Below are positions 1 to 64,000 of a DNA stretch of 64,000 nt, piece by piece (positions within the stretch are counted from its first letter, which is position 1; each line of letters opens with the position of its first letter). The stretch is from Streptomyces albogriseolus (GTDB taxonomy: Bacteria; Actinomycetota; Actinomycetes; Streptomycetales; Streptomycetaceae), in NCBI GenBank assembly GCA_014650475.1, contig BMVA01000012.1, forward strand, positions 48,910 to 112,909, written 5' to 3'. The position numbers and the translations under genes were made by a program. The notes beneath the pieces are model-generated. The model saw nothing but the letters and a program-made list of their open reading frames with translations. It made no database searches and had not been told where the DNA came from.

Positions 1-64
1 GTGCGGCGGGAACGCCACCACCGCCGACATGGCGGCCTGGACTGACCACTTCTCCCTGCGCTGA
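1..64 (+). CDS. C-terminal end of a cut-off gene
   Basis: An open frame enters from the left edge (frame starting at base 2) and stops at TGA 62-64. The last residues read ...MAAWTDHFSLR. Only about 20 codons are inside the window, so no family can be named. The frame is G/C-biased at third positions like its neighbours, and the next gene on the same strand follows closely, which fits a real gene end. It could equally be a short chance frame. Confidence 0.45.
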   Translation, partial: CGGNATTADMAAWTDHFSLR

Positions 65-166
65 ACCCGGCGGTGCGTGAAGGGCGTCGCGCCCGGCGTT
101 GAACGCACCGGGCCCTTCCTCGCGTATGAGGGGGGACGGAAGTCAGCGGTTCGACGAGGGATCACC

Positions 167-1792
167 ATGGGCTGGGCGCACGCCTCCACCGATCGGCCGG
201 TCGCCGGCCGCTACCGGCTGGTCGAGATCACGCACCGCGAGACCAACCGGGTCAGCTGGTACGCCGACGATCTGCGGACGGGCCGGCCGTGCCTGGCCAC
301 CCGCATCGAGCTGCCGGCGGACGCCGCGGAGGGCGTGCGCCACGCCTCCTCCCGGATCCTGCGGGCCACCGAGAACGTGGCCCGGCTCTGCCCGGACCGG
401 ATCGCGGGCGTCATCGACGCGATCGGTGAGGGCGGCTGCCTGTGGACGGTCACCGCCTGGATCGACGGCACCCCGCTGGACGAGGTCCTGCTCCAGCACG
501 GCACGTTCACGCCCGCGCGGGCGGCGCGCGTCGGCCTGGACCTGCTCGACGTGCTGGACGCGGCGCACGCGGAGGCCGTCACCCACGGCGAGCTGAGCCC
601 CGGGCAGCTCCATCTGCGCGAGACCGGCCCGGTGGTCGTCACCGGTTACGGGGTGGCCGGCACGACGTCGGCGCCCCGGCTCACCGCGCCGTCGTACGCG
701 GCGCCGGAACAGGCGCGGAACGAGCAGGTCGGCCCGGCGGCCGACCTGTGGGCGCTGGGCGCGATCCTCTACACGATGCTGGAGGGGCGCCCGCCGTTCC
801 GGGACCGGGGCAGGATCGCGGCCACCCTGCGCGGGGTGGACCGGCTGCCGCTGCGCCCGCCGGTGCGCTGCGGGCCGCTCACCGAGGTCGTCACGGGGCT
901 GCTGCGCAAGGAGCCTCGGGAGCGCCCGGGCCGCCAGGCGGTGCGGGACGTGCTCACCCGGGTGCTGCGCGAGGCCCCCGGCGACGGTGCCGAGCCGGGG
1001 GAGGCGTACGCGCCGGCCGGGCGGGGGCGGATGCGGAAGGGCGTGCTCGTCGGCACGTCCCTCGCGGTGGTCACGGTGACGGCGGCCGTGGTCGCGGCGG
1101 CGACGGGGCTGCCCGGCGGCGACGGCCGGGCCGACGCCGGACCCGCCGCGTCGGTGTCCGCGTCGGCCGGAGGGACCGGTGCGGCGGACACCGCCCCGCG
1201 CGTCCCGCCGTCGTCGGGCGCCGCCCCTCCGTCGTCCGCGGCTCCCTCGCCGTCCCCGTCGTCCTCCCCGTCGTCCTCCGCGTCCCGGACCGCCTCACCG
1301 TCCCCGTCGGATCCCGGCGCCCTGCCCGCGGGCTTCCGCACCTACCGGGCGCCGGAGGGGTTCTCCGTCGCGCTGCCCGAGGGCTGGGAGCGGCAGCGGA
1401 CCTCCCGCGCCACCCGGCTGTCCTACCGCGTCACCTTCGGCGCCGACGACGACCCGCGCACCCTCGCCGTCACCTACAGCGAGCGCGTGGGACCGGACCC
1501 GGTCGCCGTGTGGCGGGACACCGTGGAGCCGGGCCTCGCGCGCGCCGGCGCCTACCAGCGGATCGGCGCCATCGAGCCCACGACGTACCAGGGCCGTGAG
1601 GCCGCCGACATGCAGTGGATCACCACGGGCGACGGCGCCCCGGTGCGCACCTTCGGCCGCGGCTTCCTGCTGGGCGACGGCCGGGGCTTCTCCCTGCGCT
1701 GGACCACCCCGGCCGCCGACTGGGCGAGCGCCGGCAGCCAGGAGGTCCTGCGCACGGTGCTGCGGACCTTCCGGCCCGGTACGGGGGGCTAG
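167..1792 (+). CDS. membrane-anchored protein-kinase-like protein, probable pseudokinase
   Basis: This 541-residue protein has a Ser/Thr-kinase fold at about residues 14-275, one membrane segment at about 288-315, a Ser/Pro/Ala-rich linker, and an extracellular C-terminal domain from about 385 that begins FSVALPEGW. The structural motifs APEQA and DLWALG are kept. The catalytic ones are not: no Gly-rich loop is visible, the VAxK lysine position reads LATRIEL, HRDLKPxN reads HGELSPGQ, and DFG reads TGYG. Catalysis therefore looks lost and a scaffold or sensor role is my inference. I chose ATG 167 because GAGGG sits six bases before it; an in-frame GTG at 77 has no ribosome site. Its TAG stop overlaps the stop of the facing gene. 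Confidence 0.8.
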   Translation: MGWAHASTDRPVAGRYRLVEITHRETNRVSWYADDLRTGRPCLATRIELPADAAEGVRHASSRILRATENVARLCPDRIAGVIDAIGEGGCLWTVTAWIDGTPLDEVLLQHGTFTPARAARVGLDLLDVLDAAHAEAVTHGELSPGQLHLRETGPVVVTGYGVAGTTSAPRLTAPSYAAPEQARNEQVGPAADLWALGAILYTMLEGRPPFRDRGRIAATLRGVDRLPLRPPVRCGPLTEVVTGLLRKEPRERPGRQAVRDVLTRVLREAPGDGAEPGEAYAPAGRGRMRKGVLVGTSLAVVTVTAAVVAAATGLPGGDGRADAGPAASVSASAGGTGAADTAPRVPPSSGAAPPSSAAPSPSPSSSPSSSASRTASPSPSDPGALPAGFRTYRAPEGFSVALPEGWERQRTSRATRLSYRVTFGADDDPRTLAVTYSERVGPDPVAVWRDTVEPGLARAGAYQRIGAIEPTTYQGREAADMQWITTGDGAPVRTFGRGFLLGDGRGFSLRWTTPAADWASAGSQEVLRTVLRTFRPGTGG

Positions 1793-3231
1793 CCCCGCGG
1801 GGCGCGCAGCGCGCGCAGCGGCCAGGGGACCAGCGGTGTGGTGAGCCAGTGCGCGCGGAAGGTGCGGTCGGTGAGGGAGCAGGTGACGCGCAGCCGGTGC
1901 GGGGTCTCCAGGAAGGCGATGTCGGCGGTGAGGGCGTCCGGGCCGTCCCAGCCGCCGGTCACCGCGACCGGCACCCTGCCCTCGGTGACGGTCCAGTCCG
2001 TGCCGGTCCAGCGGGCCGCCAGCCGGTGGCCGTCCTCGTCGAGGGTCAGCGTCCAGCCGCCGTCGTCGTCCGCCGTCAGCTCGGCGGCGGTCAGCTTGGG
2101 CTGCCCGGCGCAGAGCCCGCCCTCCGGGGTGAAGGCCGCCCCGGACCATTCGCCGGTCCCCCCGGCCGGTGCGGGGGCGCCGTCCGTCGCCGGCAGGGCG
2201 AGGTGCTCCAGGCGCTCGCGCAGGGCCGCGTCCTCGGCGTCGCGCCCGGTCAGCGGGGCGTCGCCGAAGGCGGGCAGCAGGTGCCGCCACACCAGTTCGA
2301 GGTAGCGCTGCATCTCCGCGGTGGCCGACGTCGCGGCGATCACCGCGTCGTGCTCGGGCAGCACCAGGCAGTACTGGCCGTAGGCGCCGTCGCCGCGGAA
2401 GCCGTGCCGGCCCCGCCAGAACTGGTAGCCGTAGCCCTGGTCCCAGTCGGAGCGGTCGTCGCCGCCCATGGCCCCGGCGGTGTCGATGTGCGCGCGGGTG
2501 GCGCGCTCCACCCATCCCTCGGGCAGCAGCCGCTCTCCCTGCCAGACGCCGTCGTTCAGGTACAGCAGTCCGAAGCGCGCTATCGCGTCGGTGGTGGTGT
2601 GCAGCCCGGCGAAGCCGATGTCGCGTCCCGCGCGGTCGCGGGACCACAGCGCCTCGCCGATGCCCAGCGGGTCGAACAGCCGCGACCGCAGATACTCCAC
2701 GAGGGTCTGCCCGGTGACCCGCTGCACGATCGCGCCGAGGGTGTACGTACAGGGCTGGTTGTAGGTGAACAGGGTGCCCGGGTCGTGCTGCGGCGGCTGG
2801 AGCAGGAAGCCGCGCACGGGTTCGGCCGGGTCGGCGCCGAACGCCTCGTCGACGGTCTCGTGGTCGTGTCCGCTGGCCATGGACGCCACGTGGCGCACCA
2901 GCATCGACCGGCTGCGCGGCTCGGTGATGTCCGCGTCGATCTCCGGGAAGTACGACAGCACGGGGGCGTCGAAGTCGATCAGCCCTTCCGCCTCGGCGAG
3001 CCCTGCGGCGGTCGAGGTGAAGCTCTTGCTGAGCGAGTACAGCAGATGGGGGCGCGCGGCGGTGTAGGGCGCCCACGACCCCGAGGCCACGACGCGGCCG
3101 TGGCGCACGATCGTCAGTCCGTGCGGCTCGATGTCCGGGTCGGCCTCGAGTGCGTCGAGGAAGGCGTGGACGCCGGACGCGTCGACGCCCTGGGTCGCGG
3201 GGTCTGCGGTCGGAAGGGCTCGCTGGGTCAT
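1789..3231 (-). CDS. serine hydrolase, beta-lactamase/class C family
   Basis: This 480-residue protein has the beta-lactamase/D-aminopeptidase fold. The SxxK nucleophile motif is SLSK in LYSLSKSF, and FTYNQP supplies the Tyr of the YxN motif. A C-terminal region beyond the catalytic domain resembles the small beta-sandwich found in esterase-type members. No signal peptide is visible, so it is probably cytoplasmic. The substrate is unknown: family members act on esters, D-amino peptides or beta-lactams. The frame stays open upstream through the next gene, but ATG 3231 is the start that fits the family. It is divergent from the F420-type oxidoreductase across 72 bases. Confidence 0.85.
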   Translation of the reverse strand: MTQRALPTADPATQGVDASGVHAFLDALEADPDIEPHGLTIVRHGRVVASGSWAPYTAARPHLLYSLSKSFTSTAAGLAEAEGLIDFDAPVLSYFPEIDADITEPRSRSMLVRHVASMASGHDHETVDEAFGADPAEPVRGFLLQPPQHDPGTLFTYNQPCTYTLGAIVQRVTGQTLVEYLRSRLFDPLGIGEALWSRDRAGRDIGFAGLHTTTDAIARFGLLYLNDGVWQGERLLPEGWVERATRAHIDTAGAMGGDDRSDWDQGYGYQFWRGRHGFRGDGAYGQYCLVLPEHDAVIAATSATAEMQRYLELVWRHLLPAFGDAPLTGRDAEDAALRERLEHLALPATDGAPAPAGGTGEWSGAAFTPEGGLCAGQPKLTAAELTADDDGGWTLTLDEDGHRLAARWTGTDWTVTEGRVPVAVTGGWDGPDALTADIAFLETPHRLRVTCSLTDRTFRAHWLTTPLVPWPLRALRAPRG

Positions 3232-3303
3232 GGGGGCATCCTGCCCGGGGCACGGGCGGGTGATCCACCGTTTTCGCCGGTCGCCGCGGGGGACCCGGAC
3301 GCC

Positions 3304-4275
3304 ATGGTGCGAATCGGGTACACGATGATGACCGAGCAGGCCGGGCCGCGTGAGCTGGTGGAGCACGTGGTGCGCGCCGAGGAGGCGGGCTTCGACTTCT
3401 CGGTGACCTCGGACCACTACTTCCCGTGGCTGTCCGAGCAGGGTCACTCGCCGTACGCGTGGAGCGTGCTGGGCGCGGCCGCGCAGGCCACCTCGCGGAT
3501 CCCGCTGATGACGTACGTGACATGCCCGACGATGCGCTACCACCCGGCGGTGGTGGCGCAGAAGGCGGCGACGATGCAGCTGCTGTCGGGCGGCCGGTTC
3601 CGGCTGGGCCTGGGGTCCGGCGAGAACCTCAACGAGCACGTGGTGGGCGGCGGCTGGCCGCCGGTGGACGTGCGCCACCGGATGCTCGAGGAGGCGGTGG
3701 AGATCATCCGCGCGCTGTTCGAGGGCGGTCATGTCAACCACCGGGGCGAGCACTTCGACGTGGAGTCGGCGCGGCTGTGGGACCTGCCGGACCAGCCGCC
3801 GCCCCTCGGGATCGCGGTGTCGGGGAAGCGGTCGTGCGCCCTCGCGGGGCGGCTGGCCGACCTGGTGATCGCCACCGAGCCGAAGCCGGAGCTGCTGGAG
3901 GCGTTCGACCGGCACGGCGGCGAGGGCAAGCCGCGGGTGGGCCAGCTTCCGGTGTGCCACGACCCGGACCGGGACGCGGCGGTGGAGCGCGCGCACGCCC
4001 AGTTCCGCTGGTTCGGCAACGGCTGGAAGGTGAACTCCGAGCTGCCGCACCCCGATGCCTTCGCGTCGGCGACGCAGTTCGTGCGCCCCGACGACGTCGC
4101 CGCGTCCATTCCCTGCGGCAGCGACCCGGACGACTTCGTCGAGGCGGTGCGCCCGTACGCCGAGGCCGGGTTCACGGAGGTCGCCCTGGTGCAGATCGGC
4201 GGGGAGTCGCAGCCGGCCTTTCTGGACTGGTCGGCGAGGACCCTGCTGCCGGCGCTCCGGAAGGCCTTCGGCTGA
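3304..4275 (+). CDS. LLM-class F420-dependent oxidoreductase
   Basis: This 323-residue protein has a luciferase-like (alpha/beta)8 barrel. It begins MVRIGYTMMTEQAG and carries the typical SVTSDHYFPW, GRFRLGLGSGE and FEGGHVNHRG signatures. It resembles the F420-dependent glucose-6-phosphate-dehydrogenase-like subgroup, which uses reduced or oxidised coenzyme F420 rather than FMN. Its substrate cannot be read from sequence. The start is ATG 3304; GTG 3307 directly after is possible. It lies alone on its strand, divergent from the serine hydrolase. Confidence 0.85.
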   Translation: MVRIGYTMMTEQAGPRELVEHVVRAEEAGFDFSVTSDHYFPWLSEQGHSPYAWSVLGAAAQATSRIPLMTYVTCPTMRYHPAVVAQKAATMQLLSGGRFRLGLGSGENLNEHVVGGGWPPVDVRHRMLEEAVEIIRALFEGGHVNHRGEHFDVESARLWDLPDQPPPLGIAVSGKRSCALAGRLADLVIATEPKPELLEAFDRHGGEGKPRVGQLPVCHDPDRDAAVERAHAQFRWFGNGWKVNSELPHPDAFASATQFVRPDDVAASIPCGSDPDDFVEAVRPYAEAGFTEVALVQIGGESQPAFLDWSARTLLPALRKAFG

Positions 4276-4317
4276 GGGTCTGTGCGTGAGGTGTGACGGA
4301 TTCACCCGGAGAGCTGA

Positions 4318-4341
4318 GCATCTCGCGGGGATCCGGGGTAC
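4318..4341 (+). promoter_or_regulatory. candidate SigB-class promoter for ssgC
   Basis: GCAT (4318-4321), 14 bases, then GGGTAC (4336-4341), which fits the loose Streptomyces SigB-group pattern GNNT-N14-16-GGGTAC. It ends 37 bases before the ssgC start. The pattern is permissive, so a chance match is possible. Confidence 0.35.
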
Positions 4342-4378
4342 TAGAGGGCTCTACGTCGGTACGTCCCGGAGGCACCTC

Positions 4379-4804
4379 GTGAACTCGTTCGTGCACAAGA
4401 CCCTGGTGGTGGAGCTCCAGGCGGGCGACACGGAGCGCTTCCCCGTGCTCGCCCACCTGAGCTACGACCCGTCGGACCCGTTCGCCGTCACGGTCGTGTT
4501 CACCCTCGACGGCCGGGTGCTGGCGCGCTGGCAGCTGGACCGGGAGATGGTCACCGACGGTCTGACCCGCCCGGTCGGCATCGGCGACGTGCGGCTGCGC
4601 CCGCAGGCCCGCGGTGTGGGGCGGGAGCTGCGCATGGAGTTCCTGGGCGAGGCGCGCGCCGACGGCGGCCGGCACCACGCGGTGGTGTTCGCCTGGGCGG
4701 AGGCCGTCGGGGGGTTCCTGACCGAGACCCACCGGGTCGTGCCGCCCGGGTGCGAGGAGGTCCGGGTGGACGACTTCCTCGCGGACGTCTTCGCGGGGAG
4801 CTGA
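4379..4804 (+). CDS. ssgC: SsgA-like sporulation/cell-division protein (SsgC-like)
   Basis: This 141-residue protein belongs to the SsgA-like (SALP) family, which is restricted to sporulating actinomycetes. Members steer septum placement and peptidoglycan work in aerial hyphae. Family features visible include the SYDPSDPFAVTVVF core, the RWQLDREMV segment and the GEARADGGRHHAVVF C-terminal half. GTG 4379 follows GGAGG with a six-base gap, which fixes the start. I call it SsgC rather than another paralogue mainly from gene order next to clpP3/clpP4/popR (recalled synteny), so the exact paralogue is less certain than the family. Confidence 0.85.
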   Translation: MNSFVHKTLVVELQAGDTERFPVLAHLSYDPSDPFAVTVVFTLDGRVLARWQLDREMVTDGLTRPVGIGDVRLRPQARGVGRELRMEFLGEARADGGRHHAVVFAWAEAVGGFLTETHRVVPPGCEEVRVDDFLADVFAGS

Positions 4805-4842
4805 GCCGAGCCGGGGCGAGCTCCCCGCGCTCCTTCAGGAGT

Positions 4843-5340
4843 TCAGCGCGTGGTGTGGCGGTAGCGGGCCCACATCGGCAGCCCGAGCCAGCACAGCAGG
4901 TACCAGCACACCACCCCGGCCACCAGGTACGGCACGTAGTCGTCGTGGGTGGCCACCCGCAGGATGAGCAGCAGCGAGGAGCTGGTGGTGACCAGCAGCA
5001 GCGCGAGTCCCAGCAGGGTGAGCCGTGAAGCCCACCGCACCGCCTGCGGTTTGATGCGCCGTCCGCTGACGAGCCGGTGCAGCGACACCGGTCCGATGAG
5101 CGCCCCGGTCGCGCAGGCGCCGAGCACCACCGTGACGATGTAGATGGTCTTGTCGGCGTCGGACAGGTCCGCGTAGGTCGGGGTGAACACGACCGTCAGC
5201 AGGAAGCCGAACAGGATCTGCACGCCCATCTGGGCCACGCGGACCTCCTGGATGAGCTCGGTCCACATCCGGTCCGCTCTCTCCTCCTCGGTCTCGTTCC
5301 GCCCTCGGCGCCTGCTCCCGCCCTGCTCCGTGTCCGGCAC
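4843..5340 (-). CDS. DUF6328-type small membrane protein
   Basis: This 165-residue protein has a charged N-terminus (RRRGRNETEEERAD) followed by four hydrophobic segments, roughly 35-55, 70-90, 105-125 and 135-155. The arrangement matches actinobacterial DUF6328 proteins, whose function is unknown. The GTG start at 5340 is preceded by a perfect AGGAGG four bases away. It is divergent from the 5472 gene, which sits across a 131-base gap. Confidence 0.75.
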   Translation of the reverse strand: MPDTEQGGSRRRGRNETEEERADRMWTELIQEVRVAQMGVQILFGFLLTVVFTPTYADLSDADKTIYIVTVVLGACATGALIGPVSLHRLVSGRRIKPQAVRWASRLTLLGLALLLVTTSSSLLLILRVATHDDYVPYLVAGVVCWYLLCWLGLPMWARYRHTTR

Positions 5341-5406
5341 GGTGCCTCCTTCGATCGGGTCTCCCCCCTTCGGTTTCCCCGAAAAGGGAGCCTCCTCCCA
5401 CCACCG

Positions 5407-5431
5407 GTTTGGCGGCGCGGGGCACGGTTAC
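5407..5431 (+). promoter_or_regulatory. possible SigB-class promoter upstream of the 5472 gene
   Basis: GTTT (5407-5410), 15 bases, then GGTTAC (5426-5431), one mismatch from the SigB-group -10 GGGTAC, 40 bases before the start at 5472. A 10-base palindrome GACATATGTC (5468-5477) spans the start codon itself. Both are weak evidence alone. Confidence 0.22.
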
Positions 5432-5471
5432 ACGGTCGGCGACACGACCAGGCCGGACGAAAGTGGGACAT

Positions 5472-5813
5472 ATGTCGGACACCCAGCTCACCGTGACACT
5501 CAGCGGCGGGGACGCCGACGACGCCCGGGCGGTCGTCGGGGCGCTGGAGGGCACGTTCGGACCGCCGCAGGAGCGGCCCTCGGACACGGACGCGACCGTC
5601 CGCATGGCGACGTTCGGCGGCGAGGGCCGGGGCACGGGCGCGGGGCGGGCGGACACGCGGCCCCTGTCGGAGCCGGTGACCGTCACCGTGCAGGGCACCC
5701 CGGAGGCGGTGCGCCGGGCGAGCGACGCGCTGGCGCGGTTCTTCACGGCCCGCAACGAGGGCGCCGCCGCCGGCGACCAGGAGCAGGAGCGGCAGCTTCT
5801 GCTGGAGTCCTGA
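5472..5813 (+). CDS. small hypothetical protein
   Basis: This 113-residue, mostly hydrophilic protein has no recognised domain. It begins MSDTQLTVTLSGGDADDARAV. A beta-strand-rich N-terminal half and a helical stretch near residues 75-95 (EAVRRASDALARFF) suggest a small alpha/beta fold. There are no Cys residues, signal peptide or membrane segment. The translational start is ATG 5472; the ribosome site is weak (AAGTGGGA). Its possible SigB-type promoter and the neighbouring DUF6328 gene hint at a stress-related role, but this is only context. Confidence 0.6.
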   Translation: MSDTQLTVTLSGGDADDARAVVGALEGTFGPPQERPSDTDATVRMATFGGEGRGTGAGRADTRPLSEPVTVTVQGTPEAVRRASDALARFFTARNEGAAAGDQEQERQLLLES

Positions 5814-5823
5814 CGCACCCTCG

Positions 5824-6807
5824 CTACCAGCGGCTCTCCACCTGCTCGCGGATCCGCCGGTCGTACAGGCCGGCGATCGCGGTGAGGGTGGCGTCGGACA
5901 GCTCCGGCAGCCGGGCGGCGGCCGCGTTGGCGCGGGCCTGCTCGGGCGAGCGGGCGCCCGGGATGACGGTGGTGACGCCGGGCTGCCGGACGATCCAGCG
6001 CAGCGCGAGCTGGGCCGGGGTGTATCCCTCGGGGGCCAGCGCGGCGAACTCGGCGGCGGCCTCCACGCCGGTCGCCCAGTCCACGCCGGAGAAGGTCTCG
6101 CCCTGGTCGAAGGCCTCGCCGTGCCGGTTGAAGGTGCGGTGGTCGTTCTCCGGGAAGACGGTGTCCTTGGTGTACTTGCCGGACAGCAGGCCGGAGGCGA
6201 GCGGGACGCGGGCGATGACGCCGACGCCGGCCTCGCGCGCGGCGGGGAGCACCTCGCGCAGCGGCTTCATGCGGAACGGGTTGAGGATGATCTGCACGCT
6301 GGCCACGTTCGGCCGGGCGATGGCGGTCAGCGCCTCGGCGCAGGTCTCCACGCTCACGCCGTAGGCGGCGACGCGCTCCTCCTCGACCAGGGTGTCGAGG
6401 GCGTCGAAGACCTCGTCGGTGGAGTAGACGGGGGTGGGCGGGCAGTGCAGCTGCACCAGGTCGATGCGGTCGACGCCCAGGTTGCGCCGGGAACGGTCGT
6501 TCCAGGCGCGGAAGTTGTCCAGGACGTAGTTCTCGGGGATCTGGTCGACGCGGCGGCCCATCTTGGTGGCCACCAGCACGTGCAGGTCGGGCCGTCCGCT
6601 GAGGAACGAGGCGATGGTCTGCTCGCTGCGCCCGTCGCCGTACACGTCGGCGGTGTCGAAGAAGGTGACGCCCGACTCGGCGGCGGCCTCCAGCACCGCG
6701 AGGGCTTCCTTGTCGTCGACGTCGCCCCAGTCGGCGCCGAGCTGCCATGTGCCGAGGCCGATCACGGAGGCGTGCTGACCCGACCTGTCGAAAGTGCGCT
6801 CTTCCAT
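5824..6807 (-). CDS. aldo/keto reductase
   Basis: This 327-residue NADPH-dependent (alpha/beta)8-barrel oxidoreductase contains FFDTADVYGDGRSE (catalytic Asp and Tyr), the active-site Lys in LVATKMGRR and the conserved His in VQLHCPP. The C-terminal cofactor-binding part reads VIPGARSPEQARANAAA. The substrate is unknown. ATG 6807 begins MEERTFDR, a normal start for the family. A second reductase of the same superfamily lies at 15799-16791 but is a different subfamily. Confidence 0.88.
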   Translation of the reverse strand: MEERTFDRSGQHASVIGLGTWQLGADWGDVDDKEALAVLEAAAESGVTFFDTADVYGDGRSEQTIASFLSGRPDLHVLVATKMGRRVDQIPENYVLDNFRAWNDRSRRNLGVDRIDLVQLHCPPTPVYSTDEVFDALDTLVEEERVAAYGVSVETCAEALTAIARPNVASVQIILNPFRMKPLREVLPAAREAGVGVIARVPLASGLLSGKYTKDTVFPENDHRTFNRHGEAFDQGETFSGVDWATGVEAAAEFAALAPEGYTPAQLALRWIVRQPGVTTVIPGARSPEQARANAAAARLPELSDATLTAIAGLYDRRIREQVESRW

Positions 6808-6869
6808 GCCGGTCAGTCTGTCATCCGTCCCGGCCCGGCGACCGGCGGCTCCCCCGCCGGGGCGGCGGC

Positions 6870-7565
6870 TCAGGCGCCGACGGCCGTCCGGCACTCGGGG
6901 TGGCCCCAGCCCTTGTCGTTCTTGGCGATGGGCTCGCCGGCCGCGTACGTCCGTCCGCACGGGCAGCGGCCGGGGAACTTCGCCTTGATGGTGCGGGAGG
7001 AACCCCCGGACCTGCGGGCCGGCTTGGCGCCGCCCGAGGCGCGGCGGGCGGAACCGCCGGAGGACGGGCGCGGGACGGACGGCGGCGGCTCGGGCGAGCC
7101 CTGTGCGCTGCCCGCGTCCTGCTGGGCGGAGGCCGCCTGGCCGGCGGCGCGGTCGGCGAAGTCGTTGAGCCGGTCGCCGTCGACCTGGTGGGCGGGCACG
7201 TAGCGGAACTCGACGGAGCGGTCCTGGAGCAGGCCGTCGATGCGGACGACGAGTTCCTGGTTGGCGACGGGCTTCCCGGCGGCGGTGCGCCAGCCGTTGC
7301 GCTTCCAGCCGGGCAGCCAGGTGGTGACGGCCTTCATGGCGTACTGCGAGTCCATCCGCACCTCGAGCGGCACGCCGGGGTCGGTGGCCGCGAGCAGCCG
7401 CTCCAGGGCGGTGAGTTCGGCGACGTTGTTGGTGGCGGTGCCGAGGGCGCCGGCTTCCCAGCGGTCCGGGGTCCCGGAGCCGTCCGCGATGACCCAGGCC
7501 CAGCCGGCCGGCCCGGGGTTTCCCTTCGAGGCCCCGTCGCACGCGGCCACCACACGTTCACCCAT
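6870..7565 (-). CDS. rnhA: ribonuclease HI with C-terminal Cys/His motif
   Basis: This 231-residue protein has an RNase H fold at about residues 3-145 that degrades RNA in RNA:DNA hybrids. The catalytic set is intact: D10 (ACDG), E50 (NNVAELTAL), D72 (RMDSQYA), D138 (NDFADR) and supporting H126. A basic, Ser/Gly-rich linker (about 150-195) joins a short tail with CPCG...HPEC spacing that could bind zinc. I start at Met 7565 (MGERVVAACDG); an in-frame ATG at 7577 would add four residues and neither has a strong ribosome site. Confidence 0.88.
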   Translation of the reverse strand: MGERVVAACDGASKGNPGPAGWAWVIADGSGTPDRWEAGALGTATNNVAELTALERLLAATDPGVPLEVRMDSQYAMKAVTTWLPGWKRNGWRTAAGKPVANQELVVRIDGLLQDRSVEFRYVPAHQVDGDRLNDFADRAAGQAASAQQDAGSAQGSPEPPPSVPRPSSGGSARRASGGAKPARRSGGSSRTIKAKFPGRCPCGRTYAAGEPIAKNDKGWGHPECRTAVGA

Positions 7566-7607
7566 GCGCCCGATCATGCCATGACCGGGCGGGTGTCCCG
7601 GTTCCGC

Positions 7608-8402
7608 TCAGTCGACGGTGCTCGTGCCCGGCATCTCCCCCGTGGTCCTGGTGAGGTCGATGACCGAGAAGTGGGCGCCCTGCGGGTCGCTGATCGCCGC
7701 GAACCGGCCGAACGGCGAGTCCGTCGGCCCGAACCGCAGCACCCCGCCGCGGTCGGTCGCCCGGGCCACCGCCGCGTCGCAGTCGTCCACCCCGAAGTAC
7801 ACGTTGATGTACGGCGGCACCTCGGGCGGGAAGTCGTCGGTCATCCGCATCCGGCCGAGGACGCTGCGCTCCCCCAGGTCGTAGAGGCGGAAGTCCGTCT
7901 CGCCCTCGAGCTGCTTCGAGCGGTAGGAGAAGACGGCGGGGAAGAACGCGTCGGACTTCTCCGCCTCGCGGGTGAAGACCTCCGCCCAGCAGTACGCGCC
8001 CGGCGTCCCCGTCGTCCGGAACCCCTCGTGGGTGCCGGCCTGCCACACCCCGAAGACGGCTCCGCCGGGGTCGCGGGCGAGACACATGGTGCCGTAGTCG
8101 GCCACCTGCACGGGCTCCATCAGCAGTTCGCCGCCGTGCTCGCGGATGCGGGCGGCGGTGGCGGAGGCGTCCCGGGCGGCGAGGTAGAGGCACCACTGGG
8201 AGGCGCCCTTCTGGCCGGGCATCGGCGGGACGACGGCGGCCACCGCCTTGCCGTCGGCGTACGCCTGCGTGTAGCCGCCCTGCTCGGACGACGTCTCGCC
8301 GAAGGTCCAGCCGAGGACGTGACCGTAGAAGTCCTTGGCCGCGTCGAGATCGTCGAACATGGCGTCGGCCCAGCAGGGGGTTCCTTCCGGTGGTGCGGCC
8401 AT
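7608..8402 (-). CDS. two-domain VOC/glyoxalase-fold protein
   Basis: This 264-residue protein is made of two vicinal-oxygen-chelate half-domains. The first (about 8-120) contains DLDAAKDFYGHVLGW; the second (about 135-255) contains PGAYCWAEVF and SPFGRFAAISDPQG. Such proteins bind a metal and act as dioxygenases, isomerases or resistance proteins; the substrate here is unknown. ATG 8402 has GGAGGG upstream. It lies just upstream of rnhA on the same strand and the two could be co-transcribed. Confidence 0.78.
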   Translation of the reverse strand: MAAPPEGTPCWADAMFDDLDAAKDFYGHVLGWTFGETSSEQGGYTQAYADGKAVAAVVPPMPGQKGASQWCLYLAARDASATAARIREHGGELLMEPVQVADYGTMCLARDPGGAVFGVWQAGTHEGFRTTGTPGAYCWAEVFTREAEKSDAFFPAVFSYRSKQLEGETDFRLYDLGERSVLGRMRMTDDFPPEVPPYINVYFGVDDCDAAVARATDRGGVLRFGPTDSPFGRFAAISDPQGAHFSVIDLTRTTGEMPGTSTVD

Positions 8403-8547
8403 GGCTGCGGCCCTCCGCGTCACGGGTGGTCTGTCGTCTCCTCACGCTAGCCACGGCCGGGCGGACCCGCGCGCCGGACGTCTTCCGCCGGGGCGCGGTC
8501 TGTGCTTGCCTGGTGAGCCGTTTCGCCGGCCGGGCGGGGGACGCCGA

Positions 8548-9468
8548 ATGCGCAGAGCGTGGACCGTGACCGTGGCGGCGCTCGCCGCCGGGCTGCTGGG
8601 GGCGTGCACCGATCCGTCGTCGGCGCCGGGCGCGCCGCCGACGTCCGCCGCGGCGCCGCGGCCGTCGGCCACCACCCATCAGCGTCCGGCCGCCTCCCCG
8701 GCCCCGTCCCCCTCCGTCGAACCGCCCACGGTGCTGTACCTCGGGGACTCCCTGGCCGTGGAGGCCCAGGAGGTGCTCGGCCGGGAGCTGCGCCGGCAGG
8801 TCCGCGCCCGGTACACCGCCGCTCCCCACTCGGGCACCACGCTGTGCGACTACCTGGAGGGCACGGGCGGGCGGTCCCTGGTCCCGCCGCGGGACAAGGC
8901 GGCCACGCTGGTGCGGGCGCTGCGCCCGGACTACGTGGTGCTCCAGTTCTGGGGCAACGCGTGGGGCTACACGCCGTGCATGGACGGGATCACCCATGAC
9001 GCCGCGCCGGAGCGCTACCTGGAGCGGTACGCGGCGGACGCGCGGCGGCTGACGGAGCAGATCGCCGAGGCGGGCGGCGACCGGCGGCCCCGGATCGTCT
9101 GGGTGCTCCAGGGTCCCGACCCGCTCGTCCCGGACCGGGTGCGCCGGGTGAACGGGATCTACGAGCGCCGGGCGGCCGCCTCGGGCGACCTGGTCGCCGA
9201 CGCGGGCCGGGCGGTGACCGCGCCGGGCGCCCGTCACGCCTGGACGCGGTACGTGCCGTGCGACGCCGTCGAGCGGGCGCACCCGGACCTCTGCACCGAT
9301 CCGGCCCGCGGCCGCACGGCCCTGCACCGCGCGGACGACCCGCTGCACTTCTGTCTCGCGCCCACGACGTCCGCACCGCGGCCGTGTCCGGTCCCGTCCC
9401 CGGGCGTCCTGCGCACGGCCGGCGAGATCGCCCGCGTGGTCACGGAGGACGCGGGCGGGCCGGGGTGA
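8548..9468 (+). CDS. SGNH/GDSL-type hydrolase lipoprotein
   Basis: This 306-residue protein begins with a lipoprotein signal peptide ending in the lipobox LLGAC (Cys about residue 18), then a Pro/Ser/Ala linker to about residue 60. The SGNH domain starts with block I YLGDSLAVE (nucleophile Ser), and LQFWGNAWGY provides the block III Asn. Cys residues in the C-terminal half (PCDAVERAHPDLC, FCLAPTTS) suggest disulphides outside the cell. A lipase, acyltransferase or polysaccharide esterase role is possible. ATG 8548 was chosen because it gives an intact signal peptide; the frame remains open further upstream. Confidence 0.78.
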   Translation: MRRAWTVTVAALAAGLLGACTDPSSAPGAPPTSAAAPRPSATTHQRPAASPAPSPSVEPPTVLYLGDSLAVEAQEVLGRELRRQVRARYTAAPHSGTTLCDYLEGTGGRSLVPPRDKAATLVRALRPDYVVLQFWGNAWGYTPCMDGITHDAAPERYLERYAADARRLTEQIAEAGGDRRPRIVWVLQGPDPLVPDRVRRVNGIYERRAAASGDLVADAGRAVTAPGARHAWTRYVPCDAVERAHPDLCTDPARGRTALHRADDPLHFCLAPTTSAPRPCPVPSPGVLRTAGEIARVVTEDAGGPG

Positions 9469-9516
9469 GCGCGGGGCGGCGCGGGGCCGGGAGCGTGCCC
9501 CGGCCCCCTGCCGTCG

Positions 9517-10002
9517 TCACGCCTCGCCCGCGTACGCCTTCTCCAGCTCCGCGACGTCCAGCTTGCCCATCGTCATCATGGCCTTCAGCGCGCGGTCGGC
9601 CTTCTCGCGGTCCGGGTCGCCGATCATCTGCGTGAGCCGCTTGGAGTTGACCTGCCAGGAGACGCCGTAGCGGTCCTTGAGCCAGCCGCACGGGCCGTGC
9701 TCGCCGCCGCCCTCGGCCAGCTTCTCCCAGTAGTGGTCGATCTCCGCCTGGTCGTCGCAGTCGAGCTGGAAGGAGATCGCCTCGTTGAACGTGAACTCCG
9801 GCCCGCCGTTCAGGGCGACGAACCTCTGGCCGTTGGCCGTGAACTCCACGGTGAGCACGGAGCCCGCCTCGCCGGGGGTGGCGTCGGTGTTGCGGACCAC
9901 CTCGCCGAGCTTGGAGTTGCCGAACACGGAGACGTAGAACTGCGCCGCCTCCTCGGCCTGGCCGTCGAACCAGAGGCAGGTGGTGAATCCGTCGGTGTCC
10001 AT
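9517..10002 (-). CDS. PhnB-like VOC family protein
   Basis: This 161-residue single-unit glyoxalase-fold protein contains the family phrases [36 protein letters not shown] and [13 protein letters not shown]. Members are often labelled 3-demethylubiquinone methyltransferase-like, although no methyltransferase motif is present. The function is unknown. ATG 10002 is preceded by GGGAGGT five bases away. It ends facing the SGNH hydrolase gene and begins upstream of the ClpP promoter region. Confidence 0.82.
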
Positions 10003-10119
10003 GAGTACCTCCCGGGTGGGGCGTTCCCCTCGGGAACGCGGTCACCGGTGCAGACCGTCGGGGGCGGCGGAACTCATCGGTGGCCCGCACACCGGCCGTC
10101 ACGGCCTGTCCGGGGCGGC

Positions 10120-10134
10120 TCTGCCCTGGGCGAA
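10120..10134 (+). promoter_or_regulatory. PopR-box-like half of a tandem operator (imperfect)
   Basis: TCTGCC-CTG-GGCGAA matches the PopR palindrome TCTGCC-N3-GGCAGA with two differences in the right arm. It abuts the perfect copy directly, giving two boxes spaced 15 bases apart. Confidence 0.6.
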
Positions 10135-10149
10135 TCTGCCGCGGGCAGA
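10135..10149 (+). promoter_or_regulatory. PopR operator upstream of clpP3
   Basis: TCTGCC-GCG-GGCAGA is a perfect palindrome identical to the site recalled for PopR, the activator of clpP3-clpP4 in S. lividans. It lies 88 bases before the clpP3 start, a reasonable activator position, and popR itself is just downstream. Confidence 0.8.
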
Positions 10150-10237
10150 GATTCCCCCGGCGGCGGGTCCCGCGCGCCGACAGTGGACGCACACGGCCGT
10201 CCGGCCGTGCTCCGACCAGTGATCCACGGGAGCGTCC

Positions 10238-10891
10238 ATGTCACCACTCACCGCCGGCCCCCGGCCGGCCGCACCCCGCGCGGAGGACGGCGACACCCCG
10301 CCGACCCGCTTCGACGACCACCTCGCCGCCCAGTTGCTCGCCCAGCGGATCGTGCTGCTCGGCACCCAGGTCGACGAGGTGTCCGCCAACCGGGTGTGCG
10401 CGCAGCTGCTGCTCCTGTCCGCCGAGGACCCGCGCACCGACATCAGCCTGTACATCAACAGCCCCGGCGGCTCGGTGCACGCGGGGCTCGCCATCTACGA
10501 CACGATGCGGCTGATCCCCAACGACGTCGCCACCCTGGCCATGGGCTTCGCGGCCAGCATGGGGCAGTTCCTGCTCTGCGTCGGCGCGCCCGGCAAGCGC
10601 TACGCCCTGCCGAACGCGCGGATCATGATGCACCAGCCGTCGGGCGGCATCGGCGGGACCGCCGCCGACATCGAGATCCAGGCGGAGAACCTGGAGTTCA
10701 CCAAGCGGACCATCGAGCGGATCACCGCCGAGCACACCGGTCAGACCCCGGAGACCGTCTCGCGGGACGGCGACCGGGACCGCTGGTTCACGGCCGAACA
10801 GGCCCGCGCGTACGGAATGGTCGACCGGGTGCTGGACTCGCTGGACGACGTCCGTCCGGCGGCCACGCGACCCAGGATGGGGCTGCGCTGA
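10238..10891 (+). CDS. clpP3: ATP-dependent Clp protease proteolytic subunit, ClpP3-like
   Basis: This 217-residue ClpP subunit forms part of the Clp proteolytic barrel. The full catalytic triad is visible: S107 in GFAASMGQ, H132 in MMHQPSGG and D181 in RDGDRDRWF. The N-terminus is longer and Pro/Ala-rich, probably a removable propeptide. Its TGA shares one base with the ATG of clpP4 (TGATG), so the two are translationally coupled. Two PopR boxes lie upstream. In Streptomyces this operon is induced when ClpP1/ClpP2 fail. Confidence 0.92.
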
Positions 10892-11493
10892 TGGGGACGT
10901 ACACGATTCCGAACGTCGTCGAGCGCACCGCGCGCGGCGAGCGGTCCTACGACGTGTTCAGCAGGCTGCTGGCCGAGCGGATCGTCTTCCTGGGCACGGA
11001 GATCGACGACGGCGTCGCCAACGTGGTCGTGGCGCAGCTGCTGCATCTGGAGTCGGAGGCGCCGGAGAGCGAGATCGCGGTGTACCTCAACTCCCCCGGC
11101 GGCTCGTACACCTCGCTCATGGCGATCTACGACACCATGACGTTCGTCCGGGCCCCGATCTCCACGTTCTGCGTGGGGCAGGCGGCGTCCACGGCGGCCG
11201 TGCTGCTGGCCGGCGGGGACCCGGGGCGGCGGTTCGTGCTGGAACACGCGCGCGTGCTGCTCGGCCAGCCGGCCTCCGGCGGGATGCAGGGCACGGCGTC
11301 CGACCTGGCGCTGCGCGCGAAGGAGATGACGCGGATCCGCGCGCAGGTCGAGGAGGTGCTGGCCCGGCACACGCACCACGACGTGGCGACCCTGCGGGCG
11401 GACATGGACCGCGACAAGGTGTTCACCGCGCAGGAGGCCGTGGCGTACGGCCTGGCGGACGAGGTGCTGACCCGGCGTCCGGCACCGGTCTGA
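10891..11493 (+). CDS. clpP4: Clp protease proteolytic subunit, ClpP4-like, with missing catalytic His
   Basis: This 200-residue ClpP family protein is coupled to clpP3. The Ser (S100 in VGQAASTAA) and Asp (D175 in DMDRDKVF) are present. The position of the catalytic His in canonical HQP is Gly (G125 in [11 protein letters not shown]), so this subunit may be proteolytically dead or rely on ClpP3 in a mixed barrel. The rest of the fold is normal, including the [11 protein letters not shown] strand-loop. Whether all ClpP4 proteins share this change is not something I could check. Confidence 0.9.
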
Positions 11494-11523
11494 GCGGCCG
11501 CCGGGCCGTGGGGCGCTTCCCGG

Positions 11524-11928
11524 TCAGGCGGCCAGGCAGAGCCCGTCGTGCGCGGAGCCGTTCCGCACGGCGCGGGCGGGGACGGCGGACCGGCGCGACG
11601 TGACCCGGACCAGCTCCGCGTGCGTACGGGCGAGCAGATCGCCGAGGCCGAGGCCGAGCGCCCCGGCGGCGGCCGCGAGGACCTCCGAGGACGCCTCCTT
11701 GCGGCCGCGCTCCACCTCCGACAGGTAGGGCATGGAGATGCGCGCCGCGTCGGCGACGTCCTTGAGGGTCCGCTCCTGGGCCTGCCGCTCCTTGCGCAGC
11801 ACGTCGCCGACGAGGTGGCGCCACAGCGGCTCCCTGGGCGCGGCGGCGGGCGGGGCCGGCGGGCCGGAGGCGGCCGGGCCGGGTCGCAGGGGAATGACGC
11901 GGGCTTCGTTCGGCGTGTGATCGGTCAC
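11524..11928 (-). CDS. popR: PopR-like XRE-family transcriptional activator
   Basis: This 134-residue protein has a helix-turn-helix at about residues 48-105 (TLKDVADAARISMPYLSEVERGR). It ends ...DGLCLAA; in S. lividans the two terminal alanines of PopR are the signal for degradation by ClpP1/ClpP2, so the activator accumulates only when those fail. The gene faces clpP4, and a perfect PopR box precedes clpP3, which together make the identification strong. The start is GTG 11928 with a close GAGG. A 14-base inverted repeat lies just upstream. Confidence 0.88.
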   Translation of the reverse strand: MTDHTPNEARVIPLRPGPAASGPPAPPAAAPREPLWRHLVGDVLRKERQAQERTLKDVADAARISMPYLSEVERGRKEASSEVLAAAAGALGLGLGDLLARTHAELVRVTSRRSAVPARAVRNGSAHDGLCLAA

Positions 11929-11940
11929 GTCCTCAGCCTA

Positions 11941-11976
11941 GGAATCCCGCTCCCGCGGGCAAGGGAGCGGGATTCC
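11941..11976. repeat. perfect 14-base inverted repeat upstream of popR
   Basis: GGAATCCCGCTCCC (11941-11954) and GGGAGCGGGATTCC (11963-11976) pair perfectly around an eight-base loop. It lies 13 bases before the popR start and 233 bases before the sigma gene start, so it is not at a gene end. It could be an operator or a hairpin in the popR leader. Confidence 0.75.
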
Positions 11977-12134
11977 GCCCTGAGTGAAGCCGGAAAAGCG
12001 GACGGATTCCCTCCGCCCTGATGGTGCTGTGCCGCACCGGCGGCCGTACCATCGGACGAGCAGGTGTGACGGCCGGTGCGCACCGCGTCCCCCCGAGCGG
12101 TCCGGCGCCTTCCGGCCACGGAGAAAATCGACGG

Positions 12135-12159
12135 GCATACGTCCGCGGAACCGGGGTAG
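12135..12159 (+). promoter_or_regulatory. possible SigB-class promoter of the sigma gene
   Basis: GCAT (12135-12138), 15 bases, then GGGTAG (12154-12159), one base from the SigB-group -10 GGGTAC/T. This would suit autoregulation of the sigma gene that starts 50 bases on. It is only a near match. Confidence 0.3.
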
Positions 12160-12208
12160 TCGAGTGACCCAGTCGCGTGGCAGCCATGACGTTCGTGGGG
12201 AGAGGGCA

Positions 12209-13096
12209 ATGAGGACCGCCGTGATCCGGTCGCAGGAGCGGACCGTCGACGGGCATACCAGGGCCGGCGCCGTCGGCGAGGACCTTCGCGGTCCCGGCGA
12301 CCCGCGCGCCGTCGCGCCCCACGACGCCCGCGAGCTCTCCCGGCAGTTCTTCCGTCGCCTCGCGGAGCTGGAGGAAGGCACCCGCGAGTACCAGTACGCG
12401 CGCAACACGCTGATCGAGATGAACATGTCCCTCGTGCGCTTCGCGGCCGGGCGGTTCCGCGGCCGGGGCGACGACATGGAGGACGTGGTCCAGACCGGCA
12501 TGATCGGCCTGATCAAGGCCATCGACCGGTTCGAGCTGTCCCGCGAGGTCGAGTTCACCTCCTTCGCGCTGCCCTACATCGTCGGCGAGATCAAGCGCTT
12601 CTTCCGCGACACCACCTGGGCCGTGCACGTGCCGCGGCGGCTCCAGGAGCTGCGTGTGGAGCTGGCCAAGGCCCGCGAGGAGCTGTCGAGCCGGCTGGAC
12701 CGCGAGCCCACCGTCCCCGAGCTGGCGACCCTGATGAACATCAGCGAGCAGCAGGTCGTCGAGGGACAGATCGCCGCGAACGGCTACAACTCCTCCTCCC
12801 TGGACGCCGCGCTCACCGGGGACGGCCCGGAGCACGGCGAGGCCGTCCTGGCCGACTTCATCGGCGTCGAGGAGGAGCGGCTGGCCCTGGTGGAGGACTT
12901 CCACGCGCTCGCCCCGCTGATGGCGGAGCTGAGCGACCGGGACCGCGAGATCCTCCACATGCGATTCGTCGAGGAGGCCACGCAGGCGGAGATCGGCGAG
13001 CGGCTGGGCTGCTCGCAGATGCACGTGTCCCGGCTGATCAAGCGGATCATCACCCGGCTGCGGACCGGCATGCTCGGCGAGCTGGGCTGCGCCTGA
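12209..13096 (+). CDS. sigL: SigB/SigF/SigG-group RNA polymerase sigma factor (SigL-like)
   Basis: This 295-residue sigma factor has regions 2, 3 and 4. Region 2 includes RFRGRGDDMEDVVQTGMIGLIKAIDRF, split here as a core-binding and -10 helix; region 3 starts near VPRRLQELRVEL; region 4.2 ends with CSQMHVSRLIKRI. This group controls osmotic, oxidative and developmental stress genes in Streptomyces and is held in check by RsbW-type kinases. ATG 12209 has GGGGAGAGGG upstream. The SigL name rests on recalled position beside popR and is less certain than the group. Confidence 0.88.
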   Translation: MRTAVIRSQERTVDGHTRAGAVGEDLRGPGDPRAVAPHDARELSRQFFRRLAELEEGTREYQYARNTLIEMNMSLVRFAAGRFRGRGDDMEDVVQTGMIGLIKAIDRFELSREVEFTSFALPYIVGEIKRFFRDTTWAVHVPRRLQELRVELAKAREELSSRLDREPTVPELATLMNISEQQVVEGQIAANGYNSSSLDAALTGDGPEHGEAVLADFIGVEEERLALVEDFHALAPLMAELSDRDREILHMRFVEEATQAEIGERLGCSQMHVSRLIKRIITRLRTGMLGELGCA

Positions 13097-13121
13097 CGAC
13101 CGCCCCGACGGCACACCGAAG

Positions 13122-13156
13122 GCGCCCCTGACGGTCCCGGTCCGGTCCAGGGGCGC
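13122..13156. terminator. bidirectional terminator between sigL-like and anti-sigma genes
   Basis: GCGCCCCTG (13122-13130) pairs with CAGGGGCGC (13148-13156) across a 17-base loop. It lies between two converging genes. There is no T tract, which is normal in Streptomyces. Confidence 0.6.
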
Positions 13157-13183
13157 TGCTGTGGGAAACGGGCGCGCCGCCGG

Positions 13184-13639
13184 TCAGCCGCCGGTGAGGT
13201 CGATCACCGCGCGGACGCGTTTGCCGACCGGTACGCGCTCCACGCCGACGTCCCGCGCCAGCGCGCGCACGATCTCCAGTCCATGGCGTCCGATCCGCTG
13301 CGGGTCGCGCGGGAACACGCGGGGCAGGGTGCCGTTGCTGTCGTAGACGGCCACCGTGAGGGTGGTGTCCGTGCCCTCCAGCTCCAGGATGTACGGCCCG
13401 TCGCTGTGCCGGTCGGCGTTGGTGACCAGCTCGCTCACCACCAGGAGCACGGCTCCTTCCGCCTTGGCGCCGATCGTGGCGCACCACTCGGTCCTCAGCT
13501 GCTCGAGGAACTGTGCCGCGACATGCCGCGCCTCGGCGATGCACCCCGGCTCGCCGGTGAAGTGTGCCGCCCGCCGCAGCGGTTCCACGGGCACGTCGAA
13601 ACCAGTCGGTATCACTACCCCGTCCAAGCGATAGGTCAT
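13184..13639 (-). CDS. HATPase_c-type anti-sigma regulatory protein
   Basis: This 151-residue single-domain GHKL ATPase is of the RsbW/SpoIIAB type. The N box is SELVTNADRHSDG and the G box is IGRHGLEIVRALA. Proteins of this size bind ATP, phosphorylate an STAS antagonist and sequester SigB-group sigma factors. It converges with the sigma gene and may be its partner, although Streptomyces has very many such orphans. ATG 13639 was chosen; the frame runs on upstream without family similarity. A consensus SigB-class promoter lies about 50 bases upstream. Confidence 0.82.
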   Translation of the reverse strand: MTYRLDGVVIPTGFDVPVEPLRRAAHFTGEPGCIAEARHVAAQFLEQLRTEWCATIGAKAEGAVLLVVSELVTNADRHSDGPYILELEGTDTTLTVAVYDSNGTLPRVFPRDPQRIGRHGLEIVRALARDVGVERVPVGKRVRAVIDLTGG

Positions 13640-13689
13640 GCGTTTCCCTCTGCGACGCCGGGCCGGCCGGACGATCCGCACCGGTCCTG

Positions 13690-13714
13690 GTACCCCGAGT
13701 CGGCCGGGGCAGTC
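13690..13714 (-). promoter_or_regulatory. SigB-class promoter of the anti-sigma gene
   Basis: Read on the minus strand: GACT, 15 bases, then GGGTAC, an exact fit to GNNT-N14-16-GGGTAC. The -10 ends about 50 bases before ATG 13639. Its position in front of an RsbW-like gene beside a SigB-group gene makes it the best-supported of the SigB-type matches here. Confidence 0.5.
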
Positions 13715-13809
13715 CTCCTGATCCGCGTCCGGATTTCCCGGGGCCGCGGACCCGCGCGGACGGACCCTGCCGACGGGCGGGCGGGGAGGACGCTGCTTAG
13801 CGTGCACAC

Positions 13810-15069
13810 GTGAGCGCACACTCCCCTTCTCCTCCGCGGTCCCCCCTTCACGGCTGGATTCCGGCGCTGGTCGCGGTGGCCGGGTCACTGGCCGCGATGG
13901 CAGCGGTGGCGGCGCTGGGGGTCTGGGCGGCCGGGGCCGCGGACCTCCCGGAGGGCGCCTTCGGGCCGGTGCTCGCCGCCGTGCTGGTGCTCGCCGTCGG
14001 CGGCACGGTACGGCTCTCCGGGGACGCCGGCGGCCTGGCCGGGACCGAGGGCGGCCTGACGGCGATCCCGCTGACCGTCACCCTCACCGGGGCGCTGCTG
14101 CTCGGCTGGTTCTTCCTGCGTCCGCTGCGCCGCCGCACGGTGGTGGGCGCGCCCGGGCTGGCGGGGTGGGCGGCGCGGATCGCCGTGCTGTGGCTGCTCG
14201 CCGTCCTGGGTCTGGCTCTGGCGGCGCGGCGCACGTTCGAGGTGTCGCTCGGGGACGACCTGCTCGGCGACCTGGGCGAGCTGTTCGGGGTGACGCCCGT
14301 GGTCGGCTTCGCCGCGGACGTGCTGCCGACCGTGCTGATCGGCCTGGTGTGGCTGGCGGGCGTGCTGGTGGTGGCGGTCCTGGTGTCGCGCGGCGCGCCG
14401 CTGCCGCACGAGCTGATGCGGTTCCAGGCGGGGGCGCGGCCCGCGGCGCGCGCGACGCTGGGGCTGCTGCTCGCCGCCGTGGCCGTGGCGCTCGTCGTCG
14501 CCCTGGTGGTGGCCGCCACCGAGGGACACACGGCCGAGACGTTCGCCGTGATCCTTCTGGGGCTGCCCAACGTGGCCTGGCTCGGGCTGACCGTCGGGCT
14601 GGGGGCGACCTGGGAGGGCAGGGTGGAGGGGCCGTTCGGACTGCCCATGCCGCAGGTGCTGGACGAGGTGCTGCGCACCCCGGACGTCTCCGAGCTGAAC
14701 CTGGGCTCGCTCGTCGACCACGACGGCGGCCGCTGGTGGTGGCTGCTGGTGGGCGCCGCGGTGCTGGTGGCGGCCGCGGCCTGTTTCATGGCGGCCGCCT
14801 CCCCCGCGCGGGTGCCGCCCTGGCAGCAGGCCCTGCGGCTGGCGGTGGCGCTGGCGCTGGCGGTGCTGACGATCGGGCCGACGGCCCGCGTCTCCGCGCG
14901 GATCGGCCTGTCGGTGCTCGGCATCGGCGACCTGGGCGAGGGGCTGACCGGGCAGGTGCTGCTGGAGCCGCAGCTGTGGGGCGCGCTGGGGCTGGCCCTG
15001 CTGTGGGGCCTGGTGGCGGGCTTCGCGGGCGCCTGGGCCGTACGGGGTGTGCGGCGGCGCAGGCGCTGA
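13810..15069 (+). CDS. streptophobe family integral membrane protein
   Basis: This 419-residue protein is very hydrophobic with about ten membrane segments, and belongs to the Streptomyces 'streptophobe' family of unknown function. Typical stretches are GLPNVAWLGLTVGLG and GPFGLPMPQVLDEVL between segments. The GTG start at 13810 has no ribosome site nearby. A -10-like TAGCGT (13798-13803) would place transcription start on the GTG itself, so the mRNA may be leaderless. No transporter motif is visible. Confidence 0.8.
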   Translation: MSAHSPSPPRSPLHGWIPALVAVAGSLAAMAAVAALGVWAAGAADLPEGAFGPVLAAVLVLAVGGTVRLSGDAGGLAGTEGGLTAIPLTVTLTGALLLGWFFLRPLRRRTVVGAPGLAGWAARIAVLWLLAVLGLALAARRTFEVSLGDDLLGDLGELFGVTPVVGFAADVLPTVLIGLVWLAGVLVVAVLVSRGAPLPHELMRFQAGARPAARATLGLLLAAVAVALVVALVVAATEGHTAETFAVILLGLPNVAWLGLTVGLGATWEGRVEGPFGLPMPQVLDEVLRTPDVSELNLGSLVDHDGGRWWWLLVGAAVLVAAAACFMAAASPARVPPWQQALRLAVALALAVLTIGPTARVSARIGLSVLGIGDLGEGLTGQVLLEPQLWGALGLALLWGLVAGFAGAWAVRGVRRRRR

Positions 15070-15083
15070 GGAGCGGTTCTGTC

Positions 15084-15494
15084 TCAGGCGACCGGGACGC
15101 CGAGGACACGGGCGGCCCGCTGCATCCGCAGGGCGTCGACGGACTCGGCGAGGAGTTCGTACTCCGTGGTGTCGTCGCCGGTGGCGACCCGCACCATCCG
15201 TCCGGCGGCGAGCGCCTCGGCCACTTCCTCCTGCCGGTCGACGTCACCGCACCAGGTGCGCAGCACGGTGGGCACGTCGGTCACGTCGTCGGCCACGGGG
15301 ACGAGCGCGCCCGGGGGTAAGTGCTCGGCGTCGGGCTGCGGGTCGAGCCGCTCGGCGATCCACAGGGCGCGGTCGCGCAGCCACCACAGGGCGAGCGCGA
15401 GGGTCGGCGCCCGGTAGGTGCCCAGCGGCACCCCGATGCGCCGGCCGTCGCAGACCCCGTACGCCGTGACGTGGCAAAGGAATTCGTCGTGCAC
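15084..15494 (-). CDS. hypothetical protein with a TTA (bldA-dependent) codon
   Basis: This 136-residue protein has no family I recognise. It begins MHDEFLCHVTAYGVCDGRRIG and has mixed alpha/beta character with no membrane segment. Leu 59 is encoded by TTA (15320-15318), the rarest Streptomyces codon, read only by the bldA tRNA, so translation should be developmental or late. GTG 15494 has GGGGAGGGAAC before it. It ends facing the streptophobe gene. A promoter and palindrome lie in the 300-base gap upstream. Confidence 0.65.
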   Translation of the reverse strand: MHDEFLCHVTAYGVCDGRRIGVPLGTYRAPTLALALWWLRDRALWIAERLDPQPDAEHLPPGALVPVADDVTDVPTVLRTWCGDVDRQEEVAEALAAGRMVRVATGDDTTEYELLAESVDALRMQRAARVLGVPVA

Positions 15495-15608
15495 GTTCCC
15501 TCCCCCGCTGCGTGCTCGCCCGCCGGTTCCGGGCCGGCTGCCCGCTCCGTGGCTCGCGTGCTGTGCGTGAGGGCGCCGTCGCTCGGGGTGAAGCGCTCTC
15601 GTTGTCGA

Positions 15609-15645
15609 GTATGTTCACCGCTGAAACACTGTCACCATGTGTTTC
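15609..15645 (-). promoter_or_regulatory. candidate promoter and operator for the 15084 gene
   Basis: On the minus strand GTGACA, a 15-base gap and CATACT-like bases resemble a vegetative promoter (plus-strand 15609-15635). An inverted repeat GAAACAC (15623-15629) / GTGTTTC (15639-15645) overlaps the -35 side. The rest of the gene-free stretch 15495-15798 holds only the terminator below. Confidence 0.35.
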
Positions 15646-15750
15646 CGGCCAGTCTCCTGGCATATGCGCCCCGCTTCCTGGCCGAAACGGCACGGGTCCG
15701 CGCATCATCCGAGGTGACCGCCGTGCGGCCGGCCCCACGGGGAGGAACGC

Positions 15751-15787
15751 ACCGGCCGCCGCCCCCGTGCGGGGGACGACGGCCGGT
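15751..15787 (-). terminator. terminator of the aldo/keto reductase gene
   Basis: A nested hairpin: ACCGGCCG (15751-15758) pairs with CGGCCGGT (15780-15787), and inside it CCCCC (15762-15766) pairs with GGGGG (15771-15775). It starts 12 bases past the minus-strand stop at 15799. Confidence 0.65.
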
Positions 15788-15798
15788 GACGGACGGGG

Positions 15799-16791
<993 letters not shown>

Positions 16792-16928
16792 CGCGACTCC
16801 AGGGGGTTGGCACACGTCGAGACGTTCGTCGTGGCGGTTCGTCGGACCGCCCGTCCACTCTGTCGTGACCTGCGGGGAGTGGTCCAACAGGAGAATCCGA
16901 TGGAATTCAGCGGCTACGCTTCTCAATC

Positions 16929-17825
16929 ATGGAACTGCGCCATCTCCAGCACTTCGTGGCCGTCGCCGAGGACCAGCACTTCACCCGTGCGGCGGAGCGG
17001 CTGATGGTCTCCCAGTCGGGCCTGTCGGCGTCCGTCCGGGCGCTGGAGCGCGAGCTGCAGACGCCGCTGTTCGTGCGGACCACCCGCAGGGTGACGCTCA
17101 CCGAGGCAGGGCGGGCGCTGCTCGCGGAGGCCGAACGCATCCTGGCACAGGTGCGGGCCGCGCACGAGGCGGTGGCCGCGGTGCAAGGGGTGCTGCGCGG
17201 CACCCTCGCGGTGGGGACGGAGCAGTGCATCGCCGGGGTGAACGTGGCGGAGCTGCTCGCCGCGTTCCGGCGGCGCCACCCGGGCGTGGAGATACGGCTG
17301 CGGCAGTGGGGTTCGGCCGCGCTCGCCGAGGAGGTCGCGGCCGGGCGGCTGGACCTCGCCTTCGCCTACCGCACCGACGCCGACCCGGACCAGCTGCGCA
17401 CCGTGCCGCTGACCGGCGAGCCGATGACGGTGCTGTGCCACCCCCACCACCGGCTCGCCCGCGCCGGGGCGCCCGTCACCCCGCGGGACCTGGCCGACGA
17501 GGTGTTCGTCGACTTCCATCCCGACTGGGGTCCGCGCCGCGCCACGGACGCGGCGTTCGCGGTCGCGGGCGTACGGCGCACGGTGGCGCTGGAGGTGAAC
17601 GACGTGCACAGCCTGCTCGACCTGGTCGACGAGAACCTCGGCGTGGCGGTGGCGCCGAGCCACTTCCGGCACAAGCGCCCCTCGCTCACCGCGCTGCCGC
17701 TGAAGGACACCGGCGAGGCGGCGTACGAGACGGTGGCGCTGGTGCCGTCGCCGCGCGCCACCAGCCCGGCGGCGCGGGCGCTGATGGAACTGCTGGACAC
17801 CGGGGCGCGCGACGCCGGGAGGTGA
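16929..17825 (+). CDS. LysR-family transcriptional regulator
   Basis: This 298-residue protein has an N-terminal winged helix-turn-helix (about 1-60; RHLQHFVAVAEDQHFTRAAERL) and a periplasmic-binding-like effector domain (about 88-295). LysR regulators normally bind the shared promoter of a divergent target and repress themselves, so the aldo/keto reductase is the likely target. I found no clear T-N11-A site beyond chance. The TGA overlaps an in-frame GTG of the next gene, so the DinB gene may be co-translated. Confidence 0.88.
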   Translation: MELRHLQHFVAVAEDQHFTRAAERLMVSQSGLSASVRALERELQTPLFVRTTRRVTLTEAGRALLAEAERILAQVRAAHEAVAAVQGVLRGTLAVGTEQCIAGVNVAELLAAFRRRHPGVEIRLRQWGSAALAEEVAAGRLDLAFAYRTDADPDQLRTVPLTGEPMTVLCHPHHRLARAGAPVTPRDLADEVFVDFHPDWGPRRATDAAFAVAGVRRTVALEVNDVHSLLDLVDENLGVAVAPSHFRHKRPSLTALPLKDTGEAAYETVALVPSPRATSPAARALMELLDTGARDAGR

Positions 17826-17839
17826 GCGAGTCTGGAGGC

Positions 17840-18355
17840 ATGCATGCCAAGGACATCCTCATCGACGGCTTCGGGCGCGTCCGGGAAGAGGTCCACGCCG
17901 CCGTCGGGGGCCTCGGCCCCGACGAGCTCGCCGCCCGGCCCGCGCCGGAGGCCAACAGCATCGCGTGGCTGGTGTGGCACCTCACCCGGATCCAGGACGA
18001 CCACGTCGCGGACGCCTTCGGCCTGGAGCAGGTGTGGCCGGCCGACGGCTGGGAGAAGCGGTTCGGGCTCGGTCTGCCGCGCGGCTCGACCGGGTTCGGG
18101 CACACCCCGGCGCAGGTCGCCAAGGTGCGCGTCGACTCCCCCGACCTGCTGACCGGCTACCACGACGCCGTCCATGCGCAGACCCTGGGTGCGCTGCGGA
18201 CGCTCACCGCGAAGGACCTGGAACGCGTCGTCGACGAGAACTGGGACCCGCCGGTCACCCTGGGCGTACGGCTGGTCAGCGTCCTGTCCGACGACCTCCA
18301 GCACGTCGGACAGGCCGCCTACGCCCGCGGGCTGCTCGGGAGCACGGCGTCGTAA
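17840..18355 (+). CDS. DinB-family (DUF664-type) protein
   Basis: This 171-residue four-helix-bundle protein has [18 protein letters not shown] at the start and the metal-binding His pattern spread over [13 protein letters not shown] and [14 protein letters not shown]. Related proteins are thiol- or mycothiol-dependent transferases and isomerases. The start is awkward: ATG 17840 follows GGAGG by one base, while GTG 17822 overlaps the LysR stop as GTGA and would allow coupling. The coding end overlaps the facing adenosine deaminase end by 37 bases. Confidence 0.78.
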
Positions 18356-19416
18356 CCGGGCAGGACGACATCCCGGATCAGCGCGACGCGCTCGTCGTAC
18401 GGCAGGAACGCGCTCTTCACCGCGTTCAGGGTGACCGTGCGCAGGTCCTCGGCGGTCCAGCCGGCCTGCTCCGCCAGCAGGGTCATCTCGCGGGTCATGG
18501 TGGTGCCGGAGACCAGGCGGTTGTCGGTGTTGACGGTGACGCGGAAGCCGAGGTCCTTCAGCGGGGTGATCGGGTGCTCGGCGATCGAGGCCGCGGCGCC
18601 GGTCTGGAGGTTGGAGGTGGGGCACATCTCCAGGGCGATGCGGCGGTCGCGGACCCAGGAGGCGAGCGGGCCGAGCTTGCCGCCCGCGAGGTCCGGGATG
18701 TCCTCGGTGATGCGCACGCCGTGCCCGATGCGCTGGGCGCCGCACACCTGGACGGCCTGGTGGATGCTGGGCAGTCCGTGGGCCTCGCCGGCGTGGACGG
18801 TGAACGGCACGCTCTCGCGGCGCAGGTGCTCGAAGGCGGCGAGGTGGTCGGCGGCCGGGAAGCCGTCCTCGGCGCCGGCGATGTCGAAGCCGACGACGCC
18901 GGCGTCCCGGAACGCGACGGCCAGGTCGGCGGCCTCGCGGACCCGGTCGAACATCCGCATGCCGCACAGCAGCGTGCCGACCCGGACGGGCGTCCCGGCG
19001 GCGGCCGCCTTGGCCATGCCGGCGGCCAGCCCCTCCTGGACCGTCTCCACGACCTCGGCCATGGTGAGCCCGCCGCGGGTGTTCAGCTCGGGGGCGTAGC
19101 GCACCTCGCCGTAGACGACGCCGTCGGCGGCGAGGTCCAGGACGTACTCCTCGGCGGTGCGCAGCAGGCCCTCGCGGGTCTGCATCACGGCCAGGGTGTG
19201 CTCGAAGGTGGCGATGTAGCGCACCAGGTCGCCCGAGTCGGCGGCCTCCACGTACCAGGCGGCGAGCTCGTCCGGGTCGGTGGTGGGCAGGCTGTGGCCG
19301 ACGGACTCGGCCAGCTCCACGACCGTGGCCGGGCGCAGGCCGCCGTCGAGGTGGTCGTGCAGGACCGCCTTGGGGAGGCGGCGGATCGTGTCGGCGTCTA
19401 TGCGCGTAGATGACAT
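18319..19416 (-). CDS. add: adenosine deaminase
   Basis: This 365-residue enzyme converts adenosine (and deoxyadenosine) to inosine in purine salvage. The zinc-site motifs are in order: LHDHLDGG near residue 20, [10 protein letters not shown] with catalytic Glu near 215, a His in RIGHGVRI, and [10 protein letters not shown] with the final Asp. The length is normal for the family. ATG 19416 begins [20 protein letters not shown]. Its 3' end overlaps the DinB gene tail-to-tail by 37 bases, so the two transcripts are partly antisense. Confidence 0.93.
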
Positions 19417-19454
19417 GGCTGGCGGTTCCTCGGCGTGTGGTTCGGCGTGATGGA

Positions 19455-19847
19455 TCAGTCGGCGGACTGGAGCAGGTCCCAGCGGTTGCCGTAGAGGTCC
19501 TGGAAGACGGCGACCGAGCCGTACGGCTCGTGGCGCGGCTCCTCCAGGAAGGTCACCCCGGCGGCCGTCATGCGGGCGTGGTCGCGGGCGAAGTCGTCGG
19601 TGTGCAGGAAGAAGCCCACACGCCCGCCGGTCTGGTCGCCCACCCGGGCCCGCTGCTCGTCCCCCGCGGCGCGGGCCAGCAGCAGCGCGGCGCCGGTGTG
19701 CCCGGCGCCGGGCTCGACGACGACCCAGCGGCCGCCGTCCGGCCGGGGCGCGTCCTCGGCGAGCCGGAAGCCGAGGGACTCGGTGTAGAAGCGGATCGCC
19801 TCGTCGTAGTCGTGGACGACGAGGGTGACCAGGGCAATGCGTCTCAT
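19455..19847 (-). CDS. VOC/glyoxalase family protein
   Basis: This 130-residue single VOC domain begins [21 protein letters not shown] and contains [13 protein letters not shown] near the end, where the metal ligand Glu or Asp usually lies. The metal site may be altered. The function is unknown; homologues are often annotated as lactoylglutathione lyase-like. ATG 19847 has GAGG five bases upstream; GTG 19853 would add two residues. It is upstream of add on the same strand, 38 bases apart, so they may share a transcript. Confidence 0.8.
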
Positions 19848-19904
19848 CGTCACCTCTCGCAGGGGTTGACCGGAGAGGTTATACGTAAAACTGCGGGAAA
19901 CGCC

Positions 19905-19938
19905 AGTCCCGCCCCGACAGCCGTGCCGGGGCGGGACT
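19905..19938 (-). terminator. terminator of the PI-PLC-like gene
   Basis: A perfect 12-base stem AGTCCCGCCCCG / CGGGGCGGGACT with a ten-base loop begins ten bases after the minus-strand stop at 19948. Confidence 0.8.
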
Positions 19939-19947
19939 GCGTGTCCC

Positions 19948-21327
19948 TCACGGGTAGGTGTAGGTGTTCAGCGCGTCGACGGCGGCCGCGGGGTTGCCCA
20001 GGTCGTAGCGGTCGACGGCGAGGTACGTGGGCTTCTTGCGGGCGGCCGGCTGGCAGAACCGGCGGGCGCGGTCGGCGAGCTTGGCGTTGTCGGTCGCGGC
20101 GGTGGAGGCGACGGCGGCGTCCCGGAAGTGGTTCATGACGAAGAGGGGCCGGAAGCCGGGCTCGGTGCGGGTCAGCGGGATCGTGGTGTTCGCGTCGTAC
20201 CAGCGGCTGTAGCAGGACCAGTCGGAGGAGCCGACGCCCGGTCCCATGGACCAGTGATTCTCGACGGTCCACTCCCGCTGGTACATCACGCCGAAGGTGT
20301 CCCGCGTCAGCCCGGCCGAGCGGTCGGCCTCCCGGCTGTGGTCGGTGAAGATCAGCAGCCGGTGCCCGTCTGCGGCCAGTTCGTCCGTCGTGGGCCAGCC
20401 GTTCTCCCGCACCCCGGTTCGGTCCGGGCGGAACAGAACCTCCGACAGCCCTTGGACCCGGTCCAGTTCGGCGCGCAGGACGCCCGGGTCCACGTAGTCC
20501 TCCAGGAAGACGGTGACGAACTCGTCCGGGCGGGCGCGCAGGAAGTCGACGATCCGCTGGAGGTCGACCCACAGGGCGACGGGTCTGCGCACCAGGGTGC
20601 AGCTGTTGTGGCAGAGGATGGCGCCGTCCGGCGTCTGGTGGACGTCCAGCATGAAGCCGCGGACGCCGTCGGCGAGTTGCTGCTGGATGCCCCGGCTCTG
20701 GTTGGGGAAGAGGTCGACGAAGGGCGGGGCGAAACCGCCGTCGACGCCGTTCGCGTAGGCGTTGTGGGCGGTGAGGAACGTGACCTGGTCCAGGGTGCGG
20801 TGCCCCCGCGGCGGCATCGGGCCGCCGGGCGCGTCGGCCGGGGTGAGGTACCAGGCGGCCAGGTCGCCGGCGCCGCTGCCGACGGACAGCGGGGCGGGGT
20901 GGGTGGCGCCGGCGGGCTTGGGCGCGACGGTGAGGCGCCGGTCGGCGCCGGGGTCGGCGAGCGCGTACCGGTCGGCGCCGAGGGGGGTGATCTGCCAGCG
21001 CGCCTCGGCGGCCGTGCAGGAGACGGTGCGGGCCCGGTCGCCGGCCCGTCCGAGGCAGGAGCCGGGGCTGTCGGTGTTCTCCAGCAGGTGTCCGGCGCCG
21101 TCGGGGCGCAGGATCCACTGCTGGCGGCCCTCGTTGCCGCGCGGGCGGTGCTGTTCGACCGTTCCGGAGGCGTCGGCGGCGTTGAGGCCGGTGACGACGC
21201 TCTGGACGTAGTACGTGCCGGGCGGCGGCACGGCGTCGGCGCCCGCGGCGGGCGCGGGGGTCACGGCCGCCGCGGCGAGCGCGGCGGCCGTGACGGCGGT
21301 GGCGAGCAGGGCGTGGGGGGTGCGCAT
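19948..21327 (-). CDS. secreted PI-PLC-like phosphodiesterase with N-terminal lectin-like region
   Basis: This 459-residue protein starts with a signal peptide (about 1-30). A region at about 38-165 with repeated Gln-Gln-Trp type features (GRQQWILRP) resembles a ricin-type beta-trefoil. The phosphatidylinositol-specific phospholipase C X domain follows (about 175-450): FLTAHNAYAN, MLDVHQTPDG, ILCHNSC and FVTVFLEDYV include the catalytic His pair and acidic residues. Bacterial enzymes of this type cleave phosphoinositides or related lipids outside the cell. ATG 21327 has GGGAACC upstream. Confidence 0.82.
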   Translation of the reverse strand: MRTPHALLATAVTAAALAAAAVTPAPAAGADAVPPPGTYYVQSVVTGLNAADASGTVEQHRPRGNEGRQQWILRPDGAGHLLENTDSPGSCLGRAGDRARTVSCTAAEARWQITPLGADRYALADPGADRRLTVAPKPAGATHPAPLSVGSGAGDLAAWYLTPADAPGGPMPPRGHRTLDQVTFLTAHNAYANGVDGGFAPPFVDLFPNQSRGIQQQLADGVRGFMLDVHQTPDGAILCHNSCTLVRRPVALWVDLQRIVDFLRARPDEFVTVFLEDYVDPGVLRAELDRVQGLSEVLFRPDRTGVRENGWPTTDELAADGHRLLIFTDHSREADRSAGLTRDTFGVMYQREWTVENHWSMGPGVGSSDWSCYSRWYDANTTIPLTRTEPGFRPLFVMNHFRDAAVASTAATDNAKLADRARRFCQPAARKKPTYLAVDRYDLGNPAAAVDALNTYTYP

Positions 21328-21346
21328 GCGGTTCCCTTCGTCCGGA

Positions 21347-21380
21347 GGGGCGGGCCGTGCACGGGGGCGAGGCCCGCCCC
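21347..21380 (-). terminator. terminator of the chitinase gene
   Basis: GGGGCGGGCC (21347-21356) pairs perfectly with GGCCCGCCCC (21371-21380) around a 14-base loop, 43 bases past the chitinase stop. Confidence 0.65.
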
Positions 21381-21422
21381 GGAGTTAGGTCAGGTGCATG
21401 ACACCACGCCGCGCCGTCCGCG

Positions 21423-22328
21423 TCAGCAGTACAGGTTGCCGCCGGGGGTCGTCCCGAGGATCTGGGTGAACTGCTGGTACTTCGTCACCCGGCTCTGCAC
21501 CTGCGCCGGGTTCCTGCCGTCGCACTCCAGGGAGCCGTTGATGCTGCGGATCGTCTGGCCGAAGCCGGCGCCGTTCACCATGGCGGCGTGGCCGGTCATG
21601 GTGCCCGGACCGGACTGGGTGTTCCAGTACCAGAGGGCGGTCTTCCAGGCGACGGCCGCGTCGTTCTGCACCAGCCAGGGGTTGCCCAGCAGGTCGATGC
21701 CCAACGCGTCCCCCGCGGCCTTGTAGTTGAAGTTCCAGCTCAGCTGGATCGGACCGCGCCCGTAGTAGGCGGCCTGGCCGGCCGGGCAGCCGTACGGCTG
21801 GCTCCAGTCGCAGTAGTGCGGGTAGTTGGCCTGGTTCTGCTCCACCACGTGCACCAGACCGCCGGTCTCGTGGCTGACGTTGGCCAGGAAGGCGGCGGCC
21901 TCCTGCTTCTTCACCGTGTCGCTGCCGGTGTTGGCGAAGCCGGGGTAGGCGCTCAGCGCGGCGGTGAGGCCGCTGTACGTGTAGAAGGGATTCCGGTTCG
22001 GGAACATCTGGTTGAACTGCGCCTCGGTCACGACGAAGTTCCCGACGGGCGTCCCGGGCCCGTTGTCACAGGCGTAGGGCTCCCAGTACCAGGTGCTGAT
22101 GGTCGGGTCGTAGCCCGGGTTGGCGTGCTCGGCGATGTACGCCTTGCCATCGGTGTAACGGACGACGGCGCCCGCCTCGTACCACTGTCCGGCGACCCAG
22201 GCGGGGTAGCTGGAACACGCGGCCGCGGCGGCGGCCGAGGCGGTGCCGGCCGCGGCGGGGAGCAGCAGCGGCGCGCTGCCGGCGAGGACGAGGGCGGCGG
22301 TCACGGCGGCGATACGACGTCTCGACAA
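21423..22328 (-). CDS. chiF: secreted family-19 chitinase with N-terminal chitin-binding domain
   Basis: This 301-residue protein has a signal peptide (about 1-38), a small carbohydrate-binding domain of the CBM5/12 type (about 40-85; YPAWVAGQWYEAGAVVRY) and a GH19 catalytic domain (about 100-300). The catalytic acid is the Glu in VSHETGG, and YYGRGPIQLSWNFNY is the family signature. It hydrolyses chitin. TTG 22328 is chosen because GGAG lies eight bases upstream; ATG 22352 would add eight residues. Two DasR-type sites upstream suggest N-acetylglucosamine control. The chiF name rests on recalled synteny. Confidence 0.87.
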   Translation of the reverse strand: MSRRRIAAVTAALVLAGSAPLLLPAAAGTASAAAAAACSSYPAWVAGQWYEAGAVVRYTDGKAYIAEHANPGYDPTISTWYWEPYACDNGPGTPVGNFVVTEAQFNQMFPNRNPFYTYSGLTAALSAYPGFANTGSDTVKKQEAAAFLANVSHETGGLVHVVEQNQANYPHYCDWSQPYGCPAGQAAYYGRGPIQLSWNFNYKAAGDALGIDLLGNPWLVQNDAAVAWKTALWYWNTQSGPGTMTGHAAMVNGAGFGQTIRSINGSLECDGRNPAQVQSRVTKYQQFTQILGTTPGGNLYC

Positions 22329-22465
22329 GGGATCAACTCCTTCGCGGAACACGGCCGCTCCCGCGACGAGGACATGCCGGGGCGAGGCCTCGCCCGCACG
22401 CGCCGACGGGGCCGGTCACGGCGTGGGGGCGGCCGTGGTGGGGGGTGTGCAGCACACTCAAGCGC

Positions 22466-22481
22466 TTTGGTCTGTACCAGT
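22466..22481 (-). promoter_or_regulatory. DasR-type (dre) / chitinase direct-repeat element, copy 1
   Basis: On the minus strand ACTGGTACAGACCAAA, 12 of 16 matches to the dre consensus ACTGGTCTAGACCACT, about 140 bases before the chitinase start. Confidence 0.65.
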
Positions 22482-22482
22482 C

Positions 22483-22498
22483 AAGGGTTTAGACCAGT
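22483..22498 (-). promoter_or_regulatory. DasR-type (dre) / chitinase direct-repeat element, copy 2
   Basis: On the minus strand ACTGGTCTAAACCCTT, 13 of 16 matches to the dre consensus. With copy 1 it forms a direct repeat with a 17-base period, as described for other Streptomyces chitinase promoters. Confidence 0.68.
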
Positions 22499-22658
22499 CA
22501 TCGTGGCGCATACACGTCCACGCGGCAGCGTCACGAGATGCGGCGGCTCACCCTCACGGCGCCGGCCGGCCTGCCATGATCACTCGATGGCCCGCCGCGC
22601 ACGCCGTCCCGGCGGCCCGGGCCGCACCCGACCGCCCGACAACGGAGAAGGACCCCGT

Positions 22659-23255
22659 ATGCGCAAGCTCGTCCATTACGTCGCCATCACGCTCGACGGC
22701 TTCATCGCGGGCCCCGACGGCGCGGACCCCACCGGCCCGGACGGCTTCTGGCCGATACCGGAGGACTACGTCCAGCACCTCGCGGCCGAGTATCCGGAGA
22801 CGCTGCCCGTCCACGCCCGGCAGGCGCTGTCGATCACGGCCGAGGGCACGCGCTTCGACACCGTGCTGGAGGGGCGGCGCAGCTACGAGATCGGCCTCGC
22901 GGCCGGCATCCCCGACGCCTACCCCCATCTGCGGCACCTCGTCTTCTCCCGGACCCTGACCGAGAGCCCGGCCCCGGCCGTCGAACTGGTCGCCGACGAC
23001 CCGGTGGCCACCGTGCAGGAGCTCAAGCGGCAGGAGGGCAAGGACATCTGGCTGCTCGGCGGCGCCGAGCTCGCGGGCTCCCTGTACGCCGAGATCGACA
23101 CGCTGATCCTCAAGGTCGGCCCGGTGACGATCGGCGACGGGATCCCGCTGTTCTCCCGCAAGGCCGCCTTCGACCCGCGCACCTGGACGCTCGCGGACCA
23201 CACGGTGCTCAAGGGCGGCGCGGTGTTCCTCACGTACACACGGACCGGCGAGTAG
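22659..23255 (+). CDS. dihydrofolate reductase-like (RibD C-terminal family) protein
   Basis: This 198-residue protein has the DHFR/RibD-C fold: MRKLVHYVAITLDGFIAGPDG at the N-terminus and the cofactor loop DIWLLGGAELAGSLY near residue 130. Members reduce pterins, pyrimidine intermediates or other substrates with NADPH; the true substrate is unknown. ATG 22659 has AGAAGGA upstream. The gene is divergent from the chitinase, and the 330-base gap holds the dre sites. Confidence 0.82.
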   Translation: MRKLVHYVAITLDGFIAGPDGADPTGPDGFWPIPEDYVQHLAAEYPETLPVHARQALSITAEGTRFDTVLEGRRSYEIGLAAGIPDAYPHLRHLVFSRTLTESPAPAVELVADDPVATVQELKRQEGKDIWLLGGAELAGSLYAEIDTLILKVGPVTIGDGIPLFSRKAAFDPRTWTLADHTVLKGGAVFLTYTRTGE

Positions 23256-23277
23256 CCGCCGGCGCGGGGCCGGCGGC
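23255..23277 (+). terminator. terminator after the DHFR-like gene
   Basis: GCCGCCGGC (23255-23263) pairs with GCCGGCGGC (23269-23277) around a five-base loop, starting at the last base of the stop codon. Confidence 0.65.
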
Positions 23278-23403
23278 CAGGCGCTCCGGGCGGGCCGCTC
23301 CCCCCTACACATAAAGGAGAAATAAGAGCACAATGGGACTAACGCGGCGCTTACCGCATACCGCACCAGCCGCGGCCAGGCCTGCTAGTCGAAGGAGACG
23401 ACC

Positions 23404-23847
23404 ATGGCCAACGTCTCTCACCAACGCGGAGATCTCTCCAGCCATCCGGACGCACCGGAGATGCGGGCACGCTACGAACGCGTCCTCGGCAGCCGTGACG
23501 TGGCCTTCGTGGACGGGCCGGTGTTCCTGCTCGGCCTCTACTGCGCGGTGTCACCGTGGATCCTCCACTACACGACGAGCCAGCCGCCGCTCGTGACGCA
23601 CAACCTGATCGTCGGCATCGCGATCGGTCTGCTCGCCCTCGGGTTCACGGCGGCCCCCTCGCGCATGTACGGCCTCAGCGGAGCCATGTGCGCGCTGGGC
23701 ATCTGGATGATCATCTCTCCATGGGTCGTGGGCACCAACCCTGATGCCGGGGTGATCTGGAACAACGTCGTCATCGGCGCCCTCACCGTGATCCTGGGCA
23801 CGGCCTGCGCCGCCACGGCGGCCAGGGCGGCATCCAAGTCGTCGTAG
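23404..23847 (+). CDS. SPW-repeat membrane protein
   Basis: This 147-residue protein has four hydrophobic segments after a 35-residue hydrophilic head. The name-giving motif occurs twice: VSPWILHY near residue 50 and ISPWVVGT near 108, each at the end of a membrane helix. Such proteins are common in actinomycetes and of unknown function, often near stress genes. AAGGAG seven bases before ATG 23404 supports the start. The 5' region (23305-23345) is unusually A-rich. The next gene is another small membrane stress-type protein. Confidence 0.82.
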   Translation: MANVSHQRGDLSSHPDAPEMRARYERVLGSRDVAFVDGPVFLLGLYCAVSPWILHYTTSQPPLVTHNLIVGIAIGLLALGFTAAPSRMYGLSGAMCALGIWMIISPWVVGTNPDAGVIWNNVVIGALTVILGTACAATAARAASKSS

Positions 23848-23965
23848 AGGCCCGACCCCCGCTCCCCCCGGCCGGTCCGCGTCGCCTCGCGGGCCGGCCT
23901 CTCTGCGACTGCCGCCACGGGCAGCGGGAAGACGCTCCTCAGCGGAGGACAGGGAAAGGGGAGAC

Positions 23966-24229
23966 ATGGAGATCGACGGCATCATCAGCGCCCTCGTCAT
24001 CGGCATCGTCATCGGCGTCCTGGGCCGCCTGGTCGTCCCGGGCCGCCAGCGCATCGGCATCCTGTGGACCATCCTCGTCGGCATCGCCGCCGCCCTCATC
24101 GGCTCGGCCCTCGCGTCGGCGCTCGGGGTGGCGGACACCAACGGCGTGGACTGGGTGGAGTGGCTGATCCAGATCGCCCTCGCGGCGGTGGGCGTGGCGG
24201 CCCTGGACCGGGCGAAGCTGAACCGCTGA
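23966..24229 (+). CDS. GlsB/YeaQ/YmgE-type small membrane stress protein
   Basis: This 87-residue protein has three hydrophobic segments of the transglycosylase-associated (GlsB/YeaQ) family, with GVLGRLVVPGRQ marking the family core. Members are induced by envelope or alkaline stress; the biochemical role is unknown. ATG 23966 has GAAAGGGGAG upstream. It follows the SPW-repeat gene by 118 bases and ends at a strong terminator. Confidence 0.85.
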   Translation: MEIDGIISALVIGIVIGVLGRLVVPGRQRIGILWTILVGIAAALIGSALASALGVADTNGVDWVEWLIQIALAAVGVAALDRAKLNR

Positions 24230-24251
24230 GACGCGGCGTCCTTTCCGGCGG

Positions 24252-24303
24252 CGGTGGCTGTCCCACGGGCGGTGACGTTTCACGCCTCGTGGGACAGCCA
24301 CCG
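24252..24303. terminator. strong bidirectional terminator
   Basis: A 16-base perfect stem CGGTGGCTGTCCCACG / CGTGGGACAGCCACCG (24252-24267, 24288-24303), with a smaller GTGA/TCAC hairpin inside the 20-base loop. It separates the converging GlsB-type and GNAT genes. Confidence 0.85.
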
Positions 24304-24334
24304 TTCGTGCGCGTCCCCCCGGCCGGGTCCCGGT

Positions 24335-25126
24335 CTACGGGGCGTAGACGTACGGTGTCGTCACCGTCAGCTCGGTGAAGCCCAGGCGGCTCAGGATGGG
24401 GCGGCTCCGGGGGGACGCGTCCACATGGAGGCGGGAGTAGCCGCGGGCGGCGGCCATACGCGCCCGGTGGGTGATCAAGGCGCGGTAGACGCCTCGGCCC
24501 CGCCACTCCGGCACCGTGCCGCCGCCCCACAGGCCCGCGAAGCTCGTGCCCGGGGTCAGTTCCATGCGGGCCGCGCCGACCGGGACGTCGCCGGCCAGGG
24601 CGAGGACGGCGACGACCGTGTCCGGGGTGCCGGTCAGGGCGTCGAGCAGCTGGCGGCGGAGGCGGGACGCGTCGTCGCCGAAGGCGCGTTCGTGCACCTC
24701 GGCGACCTGGTCCACGCCGGTGCGGTCGGTGACCGGGAGGACGCGGACGCCGTCGGGGACCTCCGCGGTCAGCGCGAGCGCGTCGATCTCCGCCGCCATC
24801 AGCGTCTCGTCCGGCCCGGGCGTGAAGCCGGCCGCCACGAGACGCCGGCCCAGGTCCGCCGGGAGGTCGTGGGCGTACAGCTTCCACTCGAAGGGGAGGC
24901 CCCGGGCCGTGCAGTGCGCGATCTGCTCCGTGATCGCCGCGTCCGCCTCCTCCGCCGAGGTGAAGCCGGACCAGACGACTCCGTTCCAGCCGTGTGCGGG
25001 GGCTGTGCGGCGTACCACCCGGCCCACGCGTTCCACGACGTCGTCGGGGCCGTCGGCGTGGGCTCCCTGGCGTGTCTCGCGGTCGTAGAGGGTGAGCAGG
25101 GCGGCCGGTGCGCTGGTGGAGGGCAT
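24335..25126 (-). CDS. GNAT-family N-acetyltransferase
   Basis: This 263-residue protein is longer than a minimal GNAT. The C-terminal half (about 130-263) has the acetyl-CoA motif VPEWRGRGVYRALITHRARMA, followed by DASPRSRPILSRLGF. The N-terminal half looks like a degenerate second GNAT lobe (WNGVVWSGFTSAEEADAAI). The acceptor substrate is unknown. ATG 25126 begins MPSTSAPAALL. It is divergent from the deaminase gene. Confidence 0.83.
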   Translation of the reverse strand: MPSTSAPAALLTLYDRETRQGAHADGPDDVVERVGRVVRRTAPAHGWNGVVWSGFTSAEEADAAITEQIAHCTARGLPFEWKLYAHDLPADLGRRLVAAGFTPGPDETLMAAEIDALALTAEVPDGVRVLPVTDRTGVDQVAEVHERAFGDDASRLRRQLLDALTGTPDTVVAVLALAGDVPVGAARMELTPGTSFAGLWGGGTVPEWRGRGVYRALITHRARMAAARGYSRLHVDASPRSRPILSRLGFTELTVTTPYVYAP

Positions 25127-25223
25127 GGCGGGAGTGCATCATCCGCCGGTCGCGGCGGCAACGGATTAAGGTGGCCGGCGATCACGCCGTCGAGAGGACG
25201 GCCGGAGGGACGGGACGACGACC

Positions 25224-25709
25224 ATGGCTGTGCGGGACGACGAACTGCCGTACCTGCGGCGCTGCGTGGAGCTCGCCGCCGAGGCGCTGGAGGCGGGCGA
25301 CGAGCCGTTCGGGTCGGTGCTGGTGTCCGGGGACGGCACCGTGCTCGCCGAGGACCACAACCGGGTGGCCTCCGGCGACCGCACCCGGCACCCCGAGTTC
25401 GAGCTGGCGCGCTGGGCGGCCGCGCACATGACGCCCGAGGAGCGGGCCGCCGCCACCGTCTACACCTCGGGCGAGCACTGCCCGATGTGCGCCGCCGCCC
25501 ACGCCTGGGTGGGCCTGGGACGCATCGTGTACGTCGCCTCCTCCGAGCAGCTGACGTCCTGGCTGACGGAGCTGGGAGCGGCCGCGCCGCCCGTGCGGCC
25601 GCTGCCGGTCTCCGCGATCGCCCCGGAGGTGACCGTGGACGGGCCGGTGCCCGAACTGACCGACGCGATCGCGGCGTTGCACCGGCGGTTCCATCGGCAG
25701 GGCGACTGA
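25224..25709 (+). CDS. cytidine/guanine deaminase-superfamily nucleoside deaminase
   Basis: This 161-residue zinc-dependent deaminase has the catalytic HxE at HPEFE (about residue 55) and the Cys pair in GEHCPMCAAA (about 90). It resembles guanine or tRNA-adenosine deaminases in size. The Pro-Cys site reads HCPMC rather than the usual PCPMC, a small departure. ATG 25224 begins MAVRDDELPYLRRCVELA. The substrate cannot be fixed from sequence. Confidence 0.83.
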   Translation: MAVRDDELPYLRRCVELAAEALEAGDEPFGSVLVSGDGTVLAEDHNRVASGDRTRHPEFELARWAAAHMTPEERAAATVYTSGEHCPMCAAAHAWVGLGRIVYVASSEQLTSWLTELGAAAPPVRPLPVSAIAPEVTVDGPVPELTDAIAALHRRFHRQGD

Positions 25710-25713
25710 CGCG

Positions 25714-25756
25714 GCCCGCCCCCGGTCCGGCCGGCGCGGCGGACCCGGGGGCGGGG
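25714..25756. terminator. bidirectional terminator between deaminase and chaplin genes
   Basis: CGCCCCCGG-TCCG pairs with CGGA-CCCGGGGGCG with one bulged base and a loop of about nine bases. Both facing genes end next to it. Confidence 0.55.
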
Positions 25757-25777
25757 GGAGCGTTTGTGTGAGGGCGG

Positions 25778-26446
25778 TCAGACGCCCGCGCGGAGCCGGG
25801 CGCGGCGGTAGAGGGCGACTCCGCCCAGGAACATCGCGGCGCCGCTGGCCAGCACCGGGAGCGTGTGGTCGACGCCGGTCTCGGCGAGCGCGACCTGCTC
25901 CGCCGGGGCCGCGTGCCGCGGCGCCGGGGCGGGCAGCGTGCGGGCCGGCACGGTCCGCTCGGGCTCGGGCTCCGGGTGCTCACCAGGGGTGTTGACGGAA
26001 CTGTTGTCCGTCGACGGGTTGCCGATGCCGACCACGTTCACGCTGTTCCCCGTCACGTTGACCGGGGCGTGCACCGGGAGCTGCACGCCGTTGCCGGACA
26101 GCAGGCCCGGCGAGCCGTGCGCGTCGCCCTCGGCGGAGGCGCCGGACACGCCGGAGGCGCCCTGCGCGGAGCCGGACGAACCGTGCGAGGCGTCCTCGTG
26201 CCGTACGTCCTCGTTGACGCAGGTGTTGCCCGCGGCCGGGTTGAGGAGGCCCACCACGTTCACCGTGTTCCCGCACACGTTCACCGGGACGTGCACCGGG
26301 AGCTGAACGCTGTTCCCGGACGCCACTCCGGGCGATCCGGCCGCGACGCCCTCCGCCCCGGAATCGGCGTACGCCGGCATCGCCACGGCCATCGCGCCGG
26401 ACGCGGCGGCGACGGCGATCACACCGTTTCGGGTAACCCTTCGCAT
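25778..26446 (-). CDS. chpB: long, sortase-anchored chaplin (ChpB-like)
   Basis: This 222-residue secreted protein has a signal peptide (about 1-28; AVAMPAYA), a first chaplin domain (about 33-75) with its two Cys (NVCGN, NTCVN), a Gly/Ser/Ala spacer, and a second chaplin domain (about 107-150). A Pro/Glu stem follows, then the sortase signal LAETG, a membrane helix and a basic tail. Long chaplins anchor the hydrophobic amyloid layer to aerial hyphae. In the second domain both Cys positions are replaced (NVTGN, NSSVN). ATG 26446 has AGGGAACC upstream. The ChpB name rests on recalled location. Confidence 0.9.
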   Translation of the reverse strand: MRRVTRNGVIAVAAASGAMAVAMPAYADSGAEGVAAGSPGVASGNSVQLPVHVPVNVCGNTVNVVGLLNPAAGNTCVNEDVRHEDASHGSSGSAQGASGVSGASAEGDAHGSPGLLSGNGVQLPVHAPVNVTGNSVNVVGIGNPSTDNSSVNTPGEHPEPEPERTVPARTLPAPAPRHAAPAEQVALAETGVDHTLPVLASGAAMFLGGVALYRRARLRAGV

Positions 26447-26721
26447 AGGTTCCCTGCCCTTCCAGACTTGGTCGCGAGCGTTCGCCCGCCACCGGATAGA
26501 ACGCGGACGTGGCATCCGGGTTATGGCTCCTCCGTATGCCGCAGCCGGTTCACCCCATAGGGGGTCCCGGGGTTCGAACCTCCGGCAAAGCGCGTCGAAC
26601 TCCCGGTGCCCGAACGCGGGGACGCGGGCCGGTCACCGGCGGCGCACGGCCGACGGGCGGGCGCGGCGGGGCCCGCTTATGGTGGGCGAGGGCGCCGGTC
26701 GGGGCGCCTTGGGAGGCTTCG

Positions 26722-28347
26722 ATGCTGGGCGAGCTGTCCGAGCGACTCCGGGGCGGTCACCACGCGAACGCGCTGCCGCCCTCCTTCCGGCGCGGCGCGG
26801 CGGCCGGAGCGGCCGGGCTGGTCCTGCTGGCGACGGGTCTGACGGCCACCGCGCGCGACGAGCCCGGCCTGAGCCGCTTCTACGACCAGAAGATCGAGTG
26901 GGCCGCCTGCGAGGGCACGGAGCTGCCGCAGGACCTCCAGTGCGGGACGGTCACCGTGCCGCTCGACTACGCCGACCCCGGCAAGGGCACCCTGGAGCTG
27001 GCGCTCGCCCGCTACCGCGCGTCCTCCGACGACCCTCGCGGCTCGGTGCTGCTCAACTTCGGCGGTCCGGGCGGCTCCGGGGTGCAGGGCCTGGCCTACG
27101 GCCGCGAGGACTTCCTCGGTCTGACCGACGACTACGACGTGGTGTCGTTCGACCCGCGGGGCGTGGGCCGTTCCTCCCCCGTGAGCTGCGGGGCCGATGC
27201 CACCAGCCGTGCGCTGGAGGCGACCGGCGGCGAGGAGACGGACGATCCGCGCGACGCGCTGCGGCAGTTGCGCGAGGTGGCGGCGGAGTGCGAGAAGCGC
27301 TCCGGGCCGGTCCTCGCCCACATGGGCACCGTGGACGTGGCCCGCGACCTGGACGTGATGCGCCAGGCGCTGGGCGACAGGAAGCTCAACTACCTCGGGT
27401 TCTCCTACGGGACCCGGCTCGGCGCGGTGTACGCGGCCCGGTTCCCCGACAAGGTGGGCCGGATGGCGCTGGACGGCGTGGACACGCTCACCGAGCCCCT
27501 GGCCGAGCAGGGGCTCGCCGGCGCGCGGGGGCAGCAGACGGCGCTGGAGAACTTCGTCGCCTGGTGCACCGAGGAGCTCGCCTGCCCGTTCGGGCAGGAC
27601 GCGCGCGCCGCCCGCGAGCAGGTCGTGGACCTGGTGCGCTCCCTCGACGACACCCCGGTGCCGACCGACTTCGGCTACGAGTTCACCGGCCAGGACCTGG
27701 CCGGCGCCCTCGCGCAGGGCCTCTACACCAAGGAGATGTGGCCGGTGCTGCAGCAGGCGCTCGCCCAGCTGATGGAGGACGGCGACACCAGCGGTGTGGA
27801 GTCCCTCGCCTCCGGCGGGATGGCACCCGCGCCCGCCCCGGCACCGGCACCGGCACGCGACGACGAGCCCCTCGCCGACGAGGAGGACATCCCCCTGGAC
27901 AACCTCCCGGCGGCGCTGATGGCGGTGAACTGCGCCGACGACCCCGACCGTCCGGACGAGGAGCAACTCACCGAGGAGCTCACCCGCTTGCGCGCCGCGT
28001 ACGAGGAGGCCTCCCCGGTGTTCGGGCCGTACCGGCTGGCACAGGTGGTGCTGTGTCACGGCCGTCCGAAGGGGACCGACTACATCCGGGAGAAGGTCAA
28101 GGACCTCGACACCCCGAAGATGCTGCTGGTCGGCACCCGCGGCGACCCCGCCACCCCGTACCACTGGACGGAGCAGACGGCGAAGCGGCTGGGTCCGTCG
28201 GCCGTGGTGCTGGACAACCGCAACGACGGCCACACCGGCTACGGTTCGTCCGACTGCGTCCACCGCAAGGTCGACGACTTCCTGCTCTACGGCTCCCTGC
28301 CGCCGAGCGGCAGTTCCTGCGGCACGGAGGACGAGGACCGCATCTGA
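26722..28347 (+). CDS. secreted or membrane alpha/beta-hydrolase peptidase (tripeptidyl-aminopeptidase type, S33)
   Basis: This 541-residue protein has a hydrophobic export segment at about 33-50, an alpha/beta-hydrolase domain and a C-terminal TAP-like domain. The oxyanion loop is NFGGPGGSG, the nucleophile Ser is in GFSYGTRLG, Asp in TRGDPATP and His in DGHTGYG. Such enzymes release tripeptides or other short peptides during growth on protein or in development. A repetitive Pro-Ala stretch (APAPAPAPAPA) splits the domain near residue 375. ATG 26722 has GGGAGG five bases upstream; the frame extends farther without similarity. Confidence 0.87.
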   Translation: MLGELSERLRGGHHANALPPSFRRGAAAGAAGLVLLATGLTATARDEPGLSRFYDQKIEWAACEGTELPQDLQCGTVTVPLDYADPGKGTLELALARYRASSDDPRGSVLLNFGGPGGSGVQGLAYGREDFLGLTDDYDVVSFDPRGVGRSSPVSCGADATSRALEATGGEETDDPRDALRQLREVAAECEKRSGPVLAHMGTVDVARDLDVMRQALGDRKLNYLGFSYGTRLGAVYAARFPDKVGRMALDGVDTLTEPLAEQGLAGARGQQTALENFVAWCTEELACPFGQDARAAREQVVDLVRSLDDTPVPTDFGYEFTGQDLAGALAQGLYTKEMWPVLQQALAQLMEDGDTSGVESLASGGMAPAPAPAPAPARDDEPLADEEDIPLDNLPAALMAVNCADDPDRPDEEQLTEELTRLRAAYEEASPVFGPYRLAQVVLCHGRPKGTDYIREKVKDLDTPKMLLVGTRGDPATPYHWTEQTAKRLGPSAVVLDNRNDGHTGYGSSDCVHRKVDDFLLYGSLPPSGSSCGTEDEDRI

Positions 28348-28358
28348 CGCGGCCCCCG

Positions 28359-28766
28359 CTACCCGGAGGCCTCCTCGGCACCGCCCGCCTCGTCCCTGTC
28401 CGCGTCCCCGCCGGGCAGCAGTGACCGGGCGGCCTCCCCGGCGTCCGGCACGGACACCGCGAGCCGTACGAACGGCGCCGGGGGCCGGAGGTCCAGGAGC
28501 ACCACCGGGACGCCCGCCCGTACGGCGACGAAGTCGCGGCCCCGCACATGCTCCCGCTCCCCCACGCAGAACCGGCCCGGCCGGCAGCGCCCGACCACCG
28601 GCGTGCCGCGCATCGCGCGCCACCAGTCGGGCTCCACCCCGGTCGCCGCCACCCACGCCCGCGGCACCCGCACCGCGCGGCGGCGTGCGAGCAGCGCCTC
28701 CCGCCACGCCAGCCGGACGACGACGGTCCACCCGTCCGCGTCCCGCTCCACGACCAAGCGCGCCAT
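28359..28766 (-). CDS. hypothetical protein
   Basis: This 135-residue basic, Arg- and Val-rich protein has no domain I recognise. It begins MARLVVERDADGWTVVVRLAWREALL, with alternating beta-like strands, and has an acidic tail (DADRDEAGGAEEASG). There is no signal peptide or membrane segment. GGGAGGTGA before ATG 28766 is a good ribosome site, which is the main reason to accept it. It faces the peptidase gene with an 11-base gap. Confidence 0.6.
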   Translation of the reverse strand: MARLVVERDADGWTVVVRLAWREALLARRRAVRVPRAWVAATGVEPDWWRAMRGTPVVGRCRPGRFCVGEREHVRGRDFVAVRAGVPVVLLDLRPPAPFVRLAVSVPDAGEAARSLLPGGDADRDEAGGAEEASG

Positions 28767-28877
28767 CGGCGGTCACCTCCCCCACCAGCGTGCACCCGCG
28801 GCCCGCCGGGCCGCCGTGCGCCCGACGGGCGCTTTGCCCCGAATGCCCTACCGCGGATTCCGCCCTATGGTGCTGTC

Positions 28878-29972
28878 ATGGAGCACGATCTGAGTCCCTC
28901 CGCCCTCGCCGAGCTTCGCCGGCCGCGCCCCTACCCGGCGGTGTCGGTGCTGACGCCGACCCACCGCCGCGACCCGCTGAGCACCGAGGACGCGGTGCGG
29001 CTGCGCACCATGGTGGCCGAGGCGAAGAAGAGGCTGGAGTCCGATCCCGCGGTCCCCCGGGACCGGCGCGCCGACGTGGCCGCCCAGCTGGACCGGGCCC
29101 TGGCCGAGGTCGATCTCGCGCACACCGAGGACGGCCTGGTCATCTTCGCGGCCCCGGGCGAGCACCAGGTGTGGTCGCTGGCGCGCAGCGTCCCGGAGCG
29201 CGTGGTGCTCTCGGACACGTTTCTGACCCGCAACCTGGTCTCCGCGCAGACGGCGGAGCGCCCGTTCTGGGTGCTGTCCGTCGCCGCCGACCGGGCCACG
29301 CTGTGGAGCGGCGGCCCGGACCGGGTGACGGAGGAGCGCGCCGGCGGCTTCCCGCTGATCCGCGAGGAGCCCAACTTCGACCCGGAGCGGCTGGAGCGGG
29401 TCGGCGACCAGCCCAGCAGCTACCGGGACGAGGACACCCGCCGCTTCCTGAAGGAGGCGGCCACGGCGCTGACGTCCCTGGTGCGCGCCCATCCGAGGCC
29501 GCTGTACCTCACCGGCGAGCCGGCGGCGCTGTCGCTGCTGTGCGAGTTCGGCGGCGCCTGCAAGGACGCCGTGCAGGTGCCGCGCGGCGGACTGGTGCAC
29601 GGAACGCCGGAGATGGTGTGGCAGGCGGTGCGGCCGGTGCTCGAGGAGCAGGACCGCAGGCGGGCCGAGGACGTGGCGCGGGAGCTGGAATCCGCGCGCA
29701 GCCGCAAGGAGTTCGCGGCCGGTGTCGACGAGCTGTGGCAGAACGCCCGCGAGGGGCGGATCCGGCTGCTGGCCGTCGAGGAGAACTACCGGATCACGGT
29801 CCGCGACGACGGCGACCATCTGATCGTCGCCGAGGACGGCGACCTCGACGCCCGCGAGGACATCGTGGACGAGATCGTCGAGCAGTGCCTGGAGACCGGC
29901 GCCGAGGTGCGTTTCGTGCCGGACGGCGCGCTCGGGGACGCGCAGGGCATGGCGGCGGTGCTGCGCTACTGA
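28878..29972 (+). CDS. baeRF-type (bacterial archaeo-eukaryotic release-factor-like) protein
   Basis: This 364-residue cytoplasmic protein of the baeRF3-like group begins MEHDLSPSALAELRRPRPYPAVSVLTPTHRR. It contains the central RNase-E/eRF1-like fold (FWVLSVAADRATLW, EEPNFDPERL) and a C-terminal LLAVEENYRI...DEIVEQ segment. Families related to eRF1 are suspected to act on stalled ribosomes or peptidyl-tRNA, but this bacterial group is uncharacterised. No GGQ motif is visible. ATG 28878 gives the usual family N-terminus. A 13-base terminator follows. Confidence 0.75.
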   Translation: MEHDLSPSALAELRRPRPYPAVSVLTPTHRRDPLSTEDAVRLRTMVAEAKKRLESDPAVPRDRRADVAAQLDRALAEVDLAHTEDGLVIFAAPGEHQVWSLARSVPERVVLSDTFLTRNLVSAQTAERPFWVLSVAADRATLWSGGPDRVTEERAGGFPLIREEPNFDPERLERVGDQPSSYRDEDTRRFLKEAATALTSLVRAHPRPLYLTGEPAALSLLCEFGGACKDAVQVPRGGLVHGTPEMVWQAVRPVLEEQDRRRAEDVARELESARSRKEFAAGVDELWQNAREGRIRLLAVEENYRITVRDDGDHLIVAEDGDLDAREDIVDEIVEQCLETGAEVRFVPDGALGDAQGMAAVLRY

Positions 29973-29979
29973 CGGGCGG

Positions 29980-30013
29980 GGGTGGTACGCGGAGCGACCG
30001 CCGCGTACCACCC
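29980..30013 (+). terminator. terminator after the baeRF-type gene
   Basis: A perfect 13-base stem GGGTGGTACGCGG / CCGCGTACCACCC with an eight-base loop, starting eight bases past the stop. Confidence 0.82.
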
Positions 30014-30154
30014 TCGAACCAACACCCGAATCTCGAACAGGTGAGTGAGCCGGACAGGGCTGCCTGACAGCCCGTCAGTTCACTTGCGTACCATGGGAGT
30101 TGCGGCGTCCGGCGAGCACCGGGTGACTACCTCGCGGTAACTCCGTGAAGACGG

Positions 30155-30166
30155 TGGCATATGCCA
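30155..30166. promoter_or_regulatory. perfect 12-base palindrome upstream of the PAS/PP2C-like gene
   Basis: TGGCATATGCCA lies 118 bases before ATG 30284, in a stretch (30120-30240) of visibly lower G+C than its surroundings. It looks like an operator; the cognate regulator is unknown. The rest of the gene-free interval 30014-30283 shows no gene I can support. Confidence 0.4.
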
Positions 30167-30283
30167 AAGGCACCACCTTATCGTGTGTTGCCGAATCCCT
30201 TACAGGCCGTGGCGGGCTGTGCAACAGTCGTAACGGTCCCTCCGCCCGCCCGAAGGCCGTACCGTCCCGCATCGGAGCCCGTC

Positions 30284-31708
30284 ATGCCGTCCCCCCTCTC
30301 CGCGGACCGCCCCGCCGCCCGGCCGCCGGGAGGCGGCCCGGTCGACGCGCTCATCTCGCAGACCCGGCGGCTCAAGGGCGAGGTGGACGCGGTGCGCCGG
30401 GACACCCCGGCCGACGCGGGGGATCCCCGGGAGCGGTGGCGTCGCGCGCTGTACGACCTGGCGATGCACCAGCTCGACGACCTGGACGAGCACCTGGCGC
30501 AGCTGCGGGACGACCCGCCGCCCGCGCCCGGCGCGTCCGCCGAGGAGTCGCCCGCGCCGTCGGCCGCGCCCCGCGCCTCCCTGCTCAGCCGGGTCGGCAG
30601 CGCGGAGTGGGACCTCCTCACGGACGAGGTGAGCTGGTCCGGCGAGCTGTACCGGATCCTCGGCCGCGACCCGGCCGCTCCCCCGCTCACCCTCGACGAA
30701 CTGCCCTCCCTCGTGTGCGACGAGGACCGGCCGCGACTGACCGAGATGGTCACCGGCTGCCTGGTCGACGGCCGCCCCATCGACGGGGAGTTCCGCGTGG
30801 TGCACGCGGACGACGGCATACGGACCGTGCACATGATGGGCGAACCGGTGCTCGGCGCCGACGGCAGCACCGTCTCCATGTGGGCGGTCCTGCGCGACGT
30901 CGGCGAACTGCGCCGCTGCCGGAGAACGGTGAGCGAGACCCGTGACTCGCTGCACCGGCACCGGCACGCCGCCGCGCGGAGCGAGCACCGGCTCGCGGTC
31001 GAGCTGCAGGAGGCCGTGCTTCCGGCGTGGCACGGCTCCCTGCGGTTCCCGCGGCGCGGCTCACGCGCCCTGGACGTGGCCGCCGCCCAACTGCCGCCCT
31101 CCGCACAGGCGTCGGTCGGCGGCGACTGGTACGACGCCCTCGAACTGTCCGACGGCGCCACCCTGCTCGGCGTCGGCGAGCTGACCGGACACGGCGTGGG
31201 CGCCGCGTCCGGCGTGGCCATGCTGCTCGGCGCGGTCCGGGGCATGGCGCTGGCCGGCACCGCGCCCGGCCCGCTGCTCGACTGCCTCGACCGGCTGCTC
31301 GACACCACCGCCCAGCCGGCCCTGGCCGGCGCCGTCTGCCTGCGCTACCGGCACGACACCCGCACCGCGGTGTGGGCACGCGCCGGCCTCCCCGCCCCGC
31401 TGCTCTACCGCGGCCGGGCGGGGCGGGCGCTCGACGCGCCGCAGGGTGCGCTGCTGGGCGCCGCCCCGGGCTCCGTACACGGGCAGGCCGAGGAGACCCT
31501 CGAGGTCGGCGACCTGCTCCTGCTGCACACCGACGGCCTGGTGCCCGGGCACACCGGGACGGCCGCCGTCCACCGGCTCCTCGCCCTGGCGCCCCGGTTC
31601 GCCGGGGGCCGTTCCGCCCAGGACTGCGTCCGGGAGGTCGTACGGGAGTTCGGTGAAGGGGAGCGTGCCGAGCACGCCTGTGTGCTGGTGGCGCGCGTCG
31701 CCTCCTGA
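30284..31708 (+). CDS. PAS and SpoIIE/PP2C-like protein with altered metal ligands
   Basis: This 474-residue protein has an N-terminal helical region (about 18-75), a PAS domain (about 105-220; VSWSGELYRILGRDP, a PAS_3-like pattern), a short coiled linker and a SpoIIE-type phosphatase domain (about 255-470). The first acidic motif GGDWYDALE is intact, but VGDxxGHG reads VGELTGHG and the closing DDAxLL reads EHACVL, so two expected metal Asp positions are changed. It may be weak, regulatory or non-catalytic. ATG 30284 has GGAG upstream; ATG 30161 is in frame but less likely. Confidence 0.82.
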   Translation: MPSPLSADRPAARPPGGGPVDALISQTRRLKGEVDAVRRDTPADAGDPRERWRRALYDLAMHQLDDLDEHLAQLRDDPPPAPGASAEESPAPSAAPRASLLSRVGSAEWDLLTDEVSWSGELYRILGRDPAAPPLTLDELPSLVCDEDRPRLTEMVTGCLVDGRPIDGEFRVVHADDGIRTVHMMGEPVLGADGSTVSMWAVLRDVGELRRCRRTVSETRDSLHRHRHAAARSEHRLAVELQEAVLPAWHGSLRFPRRGSRALDVAAAQLPPSAQASVGGDWYDALELSDGATLLGVGELTGHGVGAASGVAMLLGAVRGMALAGTAPGPLLDCLDRLLDTTAQPALAGAVCLRYRHDTRTAVWARAGLPAPLLYRGRAGRALDAPQGALLGAAPGSVHGQAEETLEVGDLLLLHTDGLVPGHTGTAAVHRLLALAPRFAGGRSAQDCVREVVREFGEGERAEHACVLVARVAS

Positions 31709-31742
31709 CGGGGGCGTACGCGTGACAGGTGGCGCGTGACCC

Positions 31743-33233
31743 TCAGGCCCGCGCGGTCCCGCCCTTGCCCCGCGGTCTGGGCAGCGTCAGCTCGATCTCC
31801 TCCCGCAGTTCCTTGATCCGCGGGTACGAGGCGTACTCGGCGGTCAGCCGGTACATCTGGCGCAGCCGGTCCCAGGTGCGGCGCGAGGAGTTCTGGCCCA
31901 TCGACACCAGGGCGAGCCGCGCGAAGCGGTCGGCCTGCTCCGGGTCGTCGGCGATGAAGCACGCGGAGGCCATCGACAGGAAGTCGAAGATCTTCGACCG
32001 CTGCTGGGCGTCCACCCGCAGGGCCAGCGCCTTGTCCGCGTAGTGCTGGGCGTGGACGGCCGCGCCCGGCTCGAACTCCGCGAGCGTGCGGTAGGCGAGG
32101 GCCTGCATGCCGTACAGATCCGCCTCGTTGAATAGCTGCATCCAGTTCGGCGGCGGCACGTCGCCCTTGTCGGAGACGAACAGGTCCTCCGCCTGGCCCA
32201 GGGTGCGGCGCATGGCCTGGCCCTTGCCCATGGACGCCTGCGCCCAGGCCTCGATGGTGTGGAACATGGCGCGGGTGCGCGGCAGGACCTGCTCGCCCGA
32301 GCCGGACTGGGCGAGCTTCATCAGGTCCAGCGCCTCGTCGGGCCGGCCCAGGTGCACCATCTGGCGGGCCGCGCGGGACAGCGCCTCGCCGGCGCGCGGG
32401 CGGTCGCCGCCCTCCCGTGCCGCGTGGGCGGCGATGACGAAGTACTTCTGCGCCGTCGGCTCCATGCCGACGTCGTGCGACATCCAGCCGGCGAGGACGG
32501 CCAGGTTGGCGGCGACGCCCCACAGGCGCCGCTGCAGATGGGGCGGGTGGTGGTAGGCGAGCATGCCGCCCACCTCGTTGAGCTGTCCCACGACCGCCTT
32601 GCGCTGGAGTCCGCCGCCGCGGGCGGCGTCCCAGGCGCGGAACACCTCCACGGAGCGCTCCAGTTCCTCGATCTCCTGCGACCCGATGGGGGCGGCCTCG
32701 TAGCGGTCGAACCCGGCGGGTTCGGCGTGCAGGGGATCGTGCAGGCGGGGGGCGTCTGCGGTCAGGGCCGGATCGGTGTGCAGCCAGTCGTGCATGGCGC
32801 TGCTGAGTGCGGAGCCCGCGGTGAGGGCGGCGCCCGCACCCACCAGGCCGCGTCGGTTGAGCATGAGGTCCATTCCCGTGAATTCGGTGAGGACCTCGGC
32901 CGTCCGCTCGGGCGCCCACGGCATTCCGTCGGGATGTTCCGCACTCCCGGCGCGTGGCCGTTTCCCCGTACGCCCGTGCCGGACCAGACCGAGATCCTCG
33001 ATGGTCACGACACGGCCGAGACGCTCGGTGAACAGAGCCGCCAGCACCCGCGGCACCGGATCGCGCGGGATCTCTCCCATGTCGATCCACCGCCGCACCC
33101 GGGAGGTGTCGGTCGCCAGCTGCGGATGGCCCATGGCCGCCGCCTGCCGGTTCACCAGCCTCGCGAGTTCGCCCTTGGACCAGCCGGCCAGGCCGAACAG
33201 GTCCGAGAGCCGGGTGTTGGGTTGTCCGCTCAC
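31743..33233 (-). CDS. nsdB: NsdB-like TPR-containing negative regulator of differentiation
   Basis: This 496-residue protein has an N-terminal DNA-binding-like region (about 1-85; LFGLAGWSKGELARLVNRQA, RVRRWIDMGEIPRDPVPRVL), then a long helical TPR-like array (about 195-480). S. coelicolor nsdA and nsdB mutants overproduce antibiotics and sporulate early, so the wild-type proteins hold development back. I recognise the family firmly; nsdB rather than nsdA is from recalled gene order. GTG 33233 gives MSGQPNTRLSDLFG; the frame is open further upstream. Divergent from the phosphotransferase, with tandem repeats between. Confidence 0.75.
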   Translation of the reverse strand: MSGQPNTRLSDLFGLAGWSKGELARLVNRQAAAMGHPQLATDTSRVRRWIDMGEIPRDPVPRVLAALFTERLGRVVTIEDLGLVRHGRTGKRPRAGSAEHPDGMPWAPERTAEVLTEFTGMDLMLNRRGLVGAGAALTAGSALSSAMHDWLHTDPALTADAPRLHDPLHAEPAGFDRYEAAPIGSQEIEELERSVEVFRAWDAARGGGLQRKAVVGQLNEVGGMLAYHHPPHLQRRLWGVAANLAVLAGWMSHDVGMEPTAQKYFVIAAHAAREGGDRPRAGEALSRAARQMVHLGRPDEALDLMKLAQSGSGEQVLPRTRAMFHTIEAWAQASMGKGQAMRRTLGQAEDLFVSDKGDVPPPNWMQLFNEADLYGMQALAYRTLAEFEPGAAVHAQHYADKALALRVDAQQRSKIFDFLSMASACFIADDPEQADRFARLALVSMGQNSSRRTWDRLRQMYRLTAEYASYPRIKELREEIELTLPRPRGKGGTARA

Positions 33234-33294
33234 GTCAAGCCCCCAGGTTCTCGGCTGAGTTGACAGTAGCCCGGTGGGGTGTGCCGGGCGACTA

Positions 33295-33322
33295 TTCGCC
33301 AGGGTTCGCCAGGGTCCGCCAG
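33295..33322. repeat. 2.8 tandem copies of a 10-base repeat
   Basis: TTCGCCAGGG at 33295-33304 and again at 33305-33314, then TCCGCCAG at 33315-33322. The period equals one helical turn and the array lies between the divergent nsdB-like and phosphotransferase genes, so it may be a regulator binding array. Confidence 0.6.
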
Positions 33323-33468
33323 ATGGTGTGCCAGGGGCCCTCGGGTGTCGAGTAGGAACGCGCCACCACGACCCCGTCGCCGCAGGGGCATTCCCCCAGG
33401 GTGCGGCCGGGCGGCCGGGTTGGGTGGTGCGCTGACGTCGCAGGCACACGAAGGGATCTGTATCACCC

Positions 33469-34605
33469 ATGTACGCAGCATCGTCCTCCGTGTCCGCCCC
33501 GCCCCGGCCGCTGCGTCCGCGTCCGTCGGACAGCGGCCCCTACCTCGCCCCCGCGCGCCCGGCGGCCCCCGTGCTCGGCGCGGGCAACGCACGGCGCCTC
33601 GCGGGACCGGGCACCCAACCGCTCAGCGGGAGGCTCGACCTGTCCGGCGCACAGGGCGCGCAGCTGCGCACGGCGCTCGCGTCGGTGCACCGCATCTGTC
33701 CGGAGTTCGCGCCGGTCCAGGTGCTGCGCCGCACCGGCCGGTCGGTCCTTCTGGTCGGCACCACGGGCCGCAGCACGGCGGTCGCCAAGTGCTTACTGGA
33801 CCACTCCCCCGCGTGGAGCGAGCGCATCCGGCACGAGATAGCGGCATACCGCTCGTTCGTCCGGCAGCGTCCGCCCGTACGGGCGCCCCGGCTGATCGCA
33901 GCGGACCCGGACAACTGCACGCTCGTCATCGAACGCCTGCCGGGACGAGTGGCGGCGCTCCAGCGGCATCCGGCTCAGGCGCCGCCGAGGGCGGACATCA
34001 GGGCGGCACTCGGCGCGATCTGCCGGCTCAACTCCTGGCGGCCGCCCGCCGGGACGTTCCACGCGCCGCTGGACTACGCGGCCCGCATCAACCGGTACCA
34101 CGAGCTGGGTCTGCTCACCGACCGGGACCTCGGGGACCTGCAGAAGCTGCTGCACGGCATCGCCGTGGCGACGGGCCGGCAGGGCATGGGGCAGTTCTGC
34201 CACGGCGACGCGCTGCTCTCCAACATCCTCATCTCACCGGCCGGTCCGGTGCTGGTGGACTGGGAGCACGCGGGCTGGTACCTGCCGGGCTACGACCTGG
34301 CGACCCTGTGGTCGGTGCTCGGGGACGCCCCGGCGGCCCGGCGCCAGATCAGCCAGATCGCCCAGTCGGCCGGCCCCGCCTCGCGCGACGCGTTCCTGGT
34401 GAACCTGATGCTCGTGCTGACCCGGGAGATCCGCACCTGCGAGACGGCCGTGCAGCGTTCGATGCACGAGCCGGCGGCAGTGCCCGCGGGGGGCCAGCCG
34501 GGCGGCGTGCCGTCCGGTGAGGAGCAGCGGCTGCTGCTGCGCCGGCTGCACGACGACTGCCAGATGGCCCGCAAGGCCGTGCGCGCCGCGGTCGGCACCC
34601 GCTGA
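33469..34605 (+). CDS. aminoglycoside-phosphotransferase-like kinase with TTA codon
   Basis: This 378-residue protein has the APH/choline-kinase fold. Visible are a Lys in AVAKCLLDH (nucleotide-binding region), [10 protein letters not shown] in the hinge, the Brenner motif [10 protein letters not shown] (catalytic Asp) and VLVDWEHAG (metal Asp). The N-terminal 60 residues are low-complexity. Leu 109 is TTA (33793-33795), so expression should need bldA. The substrate may be a small molecule rather than an antibiotic. ATG 33469 begins [14 protein letters not shown]. Confidence 0.8.
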
Positions 34606-34639
34606 GCCGCGCGGCGCGACCGCCCCGCCGACGCCCGTA

Positions 34640-34675
34640 CGACTGCCCGCAGGCGACGACCGCCGCGGGCAGTCG
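34640..34675 (+). terminator. terminator after the phosphotransferase gene
   Basis: CGACTGCCCGC / GCGGGCAGTCG, a perfect 11-base stem around a 14-base loop. The remainder of the 300-base gap to 34906 holds the amidase promoter region, where I see TTGACG at 34810-34815 but no convincing -10. Confidence 0.7.
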
Positions 34676-34905
34676 GGCCGTTCCGGGGCAGGGACGGTAT
34701 ACGGCCACATACGGCCCTCGCACGAGGGCGGGCGGGGACGCCACCGGTGTAGACCGCTGACGCGCCGCAGGTCCGCCGGGGCCCGCCACGAAACCTCGCC
34801 ACACCCCGATTGACGAGGGAATTCGCCTCCTCCTGGGCATGATTGACGGATCATCGGCCTGCCGGTACCACTGACGGGTCGCACGACCGTCCCCAGGAGG
34901 CTGCA

Positions 34906-36870
34906 TTGCGAGATCTCGCCACCGAGCCCGGCCGTGCGGCCGGGCCGTCCCGACGCGCCGTCCGGGGCGCCCTCGGCGCCCTGGCCGCGGCCGCGTTGAC
35001 GCTGCCCCTGCTGGGCGCGGCGCCCGACCCGGCCCCGCCGGCCACCGCCCGGCTGCAACAGGCGTTCGCCTCCGCGGCGGCCGCGTACGACGTCCCGGAG
35101 AGCGTGCTGCTGGGCGTCTCCTATCTGCAGTCCCGCTGGGACGCGCACGGCGGCGCCCCGAGCGTCACCGGCGGCTACGGGCCCATGCACCTGACCGACG
35201 CGCGTACCGCGCTCGCCTCCGCCGGGCACCACGCGACCGGGTCCGAGGACCCGCGCGGCGACGACGCCCGTCCCGCGCTGCGCCCCTCGGAGCTCGGCCT
35301 GGACACGGCCGAGCTGCCGGACCGGCTGACCACCCTGCCGAGGGCGGCCCGGCTGACCGGCCTGGACGCGGAGACGCTGCGCGAGGACCCGGCGGCGAAC
35401 GTGGCGGGCGGCGCCGCCCTGCTGGCCGAGGCGCAGCGCCGCCTGGGCGAGCCGGCCGGCGACGACCCGGCCGACTGGTACGGGGCGGTGGCGCTGTTCT
35501 CCGGCGCCGACGACCAGGCCTCGGCGACGGCGTACGCGAACGAGGTGTTCGCGGTGATCCGGGACGGCGAGGAGCGGGTCACGGACGCCGGGCAGCGGGT
35601 CGCCCTGGACGCGGACCCGGACCTGGCGCCCGACCCCTCGGCGCTGGAGCGTGCCGGGCTGCGCGAGGGCTCCTCGGCCGGCACGGAGTGCCCGCGGACG
35701 GTGTCCTGCGAGTGGATCCCGGCGCCGTACGAGGAGTTCGGCGACGGCGACTACGGCAACCACGACCTGGGGAACCGGCCCGCCTCGCAGCGGATCCGCT
35801 ACATCGTCGTGCACGACACGGAGGGCGCCTGGGAGGGCGTCCTCGACATGGTCCAGGACCCGACGTACGTGTCCTGGCAGTACAGCCTGCGCTCCACCGA
35901 CGGCCACATCGCGCAGCATGTGAAGGCGAAGGACGTCGCCTGGCACGCGGGCAACTGGTACGTCAACGCGGCGTCGATCGGCCTGGAGCACGAAGGATTC
36001 CTCACCGACCCGGACGCCTGGTACACGGAGGCCATGTACCGGTCCTCGGCCCGGCTGGTGACGTACCTGGCCGGCACGTACGGCATCCCGCTGGACCGGC
36101 AGCACATCCTCGGCCACGACACGGTGCCGGGCACCACCACGGCCACCATCCCGGGCATGCACACCGACCCCGGCCCGTACTGGGACTGGCGGCACTACTT
36201 CGAGCTGCTCGGCAGCCCGCTGAAGGCCACGGGCACGAAGAACTCGGGAGTCGTCACGATCCGCCCCGACTACGCCACCCACCGGCCCGTCTTCACCGGC
36301 TGCGAGACCGCCGGGGAGCCCTGCGCCCCGCACGGGTCGAGCGCGGTGCGGCTGTACTCCGACCACGACGTGAACTCCCCGCTGATCAGGGACGTCGGCC
36401 TCGGCTCCACGCCCACCACCGGGGTGAACGACCTGTCCTCGCGGGTGTCCACGGGCCAGCAGTACGCGGTGGCGGACCGCTGGGGCGACTGGACGGCGAT
36501 CTGGTACCTGGGGCAGAAGGCCTGGTTCCACAACCCGGCGGAGAACCCGGTCGCCGTGCCGGCCAGGGCGAGGGTGATCACCCCGCGCGAGGGCCTGGAG
36601 TCCGTCCCCGTGTACGGGCGCGCGTACCCGGAGGCGTCGGCCTACCCGCCGGGGGTGCCGGCGCAGACCGTGTCGCCGCTGCCGTACAAGGTGCTCGCCG
36701 GGCAGCGGTACGTGACCGGCGGCAAGGTGCCGGCCGAGTACTACTACGCGGTGACCTTCGACCCGGCCTCGCACCAGGTGGTGCGCGGGAAGGAGCAGTA
36801 CTACGAGGTCCAGTTCGGCCACCGGGTCGGCTTCGTGCGGGCGGCGGACGTGGCGGTGGTGTCGTCGTAG
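34906..36870 (+). CDS. secreted N-acetylmuramoyl-L-alanine amidase (Amidase_2/PGRP type)
   Basis: This 654-residue peptidoglycan hydrolase cuts the lactyl-peptide bond. It has a twin-arginine-rich export signal (SRRAVRGALGALAAAAL), an N-terminal region resembling a lysozyme-like fold (SVLLGVSYLQSRWDAHGG), and the amidase domain at about 290-425 with zinc His residues in IVVHDTEGAWE and LGHDTVPG. A C-terminal SH3-like or wall-binding region follows. I start at TTG 34906: AGGAGG lies five bases before it, giving MRDLATEPG; the frame is open upstream to 34843. Confidence 0.87.
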   Translation: MRDLATEPGRAAGPSRRAVRGALGALAAAALTLPLLGAAPDPAPPATARLQQAFASAAAAYDVPESVLLGVSYLQSRWDAHGGAPSVTGGYGPMHLTDARTALASAGHHATGSEDPRGDDARPALRPSELGLDTAELPDRLTTLPRAARLTGLDAETLREDPAANVAGGAALLAEAQRRLGEPAGDDPADWYGAVALFSGADDQASATAYANEVFAVIRDGEERVTDAGQRVALDADPDLAPDPSALERAGLREGSSAGTECPRTVSCEWIPAPYEEFGDGDYGNHDLGNRPASQRIRYIVVHDTEGAWEGVLDMVQDPTYVSWQYSLRSTDGHIAQHVKAKDVAWHAGNWYVNAASIGLEHEGFLTDPDAWYTEAMYRSSARLVTYLAGTYGIPLDRQHILGHDTVPGTTTATIPGMHTDPGPYWDWRHYFELLGSPLKATGTKNSGVVTIRPDYATHRPVFTGCETAGEPCAPHGSSAVRLYSDHDVNSPLIRDVGLGSTPTTGVNDLSSRVSTGQQYAVADRWGDWTAIWYLGQKAWFHNPAENPVAVPARARVITPREGLESVPVYGRAYPEASAYPPGVPAQTVSPLPYKVLAGQRYVTGGKVPAEYYYAVTFDPASHQVVRGKEQYYEVQFGHRVGFVRAADVAVVSS

Positions 36871-36903
36871 CGCGGGAGCGCCCGCCGTCGTCCGTGGGTG
36901 GGG

Positions 36904-37401
36904 TCAGCCCTGCTGGAACAGCTCCGCCGGCAGCGGCTTGAGGAGGGCGTACAGGTCGTCGGTGATCGGGCGGTCCCAGGCGGCGATGGTCACCAGGACG
37001 TTGTCGCTGCGGTCGAACTGCACGCAGGAGATCCGGTTCTCGGACAGCTTGACGCGGCGGACGATCAGCAGGTTGTCGCCCTGCATCACGGGCACGTCCT
37101 CCGTGCCGACGACGGTGACCTCCTCGTCGTTCTCCAGCGCCAGCAGCAGCTGACCGACCTCGAAGGGCACCTCGCCCTCGGGGACGTCACGCGCCGGGGA
37201 GCCCTCGGGGAGGTTGCCGATGATCATCGCGGGACCACGGCCGCCGAACAGGTCGTAGCGCAGGAAGACGCCCTGGCAGGTTCCGTCGGGGGCGGGCAGC
37301 AGCCCCGCGCCCAGGTTGCCGGGCCAGTCGCCCGGGTCCATGGCCAGTACGTCGAAATCGGGCCCGGCGGGTGTGGCACTACGGCGGCGGAGGAACGACA
37401 T
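36904..37401 (-). CDS. conserved hypothetical protein
   Basis: This 165-residue protein begins MSFLRRRSATPAGPDFDVLAMDPGDWPGNLGAGLLP and has several beta strands with a conserved-looking acidic stretch (VPEGEVPFEVGQLLLALENDEEVTVV). There is no signal peptide or membrane helix. I know it only as an actinobacterial conserved protein without function. ATG 37401 was chosen at the end of a low-complexity upstream extension. It faces the amidase gene. Confidence 0.65.
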   Translation of the reverse strand: MSFLRRRSATPAGPDFDVLAMDPGDWPGNLGAGLLPAPDGTCQGVFLRYDLFGGRGPAMIIGNLPEGSPARDVPEGEVPFEVGQLLLALENDEEVTVVGTEDVPVMQGDNLLIVRRVKLSENRISCVQFDRSDNVLVTIAAWDRPITDDLYALLKPLPAELFQQG

Positions 37402-37490
37402 GCCGCCATGGTACGTGGCCGGTACGCGATGCGGACGGTCGGGCGGAAGCCTCGTGACCCCCTCCGGTGCCCGGTCCGGCGGTTCCCGGG

Positions 37491-38393
37491 TCACTCCTCC
37501 GCGGGTGCGGGCGGGACGACCGCGACCGGGCTCCGCGCGTGCAGCAGGACCGCCTGGGTGACCGAGCCCATCATGCGGGCGGGCGCGAACAGACGGCGGC
37601 GGTGGCGGCCCACCACGACCACCGAGGCGTCCGAGGACTCGCCGACCAGGTGACCGGCGGCGTCCCCGGGCAGGACGACGACCTCGGCGGCGACCTCCGG
37701 GTGCCGCTCACGGCAGGGGGCGAGCAGACCGTCGGCGAGGACACGCGTCTCGTGCTCCATGGCCTCCTGGTCGACCTGCGCGGGCACCACCTCGCCGGGC
37801 AGCAGCACCGTCTGCAGCGGCCACGGGTACGCGGTGACGACGCGCAGGCCGGTGCGGCGCAGGGCGGCCTCGGTGAAGGCGAACTCCAGCGTCGCCGTGT
37901 CGGGGCTGTCGGCGCTCACCCCGACGACCACCGGGCCGTCCTGGTGCAGCGGCGCCTCCTCCTCGCCGCCGCGCCCCGGGCGGGGCACCACGACCACCGG
38001 GCACCCGGCGTCCCTGGCGGCGGCCAGGGAGTTCGACCCGAGCAGCAGGCTGGCGAAGCCGCCGCGGCCCCGCGAGCCGAGCACCAGCAGCCGGGCCTCC
38101 GTGCCGGTCTCGGGCAGCAGCGCGCCCGGCACGCCCTCGGTGACGACGTACTCGACGGACGCCGTGCCGCCGAGTTCGTCCACCCGGGCGCGGGCCTGCG
38201 CGAGCACCGGGTCCTCGTCCGCGCCGGGCGGCCCGGCGTCCTGTGCGTCAAGCCGGGTGCGGGGCGGGTCCGCGCGGACGTGGAGGACGCGCAGGGTGGC
38301 CCTGTGCCGCCGGGCGGCGTCCAGGGCCCACTCCAGGGCGCGCAGTCCGTCCGAGGATCCGTCCACCGCCGCGACCACCGGCTGGTCGTCCAT
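37491..38393 (-). CDS. universal stress protein, two UspA domains
   Basis: This 300-residue protein has tandem UspA domains (about 4-142 and 153-297). Each has the ATP-binding G-2x-G-9x-G(S/T) region: GSRGRGGFASLLLGSNS in the first, and VVGRHRRRLFAPARMMGSVT, a weaker version, in the second. USPs help survival under starvation and hypoxia. ATG 38393 follows GGCGAGGC; the upstream ATG 38417 adds eight residues. Two more two-domain USPs sit at 56747-58515. Confidence 0.87.
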   Translation of the reverse strand: MDDQPVVAAVDGSSDGLRALEWALDAARRHRATLRVLHVRADPPRTRLDAQDAGPPGADEDPVLAQARARVDELGGTASVEYVVTEGVPGALLPETGTEARLLVLGSRGRGGFASLLLGSNSLAAARDAGCPVVVVPRPGRGGEEEAPLHQDGPVVVGVSADSPDTATLEFAFTEAALRRTGLRVVTAYPWPLQTVLLPGEVVPAQVDQEAMEHETRVLADGLLAPCRERHPEVAAEVVVLPGDAAGHLVGESSDASVVVVGRHRRRLFAPARMMGSVTQAVLLHARSPVAVVPPAPAEE

Positions 38394-38514
38394 GTGCCTC
38401 GCCTCCGGATACGGCATCGGGTCCGCGCCGTTCCCTGGCGGTCCGGCGTGGCTCTCTGCTGATCACGTGTCCGGAAACGCGCGCGGCACACGTCGCGGAG
38501 CGGGTCGAGTCAGG

Positions 38515-38757
38515 TCAGGTCAGGTCGAAGTCGCCCTCCCGCGCGCCCGACACGAAGGCGCCCCACTCGGCGGGGGTGAAGATCAGGGAGGGGCTCTCCG
38601 GCCGGCCGCTGTTGCGCATGGCGATGAAGCCCTCCACGAAGGCGATCTGGACATCGCCCAGACCCCTGCTGCCGGACTGCCACTGTGCGTTGCTGAGGTC
38701 CAGCTCGGGCTTGTCCCAGCCCGTGAGCGGGCGCTGCTGGGTGGTGCTCTCGGCCAC
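38515..38757 (-). CDS. DUF397 small regulatory-partner protein
   Basis: This 80-residue protein is of the DUF397 family (QWQSGSRGLGDVQIAFVEG, FTPAEWGAFVSGAREGDF). In Streptomyces these small proteins usually sit beside an XRE regulator with which they form a pair (BldB and AbaA-like systems). Here no XRE gene is adjacent, so it is an orphan member. ATG 38757 begins MAESTTQQRPLT. Confidence 0.85.
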   Translation of the reverse strand: MAESTTQQRPLTGWDKPELDLSNAQWQSGSRGLGDVQIAFVEGFIAMRNSGRPESPSLIFTPAEWGAFVSGAREGDFDLT

Positions 38758-38936
38758 GTCCGTGCTCCTCCCGGTTGTCGTCCGCGGCCAGCCTAGCGAG
38801 GGGTGTGTCCTGCGGACAGTGCACGTGAGGGGGGCGTTGCGGGCGCCACGCCCTTGGCCCCGTCCCTTCGGGAGAAGTGCAGGCCGGGCTCTTGCACCGG
38901 GCGGGGGTCGGCTGCGTTACTGGGGCCCGTGGCAAG

Positions 38937-38954
38937 CGACCGAATGATCGGTCG
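38937..38954. promoter_or_regulatory. TetR-type palindromic operator upstream of paaK
   Basis: CGACCGA-ATGA-TCGGTCG, a perfect seven-base inverted repeat 32 bases before the paaK start. The core ACCGAATGATCGGT resembles sites reported for TetR-family regulators of phenylacetate genes in actinomycetes (inference from memory). Confidence 0.6.
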
Positions 38955-38985
38955 TCCGGAATGGGATGGCGAAGGGAAGGTCCTG

Positions 38986-40287
38986 ATGACTCAGGCGGCG
39001 GACCTGCTGGACCCGGCGGAGCGGCTCGACCTCGACGGGTTGCGGGCCCTCCAGCTGGAGCGGCTGCGGAACTCCTTGCGGCACGCGTACGAGAACGTGC
39101 CGTTCTACCGGGAGTCCTTCGACAAGGCGGGCGTCCACCCCGACGACTGCCGTTCGCTGTCCGACCTGTCCCGCTTCCCCTTCACCACCAAGGCGGACCT
39201 GCGGGAGCACTACCCGTACGGGATGTTCGCCGTCCCCCGCGAGCGGATCCGCCGGCTGCACGCCTCCAGCGGCACCACCGGCCGCCCCACGGTCGTCGGG
39301 TACACGGAGAACGATGTGTCCATGTGGGCCGACATGGTCGCCCGGTCGCTGCGCGCGGCGGGCGGCAGGCCCGGCGACGTGGCGCACATCGCCTACGGGT
39401 ACGGCCTGTTCACGGGCGGCCTCGGCGCCCACTACGGCGCCGAGCGGCTCGGCTGCACGGTGATCCCCGCGTCCGGCGGCATGACGTCCCGGCAGGTCAC
39501 GCTGATCCAGGACCTGAAGCCGTCGGTCATCATGGTGACCCCGTCCTACATGCTGACCCTGCTCGACGAGTTCGAGCGCCAGGGCGTCGACCCGCGCTCC
39601 ACGTCGCTGCGGGTGGGCGTCTTCGGCGCCGAGCCGTGGACGGAGCACATGCGCCGCGAGATCGAGGAGCGGTTCGCGATCGACGCGGTCGACATATACG
39701 GGCTGTCGGAGGTGATCGGCCCGGGCGTGGCGCAGGAATGCGTGGAGACCAAGGACGGGCTGCACATCTGGGAGGACCACTTCTTCCCGGAGGTCGTCGA
39801 CCCGATCACGGGCGAGGTGCTGCCCGAGGGCGAGCGGGGCGAGCTGGTGTTCACCTCGCTCACCAAGGAGGCCATGCCGGTCGTCCGCTACCGGACGCGG
39901 GACCTGACCCGGCTGCTGCCGGGCACGGCGCGGGTGTTCCGGCGGATGGAGAAGGTGACCGGGCGCAGCGACGACATGGTGATCCTGCGCGGGGTGAACC
40001 TCTTCCCGACGCAGATCGAGGAAATTGTGCTGCGCACCCCGGGCGTGGCGCCGCACTTCCAGCTGCGGCTGACCACGAACGGCCGTATGGACGCGCTGAC
40101 GGTGCGTGCGGAGGCCCGCCCGGACGCGGACGCGGCGACCCGTGAGGCGGCGGCCCGGTCCATCGTGCAGGCGGTGAAGGACGGCATCGGCGTCTCGGTC
40201 GGGGCGGAGATCGTCGACCCGGAGTCGCTGGAGCGGTCGGTGGGCAAGATCAGGCGCATCGTGGACCTGCGGGAGCGGCGGGACTGA
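38986..40287 (+). CDS. paaK: phenylacetate-CoA ligase
   Basis: This 433-residue adenylate-forming enzyme activates phenylacetate to phenylacetyl-CoA with ATP, the first step of aerobic phenylacetate breakdown. The P-loop-like motif is LHASSGTTGRPTVVGY, the adenylation core contains DIYGLSEVIGPG, and the ligase hinge is FRRMEKVTGRSDDM. The length is typical. ATG 38986 has GAAGGGAAGG upstream. None of the paaABCDE or ring-cleavage genes are nearby, so it is a lone copy with its own TetR-type operator. A related aryl-CoA ligase role is possible. Confidence 0.9.
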   Translation: MTQAADLLDPAERLDLDGLRALQLERLRNSLRHAYENVPFYRESFDKAGVHPDDCRSLSDLSRFPFTTKADLREHYPYGMFAVPRERIRRLHASSGTTGRPTVVGYTENDVSMWADMVARSLRAAGGRPGDVAHIAYGYGLFTGGLGAHYGAERLGCTVIPASGGMTSRQVTLIQDLKPSVIMVTPSYMLTLLDEFERQGVDPRSTSLRVGVFGAEPWTEHMRREIEERFAIDAVDIYGLSEVIGPGVAQECVETKDGLHIWEDHFFPEVVDPITGEVLPEGERGELVFTSLTKEAMPVVRYRTRDLTRLLPGTARVFRRMEKVTGRSDDMVILRGVNLFPTQIEEIVLRTPGVAPHFQLRLTTNGRMDALTVRAEARPDADAATREAAARSIVQAVKDGIGVSVGAEIVDPESLERSVGKIRRIVDLRERRD

Positions 40288-40335
40288 ACCCTCGCGCCTC
40301 TGTCCACAGCCATTGACATCCGACACCCCTGACAG

Positions 40336-40386
40336 GAAAGTTTCATCCGGCGCGGCGATCTCCGGAAGTTACTTTCAGACGGCTCG
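40336..40386 (+). promoter_or_regulatory. GAAAGTTTC-type repeat pair upstream of the serine hydrolase
   Basis: The odd palindrome GAAAGTTTC (40336-40344) and the related GGAAGTTACTTTC (40374-40386) are about 38 bases apart, just after TTGACA (40313-40318). The arrangement suits a repressor acting on the 40413 gene; RpiR/MurR- or ROK-type regulators are my guess. Confidence 0.4.
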
Positions 40387-40412
40387 GGGACAGGACTCGG
40401 GAGGGTGGACGG

Positions 40413-42188
40413 ATGGCGGACGCGAGTGGAATGAGCCGGCGTCAAGTGGGCGTGGGGGCGCTGGCGTTGGGGGGTGGGCTGGCGTTCGCTGCGCTGCCCG
40501 CGGATCAGGCCGCCGCGGCGGCGCCGTCCCGCGGGGGCGGCCGTCCCGCGCTGCGGCACGGGTCGGCGCGGGAGGCCGGGCTGCTGCCCGCACCGCTGAG
40601 GCAACTCGTCGCCGACGCCCAGGCGTTCCTCCAGCCGTCCCCGCAACACCCCTGGTACGCGGGCGCCGTTCTGCTCGCCGGGCGGGGGCACACGGTGGCG
40701 CTGCACCAGCCCATCGGCATGGCCGTGCGCTACCAGGCGTACGACGAGGAGACGGACACCGGTGTCGAGTTCCCCGCGGACCGGCAGATCCCGATGGCCG
40801 GGGACACCGTCTTCGACCTGGCGTCGGTGTCGAAGCTGTTCACCTCGATCCTCGCCGTGCAGCAGATCGAGCGGGGCCGGCTGGCGCTGGAGGCGCCGGT
40901 CGCCTCGTACCTGCCGGACTTCGGCCGGGCCGGGAAGCAGGACGTGACGCTACGCCAGCTCCTCACCCACACGTCCGGGTTCCGCGCGTGGATCCCGCTG
41001 TACGAGGCGCCGACGTACGAGGAGAAGGTGCGACGCGTCTACGACGAGGCGCTCGCCGCCCCGCCGGGTACCGCGTACCTGTACTCCGACCTGAACCTGA
41101 TCTCCCTGCAACTGGTGCTGGAGCACGTCACCGGCCGGCCGCTGGACGTGCTGCTCCGCGAGGAGATCACCGAGCCGCTCGGCATGCGCCGTACCCGCTA
41201 CAACCCTCCGGCGTCCTGGAAGCCGAAGATCGCGGCCACCGAGGACGCGCGCAAGCCGTGGTCCGGGCTGGACCGCGGGCTGGTGTGGGGCGAGGTGCAC
41301 GACGAGAACGCGTACAGCCTCGGCGGGGTCGCTGGTCACGCCGGTGTGTTCTCCGACGCGTGGGACCTGGCGGTCCTCGCGCGGACCCTGCTCGACGGCG
41401 GTGTCCACGGCCGGAACCGGATCCTGCGCCCGGAGTCGGTGGAGCTGATGTTCACCGACTTCAACACCGCGTTCCCGGGCGACGAGCACGGTCTGGGCTT
41501 CGAGCTCCACCAGCACTGGTACATGGGCGCGATGGCCACCCCGCGCACGGCCGGCCACACCGGTTTCACCGGCACCGCGCTGGTGCTCGACCCGACCACC
41601 GACTCGTTCCTCGTGGTCCTCGGCAACTCCGTCCACCCGGTGCGCAGATGGCGCTCCGGTTCGGCGCCCCGGGTGGCCGCCGCCAACCAGCTGGCCCGCG
41701 CGGTGCCGGTCCGCCCCGCCCGGGGACGCACGGCGTGGTTCTCCGGGATGGCGAGCGCGGCCACCGCGACCCTCGCGCTGCCGGCGCTGGACACCTCGTC
41801 CGGCGCGGCCCGGCTGAGCTGCGCGCTGTGGTGGGACACGGAGCCGAGGGCCGACGTCCTGGTGCTGGAGTCCTCGGCGGACGGCGGGACGACCTGGGAG
41901 CCGGTGCCGTTCACGACGCGGCGGCGCGGCGCCGGACCTGAGCAGCACCCCGGGGGCACGGCCACCGGCTGGTCGGGCCGCGTCTGGCACGACCTGACCG
42001 CCGACCTGCCCGCCGCGCCCGGCCTGGTCGTGCGCTGGCGGTACACCACGGACCGCCTGTACGTCGGGCGCGGCGCCTACGTCGACGGAATGCGCGTCGA
42101 GAAGGGCCGGCGGCGGCTCTTCGACGAGGCCCGCCCCGCCGACGCGGCCCGGCTCCGGGCGGAGGGCTGGAGCCGGGAGGACGGCTGA
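40413..42188 (+). CDS. exported beta-lactamase-family serine hydrolase with C-terminal jelly-roll-like domain
   Basis: This 591-residue protein has a Tat-like signal (MSRRQVGVGALALGGGLAF), then a serine beta-lactamase/esterase domain (about 45-430). The SxxK motif is SVSK in LASVSKLFTS, YSDLN serves as YxN, and HTGFTG as the KTG-like box. A C-terminal domain of about 440-560 (FSGMASAATATLALPALD) looks like a beta-sandwich wall- or sugar-binding module. Homologues act as D-amino peptidases or esterases on cell-wall fragments. ATG 40413 precedes ATG 40431, either usable. Confidence 0.85.
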   Translation: MADASGMSRRQVGVGALALGGGLAFAALPADQAAAAAPSRGGGRPALRHGSAREAGLLPAPLRQLVADAQAFLQPSPQHPWYAGAVLLAGRGHTVALHQPIGMAVRYQAYDEETDTGVEFPADRQIPMAGDTVFDLASVSKLFTSILAVQQIERGRLALEAPVASYLPDFGRAGKQDVTLRQLLTHTSGFRAWIPLYEAPTYEEKVRRVYDEALAAPPGTAYLYSDLNLISLQLVLEHVTGRPLDVLLREEITEPLGMRRTRYNPPASWKPKIAATEDARKPWSGLDRGLVWGEVHDENAYSLGGVAGHAGVFSDAWDLAVLARTLLDGGVHGRNRILRPESVELMFTDFNTAFPGDEHGLGFELHQHWYMGAMATPRTAGHTGFTGTALVLDPTTDSFLVVLGNSVHPVRRWRSGSAPRVAAANQLARAVPVRPARGRTAWFSGMASAATATLALPALDTSSGAARLSCALWWDTEPRADVLVLESSADGGTTWEPVPFTTRRRGAGPEQHPGGTATGWSGRVWHDLTADLPAAPGLVVRWRYTTDRLYVGRGAYVDGMRVEKGRRRLFDEARPADAARLRAEGWSREDG

Positions 42189-42213
42189 GGCGGACCCCCG
42201 GCCGGCCGGGCCC

Positions 42214-43782
42214 TCAGGCCTGGCCGGCCTCCAGCACGGCCATCGCCGCGTTGTGCCCCGGCACCCCGCTGACCCCGCCGCCGCGCACCGCTCCGGCGCC
42301 GCAGAGCAGCACATTGGCGTGGGCCGTCTCCACTCCCCAGCGGCCGGTGCCGTCCTGGGCGTGGGGCCAGGACAGGTCGCGGTGGAAGATGTTGCCGCCG
42401 GGCAGCCCCAGGTCGCGTTCCAGGTCGAGCGGCGACTTGGCCTCGATGCAGGGGCGGCCGTCGGCGTCCGTGGCGAGGCAGTCGGCGATCGGCTCGGCCA
42501 GATGGGCGTCGAGCTGGGCCAGCGTCGACGTCAGCAGCTCCTCGCGCACCGCGTCGTTGTCCCGCTCGAACAGCCGCGCGGGGGTGTGCAGTCCGAACAG
42601 GGTGAGGGTCTGGTAGCCCTGCGCCGCGAGCTCGGGCCCGAGGATGGACGGGTCGGTGAGCGAGTGGCAGTAGATCTCCGAGGGCGGCGCGTCGGGCAGC
42701 CGGCCCGCGGCGGCCTGGGCGTGCGCGGTGGCCAGCTGCTGGTAGCCCTCGGCGATGTGGAAGGTGCCGGCGAACGCCTCGCGGGGGTCGACGGAGCTGT
42801 CGCGCAGCCGGGGCAGCCGCTTGAGCAGCATGTTCACCTTGAGCTGGGCGCCCTCGGCGTGTGGCGGGGGCGTGTCGCCGGTGAGCCGCGCCAGCTCCTC
42901 CGGGGAGGCGTTGACGAGGACGTGGCCCGCGGTGACGACGCCCTCGCCGTCGGCCGTACGGTGGGTGACCTCGGCGGTCCGGCCGTCGGTCTCGATGCGC
43001 ACGGCCTCGTGGCCGGTGGCGATGACGGCGCCGGCCGCGCGGGCGGCGTCGGCCAGCGCGTCGGTGACCGCGCCCATTCCGCCGACCGGGACGTCCCAGG
43101 CGCCGGTGCCGCCGCCGATGACGTGGTAGAGGAAGCAGCGGTTCTGCTTGAGGGACGGGTCGTGGGCGTCGGCGAAGGTGCCGATGAGGGCGTCGGTGAG
43201 GACGACGCCCCGCACCAGGTCGTCGGAGAAGCGCTCCTCGACGGCGACGCCCAGGGGCTCCTCGAAGAGGATCCGCCAGGCCTCCGCGTCGTCCACCGTG
43301 CGGCGCAGCTCCTCGCGGGTGGGCAGCGGCTCGGTGAGGGTGGGGAAGACCCGGCGGGCGACCCGGCCGGTCAGGTCGTAGAAGCCCTGCCACGCCCGGT
43401 ACTCGCGGTCGGAGCCGGTGAGCCGGACGAACGCCTCACGCGTGCGCTCCTCTCCGCCGCCGACGAGCAGGCCGGTGGGCCGTCCGTCGCGCTCGGTGGG
43501 CGTGTACGAGGAGATGGTGCGGGTGCCCAGCCGGACGTCGAGCCCCAGGTCGGTGAGGATCTTCCGGGGCAGCAGGCTGACCAGGTACGAGTAGCGGGAC
43601 AGGCGTGCGTCGACGCCGGCGAAGGGGCGGGTGGAGATCGCCGCTCCGCCGGTGTGGTCCAGCCGCTCCAGCACCAGTACGGAGCGCCCGGCACGGGCGA
43701 GATAGGCGGCGGCGACGAGACCGTTGTGGCCTCCGCCGACGATGACGGCGTCGTACGTCCGGGACTCCTGGGCTGCGGTCAT
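42214..43782 (-). CDS. FAD/NAD(P)-dependent amine-oxidase-like oxidoreductase
   Basis: This 522-residue flavoprotein of the phytoene-desaturase-like group has its dinucleotide-binding motif DAVIVGGGHNGLVAAAYLARAG, here quoted in part, at residues 10-30, and the C-terminal FAD-contacting region NVLLCGAGAVRGGGVSG. A central YHVIGGGTGAWDVPVGGMGA segment is typical of the group. Some relatives act on carotenoids, others are uncharacterised. No other carotenoid gene is nearby, so the substrate is open. ATG 43782 has GAAGAGGC upstream. Confidence 0.85.
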   Translation of the reverse strand: MTAAQESRTYDAVIVGGGHNGLVAAAYLARAGRSVLVLERLDHTGGAAISTRPFAGVDARLSRYSYLVSLLPRKILTDLGLDVRLGTRTISSYTPTERDGRPTGLLVGGGEERTREAFVRLTGSDREYRAWQGFYDLTGRVARRVFPTLTEPLPTREELRRTVDDAEAWRILFEEPLGVAVEERFSDDLVRGVVLTDALIGTFADAHDPSLKQNRCFLYHVIGGGTGAWDVPVGGMGAVTDALADAARAAGAVIATGHEAVRIETDGRTAEVTHRTADGEGVVTAGHVLVNASPEELARLTGDTPPPHAEGAQLKVNMLLKRLPRLRDSSVDPREAFAGTFHIAEGYQQLATAHAQAAAGRLPDAPPSEIYCHSLTDPSILGPELAAQGYQTLTLFGLHTPARLFERDNDAVREELLTSTLAQLDAHLAEPIADCLATDADGRPCIEAKSPLDLERDLGLPGGNIFHRDLSWPHAQDGTGRWGVETAHANVLLCGAGAVRGGGVSGVPGHNAAMAVLEAGQA

Positions 43783-43860
43783 GCCTCTTCGTAACACGTG
43801 ATGATCGTCCGCGGCCAGAGGGGACCGGGGGCGGACGGCCGGGAGCGGAGGAGAAACGGA

Positions 43861-46041
43861 CTACGCGCCTCCGGCCAGCCCGTGTCCGCGCGGCGACGCC
43901 AGCCGTCCGTACAGGTCCGCCGCCTCCCTGAGGTGGCCCAGGCGCTCCAGGCAGTGGGCCTCGTCCTCGCGGGCGGCGAGCGTGTCGGGGTGGTCCGGGC
44001 CGAGGGCTCGTTCCCGGGCGTCGGCCACCCGCCGGTACTCGGCGAGCGCGTGCGCCCAGTCGCCCAGCCAGCCCAGCGCGACGGCGACCTCGCGGCGGCT
44101 GACCAGGGTGTCCGGGTGCTCCGGGCCGAGCACCCGCTCGCGCAGGGCGGCCACCTCCCGGGACTCGGCGAGGGCGTCCGTCCACCGGCCGAGCCGGCCG
44201 AGGCTGACCCCGGCGCCGTGCCGGGCGCGCAGCGTCTCGGGGTGGTGGGGGCCGTGCACCCGGGTGCGGTCCGCGACCAGGCGGCGGTACACGTCGAGGG
44301 CCTGACCGGCGCGCCCGAGACGGCCGAGGCCGACGCCCACCTCGTGCCGGGCGGCGAGCGTGTCGGCGTGGTCGGGACCGAGCACGCGGGTGCGGACCGC
44401 GGCCACGTCGCGGTAGGTGTCCAGGGCCTCCTTCCAGCGGCCCAGGCGGCCGAGGACGTAGGCGGCCTCGCACCGGGTGACGAGGGTGTCGGGGTGCTCG
44501 GGGCCGAGCACCCGGGCGCGCGCCTCGGCCACCTCGCACGCCATGGCGTGGGCGTCCTCCACGCGGCCGAGTCTGCTGAGGCTGAGGGCGAGGTTGTGCC
44601 GGCAGCGCAGGGTGTCGGGGTGGTCGGGGCCCATGGTCCGCTCACGGGCCTCCAGCACCGACAGGTACACACGGTGGGCGTCGGCCGGGCGGCCCAGCCG
44701 GGCGAGGACGTACCCCATCTCCTGACGCGCGGCGAGGGTGTCGGGGTGGTCGGGTCCGAGGACGCGGATACGGGCCTCGGCGACGTTCTTGTAGGCGCGC
44801 AGGGCGTCGGCGGGCCGGCCGGTGCGGCCGAGGGCGAACGCCGCCTCGTAGCGGCTGGCGAGGGTGTCCGGGTGCTCCGGGCCGAGGAGGCGCTCGCGTT
44901 CGGCGGCGATCTCGCCGTGCAGCTCGCCGGCCTCCTCCCAGCGGCCGAGGCGGCCGAGGCGGAGGGCGGCGTGGTGGCGCTCGGCGAGGGCGGTGAGGAC
45001 GGTCGGCGAGGGGGTGGGCCGGGGGTCGTCGGCGGAGGCGGGCGGCGCGGCTCCGCCGACGCGGACGGCGTTCACCCCGCGGCTCCAGGACGGCAGCCGC
45101 TCGGGGCGTCCCGCCGCGTCGGCCGTAGGTCCGGTGGACGGCCCGCGTGCGGGAACCGGGAGCGCCGGACGCCCGGCCGTGCCCGGCGCGGACCGTAACT
45201 CCTCGATGCGTCCGGCCAGTTCGACGGCGCTGTCCGGACGGTCGGCCGGGTCCTTGGCCAGCAGGTCGAGGATGACGCGCTCCAGCCGCTCGGGCAGCTC
45301 CGCGCGGTGGCGGCGCGGCGGCCGGGGCGGGGTGTCGCGGTGGCCGACGAGGACGGCCCAGGGGTCGTCCAGGTCGAACGGCGGCGCCCCGGTGGCGATC
45401 TCGTAGAGCACGCATCCGAAGGAGTACAGGTCGCTGCGCCGGTCGACCTCTCCCCCGGCGATCTGTTCCGGCGACATGTAGTGCGGGGTGCCCATGGCGA
45501 CGCCGGTGCCGGTGAGCCGGGAGGTGAGGCCGATGTCGTGCCCGAGGCGGGCGATGCCGAAGTCGCAGATCTTCACCGTGCCGTCGTCGAGCCGCACGAT
45601 GTTGGCCGGCTTCAGGTCGCGGTGCACGACGCCCTGGCCGTGGGTGTAGGCGAGGGCGGCGGCGACCTGGGCGGCCACCTCCACCACCTCGTCGACGGGC
45701 AGCGGGTGGTGCTTGTTGTCCTCCAGGAGCCGGCTGAGGTCACGGCCCTGGAGCAGCTCCATGACCAGGTGGAGCACGCCCTCCGACTCGCCGAAGTCGT
45801 GCACCACGGTGATCCCGCGGTGCTGAAGCGAGGCCGCCACCCGCGCCTCGCGGCGGAACCGCTCGCGCAGCACCCGCCCGGACGTCGGGTCGCGCTGCGA
45901 GCCGAGCGGGTCGAGGAACTTCACCGCGACCTGCCGGCCGAGCGCCTCGTCGCGCGCCCGCCAGACCTCCCCCATGCCGCCGCGTCCGATGCGGTCCAGC
46001 AGCCGGTACCGGCCGCCGATCAGCCTTGTGCCGTCCCCCAT
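43861..46041 (-). CDS. Ser/Thr protein kinase with eight TPR-like repeats and a TTA codon
   Basis: This 726-residue protein has a complete Hanks-type kinase domain (about 10-280): Gly loop IGRGGMGEV, Lys in VAVKFLD, HRDLKPAN, DFGIARLG and MSPEQ. A Pro-rich linker (285-340) leads to about eight kinesin-light-chain-type TPR repeats of 42 residues (about 345-715), each closing with GPxHPDTL. There is no membrane helix, so it is cytoplasmic and the repeats probably recruit substrates. Leu 282, at the domain junction, is TTA (45198-45196). Expression is thus likely bldA-controlled. ATG 46041 begins MGDGTRLIGGRYRLLDRI. Confidence 0.9.
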   Translation of the reverse strand: MGDGTRLIGGRYRLLDRIGRGGMGEVWRARDEALGRQVAVKFLDPLGSQRDPTSGRVLRERFRREARVAASLQHRGITVVHDFGESEGVLHLVMELLQGRDLSRLLEDNKHHPLPVDEVVEVAAQVAAALAYTHGQGVVHRDLKPANIVRLDDGTVKICDFGIARLGHDIGLTSRLTGTGVAMGTPHYMSPEQIAGGEVDRRSDLYSFGCVLYEIATGAPPFDLDDPWAVLVGHRDTPPRPPRRHRAELPERLERVILDLLAKDPADRPDSAVELAGRIEELRSAPGTAGRPALPVPARGPSTGPTADAAGRPERLPSWSRGVNAVRVGGAAPPASADDPRPTPSPTVLTALAERHHAALRLGRLGRWEEAGELHGEIAAERERLLGPEHPDTLASRYEAAFALGRTGRPADALRAYKNVAEARIRVLGPDHPDTLAARQEMGYVLARLGRPADAHRVYLSVLEARERTMGPDHPDTLRCRHNLALSLSRLGRVEDAHAMACEVAEARARVLGPEHPDTLVTRCEAAYVLGRLGRWKEALDTYRDVAAVRTRVLGPDHADTLAARHEVGVGLGRLGRAGQALDVYRRLVADRTRVHGPHHPETLRARHGAGVSLGRLGRWTDALAESREVAALRERVLGPEHPDTLVSRREVAVALGWLGDWAHALAEYRRVADARERALGPDHPDTLAAREDEAHCLERLGHLREAADLYGRLASPRGHGLAGGA

Positions 46042-46159
46042 GTCCTACGCCGCCCCCGTCGCAGTCCGTCCGGCCTCCCCCTGTCCCGTCCAGTATGGCG
46101 ACAACCCGTCCGCATTCGTACGGGGCCGGGCGGCGGCCGGGGCGGGGCGGAAGGGTGGG

Positions 46160-46531
46160 TCAGTCGAGGGTGTCGAGGAATTCGGTGCAGGCCCGGGCGC
46201 AGGCGCGGCAGGCCTCCGCCGTGCGTTCCGCGCCGGGGTGCCCGTCGAAGACCTGGGCGCTCTCCAGGCACACCTGACGGCACCACTCGACCTGCATCCG
46301 GATGGTGGCCTCGTCGGCCTGGTTCTGCTCGGACAGCACCCGGCAGGTCGCGTCGCAGACCTCCGCGCACATGATGCCCTTGCGTCGTACGAGTTCCTGG
46401 TTCTCGGCGCCGTCGGGGTCCACGAGGCCGGCCCGGCTCGCGCAGGCCCGGGCGCACTCGGTGCAGGCCTGGGCGCAGGCGAACCGGTCCTCGAGGAACC
46501 GGAACAGCTCCTCCTGCGATGTCGTCGTCAC
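46160..46531 (-). CDS. Cys-rich four-helix (DUF326-like, copper-binding type) protein
   Basis: This 123-residue cytoplasmic-looking protein is packed with Cys: CAQACTECARAC, CAEVCDATC, CRQVC and CRACARAC. These match the four-helix-bundle copper-binding/DUF326 family, whose members store copper or bind other soft metals. GTG 46531 begins MTTTSQEELFRFLED; no start has a strong ribosome site, and an earlier GTG about 16 codons upstream is possible. It is divergent from the DUF6479 gene and its candidate promoter. Confidence 0.78.
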   Translation of the reverse strand: MTTTSQEELFRFLEDRFACAQACTECARACASRAGLVDPDGAENQELVRRKGIMCAEVCDATCRVLSEQNQADEATIRMQVEWCRQVCLESAQVFDGHPGAERTAEACRACARACTEFLDTLD

Positions 46532-46587
46532 ACCGCGCGGGTTGCCGATGTGCGGGGCGTCAAACCGTCGGACGTCGAACACGGTCT

Positions 46588-46612
46588 GGTTCGGGGCGGG
46601 GTCCCGGGGTAC
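46588..46612 (+). promoter_or_regulatory. candidate SigB-class promoter of the DUF6479 gene
   Basis: GGTT (46588-46591), 15 bases, then GGGTAC (46607-46612), an exact fit to the SigB-group pattern. It is so close to the start codon that the transcript would be almost leaderless. Confidence 0.4.
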
Positions 46613-46625
46613 CCGCGAGGACATG

Positions 46626-46997
46626 ATGAACGCGATGGAGACAGCCGACCTGGCGGCGGGACGCGGTGCCATGGGCGCCGGTCTGGTGGTGGCCGGGATC
46701 GTGGTCCTGGCGCTGCTGATCGGCATGTTCCTGTTCGGCAGCCGCAGGGTGCGCGCCAACGACTCGCGCCGGCCGCGGCCCGAGGAGCAGCCCCGGATGC
46801 CCGAGGGCGGTCCGGTCCGTGAGGTGCGGGAGCACCGGGAGCCGGAGGAGATGCCCCGGACCGACGAGCGGCTGACCCCGCACGAGCTGAAGGGCCACGG
46901 CAACGCCGGCACCCGCACCGGCGCCGGTGAGGGGCGTCCCCGCTGGCACGAGGGCGGCAGCGGAGGCTTCGGCAGCGGCGGGCCCGGCGCCCACTGA
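46626..46997 (+). CDS. DUF6479-like single-pass membrane protein
   Basis: This 123-residue protein has a short N-terminus, one membrane helix (about 15-38; AGLVVAGIVVLALLIGMFLF) and a long, charged, Pro/Gly-rich cytoplasmic or external tail ending in GGFGSGGPGAH. It fits DUF6479, a Streptomyces family of unknown function. ATG 46626 has GAGG five bases upstream; ATG 46623 adds one residue. It ends next to a 23-base hairpin. Confidence 0.7.
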   Translation: MNAMETADLAAGRGAMGAGLVVAGIVVLALLIGMFLFGSRRVRANDSRRPRPEEQPRMPEGGPVREVREHREPEEMPRTDERLTPHELKGHGNAGTRTGAGEGRPRWHEGGSGGFGSGGPGAH

Positions 46998-47000
46998 CCC

Positions 47001-47050
47001 ACGGCAACGACGACGGCCCCGGCATCCGCCGGGGCCGTCGTCGTTGCCGT
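47001..47050. terminator. very long perfect terminator hairpin
   Basis: A 23-base perfect stem (47001-47023 with 47028-47050; arms begin ACGGCAACGA and end TCGTTGCCGT) and a four-base loop ATCC. It lies between the converging DUF6479 gene and the Nudix fragment and should stop transcription both ways. Confidence 0.92.
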
Positions 47051-47051
47051 G

Positions 47052-47270
47052 TCAGCCGGTCCCGTTCGGGACGAAGCCGAGGCCGACCGGGATGGCCGGA
47101 GCGCCCGCCCTGCGCACCTCTGCCAGCAGGTCCGGCAGTTGCGGCGGCCACAAGACGAGGCCGGTCCACCCGGTCTCCTCCCGCGCCTCCCGCCCGGCGG
47201 CCTCCAGCGGTGACTCGCCCGGTTCCGGGTCCAGCACCGCGACGCGTGCTGCTCGTCCGGGTCTGCGCAT
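47052..47270 (-). pseudogene. truncated Nudix hydrolase remnant
   Basis: Only about 72 codons remain from ATG 47270 (an earlier GTG reaches 47384). The Nudix helix AAGREAREETGW is recognisable with its REx2EE core, but the preceding strands and the Gly that opens the Nudix box are missing, as is the rest of the roughly 150-residue fold. It is probably a decayed fragment, though a very short functional protein cannot be excluded. Confidence 0.55.
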
Positions 47271-47413
47271 CGGATCACCCTGACAGTGCCTCGGGGCACT
47301 GTCATACGCGTTTCGGGACGTGAGGCGGGTCACAGCTGTTCGCTGCATCGTTTCCCCCTCCCCAGTGCCTTCTTCCAGGTGCAAGGGCTTGTACGGACAC
47401 GGGGCGGTAAGGG

Positions 47414-47920
47414 ATGCAGCGGTTTCGGGCCGACGGCTTCGACGAGTTCGTGGCCGCCCGCTGGTCGGCGCTGCTGCATGTCGCGCGTCTGCTCACCGGC
47501 GGCGACCGCCAGCGCGCCGAGGACCTGGTGCAGGAGTCCCTGGTGAAGCTGTGGTTCGCCTGGCCGAAGGTCGCCGAGCAGGCGCCGGAGGCGTACGTCC
47601 GTCAGGTGCTGGTGCGGCTGGCCGCCCGCTCGGCCCGGCGGCGCTGGTGGGGCGAACGCCCCGTGGGCGAACTCCCCGACCGGCCAGGACCGGGCGACGT
47701 GTCCGCGGCCGTCGCCGAACGCTCGCGCCTCGAATCGGCCCTGGCCCTGCTGACGCCCCGGCAACGGGCGGCCGTGGTGCTGCGGTACTACGAGGACCTG
47801 CCCGAGGGCCAGGTGGCGCAGGCGCTCGGCTGCCCCGTGGGCACGGCCCGCTCCCACGCGTCGCGCGGTGTGGCGCGGCTGCGGGAGATCCTGTCCGACT
47901 CCGCCCGGCCCGTGAAGTGA
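47414..47920 (+). CDS. ECF sigma factor, SigE70-like small group
   Basis: This 168-residue ECF sigma factor has region 2 (about 10-75; ARLLTGGDRQRAEDLVQESLVKLW) and region 4 (about 100-160; LALLTPRQRAAVVLRYYEDL, GCPVGTARSHASRGVARLR). It fits the actinobacterial SigE70 family of small ECF factors. The next gene, 11 bases on, encodes a protein with one membrane segment that is the likely anti-sigma factor. ATG 47414 begins MQRFRADGFDEF. Confidence 0.88.
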   Translation: MQRFRADGFDEFVAARWSALLHVARLLTGGDRQRAEDLVQESLVKLWFAWPKVAEQAPEAYVRQVLVRLAARSARRRWWGERPVGELPDRPGPGDVSAAVAERSRLESALALLTPRQRAAVVLRYYEDLPEGQVAQALGCPVGTARSHASRGVARLREILSDSARPVK

Positions 47921-47931
47921 GGGGAGCAGCG

Positions 47932-48423
47932 ATGGACGACTTCGAGCGCGAGCTGACACGCATGATGCGCGAAGGCCGGGCGCACACCCCCTTCGACCCC
48001 GGGCGCCGCGCACGCCTGTACGAGGGCATCCGGGCCCGCCGCCGGACACGGGTGCTGGTGCGGGCGGGCGGTTCCGCCCTCGCGGTGGCCGGGCTGAGCG
48101 TCGGTCTGGCCTTCCTGCCGCACCTCGGCTCCGGCCCCGCGCCGGCCGACCTGCCGCTGCCCGCGACCGGGTCGACGGCTCCCCCGCGCTCCGGTGGACC
48201 CACCGGGCCCGCGTCCGGCACCGCGGAGCCGAGCACGTCGGCGCCGCCGACCCGGGGTACCGGGGCCGGTACGCCGGGCGACACCCCCCCGGGGACGACC
48301 GAACCGGCCACGACGGCCCCCGGCTCGACGCCCTCGGGACCCGTGTCCCCGCCGGCGACGGAGCCGGGAACCTCCGGGCCCAGCCCCGGCAGCACCCCGA
48401 CCTACCCGCCGCCGAGCGGGTGA
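47932..48423 (+). CDS. putative membrane anti-sigma factor
   Basis: This 163-residue protein has a cytoplasmic N-terminus (MDDFERELTRMMREGRAHTPF), a basic stop, one membrane helix (about 42-62; GSALAVAGLSVGLAFLPHLG) and an extracytoplasmic Pro/Thr/Ser/Gly-rich tail of about 100 residues. The layout matches anti-sigma factors paired with ECF genes; there is no zinc HxxxCxxC motif. GGGGAGCAG precedes ATG 47932. The pair (47414, 47932) looks like an operon. Confidence 0.72.
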   Translation: MDDFERELTRMMREGRAHTPFDPGRRARLYEGIRARRRTRVLVRAGGSALAVAGLSVGLAFLPHLGSGPAPADLPLPATGSTAPPRSGGPTGPASGTAEPSTSAPPTRGTGAGTPGDTPPGTTEPATTAPGSTPSGPVSPPATEPGTSGPSPGSTPTYPPPSG

Positions 48424-48504
48424 CGCCGCACGGGCGGCCGTAGGCCCGGCCCGGCTCTCCGCACCCCTCCGCCTGCCGCACCCCGGGCCACCCGACGGGC
48501 GTAC

Positions 48505-48522
48505 TTGGCATGCCCATACCAA
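48505..48522. promoter_or_regulatory. imperfect palindrome upstream of glycosyltransferase operon
   Basis: TTGGCATGCCCATACCAA; the arms TTGGCATG and CATACCAA match at seven of eight positions. It lies 49 bases before ATG 48571 in a somewhat lower-G+C patch, so it may be an operator or promoter element. Confidence 0.35.
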
Positions 48523-48570
48523 TCCCACCGTCCCCTCGACCCCAGGCGTACGCCGGAAAAGGACCCCGTC

Positions 48571-49821
48571 ATGAGAACCGTCCGGCGGCCCGCACCGCCC
48601 CTCGAGCCCGTGCTCCCCCACCCCGAGCCCGTCCTGGAGGTGGTCGTGCCCGTGCACAACGAGGAGCACGACCTCGAACCCTGTGTCCGGCGGCTGCACG
48701 CCCACCTCGCGGAGACCTTCCCCTACCCGTTCCGGATCACCGTCGCCGACAACGCCAGCACCGACCGGACCCCGTGGATCGCCGCCCGCCTGGCCGGGGA
48801 ACTCCCCGGCACCCAGTGGGTGCGGCTGGAGCAGAAGGGACGCGGACGCGCCCTGCACACCGCCTGGTCCCGCTCCCCCGCCCCGGTGCTGGCGTATCTC
48901 GACGTGGACCTGTCCACCGACCTCGCGGCGCTGCTGCCGCTGGTCGCCCCGCTGATCTCCGGCCACTCGGACCTCGCGATCGGCACGCGTCTCGCCCGTG
49001 GCTCACGGGTGGTGCGCGGGCCGAAGCGGGAGATCGTCTCCCGCTGCTACAACGGGCTGCTGCGCGGCACGCTCTCGGTGGGGTTCACCGACGCGCAGTG
49101 CGGTTTCAAGGCGGTCCGGCGGGAGGTGGCCGAGCGGCTGCTGCCGCTGGTGGAGGACCGGGAGTGGTTCTTCGACACGGAGCTGCTGGTGATCGCCGAG
49201 CGGGCCGGGCTGCGCATCCACGAGGTGCCGGTGGACTGGGTGGACGACCCCGACAGCCGGGTGGACCTCCTCCCCACGGCACTCGCGGACCTGCGCGGCA
49301 TGGCCCGGCTGGGGCGGGCGCTGGCGCGCGGCCGGCTGCCGCTGGCCGCGCTGGGCGGCGCCGGGACGACGGCCGGCGCCGCCGCGGTCCCGCCGCCCGG
49401 CCGGCTCGCGCAGCTGCTCCGCTTCGCCGCCGTGGGGGCCGCCGGCACGCTGCTGCACCTCGCCCTGTACGTGCTGCTGCGGCCGGCCGCCGGGGCCCAG
49501 GCGGGCAACGCGCTCGCCCTGCTCCTGTGCACCGTCCTCAACACCGCCGCCAACCGGCGTTTCACCTTCGGCGTGCGCGGACGCGCGGGGCTGCCGGCCC
49601 ACCATCTCGGCGGCCTCCTGGCCCTGCCGGCCGGTCTCGCCCTCACCGGCGGTGCGCTGGCCGTCCTGCGCCACACGGCCCCGGGCGCCGGTCCCGGAAC
49701 CGAGCTGCCGGTGCTGGTCGCCGCGAACCTCGCCGCCGCCCTGCTCCGCTTCCACCTGCTGCGCGCCTGGATGCTCCCCGGCCGCGGCTCCCGCCGTACG
49801 ACAGGGACCTCCGCCTCATGA
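48571..49821 (+). CDS. family-2 glycosyltransferase fused to GtrA-like domain
   Basis: This 416-residue protein has an N-terminal GT-A domain (about 20-250) of the dolichol-phosphate-mannose-synthase type: VPVHNEEHDLEP, NASTDRTPW and the DxD-like DVDLSTD. QCGFKAVRR is a family signature. A C-terminal GtrA-like domain (about 285-400) with four membrane segments follows. Such proteins make polyprenyl-phosphate sugars or flip them. Its stop overlaps the next start as ATGA, so the two are coupled. ATG 48571 has AGGA upstream. Confidence 0.88.
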   Translation: MRTVRRPAPPLEPVLPHPEPVLEVVVPVHNEEHDLEPCVRRLHAHLAETFPYPFRITVADNASTDRTPWIAARLAGELPGTQWVRLEQKGRGRALHTAWSRSPAPVLAYLDVDLSTDLAALLPLVAPLISGHSDLAIGTRLARGSRVVRGPKREIVSRCYNGLLRGTLSVGFTDAQCGFKAVRREVAERLLPLVEDREWFFDTELLVIAERAGLRIHEVPVDWVDDPDSRVDLLPTALADLRGMARLGRALARGRLPLAALGGAGTTAGAAAVPPPGRLAQLLRFAAVGAAGTLLHLALYVLLRPAAGAQAGNALALLLCTVLNTAANRRFTFGVRGRAGLPAHHLGGLLALPAGLALTGGALAVLRHTAPGAGPGTELPVLVAANLAAALLRFHLLRAWMLPGRGSRRTTGTSAS

Positions 49822-51083
49822 GCAGCACGACGACCCGCCTCCCCGGACCGGGGGCGGCCCCCTCCGCCGCGCCGTCCGAGCCCGCGCCCGGTCCGCGTGA
49901 GCGGCTGCGCCGCCTCGCCGCCCGCCTCGGACCCGTGCTCGCCGTGTACGGCGTGCTCAAGCTGGCGGGCTTCACCGTGTTCCTGGCGCTGTTGGACACG
50001 GCCGGCGACTTCCGGGAGAAGCACCCCCGGTTCGGCGGCGGCGCGCACCCGTGGGACGTGCTGGGGAGCTGGGACGGCTGGTGGTACCAGCAGATCGCCC
50101 TGCACGGTTACGACCCCGCCCTGGAGCCGGTCCCCGGGGCGACCGGGCTGATCACGCTGGAGGGCAACTCGGCGGCGTTCTTCCCGCTGTACCCGGCGCT
50201 GATGCGGCTGGTCTCGGAGGTCACCGGGCTCGGCCCGTACGGCGCCGGAATGGCCGTGTCCGTGGTGTGCTCGTTCGTCGCCGCGCTCGGCATCCACGCC
50301 GTGACGGCGCGGCTGGGCGGGCGCCGGGCCGGGCTGGTCGCCGTCGGCCTGTGGGCGGTGTGGCCGGGGTCCGGCACGGAGTGGGCGGTGTACTCCGAGT
50401 CGCTGTACACGGCGCTGGCCGCCTGGGCGTGCTGGGCCGTGACGACCCGCCGCTGGGCGGCCGCCGGTGTGCTGGTCCTCGCCGCCGGGCTGACCCGGCC
50501 GACGGCGGTCGCCCTGGTCGCGGCGCTCGCCGTCGCGGGCCTGGTCGCGGTGGTCCGGCGGCGGGAGGACTGGCGGCAGCCGCTCGCCGCCGTGGCGGTC
50601 GCCCCGCTGGGCGTGGCCGGCTATCTGGCCTGGGTGGGGTACCGGATGGGCGACTGGGGCGGGTACACCACGCTCCAGGAGGGCGCCTGGGGCCACACCT
50701 TCGACTACGGCCGGCACAGCCTCGACGTGCTGACCTCCGTGCCGGTGGGCCACTTCGACTACCTGTTCGCCATGCCGATGGAGGACACGATCGGCGTCGG
50801 GGTGGTGCTGCTGGTGCCGGTGCTGACCGTGCTGCTGGTGCGGCTGCGGCCGCCGTCCGTGCTGGTGGTGTACACGGTGCTGTCGTACCTGACGGTGATG
50901 GGCACGCAGCAGTACTTCGGCAATGTCTCGCGCTATCTGCTGCCGCTGTTCCCGCTGTTCGTGCCGCTCGCCGTGGCCATGCGGCGGCTGAGCGGGCCCG
51001 TGCTGACCGCGGTGCTGGGCACGGCGGCGGTGGCGTCCGGGTCGTACGCCGGGTACGTGCTGTTCGAGCTGGGCGTGCCGTAG
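49818..51083 (+). CDS. membrane mannosyltransferase-like (GT-C/PIG-V type) protein
   Basis: This 421-residue protein has about ten membrane segments and an extracytoplasmic acidic loop after the first helix (LGSWDGWWYQQIALHGY) that is typical of GT-C polyprenyl-sugar-using enzymes. GNVSRYLLPLFPLF near the end is another family-like stretch. The upstream partner probably supplies the polyprenyl-phosphate sugar; the acceptor, a protein or wall glycan, is unknown. Its ATG overlaps the previous stop by four bases. Confidence 0.83.
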   Translation: MSSTTTRLPGPGAAPSAAPSEPAPGPRERLRRLAARLGPVLAVYGVLKLAGFTVFLALLDTAGDFREKHPRFGGGAHPWDVLGSWDGWWYQQIALHGYDPALEPVPGATGLITLEGNSAAFFPLYPALMRLVSEVTGLGPYGAGMAVSVVCSFVAALGIHAVTARLGGRRAGLVAVGLWAVWPGSGTEWAVYSESLYTALAAWACWAVTTRRWAAAGVLVLAAGLTRPTAVALVAALAVAGLVAVVRRREDWRQPLAAVAVAPLGVAGYLAWVGYRMGDWGGYTTLQEGAWGHTFDYGRHSLDVLTSVPVGHFDYLFAMPMEDTIGVGVVLLVPVLTVLLVRLRPPSVLVVYTVLSYLTVMGTQQYFGNVSRYLLPLFPLFVPLAVAMRRLSGPVLTAVLGTAAVASGSYAGYVLFELGVP

Positions 51084-51170
51084 GCCCGGTGGCGGGGCGG
51101 GCCGTTCGCCGCCGGGTGGACGGCGGCCCCGCGCAGTACGCTGAGCACAGTCGGCCACCGGGAGCCTTCG

Positions 51171-51557
51171 ATGGGGAAGCGCGGGAAGCACGCACGTCGA
51201 TCCGTCGCCGCCGCGACCGAGTTGTGCGACCTCTGCGCGAGAACGTTCCCTGCTCAGGAGGCGGTGCGCGGTCATGTGGCCGACTCCTCGGCCGTGCATC
51301 CCGACGACCCGCTGCACGACGGTCTGCGCCGCGTCACCGCGTGCTGCGAGGCCCACCTGGAGCTGGTCCGCGCCGCCTACCGGCAGCGGCCCTTCGTCCA
51401 GGAGGAGCTCTGGGCGGGCAAGATCAGCCGCGTCCTGACGTCCCGCCGCCCGGTCCTCGCCCTGAGGGAACTGGCCTGCCGTACCGGGCTGGACGAGCCC
51501 GACATCCGCAGGGCCATCGCCTGGCACAACGAGCGGCGGCGGCGCATGGACGCCTGA
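51171..51557 (+). CDS. small Cys/His protein with zinc-finger-like N-terminus
   Basis: This 128-residue basic protein has an N-terminal ELCDLCARTFP followed by HV, HP and CCEAH, a Cys/His pattern that could bind zinc. A helical second half ends ELACRTGLDEPDIRRAIAWHNERRRR, which resembles a small DNA-binding helix pair. I do not know the family. ATG 51171 begins MGKRGKHARRSVAAA. It ends at a strong hairpin. Confidence 0.6.
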   Translation: MGKRGKHARRSVAAATELCDLCARTFPAQEAVRGHVADSSAVHPDDPLHDGLRRVTACCEAHLELVRAAYRQRPFVQEELWAGKISRVLTSRRPVLALRELACRTGLDEPDIRRAIAWHNERRRRMDA

Positions 51558-51573
51558 CGGCCCGCGCACAGGA

Positions 51574-51613
51574 CCGCGGCCCCGGCCGGACAGATGTCCG
51601 GCCGGGGCCGCGG
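51574..51613. terminator. bidirectional terminator
   Basis: A 19-base perfect inverted repeat (arms CCGCGGCCCCGGCCGGACA and its complement) with almost no loop, between the converging Cys/His and CNNM genes. The innermost pairs will be open. Confidence 0.88.
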
Positions 51614-51632
51614 GGTGCCGGCGGAACGGGCG

Positions 51633-52658
51633 TCAGGCCGTGGCCGGGGCCGCCGGGCCGACCAGTTCCGTCAGGACGTCCTCCATCGTCACGAAGCCGA
51701 TGACCTTGCCGTTCTCGCCGACGGCCGCGGCGAGATGGCTGCCCTCCGCGCGGAGCGCGGTGAGCGTGTCGTCGAGCGGGGTGTCGATCCGGACCCGGGT
51801 GACCTTGTGCAGCGCGGTGCGCGGGAACGGGCGGTCCCGTTCGGTCACGCCGAGGGTGTCCTTGATGTGCAGATAGCCCAGAAGCGCGCCGTCGGGGCCG
51901 GTGACCGGGAAGCGGGACAGGCCCGCCTCGGCGGCCACGCGCTCCAGGCGTGCCGGGGTGACCGTGTGGTCGACGGTGTGCATCCGCCGGGCCGGGACGA
52001 GGATCTCGCCGACCGGGCGGGTGCCCAGCTCCAGCGCGTCCCGCAGCCGCTCCCCGTCCGCCGGGGTGAGCAGTCCGGCCTCGCTGGAGTCGACGACCAT
52101 CCGGGCGAGCTGGTGGTCGGTGAACACCGACTCCACTTCGTCCTTCGGTTCGACCCGCAGCAGCCGCAGCAGGACGTTGGCGAAGGCGTTGATGCCGAAC
52201 ACGAAGGGCCGCAGTGCCCGGGTCAGCCACACCAGCGGCGGGCCGAGCAGCAGCGCGCTGGGCACGGGCGCGGCGAGCGCGATGTTCTTCGGCACCATCT
52301 CGCCGATCAGCATGTGCAGATACGTGGCGAGGGTCAGGGCGATCACGAACGCGATCGGGTGCACCAGCGCGTCCGGGACGTTCAACGCCTCGAACGGCGG
52401 CTCCAGCAGATGCGCGATGGCCGGTTCGGCGACCGCGCCGAGCACCAGCGAGGACACCGTGATGCCGAGCTGGGCCGTGGCCATCATCGCGGACAGGTGT
52501 TCCAGCGCCCAGAGGGTCATCCTGGCGCGCTTCTCGCCCGCGAGGGCGCGCGGCTCGATCTGGCTGCGGCGCACCGAGATCAGGGCGAACTCGGCGCCCA
52601 CGAAGAACGCGTTGGTCAGCAGGGTGAGAACGCCGATGGCGAGCTGCAGGACGGTCAT
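51633..52658 (-). CDS. CNNM/CorC-type hemolysin-family membrane protein, downstream paralogue
   Basis: This 341-residue protein has an N-terminal DUF21 membrane domain (about 1-180; AEFALISVRRSQIEPRA, AQLGITVSSLVLG, IGEMVPKNIALA) and two CBS domains (about 205-325). The family exports magnesium or other divalent ions, or links ion levels to CBS nucleotide binding. It lacks the C-terminal CorC_HlyC domain present in its upstream neighbour. The ATG start overlaps the previous stop as ATGA, so both are one operon. Confidence 0.88.
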   Translation of the reverse strand: MTVLQLAIGVLTLLTNAFFVGAEFALISVRRSQIEPRALAGEKRARMTLWALEHLSAMMATAQLGITVSSLVLGAVAEPAIAHLLEPPFEALNVPDALVHPIAFVIALTLATYLHMLIGEMVPKNIALAAPVPSALLLGPPLVWLTRALRPFVFGINAFANVLLRLLRVEPKDEVESVFTDHQLARMVVDSSEAGLLTPADGERLRDALELGTRPVGEILVPARRMHTVDHTVTPARLERVAAEAGLSRFPVTGPDGALLGYLHIKDTLGVTERDRPFPRTALHKVTRVRIDTPLDDTLTALRAEGSHLAAAVGENGKVIGFVTMEDVLTELVGPAAPATA

Positions 52659-53989
52659 CGGGCCTCCTCCATGACCTCGTCGCGTACGGGGGCGGGGGCG
52701 GTGACGCGTATGCGGTCGGCACGGTGGTGCTCGACCTCCAGCACGTCGAGCCGCCAGCCGTCGACGTCCACGGAGTCACCCTTGACGGGGATCCGGGCCA
52801 GGCGGGTGGCGATCAGTCCGGCGACCGTCTCGTACGGGCCGTCCGGGGCGGTGAGGCCCAGGGCGGTGAGCCGGTCGATACGGAGGCCGCCGTCGGCCTC
52901 CCACACCTCGCGGCCGTCGGCCGTGGGGGGCGCGGGCGCCAGCTCCGGCACCTCGACGGGGTCGTGCTCGTCGCGGACCTCGCCGACGACCTCCTCGACG
53001 ATGTCCTCCACGGTGGCGACGCCCGCCGTGCCGCCGTACTCGTCGATGACGACGGCCATGGCGCGGTGGGCGCGCATGCGCTCCAGCAGCCGGTCGGCCG
53101 GGAGGCTGTCGGGGACCAGCAGCGGCGGTGTGGTCAGCTCGGTGACGGGCGTGGTGGCGCGCCGCTCGGGCTCCAGGGCCAGCACGTCCCGGATGTGGAC
53201 GGTGCCGACGACCTCGTCCAGGCTGTCGCGGTACACCGGGAAGCGGGACAGGCCGGTGGCGTGGCTGAGCGCGGCGGCGTCGGCGGCGGTGGCGTGCGCC
53301 TCCAGGGCGCGGACGTCGACCCGCGGGGTCATCACGTTCTCGGCGGTCAGCTCGCCCAGGTGCAGGGTGCGCACGAACAGCTCCGCCGAGTCCGCCTCCA
53401 GGGCGCCCTCGGCGGCGGAGTGCCGGGCCAGCGCGCTCAGCTCCTCGGCGGTGCGGGCGGACGCCAGCTCCTCCGCGGGCTCGAGGCCGAAGCGCCGCAC
53501 GAAGCGGTTCGCGGTGCCGTTGAGGTGGTTGATGAACGGGCCGAAGGCGGCCGTGAAGGCGCGCTGCGGTCCCGCGACGACCTTGGCGACCGCCGCGGGA
53601 CGCGAGATGGCCCAGTTCTTCGGGACCAGCTCGCCGATCACCATCAGCACCACCGTGGACAGCGCCACGCCGAGCAGCGTCGCCACGGTCGGGGCGGCGG
53701 AGCCGAGGCCGGCCGCCCGCAGCGGGCCGCGCAGCAGGGCGGAGAGGGACGGCTCGGCGAGCATGCCGATCACCAGGGAGGTGACGGTGATGCCGAGCTG
53801 GGCGCCGGACAGCTGGACCGTCAGGCGGCGTACGGCGGCCAGCGCACCGGCCGCGCCCCGCTCACCGGCGTCGGCGGCGCGCTCGAGTTCGGCGCGCTCG
53901 ACGGTGGTGAGGGAGAACTCGGCCGCGACGAACACCGCGCAGGCCAGCGTCAGCAGCAGGGCGAGCAGGAGCAGCAGGACCTCGGTCAC
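52655..53989 (-). CDS. CNNM/CorC-type hemolysin-family membrane protein, upstream paralogue
   Basis: This 444-residue protein has a DUF21 domain (about 1-190), two CBS domains (about 210-335; VMTPRVDVRALEA, VIDEYGGTAGVATVEDIVEE) and a C-terminal transporter-associated domain (about 355-440; DGGLRIDRLTALGL). It is likely a magnesium/cobalt efflux component or an integrity factor and may pair with the downstream paralogue as a heteromer. The start is GTG 53989. It forms an operon with 51633-52658 (four-base overlap). Confidence 0.88.
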   Translation of the reverse strand: MTEVLLLLLALLLTLACAVFVAAEFSLTTVERAELERAADAGERGAAGALAAVRRLTVQLSGAQLGITVTSLVIGMLAEPSLSALLRGPLRAAGLGSAAPTVATLLGVALSTVVLMVIGELVPKNWAISRPAAVAKVVAGPQRAFTAAFGPFINHLNGTANRFVRRFGLEPAEELASARTAEELSALARHSAAEGALEADSAELFVRTLHLGELTAENVMTPRVDVRALEAHATAADAAALSHATGLSRFPVYRDSLDEVVGTVHIRDVLALEPERRATTPVTELTTPPLLVPDSLPADRLLERMRAHRAMAVVIDEYGGTAGVATVEDIVEEVVGEVRDEHDPVEVPELAPAPPTADGREVWEADGGLRIDRLTALGLTAPDGPYETVAGLIATRLARIPVKGDSVDVDGWRLDVLEVEHHRADRIRVTAPAPVRDEVMEEAR

Positions 53990-54106
53990 CGTGCCACCCC
54001 CGCTCCCTGTCGGGCCGCATGACGCGGACTGCGGGTGGTGGCACGGTTACTACTGGGAGGATCACCCATCGGGGGACCGTCGCTCCTTTTCGAACAGTAC
54101 GAAGAT

Positions 54107-54136
54107 GTGTGGAAGCAGAATGGACTGCTTCCACAC
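54107..54136 (-). terminator. 12-base inverted repeat in a low-G+C patch (terminator or operator)
   Basis: GTGTGGAAGCAG (54107-54118) pairs perfectly with CTGCTTCCACAC (54125-54136) around AATGGA. It follows the phosphoketolase stop by 55 bases and precedes the CNNM operon start by about 118. The surrounding 54085-54165 is noticeably A/T-richer than the window. It could terminate the phosphoketolase transcript or regulate the CNNM operon. Confidence 0.55.
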
Positions 54137-54190
54137 CAACTGTAAAGGACCCGCAAAACATCCCGCTCGCGCGTGCGGGTCAGGGCCGGG

Positions 54191-56614
54191 TCAGCCGTCC
54201 CACATCCAGTCGGTGACCTCCGGCAGGTCGGTGCCGTGTTCGCGGATCCACTCGTGGTGGCGCAGCCGTACGTCCTCCATCCGCTGCCGTACCGCGGCGG
54301 CCCGCACCGCCAGGCCGGGGACGCGGTCGATGACGTCCATCACCAGCCGGTAGCGGTCCAGGTCGTTGCGGACCACCATGTCGAACGGCGTGGTCGTGGT
54401 GCCGATCTCCTTGTAGCCGCGCACGTGCAGGTGCGGGTGCCCGGTGCGGCGGTAGGCGAGCCTGTGGATCAGCCACGGGTAGCCGTGGTACGCGAAGATC
54501 ACCGGCTTGTCCGCGGTGAACAGGCCGTCGTACTCGAAGTCGGACATGCCGTGCGGATGCTCCTCGCGCGGCAGCAGACGGGCGATGTCGACGACGTTGA
54601 CGACCCGCACCGCCAGCTCGGGCAGATGCCGGCGCAGCAGCTGCGCGGCCGCCATGACCTCCTGGGTGGGGACGTCGCCCGCGCAGGCCAGCACCACATC
54701 GGGTTCGCGGTCGCCGGTCTCGGTGCCCGCCCAGTCCCAGATGCCGAAGCCGCGCGCGCAGTGCGCCTTCGCCTGCTCCATGGTCAGCCAGTCGAAGCAG
54801 GGCTGCTTGCCGGCCACGACGACGTTGACGTAGTCACGGCTGCGCAGCACGTGGTCGGCGACCGACAGCAGGGTGTTGGCGTCCGGCGGCAGGTAGATCC
54901 GTACCGCCTCCGGGCTCTTGTTGATGATGTGGTCGACGAAGCCGGGGTCCTGGTGGGAGAAGCCGTTGTGGTCCTGGCGCCAGACGTGCGAGGTCAGCAG
55001 GTAGTTCAGGGAGGCGATGGGGGCGCGCCAGGGCAGGCGGCGGGTGACGCGCAGCCACTTGATGTGCTGGTTGACCATCGAGTCGACGATGTGCACGAAC
55101 GCCTCGTAGCAGGAGAAGAGGCCGTGCCGGCCGGTGAGGAGGTAGCCCTCCAGCCAGCCCTGGCAGGTGTGCTCGGAGAGGATCTCCATCACCCGGCCGT
55201 GCCGGTCGAGGTCCTCGTCCACGTCGAGCCTGTCGGCCTGCCATGCCTTGCCGCTGGCCTCGTACACGGCCTGGAGGCGGTTGGAGGCGGTCTCGTCGGG
55301 GCCGACCAGCCGGAAGTCGCGGCGGTCCGCGGTGGCCCGCATGACGTCCCGGAGGAGGTCGCCGAGGAGGCGGGTCGGCTCGTGCATGGTCGCGCCCGGC
55401 TTGTCGACCGGGACGGCGTGCCGTTCCAGCGGCGGCATCGGCAGCTCGCGCAGCATCAGCCCGCCGTTGGCGTACGGGGTGGAGCCGAGGCGGCGGGCGC
55501 CGGCGGGGACGCAGGCCAGGACGTCGGCGCGGGGGCGGCCGTCCTCGTCGAACAGCTCCTCCGGCCGGTACGACCGCAGCCACGCCTCCAGCTGCCGCAG
55601 GTGGTCGGGGTTGTCGCGGACGCCGGACAGCGGCACCTGGTGGGAGCGCCAGGTGTTCTCGACGGGCAGCCCGTCGACCTCGGCGGGTCCCGTCCAGCCC
55701 TTCGGGGTGCGCAGCACGATCATCGGCCAGCGGGGGCGCTCGGTCGCGCCGTCCTCGCGCGCGGCGCGCTGGACGGCGGCGATGCGGTCGAGGGCGGTGT
55801 CCATGGCGCGCGCCATCGCCCGGTGCACGGCGGCCGGGTCGTCGCCGGTCACGTGGAGCGGGTCGTGGCCGTAGCCGCGGAGCAGCGCGTCCAGTTCGTC
55901 GCCGGGGATCCTGGCGAGCACGGTCGGGTTGGCGATCTTGTAGCCGTTGAGGTGGAGGATCGGCAGGACGGCGCCGTCGTGGACGGGGTCGAGGAACTTG
56001 TTGGAGTGCCAGGAGGCCGCCAGCGGCCCGGTCTCCGCCTCCCCGTCGCCGACCACGCAGGCCACCACCAGGTCCGGGTGGTCCAGCGCGGCGCCGTACG
56101 CGTGCGACAGGGAGTAGCCGAGCTCGCCGCCCTCGTGGATGGAGCCGGGGGTCTCGGGGGCGACGTGACTGGGGACGCCGCCGGGGAACGAGAACTGCTT
56201 GAACAGCCGCGCCATCCCCGCCGCGTCCCGCGTGACGTCGGGATACGTCTCCGTGTACGACCCCTCCAGCCAGGACCCCGCGACCACCGCGGGCCCGCCG
56301 TGCCCGGGACCCCACACGCACAGGGCGTCCAGCTCACGGGCGCGGATCACCCGGTTGAGGTGGGTGTAGACGAGGTTGAGACCGGGCGACGTGCCCCAGT
56401 GGCCGAGCAGCCGCGGCTTCACGTGCTCCGGGCGCAGCGGCTCGGTGAGCAGGGGGTTCGCCATGAGGTAGATCTGGCCGACGGCCAGGTAGTTCGCGGC
56501 GCGCCAGTGCGCGTCCAGCGTCCTGAGCTCGTCGTCGCCGAGCGCAGCGGGATGGGGGTCCCCCCGGCCGGAGGCTGGGGGAGGGGCGGAGGCCTGGTGC
56601 GTGTCGACGGACAT
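54191..56614 (-). CDS. xfp: xylulose-5-phosphate/fructose-6-phosphate phosphoketolase
   Basis: This 807-residue thiamine-diphosphate enzyme splits xylulose-5-P or fructose-6-P into acetyl-P and a shorter sugar phosphate. Visible family stretches are [25 protein letters not shown]-like cofactor binding ([12 protein letters not shown]), [12 protein letters not shown] and [14 protein letters not shown]. The length is normal. Residues 11-22 ([12 protein letters not shown]) are encoded by a palindromic repeat inserted in the 5' coding end. It follows two USP genes on the same strand, as expected for an energy-limitation response. Confidence 0.94.
56552..56583 (-). repeat. dispersed Streptomyces-type palindromic repeat within xfp
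   Basis: Minus-strand CCCCCAGCC-TCC-GGCCGGGGGG followed by ACCCCC. I recall very similar hairpins (CCCCCAGCC...GGCYGGGGG-ACCCCC) repeated through Streptomyces genomes. Here it is in frame and adds about 11 residues near the phosphoketolase N-terminus. Confidence 0.55.
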
Positions 56615-56714
56615 CGTGTGTCCTTCCGCGTCGGGGGGTCTCGGGTGCCTGGAGGTCGGTGTGCCTGAGGGTGCGTACCCTCCTCACCTTCCCCATGAGG
56701 CGGGGCTCCCGACA

Positions 56715-56728
56715 GGGCCACGTGGGCC
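56715..56728. promoter_or_regulatory. candidate palindromic operator before xfp
   Basis: GGGCCACGTGGGCC, an imperfect palindrome around CCACGTGG, 101 bases before the xfp start and just after the upstream USP stop. It vaguely resembles GGG...CCC-type sites of DevR/OsdR regulators that control such clusters; this is weak. Confidence 0.25.
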
Positions 56729-56746
56729 ATCTGCGGCCCCCCGCCC

Positions 56747-57634
56747 TCAGTCCCCCTCCTCTCCGTGCGGGACCACCGCCACCGGGCAGGCGGAGCGGTG
56801 GAGGGCCGTGTGGGTGACGCGACCGAGGTGAGGGCTCAGGCGGCCCTCGTGGCGGCGGGCGCCGACGACCAGCAGGTCGGCCGTGTGCGAGGCGTCGACG
56901 AGGACCTCGCGTGCGGGCCCCTCGACCGTGCGGGCGTGGACCTCCACGCCCGCCGGGACGTCCGCCAGAGCGGCGTGCAGTTCCTCGGCGGCCCGCTTCT
57001 CGTGCAGGTGGGCGGCCTCACCGGCCGCGAGGGGGAGGTCGGTGGTCTCGTACGCCGGGCACCGCCAGGCCCGTACCGCCTCCAGGGGCACCCCGCGCCG
57101 GCGGGCCTCGTCGGCGGCGAACCGCAGGGCCGCCGGGTGCTCGCCGACGCCCACGACGACCCGGCCGCGCACCGGCGGCGCCGCCTGGCTGTCGTGGCTG
57201 CCGCGCAGCACCACCACCGGGCAGCCGGCCTGCGCGGCGACGGCCAGGGCCACCGAGCCGAGCAGCACCTCGGCGACGCCGCCCCGGCCTCGCGTGCCCA
57301 CGACCAGCACGGACGCCGTGCGTGCCGCGCGCACCAGCGCGTACTGCGGCTCGTCCGGCACGACCTCTTCCTCCACCCGCAGGCCGGGGCGGCGGGTGCG
57401 CACCCGCCGGGCGGCGTCGGCGAGGACGCCTCCGGCGGGCGGCGGGACCGTCGCTTCGGCGCCCGGGTACCGGTCCGGCGACGCCGCGTGCACCAGCCGC
57501 AACGGCACCCCGCGCAGGTCGGCCTCGTCGGCCGCCCAGTCGACGGCCCGCAGGCTCGGCGCGGACCCGTCCACGCCGATCACCAGCGGCCACGAGGCGT
57601 CGGGCGCGGTGACGGCTTCCGGCTCCATGGTCAT
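56747..57634 (-). CDS. universal stress protein, two UspA domains
   Basis: This 295-residue protein has tandem UspA domains (about 17-145 and 157-290) with ATP-binding signatures VVGTRGRGGVAEVLLGSVA and VVGARRHEGRLSPHLGRVTH. It is 20 bases downstream of another USP gene and 132 bases upstream of phosphoketolase on the same strand. ATG 57634 begins MTMEPEAVT; the internal ATG 57628 is an alternative. A role in hypoxia or starvation survival is inferred from family and context. Confidence 0.87.
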   Translation of the reverse strand: MTMEPEAVTAPDASWPLVIGVDGSAPSLRAVDWAADEADLRGVPLRLVHAASPDRYPGAEATVPPPAGGVLADAARRVRTRRPGLRVEEEVVPDEPQYALVRAARTASVLVVGTRGRGGVAEVLLGSVALAVAAQAGCPVVVLRGSHDSQAAPPVRGRVVVGVGEHPAALRFAADEARRRGVPLEAVRAWRCPAYETTDLPLAAGEAAHLHEKRAAEELHAALADVPAGVEVHARTVEGPAREVLVDASHTADLLVVGARRHEGRLSPHLGRVTHTALHRSACPVAVVPHGEEGD

Positions 57635-57654
57635 CGGATTCTTCCGCACGGCGG

Positions 57655-58515
57655 TCAGTCGTGCGCGACGACGGCGACGGGGGCGGTGGCGTGGTGCAGC
57701 ACCGCGTGGGTGACGGGTCCGATGTGCGCGCCGATCGGGCTGCGGCGGACCCGTCGGCCGACGACGACCAGCGAGGCGTCGCCGGCGGCCTCGACGATCC
57801 GGACGGCCGCGCTGCCGGCGCGGGACTCCTCGGCGACCTCCACGTCGGGGAACTTCTCCCGCCAGGGGCGCAGCACCTCGGCCAGGGCCTCGGACTGCTC
57901 CCCGCCCAGATCGGCGGCGAGCGCGGGGTAGGCGGGGAGGGCGTAGGCGTAGTACGGCGGGACGGTCCAGCCGTGCACGGCCTTCAGCACGGCGCCGCGG
58001 CGGGCGGCCTCCTCGAAGGCGAAGGTGAGGACCGTGCCGTTCGGCTTGTCCGTGTCGACGCCCACCACCACGGGCCCGGCGGCCTTCGCGGACGTGGCAT
58101 CGCGGACGAGGACGACCGGGGTGGTGGTGTGCGCGATCACCACCATGCCGACGGAGCCGACGAGGAAGCCGCCGATGCCGCCGAGACCGCGGGAGCCGAG
58201 GACGAGCAGGTCGGCGTCCTTGGCCACCTCGGGGAGGATGTCCATGGGGCCGCCGGGGATCTGTTCGGCGACGACCTCCAGTTCCGGGTGGCGCGCCCGC
58301 AGCGTCTCGCCCGCCTCGCGCGGGAGACGTTCGGCGCGCTGCCGGAAGGTGCCGTCGGCCATGAGGTCGGACTCGGCGATGTGCCCGGGGATCGGCTCCC
58401 GGACGTTGACCAGCCGCAGCGGCAGACCGCGCAGCAGCGCCTCTCGGGCGGCCCACTCTGCGGCGGCGCGGCTCTCGGACGAGCCGTCGTAGCCCACGGT
58501 GACGTTGCGGAGCAT
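57655..58515 (-). CDS. universal stress protein, two UspA domains
   Basis: This 286-residue protein begins MLRNVTVGYDGSSESRAAAEW. UspA domain 1 (about 3-142) has VLGSRGLGGIGGFLVGSVG and domain 2 (about 150-284) has VVGRRVRRSPIGAHIGPVTH, both ATP-binding types. GAGGTGG precedes ATG 58515. It heads the cluster USP-USP-phosphoketolase. It is a distinct paralogue of the two other USPs, with about the same length and layout. Confidence 0.88.
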   Translation of the reverse strand: MLRNVTVGYDGSSESRAAAEWAAREALLRGLPLRLVNVREPIPGHIAESDLMADGTFRQRAERLPREAGETLRARHPELEVVAEQIPGGPMDILPEVAKDADLLVLGSRGLGGIGGFLVGSVGMVVIAHTTTPVVLVRDATSAKAAGPVVVGVDTDKPNGTVLTFAFEEAARRGAVLKAVHGWTVPPYYAYALPAYPALAADLGGEQSEALAEVLRPWREKFPDVEVAEESRAGSAAVRIVEAAGDASLVVVGRRVRRSPIGAHIGPVTHAVLHHATAPVAVVAHD

Positions 58516-58605
58516 GGGATCCACCTCTCGTTTCGGGACCCCTCTGCGTCGGGCGCCCCTCCGCTGCCTACGATCCCGGCACGGCACGCCCCATGGCAGA
58601 GGCCG

Positions 58606-58660
58606 CCGGTCCCGACCGCCCGGGCCGTTGGGCCCTCCGTCCGGGGCCCGCCGGGACCGG
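58606..58660 (-). terminator. possible terminator after the symporter/phosphatase fusion gene
   Basis: CCGGTCCC (58606-58613) pairs with GGGACCGG (58653-58660); the long intervening sequence contains GGGCCC-type stems that could nest. It starts 18 bases after the minus-strand stop at 58678. The evidence is weak. Confidence 0.35.
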
Positions 58661-58677
58661 GGCGGCGACCACCCGCC

Positions 58678-61600
58678 TCACGGCTCCGCCACGAACGGCT
58701 GCTCGGTCCAGATGATCTTTCCGGTCGCCGTGTGCCGGGTGCCCCAGCGGTGGGCGAGCTGGGCGACGATCATCAGGCCGCGGCCGCCCTCGTCCGTGGT
58801 GCGGGCGTGGCGCGGGCGCGGGGAGGTGCCGCTGCCGTCGGCGACCTCGCAGATGAGGCCGCGGTCGCGGATCAGCCGCAGGGAGACCGGCCCGGAGGCG
58901 TGCCGGATCGCGTTGGTGACGAGTTCGCTGACGATGAGTTCCGTGGTGAACGCCAGGTCGTCCAGGCCCCACTCGGACAGCTTCCGCACCGCGGCCGTGC
59001 GGGCGGTGCCGACCGCCGCCGGGTCGCTGGGCAGGTCCCAGGACGCCACCCGGTCCGCCGGCAGCGACCGGGTGCGGGCCAGCAGCAGCGCCGCGTCGTC
59101 CGGCGGCGGCCCGGTGAGCAGGGTGTCGACCACGCCCCGTCCGATCTCCCGCAGCGTGGGGCGGGGCACGGCGAGGGCGGCGCCCAGCCGGGCGATCCCC
59201 TCGTCGATGTCCCGGTCCGGGGTCTCGACGAGACCGTCGGTGTAGAACGCCAGCAGGCTGCCCTCGGCCAGGTCCCACTCGCACGACTCGAAGGTCAGGT
59301 AGCCGAGCCCCAGCGGGGGCCCCGCGGGCAGGTCGAGGATCTCGGCGGTGCCGTCCGGGGTGACGAGGACGGGCGGGAGGTGTCCCGCGCGCGCCATCGA
59401 GCACCTCCCGCTGACCGGGTCGTACACGGCGTACAGGCAGGTCGCGCCGAGGAAGGCGGCGCCCGCGGCGGCGGGCTCCTGGTCGTCGTGGGCGCCCATC
59501 AGCCCGATGACCAGGTCGTCGAGGTGGGCGAGCAGTTCGTCCGGCGGCATGTCGAGGTTGGCGAGGGTGCGGACCGCGGTGCGCAGGCGTCCCATGGTCG
59601 CGGCGGCGTCCATGCCGTGCCCGACGACGTCGCCGACGACGAGGGCGACCCGGGCGCCGGACAGCGGGATGACGTCGAACCAGTCGCCGCCGACGCCGTT
59701 CGGGGCGTCGGCCGGCTGGTACCAGGACGCCACGTCCACCGCGGACCCGCCGGTGAGCGCCTGGGGCAGCAGCGCCTGCTGCATGGCGCGGGCGGCGGTC
59801 CGCTCACGGGTGTAGCGGCGGGCGTTGTCCACGGCCACCGCGGCGCGGGAGACGATCTCCTCCGCGAGCCGCACGTCGTCGTCGCCGAACGGGCCGGACC
59901 GTTCGGTGCGGGCGAAGGTGGCCACGCCGAGGGTGACGCCCCGGGCCCGGACCGGCACGACCATCAGGGAGTTGTAGCCGTACTTGAGGATGGACGCACC
60001 GAGCGAGGGGTCCTCGGTGACCCAGGGGCTGGTCTCGCGGTCGAGGGTGCGCTCGACGAGGGTGCGGCTCTCCAGGAGGCAGCGGGTGACGGGCGAGGAG
60101 GAAGCCCGCCGGACGGCCTCCCCGAGGGCGAGGCTGCCGCCGCAGCCGCCCTCCCTCGCCGACGCCTGCCCGGCGCGGCGGATGACCGGGGACAGGCCGA
60201 CGGGTCCGGGCGCGGGTTCCTCGCCGCGCATCACGGTGTCCAGCAGGTCCACGGCGACGAAGTCGGCCACGTCCGGCACGGCCTCGTCGGCGAGTTCCTG
60301 CGCGGTGCGGGGGACGTCGAGGGTGCTGCCGATACGGGCGCCTACGTCGTTCAGCAGGGCGAGTCTGCTCTGCGCCCGCCACCGCTCGGTGACGTCGACG
60401 ACCATGTACAGGACGCCCACGGTGGTGTCGTGGCGGTCGGTCACCCCGAAGAACGACACGGAGACCGCGCGGGCGTCCCTGGGTTGCTCCTCCTGGCTGC
60501 GGAACTCCCAGTCCATGACGGGCTCGCCGGTCTCCAGCACCCGCCGCATCTGCTCCTCGAAGAGCCGGTACTCGGCGGTCGGCCGGAGTTCGCTCAGCCG
60601 CCGTCCGATGCGCCGTTCCAGCGGGATCAGCTGGGCCAGAGGTTCGTTCACCCACACGAACCGCAGGTCCGTGTCGAGCATGGCCAGGCCGACGGGCGCG
60701 CGGGTGAGGAAGGGGGTGAGCACCACGGAGCTGGTGCCGCCGCCGGGCATCCGCCAGAAGGCGCGTTTCGGCGGCCGTCCGACGTACCGGCCGAAGACGA
60801 GGGCGGCGACCGTGGCGGCGAGGACGCCCGGGACCATCTCGTAGACGCTGGTCTCGAGCGGGCCGAGCAGCGGGTTGACCCATTCCCACGCCAGGACGGT
60901 GCCGGCGCCGGCGACGATGCCCGCCATGGCGCCGGCCCAGGTCATGCGGGGCCAGTACAGCGAGAGCAGCACCACAGGGCCGAAGGCGGCCCCGAATCCG
61001 GCCCAGGCGTGGGCGACGATGTTCAGCAGCCCCCCGCCTCTGAGGGCGATGACGTACGCCACCACGATGACCAGGACGACGGTGGCGCGCCCCACCCATA
61101 CGAGCAACCGGTCGGGGGCTCTGCGGTGGAGGAACGCCCGGTAGAAGTCCTCGGTGAGCGCCACGGAGGACACCAGCAGCTGGCTGTCCGCGGTGGACAC
61201 GACGGCGGCGAGCACCGCGACCAGCATGATCCCGGCGATCCACGGGTCGAGGAGCAGACGGCTGAGCGCGATGTACACGGTGTCGGGGGCGGACAGCGCC
61301 GGCGACAGCTCGCCGATGCCGGCCAGGCCCACGAGGGTGGCGCCGGTGAGGACGAGGACCACCCAGCCGGTGCCGATACGGCGGGCCGCGGGGATGTCCC
61401 GGGTGCTGCGGATGCTCATGAAGCGGGCCAGGATGTGCGGCTGGCCGAAGTAGCCGAGCCCCCAGGCGAGCAGCGAGACGATCGCCAGCACCCCGAGCGG
61501 CCCCTCGGGCGTCCAGGACCCTCCCGAGTACGCGACACGGGAGCTGAACTCGCGCAGCGCGGGCTGTCTGCCGTCGAGGGTGTCCCCGAGCGCGCCGAAG

Positions 61601-62235
61601 CCGCCGAGGCGCGCGATCGCGACGGCGGGCAGCACGACCAGGCCGAGCAGCATCAGCGAGGCCTGGAGGACGTGCGTGAGGCTCACCGCGAGGAAGCCGC
61701 CCAGGCACGAGTAGATGACGATCAGCAGTCCGGTGAGGGTGACGCCGACGGTGAAGCGCAGGTCGAAGACGGTCTGGAACAGCAGCCCGCCGGCCACCAG
61801 GCCGCTGCCGACGTACACGGTGAAGAAGACGAGGGTGACCGCGGCGGAGACCAGCCGCAGCATGCGGGTGCGGTCCTCGAACCGTTCCTCCAGATAGCCG
61901 GACAGGGTCACCGCGTTCCCGGCGCGCTCGGTGTAGGTGCGCAGGCGTGGCGCGACGAACAGCCAGTTCAGGTACGTCCCGACGACCAGGCCGACGGGGA
62001 GCCACACGGAGCCGAGCCCGGCCGCGTAGACGGCGCCGGGGAGCGCCAGGAACAGCCAGCCGGACATGTCGCTGGCGCCCGCGGACAGCGCGGCGACCCA
62101 GGGACCGAAGCGGCGGCCGCCGAGGGCGAAGTCCTCGAAGGTGTGCGTGCGCGTGTAGGCCCGGATCCCCGTCCCGATCAGGGCGAGCACGTACAGGACG
62201 AACGTGGCGATGATCGGCGCGCTCAGCTGGAACAT
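58678..62235 (-). CDS. fusion: sodium:solute symporter - PAS - GAF - SpoIIE/PP2C phosphatase - anti-sigma HATPase
   Basis: This 1185-residue protein is encoded in one uninterrupted frame. Residues 1-480 are a PutP-like SSS transporter with about 13 membrane helices (GGRRFGPWVAALSAGASDMSG is the family's early Na+ motif region, part quoted). Then come PAS (505-620; LDTDLRFVWVNEP), GAF (623-800), SpoIIE/PP2C (820-1050) with GGDWFDV, VGDVVGHG, YTDGLVE and PPDDAALLLAR all intact, and a GHKL ATPase (1065-1185) with ELVTNAIRHA and GGRGLMIV. It probably senses solute or ion flux and acts on sigma-factor antagonists. ATG 62235 has GAGG upstream; GTG or ATG 62271 is a weaker start. Confidence 0.88.
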   Translation of the reverse strand: MFQLSAPIIATFVLYVLALIGTGIRAYTRTHTFEDFALGGRRFGPWVAALSAGASDMSGWLFLALPGAVYAAGLGSVWLPVGLVVGTYLNWLFVAPRLRTYTERAGNAVTLSGYLEERFEDRTRMLRLVSAAVTLVFFTVYVGSGLVAGGLLFQTVFDLRFTVGVTLTGLLIVIYSCLGGFLAVSLTHVLQASLMLLGLVVLPAVAIARLGGFGALGDTLDGRQPALREFSSRVAYSGGSWTPEGPLGVLAIVSLLAWGLGYFGQPHILARFMSIRSTRDIPAARRIGTGWVVLVLTGATLVGLAGIGELSPALSAPDTVYIALSRLLLDPWIAGIMLVAVLAAVVSTADSQLLVSSVALTEDFYRAFLHRRAPDRLLVWVGRATVVLVIVVAYVIALRGGGLLNIVAHAWAGFGAAFGPVVLLSLYWPRMTWAGAMAGIVAGAGTVLAWEWVNPLLGPLETSVYEMVPGVLAATVAALVFGRYVGRPPKRAFWRMPGGGTSSVVLTPFLTRAPVGLAMLDTDLRFVWVNEPLAQLIPLERRIGRRLSELRPTAEYRLFEEQMRRVLETGEPVMDWEFRSQEEQPRDARAVSVSFFGVTDRHDTTVGVLYMVVDVTERWRAQSRLALLNDVGARIGSTLDVPRTAQELADEAVPDVADFVAVDLLDTVMRGEEPAPGPVGLSPVIRRAGQASAREGGCGGSLALGEAVRRASSSPVTRCLLESRTLVERTLDRETSPWVTEDPSLGASILKYGYNSLMVVPVRARGVTLGVATFARTERSGPFGDDDVRLAEEIVSRAAVAVDNARRYTRERTAARAMQQALLPQALTGGSAVDVASWYQPADAPNGVGGDWFDVIPLSGARVALVVGDVVGHGMDAAATMGRLRTAVRTLANLDMPPDELLAHLDDLVIGLMGAHDDQEPAAAGAAFLGATCLYAVYDPVSGRCSMARAGHLPPVLVTPDGTAEILDLPAGPPLGLGYLTFESCEWDLAEGSLLAFYTDGLVETPDRDIDEGIARLGAALAVPRPTLREIGRGVVDTLLTGPPPDDAALLLARTRSLPADRVASWDLPSDPAAVGTARTAAVRKLSEWGLDDLAFTTELIVSELVTNAIRHASGPVSLRLIRDRGLICEVADGSGTSPRPRHARTTDEGGRGLMIVAQLAHRWGTRHTATGKIIWTEQPFVAEP

Positions 62236-62439
62236 GTGGTCCTCGCCCGGAAGTCCCGCGATGCGCGGCACACCCTCGGTCCGGCGGGCAAAACATGACT
62301 TCGGCGCTAAATCTACTCAAGTCGGGCGGGTGCAACCAGGGGAACGCCGGTTCCGGGACCTCCGGCCGTGCGGTGGAAGGAACCTTCGGCTCCCTCGGCC
62401 GGCCGTGCCTCCCGTGACCGGGACGGCGGGTGACGCGAA

Positions 62440-62471
62440 GGGCCCGGGGCGCCTCACGGCACCCCGGGCCC
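62440..62471 (-). terminator. terminator after the DoxX-like gene
   Basis: A ten-base perfect stem GGGCCCGGGG / CCCCGGGCCC with a 12-base loop, beginning 13 bases past the stop at 62484. Confidence 0.75.
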
Positions 62472-62483
62472 GGTGCGCCGCCG

Positions 62484-63071
62484 TCAGCGGAGCCAGCGGT
62501 GGCGGGCGACGACGGGGACGCGGGCCCACAGACGGCCCAGACCCCACACCGCGCCCGCGCCCGTCGCCGCCAGGGCGACGAGAGCCGCCGCGTACACCAG
62601 GTGGTAGTCGGCGAAGGGGTTCGTCGACATGCTCGGTGAGCCGTCGGACAGATGGCGGGCCGGCGGCCACTCCGCCATCCACATGAGCGCCATCATCAGC
62701 GTGCCCGCCGCGGCCGCGGGCCACAGCGCCACGCCCGCGAGCAGCGCGGCCCCGACGCCGAGCAGCCCCAGCATGAACAGCCAGTCCGCCCAGGCCGCCC
62801 CGGCCCAGGCGTGGAACGTCGACTCCAGCGGCCCGACCGCCACGGAGGACAGGAAGCCCTTCGTGGGCTCACCGCCGTCGATCCAGCCGCGGCCGGACTG
62901 CGTCGCGTAGCCCAGCCCGAACGTCTTGTCGAGGAAGGCCCAGAGGAAGACGAAGCCCGTCAGCAGCCGCAGCCCGGCGAGCGCGTACGCGCCCGTCGCC
63001 GCGTGGGTGCCGTCGGCGGACGACGGCCGGTGGAACACAGGCGAGCGGTGCGGGTGATCGTGGACTGCCAT
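62484..63071 (-). CDS. DoxX/DoxD-like membrane protein
   Basis: This 195-residue protein has four membrane segments and the DoxX-family start TGAYALAGLRLLTGFVFLWAF (part), with FAWAFLDKTFGLGY-like spacing. It also has a large loop with a Trp-Gly-Asp-Gly pattern (GRGWIDGGEPTKGFL). DoxD members are subunits of thiosulfate:quinone oxidoreductase in archaea; bacterial DoxX proteins are broader. Placement next to a rhodanese supports a sulfur or redox role (inference). ATG 63071 begins MAVHDHPHRSPVF; ATG 63104 adds 11 residues. Confidence 0.75.
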   Translation of the reverse strand: MAVHDHPHRSPVFHRPSSADGTHAATGAYALAGLRLLTGFVFLWAFLDKTFGLGYATQSGRGWIDGGEPTKGFLSSVAVGPLESTFHAWAGAAWADWLFMLGLLGVGAALLAGVALWPAAAAGTLMMALMWMAEWPPARHLSDGSPSMSTNPFADYHLVYAAALVALAATGAGAVWGLGRLWARVPVVARHRWLR

Positions 63072-63218
63072 GGTGTCCGTCCCCTCCCAGGAACTGCCCG
63101 ACATCTGAACGCTTCTCGTTGCGTCTTCAATGTCTCGCCGCCGGGGCGCGCGCCCCAGGGACCGCGGGTCCCGGGCCGGGCCCGAACGTCCCTGGGAAGA
63201 GGGGGCGGACCGGGAGCG

Positions 63219-63806
63219 TCACTTCCCCCGCAGCGCGGCGAGCGCACCCTCGAGGTTCGTCCCGCGCGGGCGGTTGGGGGGCAGCTTGCCGAGGACGACG
63301 GCCATGCCGCAGGTGTCGGTGAGGGCGGAGAAGACCAGCCCGCCCGCGATGCCCGCGGAGAGGAGCTGGAACGCGGGGTGCACCAGCAGGCCGAGCACCA
63401 GACCGAGCAGCACCAGGGTGCCGGCGGTGAAGCGCACCTGGCGCTCCATGCCCCACACCGCGCGGGTGTCGCAGGCCACGGGACGCTCCAGGTCCCGCCC
63501 CTCGGACGCCCATGCGGCGGTGCCGCCGGCGAGGGTGGCGGCGGGCACACCCTCGGCGGCGATGAGACCGGACGCCTTCTCCGAGCGCGCCCCGGAGGCG
63601 CACACCACGAGGAGGCCGCCGCGCTCGGCGGCCTGCCGGATCTCCGGCAGGGCGCGCTTGACCTGGTCCAGGGGCACGTTCAGGGCGCCGGGCAGGTGCC
63701 CGGTGGCGTACTCGGCGGGGGTGCGGACGTCGATGACGGTGAAGTCGTCCAGGCGGGCGGCGGCCTGGACGACGGTGAGGGTGTCCGGGGTGACGGGGGC
63801 GGCCAT
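63219..63806 (-). CDS. rhodanese-domain sulfurtransferase with C-terminal membrane domain
   Basis: This 195-residue protein has a rhodanese domain (about 5-110) with the active loop VVCASGARSEKA (catalytic Cys, CxxGxR form). A DUF2892-like region with two membrane helices follows (about 125-180), so the enzyme is membrane-attached. Such fusions move sulfane sulfur and help detoxify sulfide or polysulfide. ATG 63806 begins MAAPVTPDTLTVVQ. A perfect palindrome upstream points to a CsoR/CstR-type regulator; that gene is not in the window. Confidence 0.87.
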   Translation of the reverse strand: MAAPVTPDTLTVVQAAARLDDFTVIDVRTPAEYATGHLPGALNVPLDQVKRALPEIRQAAERGGLLVVCASGARSEKASGLIAAEGVPAATLAGGTAAWASEGRDLERPVACDTRAVWGMERQVRFTAGTLVLLGLVLGLLVHPAFQLLSAGIAGGLVFSALTDTCGMAVVLGKLPPNRPRGTNLEGALAALRGK

Positions 63807-63863
63807 GGCGGGTGGGTGGTCCTTTTCGGTCGGCGGTCGACGGGACGGGGGAAGCGGACAGGG

Positions 63864-63877
63864 TACCCCATGGGGTA
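63864..63877. promoter_or_regulatory. CsoR/CstR-type palindromic operator
   Basis: TACCCCATGGGGTA is a perfect 14-base palindrome 58 bases before the rhodanese start. CsoR-family repressors (including the persulfide sensor CstR) bind ATACCCC...GGGGTAT-like sites, and rhodaneses are typical CstR targets. Confidence 0.7.
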
Positions 63878-63978
63878 TTTCGTCCGGGAGTGGACGTGGA
63901 CCGCCACGGGCCTGCGGAGGTGCGTGGCGGATTGACGCCCGCCCCTGTACGACACGAGCTTTGAGGCCGCTCGCCGCG

Positions 63979-64000
63979 CCCCCCCCCCCCCCCCCCCCCC
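63979..64000. repeat. run of 22 C at the window end
   Basis: An unbroken C homopolymer fills the last 22 bases. It may be a real G/C tract but could mark a contig edge or sequencing slip. The stretch 63878-63978 holds no gene I can support. Confidence 0.8.

Follow-up and report, generated by a model that had tools for sequence, protein, structure and literature searches.

A Streptomyces fusion of a PutP-type symporter with a PP2C phosphatase and an RsbW-type ATPase: a candidate transceptor with partner-switching output

A single gene on the minus strand of the window (the whole 64,000-nucleotide stretch of Streptomyces albogriseolus DNA analysed here) encodes, in this order, a PutP-type symporter, PAS and GAF domains, a SpoIIE-type PP2C phosphatase and an RsbW-type ATPase. 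Judging from its sequence, we consider it somewhat probable that this protein is a membrane "transceptor" of the SLC5 type that signals through partner switching rather than through a histidine kinase. More specifically, occupancy of the symporter by Na+ and proline (at high salt or with osmoprotectant) would alter the packing or dimerisation of the PAS and GAF domains and of a 38-residue helix before the PP2C domain, moving the PP2C switch helices. The phosphatase would then dephosphorylate STAS antagonists and the adjoining ATPase would rephosphorylate them or hold a sigma factor, such that solute at the membrane would determine how active a SigB-group factor from another locus is. In the symporter domain, whose extracellular gate looks retuned, binding and signalling may outweigh transport. 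With a proline/Na+ symporter joined to a phosphatase/kinase, an osmotic signal into a SigB-type network becomes testable via one gene; passages of a review state that none of the osmoprotectant uptake systems of Streptomyces has been characterised (PMC10117811).

The features of the gene and its protein are as follows.

58678..62235, minus strand: whole coding sequence, 1185 aa and stop, ATG at 62235; supported by full-length homologues
60766..62217, minus strand: PutP-type sodium/proline symporter domain, residues 7-490, 13 TM helices (TIGR02121, SSF, model)
62041..62046, minus strand: residues A64-L65, aligned with E. coli PutP G63-L64; L64 is a named outer-gate residue
61282..61284, minus strand: residue D318, aligned with E. 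coli PutP E311 / H. pylori E310, in the gate loop
60721..60783, minus strand: linker from the last TM helix to PAS, residues 485-505 (low pLDDT at 492-513)
60382..60705, minus strand: PAS domain, residues 511-618 (Pfam PAS_4, E 3e-15)
60334..60390, minus strand: helical linker from PAS to GAF, residues 616-634 (AlphaFold2 model)
59827..60321, minus strand: GAF domain, residues 639-803 (Pfam GAF_2, E 9e-8)
59770..59883, minus strand: 38-residue helix from GAF to PP2C, residues 785-822, candidate signal helix (AlphaFold2 model)
59071..59658, minus strand: SpoIIE-type PP2C phosphatase, residues 860-1055 (Pfam SpoIIE, E 1e-49)
58708..59034, minus strand: RsbW-type ATPase / anti-sigma kinase domain, residues 1068-1176 (Pfam HATPase_c_2, E 8e-13)

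The original prediction, a 13-helix PutP-like symporter joined to PAS, GAF, phosphatase and ATPase modules in a single 1185-codon frame, is borne out. Translation from ATG 62235 to the stop at 58678 met no internal stop, and each of 16 full-length sequences (72-100% identity, the window's own fusion among them) is likewise one stop-free frame. An alternative start, GTG 62271, lies 12 codons further 5' and is also open, but where this fusion has its ATG at 62235 the relatives too have an ATG or GTG, preceded by a GAGG-containing ribosome site. The domain search recovered SSF (36-443, E 2e-92), PAS_4, GAF_2, SpoIIE and HATPase_c_2, and residues 7-490 scored 553.8 bits against the NCBIfam PutP equivalog TIGR02121 (cut-off, 515.5). 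In an AlphaFold2 model (mean pLDDT 74.3, pTM 0.48), the symporter part comprises 13 helices of membrane-spanning length, as counted by the author from the DSSP string with one 50-residue helix taken as two; model confidence is low for the PP2C part and for the C-terminal end of the 38-residue helix. That two genes were misread as one, through an assembly join or a missed frameshift, has a negligible probability: every full-length match listed is a stop-free single frame (1196 to 1935 codons) with no sign of the frameshift or two separate proteins against which the original prediction had warned, some of these matches come from one-contig genomes, and each half of the protein gives one fused clade.

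Both output domains retain their catalytic motifs, as had been foreseen, and we observed no loss of catalytic residues in any of the 16 sequences. The SpoIIE domain (169 bits; cut-off, 25) has its metal-binding aspartates, and D869, D1000, D1046 and D1047 are invariant, having been matched to SpoIIE D628, D746 and D795 by motif rather than by structure. Similarly, the HATPase_c_2 domain (48.9 bits; cut-off, 27.4) has the N-box E/N, the G1 Asp and the G2 glycines: E1104, N1108, D1133 and the GRG at 1151-1153 are invariant, of which we take E1104/N1108 to be the N-box, D1133 the G1 Asp, and G1151-R-G1153 the G2 glycines. Pfam detected neither a STAS nor a HisKA domain in the fusion at E 1e-3, PP2C taking the place of the latter, and the anti-sigma model NF041045 (RsbA_anti_sig) reached 47.6 of the 210 bits needed.

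The architecture is already in print. Proteins with SSS, GAF, PP2C_SIG and HATPase_c domains are listed for Actinobacteria in a 2021 SMART survey (Int J Mol Sci, PMC7918813), the carriers being three species of Streptomyces plus a record under the name Actinospica acidiphila, and the window's fusion, likened by domain set, is most likely among them. The survey passages list domains only, with no analysis of origin, residues, partner or function, and we found no functional study of this architecture in the literature. The analogy to CbrA and CrbS that the original prediction drew stands insofar as both those SLC5-STAC histidine kinases and the fusion place an SLC5 fold N-terminal to a cytoplasmic GHKL ATPase fold, with a PAS domain also in CbrA. 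In contrast to them, the fusion has no STAC and no HisKA, and its output is of PP2C and RsbW type; its ~20-25 residues between the last TM helix and PAS leave no room for STAC, which in CbrA comprises 72 residues (passages of PMC7096432). Furthermore, the fusion belongs to the PutP subfamily and keeps the Na2 serine/threonine, whereas the Na2 site of CbrA contains a lysine and that protein is probably driven by protons (passages of PMC13022988 and PMC7096432). The fusion offers a natural test of SLC5 front-end exchange between histidine kinases and PP2C phosphatases.

For the cytoplasmic half, the best solved relative is Rv1364c of Mycobacterium tuberculosis (PAS-RsbU-RsbW-RsbV; 3ke6, E 1e-23; Foldseek E 2e-11), which likewise holds PAS, PP2C and an anti-sigma ATPase in one chain. 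Rv1364c has no membrane part and is not known to have a GAF domain. OsaC of Streptomyces coelicolor is not known to carry a symporter and has an N-terminal kinase domain, whereas that of the fusion is C-terminal; sources differ on OsaC, which one review also calls a hybrid histidine kinase/receiver protein. Rv1364c carries a STAS (anti-anti-sigma) domain of its own, which the fusion does not (passages of PMC12143880). Passages of the same paper show helical-linker control of PP2C dimers in RsbU, predict it in OsaC and Rv1364c, and propose exchangeable front ends in the coiled-coil linker model.

To place the fusion among free transporters, we compared its symporter part with E. coli PutP, numbering residues through our own alignment with the K-12 gene rather than through a structure. 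Like PutP, the fusion passes the equivalog cut-off and keeps the listed binding residues: equivalents of A53, D55, M56, S57, W59, Y140, W244, Y248, P252, A337, S340, T341 and W405 are present in 33/33 distinct fused sequences. These include the Na2 residues S340/T341 and the proline-site residues D55, S57, Y140, W244, Y248 and P252. The fusion differs from PutP in ~690 further residues, in altered outer-gate positions and in a histidine at D187, the last being common to most free actinobacterial rows. Among 129 positions that share one residue in 26 or all 27 of the non-fused PutPs, five have moved in the fused clade. Three of these five, picked post hoc, lie at or beside the extracellular gate: positions 64, 65 and 318, corresponding to E. 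coli G63, L64 and E311. Position 64 is alanine in 32/33 fused sequences and glycine in 26/27 non-fused ones, and position 65 is phenylalanine in 7/33 fused sequences versus 1/27. At the gate-loop glutamate E311, the window's fusion has aspartate, and the position changed at least five times inside the fused clade versus none among the 27 others. Since three of the five moved positions are at or beside the gate, they hint that a transporter has been readjusted for sensing, and such changes would favour occupancy sensing over the solute or Na+ flux by which, in the original prediction, both sides of the partner switch would be set.

Taken further, these changes could mean that the symporter fold is a receptor only, binding Na+ and proline while its altered outer gate halts or slows the transport cycle. 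L64 is crucial for PutP transport (passages of PMC7918813), and H. pylori PutP with a cysteine in place of the residue equivalent to E311 showed no measurable transport (passages of PMC3866251). However, we regard this reading as rather doubtful, because glutamate is kept in 12/33 fused sequences (27/27 non-fused), E to D is a mild change and the H. pylori test was of cysteine only; leucine is kept at position 65 in 26/33, phenylalanine occurs there in one non-fused row and W405 is intact throughout. Moreover, the other two moved positions, 169 and 203, are not known gate residues, the choice of positions was made after the fact, and 24/30 checked carriers lack another PutP-class gene at the thresholds used and would be left without this route.

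The same kept binding residues, and the fusion usually being the sole PutP of its genome, would suit a working PutP beside independent cytoplasmic domains, the symporter serving as membrane anchor while the actual signal is an intracellular one perceived by PAS and GAF. CbrA transports without its kinase part, runs its phosphorelay without its transporter part, and showed unchanged autokinase, phosphotransfer and phosphatase activities with transported histidine (passages of PMC7096432). In addition, the TM-PAS linker, which shares a W-R-x-PGGG motif with unfused relatives (L017-L019), is predicted with low confidence and is perhaps disordered, which speaks against rigid mechanical coupling. 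Against independent activities stand the retention of one fusion in 30 sampled genomes, dN/dS below 1 for every domain in all nine pairs compared (0.06-0.62; symporter part, 0.13-0.25) and the shifts that the fused clade shows at gate positions; we hold this reading to be unlikely. Reverse control, in which PAS-GAF and the phosphatase/kinase gate proline uptake according to STAS phosphorylation state, would show the same anatomy, the physical linkage being its sole support, and STAS domains do regulate other transporters. It is improbable, as a purely regulatory tail would not need the kept catalytic motifs and CbrA transported no differently without its cytoplasmic domains (passages of PMC7096432).

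The taxonomic survey that the original prediction called for found the full fusion in Streptomyces alone among the sampled genera: 1/114 in a class sample and 1/6 in an order sample, with two or three candidates per genome scored. It was present full-length in 16/150 sampled Streptomyces genomes and 18/197 genomes of the order; a contig-wide genome scan used two symporter patterns, and the fusions from it are those among the matches listed. L126, a class-level match whose frame runs to 959 codons, turned out to be a free PutP. Each half formed one fused clade, with support of 100/99 and 96/99 (22 fused rows), and 33 fused symporter rows formed one clade with support of 100/100. Because each half forms a single clade, the fusion most likely arose once. 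In the closest unfused relatives (nine read by eye, two scanned), a second PAS stands where the fusion has its symporter; from these sequences, the fusion was most likely formed when an entire PutP took the place of the first PAS in a PAS-PAS-GAF-PP2C-ATPase protein. A free PutP occurs in 6/8 genomes with the closest SSF-less relative versus 1/144 with neither (Fisher test), a comparison that ignores genome relatedness and that two of the eight genomes break. The paired clades, fused and unfused with a separate PutP in 6/8 genomes, provide a natural control. A mobile origin was rejected: two scans of viral contigs gave no relative of the whole fusion protein or of the front of a second fusion in the genome (P0002), and no place in 72,556 plasmid records covered 80% of either fusion.

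P0002 is a second SLC5-PP2C fusion, independent of the first, with the layout SLC5-STAC-GAF-PP2C-ATPase and a CbrX-like small protein. Its CbrA-like front end is a proteobacterial-type CbrX-SLC5-STAC whose ion site holds a lysine. Its presence in the genome also counts in favour of the transceptor reading of the first fusion. We tentatively propose, as a possibility, that Streptomyces built transporter-receptors with sigma-factor partner-switching output at least twice independently, from PutP (gate retuned, occupancy read out) and from a CbrX-SLC5-STAC front end. If so, one cell would read sodium-coupled and proton-coupled solute signals straight into the SigB-type stress network.

The factor that would be so controlled is not obviously a neighbour. 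The SigB-group gene near 12209, to which the original prediction pointed, is real (C12:61301-61978, window 12392-13069) and lies ~46 kb from the fusion. It is one of nine SigBFG factors over cut-off in the genome, alongside 20 STAS_2 matches (17 over cut-off), and we do not favour it, given these nine factors and given that, besides the fusion, no gene cluster is shared by more than three of the 19 fused loci compared. Genes around those loci were predicted with our own GC-frame script, then clustered and partly annotated; with no recurring neighbour among these clusters, a cis-encoded partner was rejected. The near-identical pair L112 and L115 share an ECF-sigma-like gene. We also looked for the window's neighbours at 22 fused loci, of which L021 and L122 are a single place. 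The Usp, phosphoketolase, CNNM and rhodanese genes were found as a set only at L107 and L108 and in part at L024; L120 likewise has the CNNM gene.

Upstream of the fusion gene lies one further feature.

62307..62322, minus strand: diverged copy of an upstream element (consensus AAATCTGTASATTTGT), 6/16 mismatches, 87 bases before the start codon

In 25 genomes, 17 of them with the fusion, we found no regulon for this element: at one mismatch or fewer it gave nine matches, eight of them before the fusion gene, versus three for the pattern read backwards. A SigB-type promoter (G..T-N13-18-GGGTAY) was rejected, matching one of the 22 fused loci (L021). Separately, all five pairs of a hairpin over the ribosome site are possible in 14/22 loci and are broken in the window's own clade. 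Among these pairs are one A-U replacing G-C (L026) and one G-U (L015), and of four stretches folded, L026 alone takes the hairpin in its best structure.

Translation of the minus strand at window 58678-62235 revealed a single uninterrupted frame (1185 codons and a stop), and Pfam and NCBIfam searches placed in it all five domains that the original prediction had joined in one protein:

Residues 7-490, PutP-class symporter (Pfam and NCBIfam)
Residues 511-618, PAS_4 (Pfam/NCBIfam search)
Residues 639-803, GAF (Pfam/NCBIfam search)
Residues 860-1055, SpoIIE PP2C (Pfam/NCBIfam search)
Residues 1068-1176, HATPase_c_2 (Pfam/NCBIfam search)

The start of the gene and a ribosome site with GAGG are common to its relatives. 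An AlphaFold2 model built from 44 rows displayed 13 membrane-length helices in the symporter part (counted manually), followed by a linker of low confidence; it also placed helices at 616-634 and 785-822, separating the soluble domains, and gave the PP2C part low confidence. Foldseek searches returned SLC5 structures and the M. tuberculosis PAS-PP2C-anti-sigma protein Rv1364c (3ke6). On the opposite (plus) strand, an open frame of 1545 codons overlaps the fusion (window 57661-62298); it is most likely a shadow frame due to the high GC content of the coding DNA.

The PP2C and ATPase domains had been described as intact, and this held for their motifs: the ATPase boxes (E1104, N1108, D1133, and GRG at 1151-1153) and the metal-site aspartates (D869, D1000, and D1046/D1047) were invariant in 16/16 full-length fusions. 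Roles of the ATPase residues presumably follow the RsbW/SpoIIAB motifs. Those of the PP2C residues were assigned by motif after sections of PMC5468089. Over nine pairs, dN/dS was 0.13-0.25 for the symporter and 0.06-0.62 for the other domains, with PAS the highest of the five in 5/9 pairs.

The taxonomic survey proposed with the prediction detected the fusion in 30 distinct genomes, the window's own included, and Streptomyces was the only carrier among the genera sampled. More specifically, with two to four candidates scored per genome, the genus sample yielded the full-length, single-frame fusion in 16/150 genomes, the class sample in 3/296 (all Streptomyces; 1 of 114 genera), and the order sample in 18/197 (1 of 6 genera). 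Named examples in a contig scan were Streptomyces throughout (at least six among the 80 loci kept, among the matches listed), and for two of these, L023 and L025, the symporter part is identical to that of L170 (genome G454) and L171 (G584), respectively, both in genomes of the window's genus; Streptomyces is named as that genus on this basis. In midpoint-rooted trees, 22 fused symporter domains formed one clade (support 100/99) beside free actinobacterial PutPs, as did the matching 22 C-terminal halves (96/99) beside loci L017-L019; with 33 distinct fused rows, support for the symporter clade was 100/100. The closest unfused relatives carry an additional PAS at the symporter's place (nine by eye; L017 and L018 by domain scan). 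Because each half forms one clade and these relatives have the extra PAS, a single fusion event, in which an N-terminal PAS was swapped for a whole PutP, is most likely. As far as sampled, this architecture is real and conserved, and confined to a single clade within a single genus.

PutP-class genes (E <= 1e-100) occurred in 19 of the 150 genus-sample genomes: 16 carry the fusion, 4 of which have a free PutP as well, and in the other 3 the free PutP stands alone. The latter (G064, G090, and G137) are exactly the three carrying the closest SSF-less relative of the fusion (68% identity), the next relatives in this sample being at most 60% identical. With two samples pooled, a free PutP was present in 6/8 genomes having this relative without the fusion versus 1/144 having neither (0/131 plus 1/13, the 13 being order-sample genomes among the matches listed and absent from the first sample; Fisher p 1e-8, a statistic that ignores genome relatedness). 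The exceptions were G530 and G506 (relative without PutP) and G393 (PutP without relative). No other PutP-class gene was found in 24/30 fusion carriers (13/17 at E <= 1e-60 plus 11/13 at E <= 1e-100), and the best-scoring SSF protein besides the fusion in the window's own genome, on contig C20, is of MctC type.

Alignment to E. coli K-12 PutP, which supplies the residue numbering, revealed that A53, D55, M56, S57, W59, Y140, W244, Y248, P252, A337, S340, T341, and W405 are kept in 33/33 fused sequences. The D187 position is H in 33/33, and likewise in 15/17 free actinobacterial rows, and is thus no effect of fusion. A reference set of 27 non-fused PutPs (10 from Firmicutes and Proteobacteria, 16 from Streptomyces, and one from another actinobacterium) has 129 positions identical in at least 26 members; the fused clade departs from it at five of them (64, 65, 169, 203, and 318). 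Position 65 corresponds to E. coli L64 and position 318 to E311, position 64 adjoins 65, and neither 169 nor 203 is a known gate residue. L64 is described in part of PMC7918813 as an outer-gate residue crucial for transport, and an excerpt of PMC3866251 has Cys at H. pylori E310, the equivalent of E311, abolishing measurable transport. On the symporter tree, at least five changes at the E311 position fall within the fused clade and none among the other 27 rows; E is kept in 12/33 fused sequences (D in the window's fusion), and L at position 65 in 26/33. We read these positions, chosen post hoc, as suggesting conserved binding with relaxed or altered gating in the fused clade.

Sequence comparison shows the anatomy of the fusion, its clades, its residues, and the co-occurrence with free PutP. 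The fusion is most likely a transceptor, for which we infer binding, coupling, direction, and partner as follows: Na+/proline occupancy would be sensed by the symporter part, the signal would reach the PP2C switch by way of PAS, GAF, and the long helix, and the ATPase would serve as counter-kinase or holder of a sigma factor. Since proline accumulates in streptomycetes under salt stress (PMC10117811, in part) and other SSS-domain kinases, the EupR system and PrlS, are tied to osmolytes or ionic strength in sections of PMC7918813, we favor osmotic sensing rather than nutrition. Proteins with SSS, GAF, PP2C_SIG, and HATPase_c in Actinobacteria appear in the same 2021 review (PMC7918813, in part); in the open literature searched, mostly at title/abstract level, neither a functional study of such proteins nor a report joining a CbrA-type front end to PP2C came up. 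The architecture is already on record as a domain set, but not worked out. It would vary the SLC5 transceptor plan by its partner-switching output.

In the window's own genome, 47 of 48 SpoIIE matches exceed the cut-off, as do 17 of at least 20 STAS_2 matches (from scoring 150 of 180 candidates), and nine factors pass the SigBFG cut-off. Neighborhood comparison found no neighbor gene of the fusion recurring in more than 3/19 loci. Thus, nothing further links the fusion to the factor at 12209, proposed earlier as one possible target, than that factor's being one of nine. The surrounding genes form one run, largely common to loci L107 and L108 and partly to L024:

Window 51633-63806, minus strand, same-strand run with two CNNM/CBS proteins, phosphoketolase, universal stress protein, membrane protein, and rhodanese protein

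The unnamed membrane protein in it (window 62484-63104) had no Pfam match. Upstream regions of 11/22 fused loci contain the element AAATCTGTASATTTGT with at most 2 mismatches (window copy at 62307-62322; diverged in the window's own clade); in 17/22, the best match lies 84-89 bases upstream of the start codon. Across 25 genomes, 8/9 near-exact matches precede the fusion gene; a control pattern gave 3 matches. Outside the window's clade, a possible hairpin, CCTCG-CAGG-CGAGG, covers the ribosome site just upstream of the start; all 5 pairs are possible in 14/22 loci (in L026, an A-U pair replaces one of them), and it is present in the best fold of 1/4 stretches tested.

The same genome encodes a second fusion:

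C1:645563-649180 (L182:2064-5681), minus strand, P0002, 1206 aa, second, independent SLC5-PP2C fusion
L182:5685-5891, minus strand, CbrX-like frame of 68 codons, ending 3 bases before the GTG of P0002

In P0002, GAF, SpoIIE, and HATPase_c_2 follow 725 residues lacking a Pfam match at E 1e-3, the SSF model included. For residues 7-470, the match is PDB chain 10ed_A, 'histidine kinase' (E 2e-73), which we take to be the CbrA cryo-EM structure because the term 10ED occurs once in the CbrA paper and because the CbrA Na2-site lysine K196, counted along the alignment, aligns with K207 of P0002. Over residues 1-603, P0002 shares 52.6-59.5% identity with proteobacterial proteins encoded on plasmids (15 of 63 matching records, among the matches listed), two of which, when domain-scanned, both had HisKA; the similarity does not stop at the end of the symporter but continues through the stretch where, by position, STAC would lie. 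The 68-codon frame, placed as CbrX is before CbrA, resembles small proteins preceding four proteobacterial SLC5-type genes (scores 66-112, each of the four being reached by 0/1000 shuffles). GC3 along P0002 is 0.90-0.95. Given the 10ed_A match, the identity past the symporter, and the 68-codon frame, a CbrX-SLC5-STAC-like front end appears to be combined here with a GAF-PP2C-anti-sigma back end of the kind seen in the first fusion, in one genome known.

A relative of this front end lies within a gene of Azoarcus plasmid pAZKH (L207:3241-6183, plus strand) annotated as an EAL-domain protein, so that, by annotation, it is joined to another output too. On contig C14 of the window's own genome, a single-frame hybrid of 1389 residues (L183:4138-8304, minus strand) combines GAF, HisKA, HATPase, receiver, PAS, SpoIIE, and HATPase_c_2, thus uniting phosphorelay and partner switch in one protein, with two STAS_2 matches directly beside it. 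Finally, loci L186-L189 and L191-L194 encode GAF-PP2C-ATPase proteins with a membrane-anchored N-terminus, which we take to resemble a CitA/DcuS-type sensor and which is perhaps another histidine-kinase-type front end on this output.
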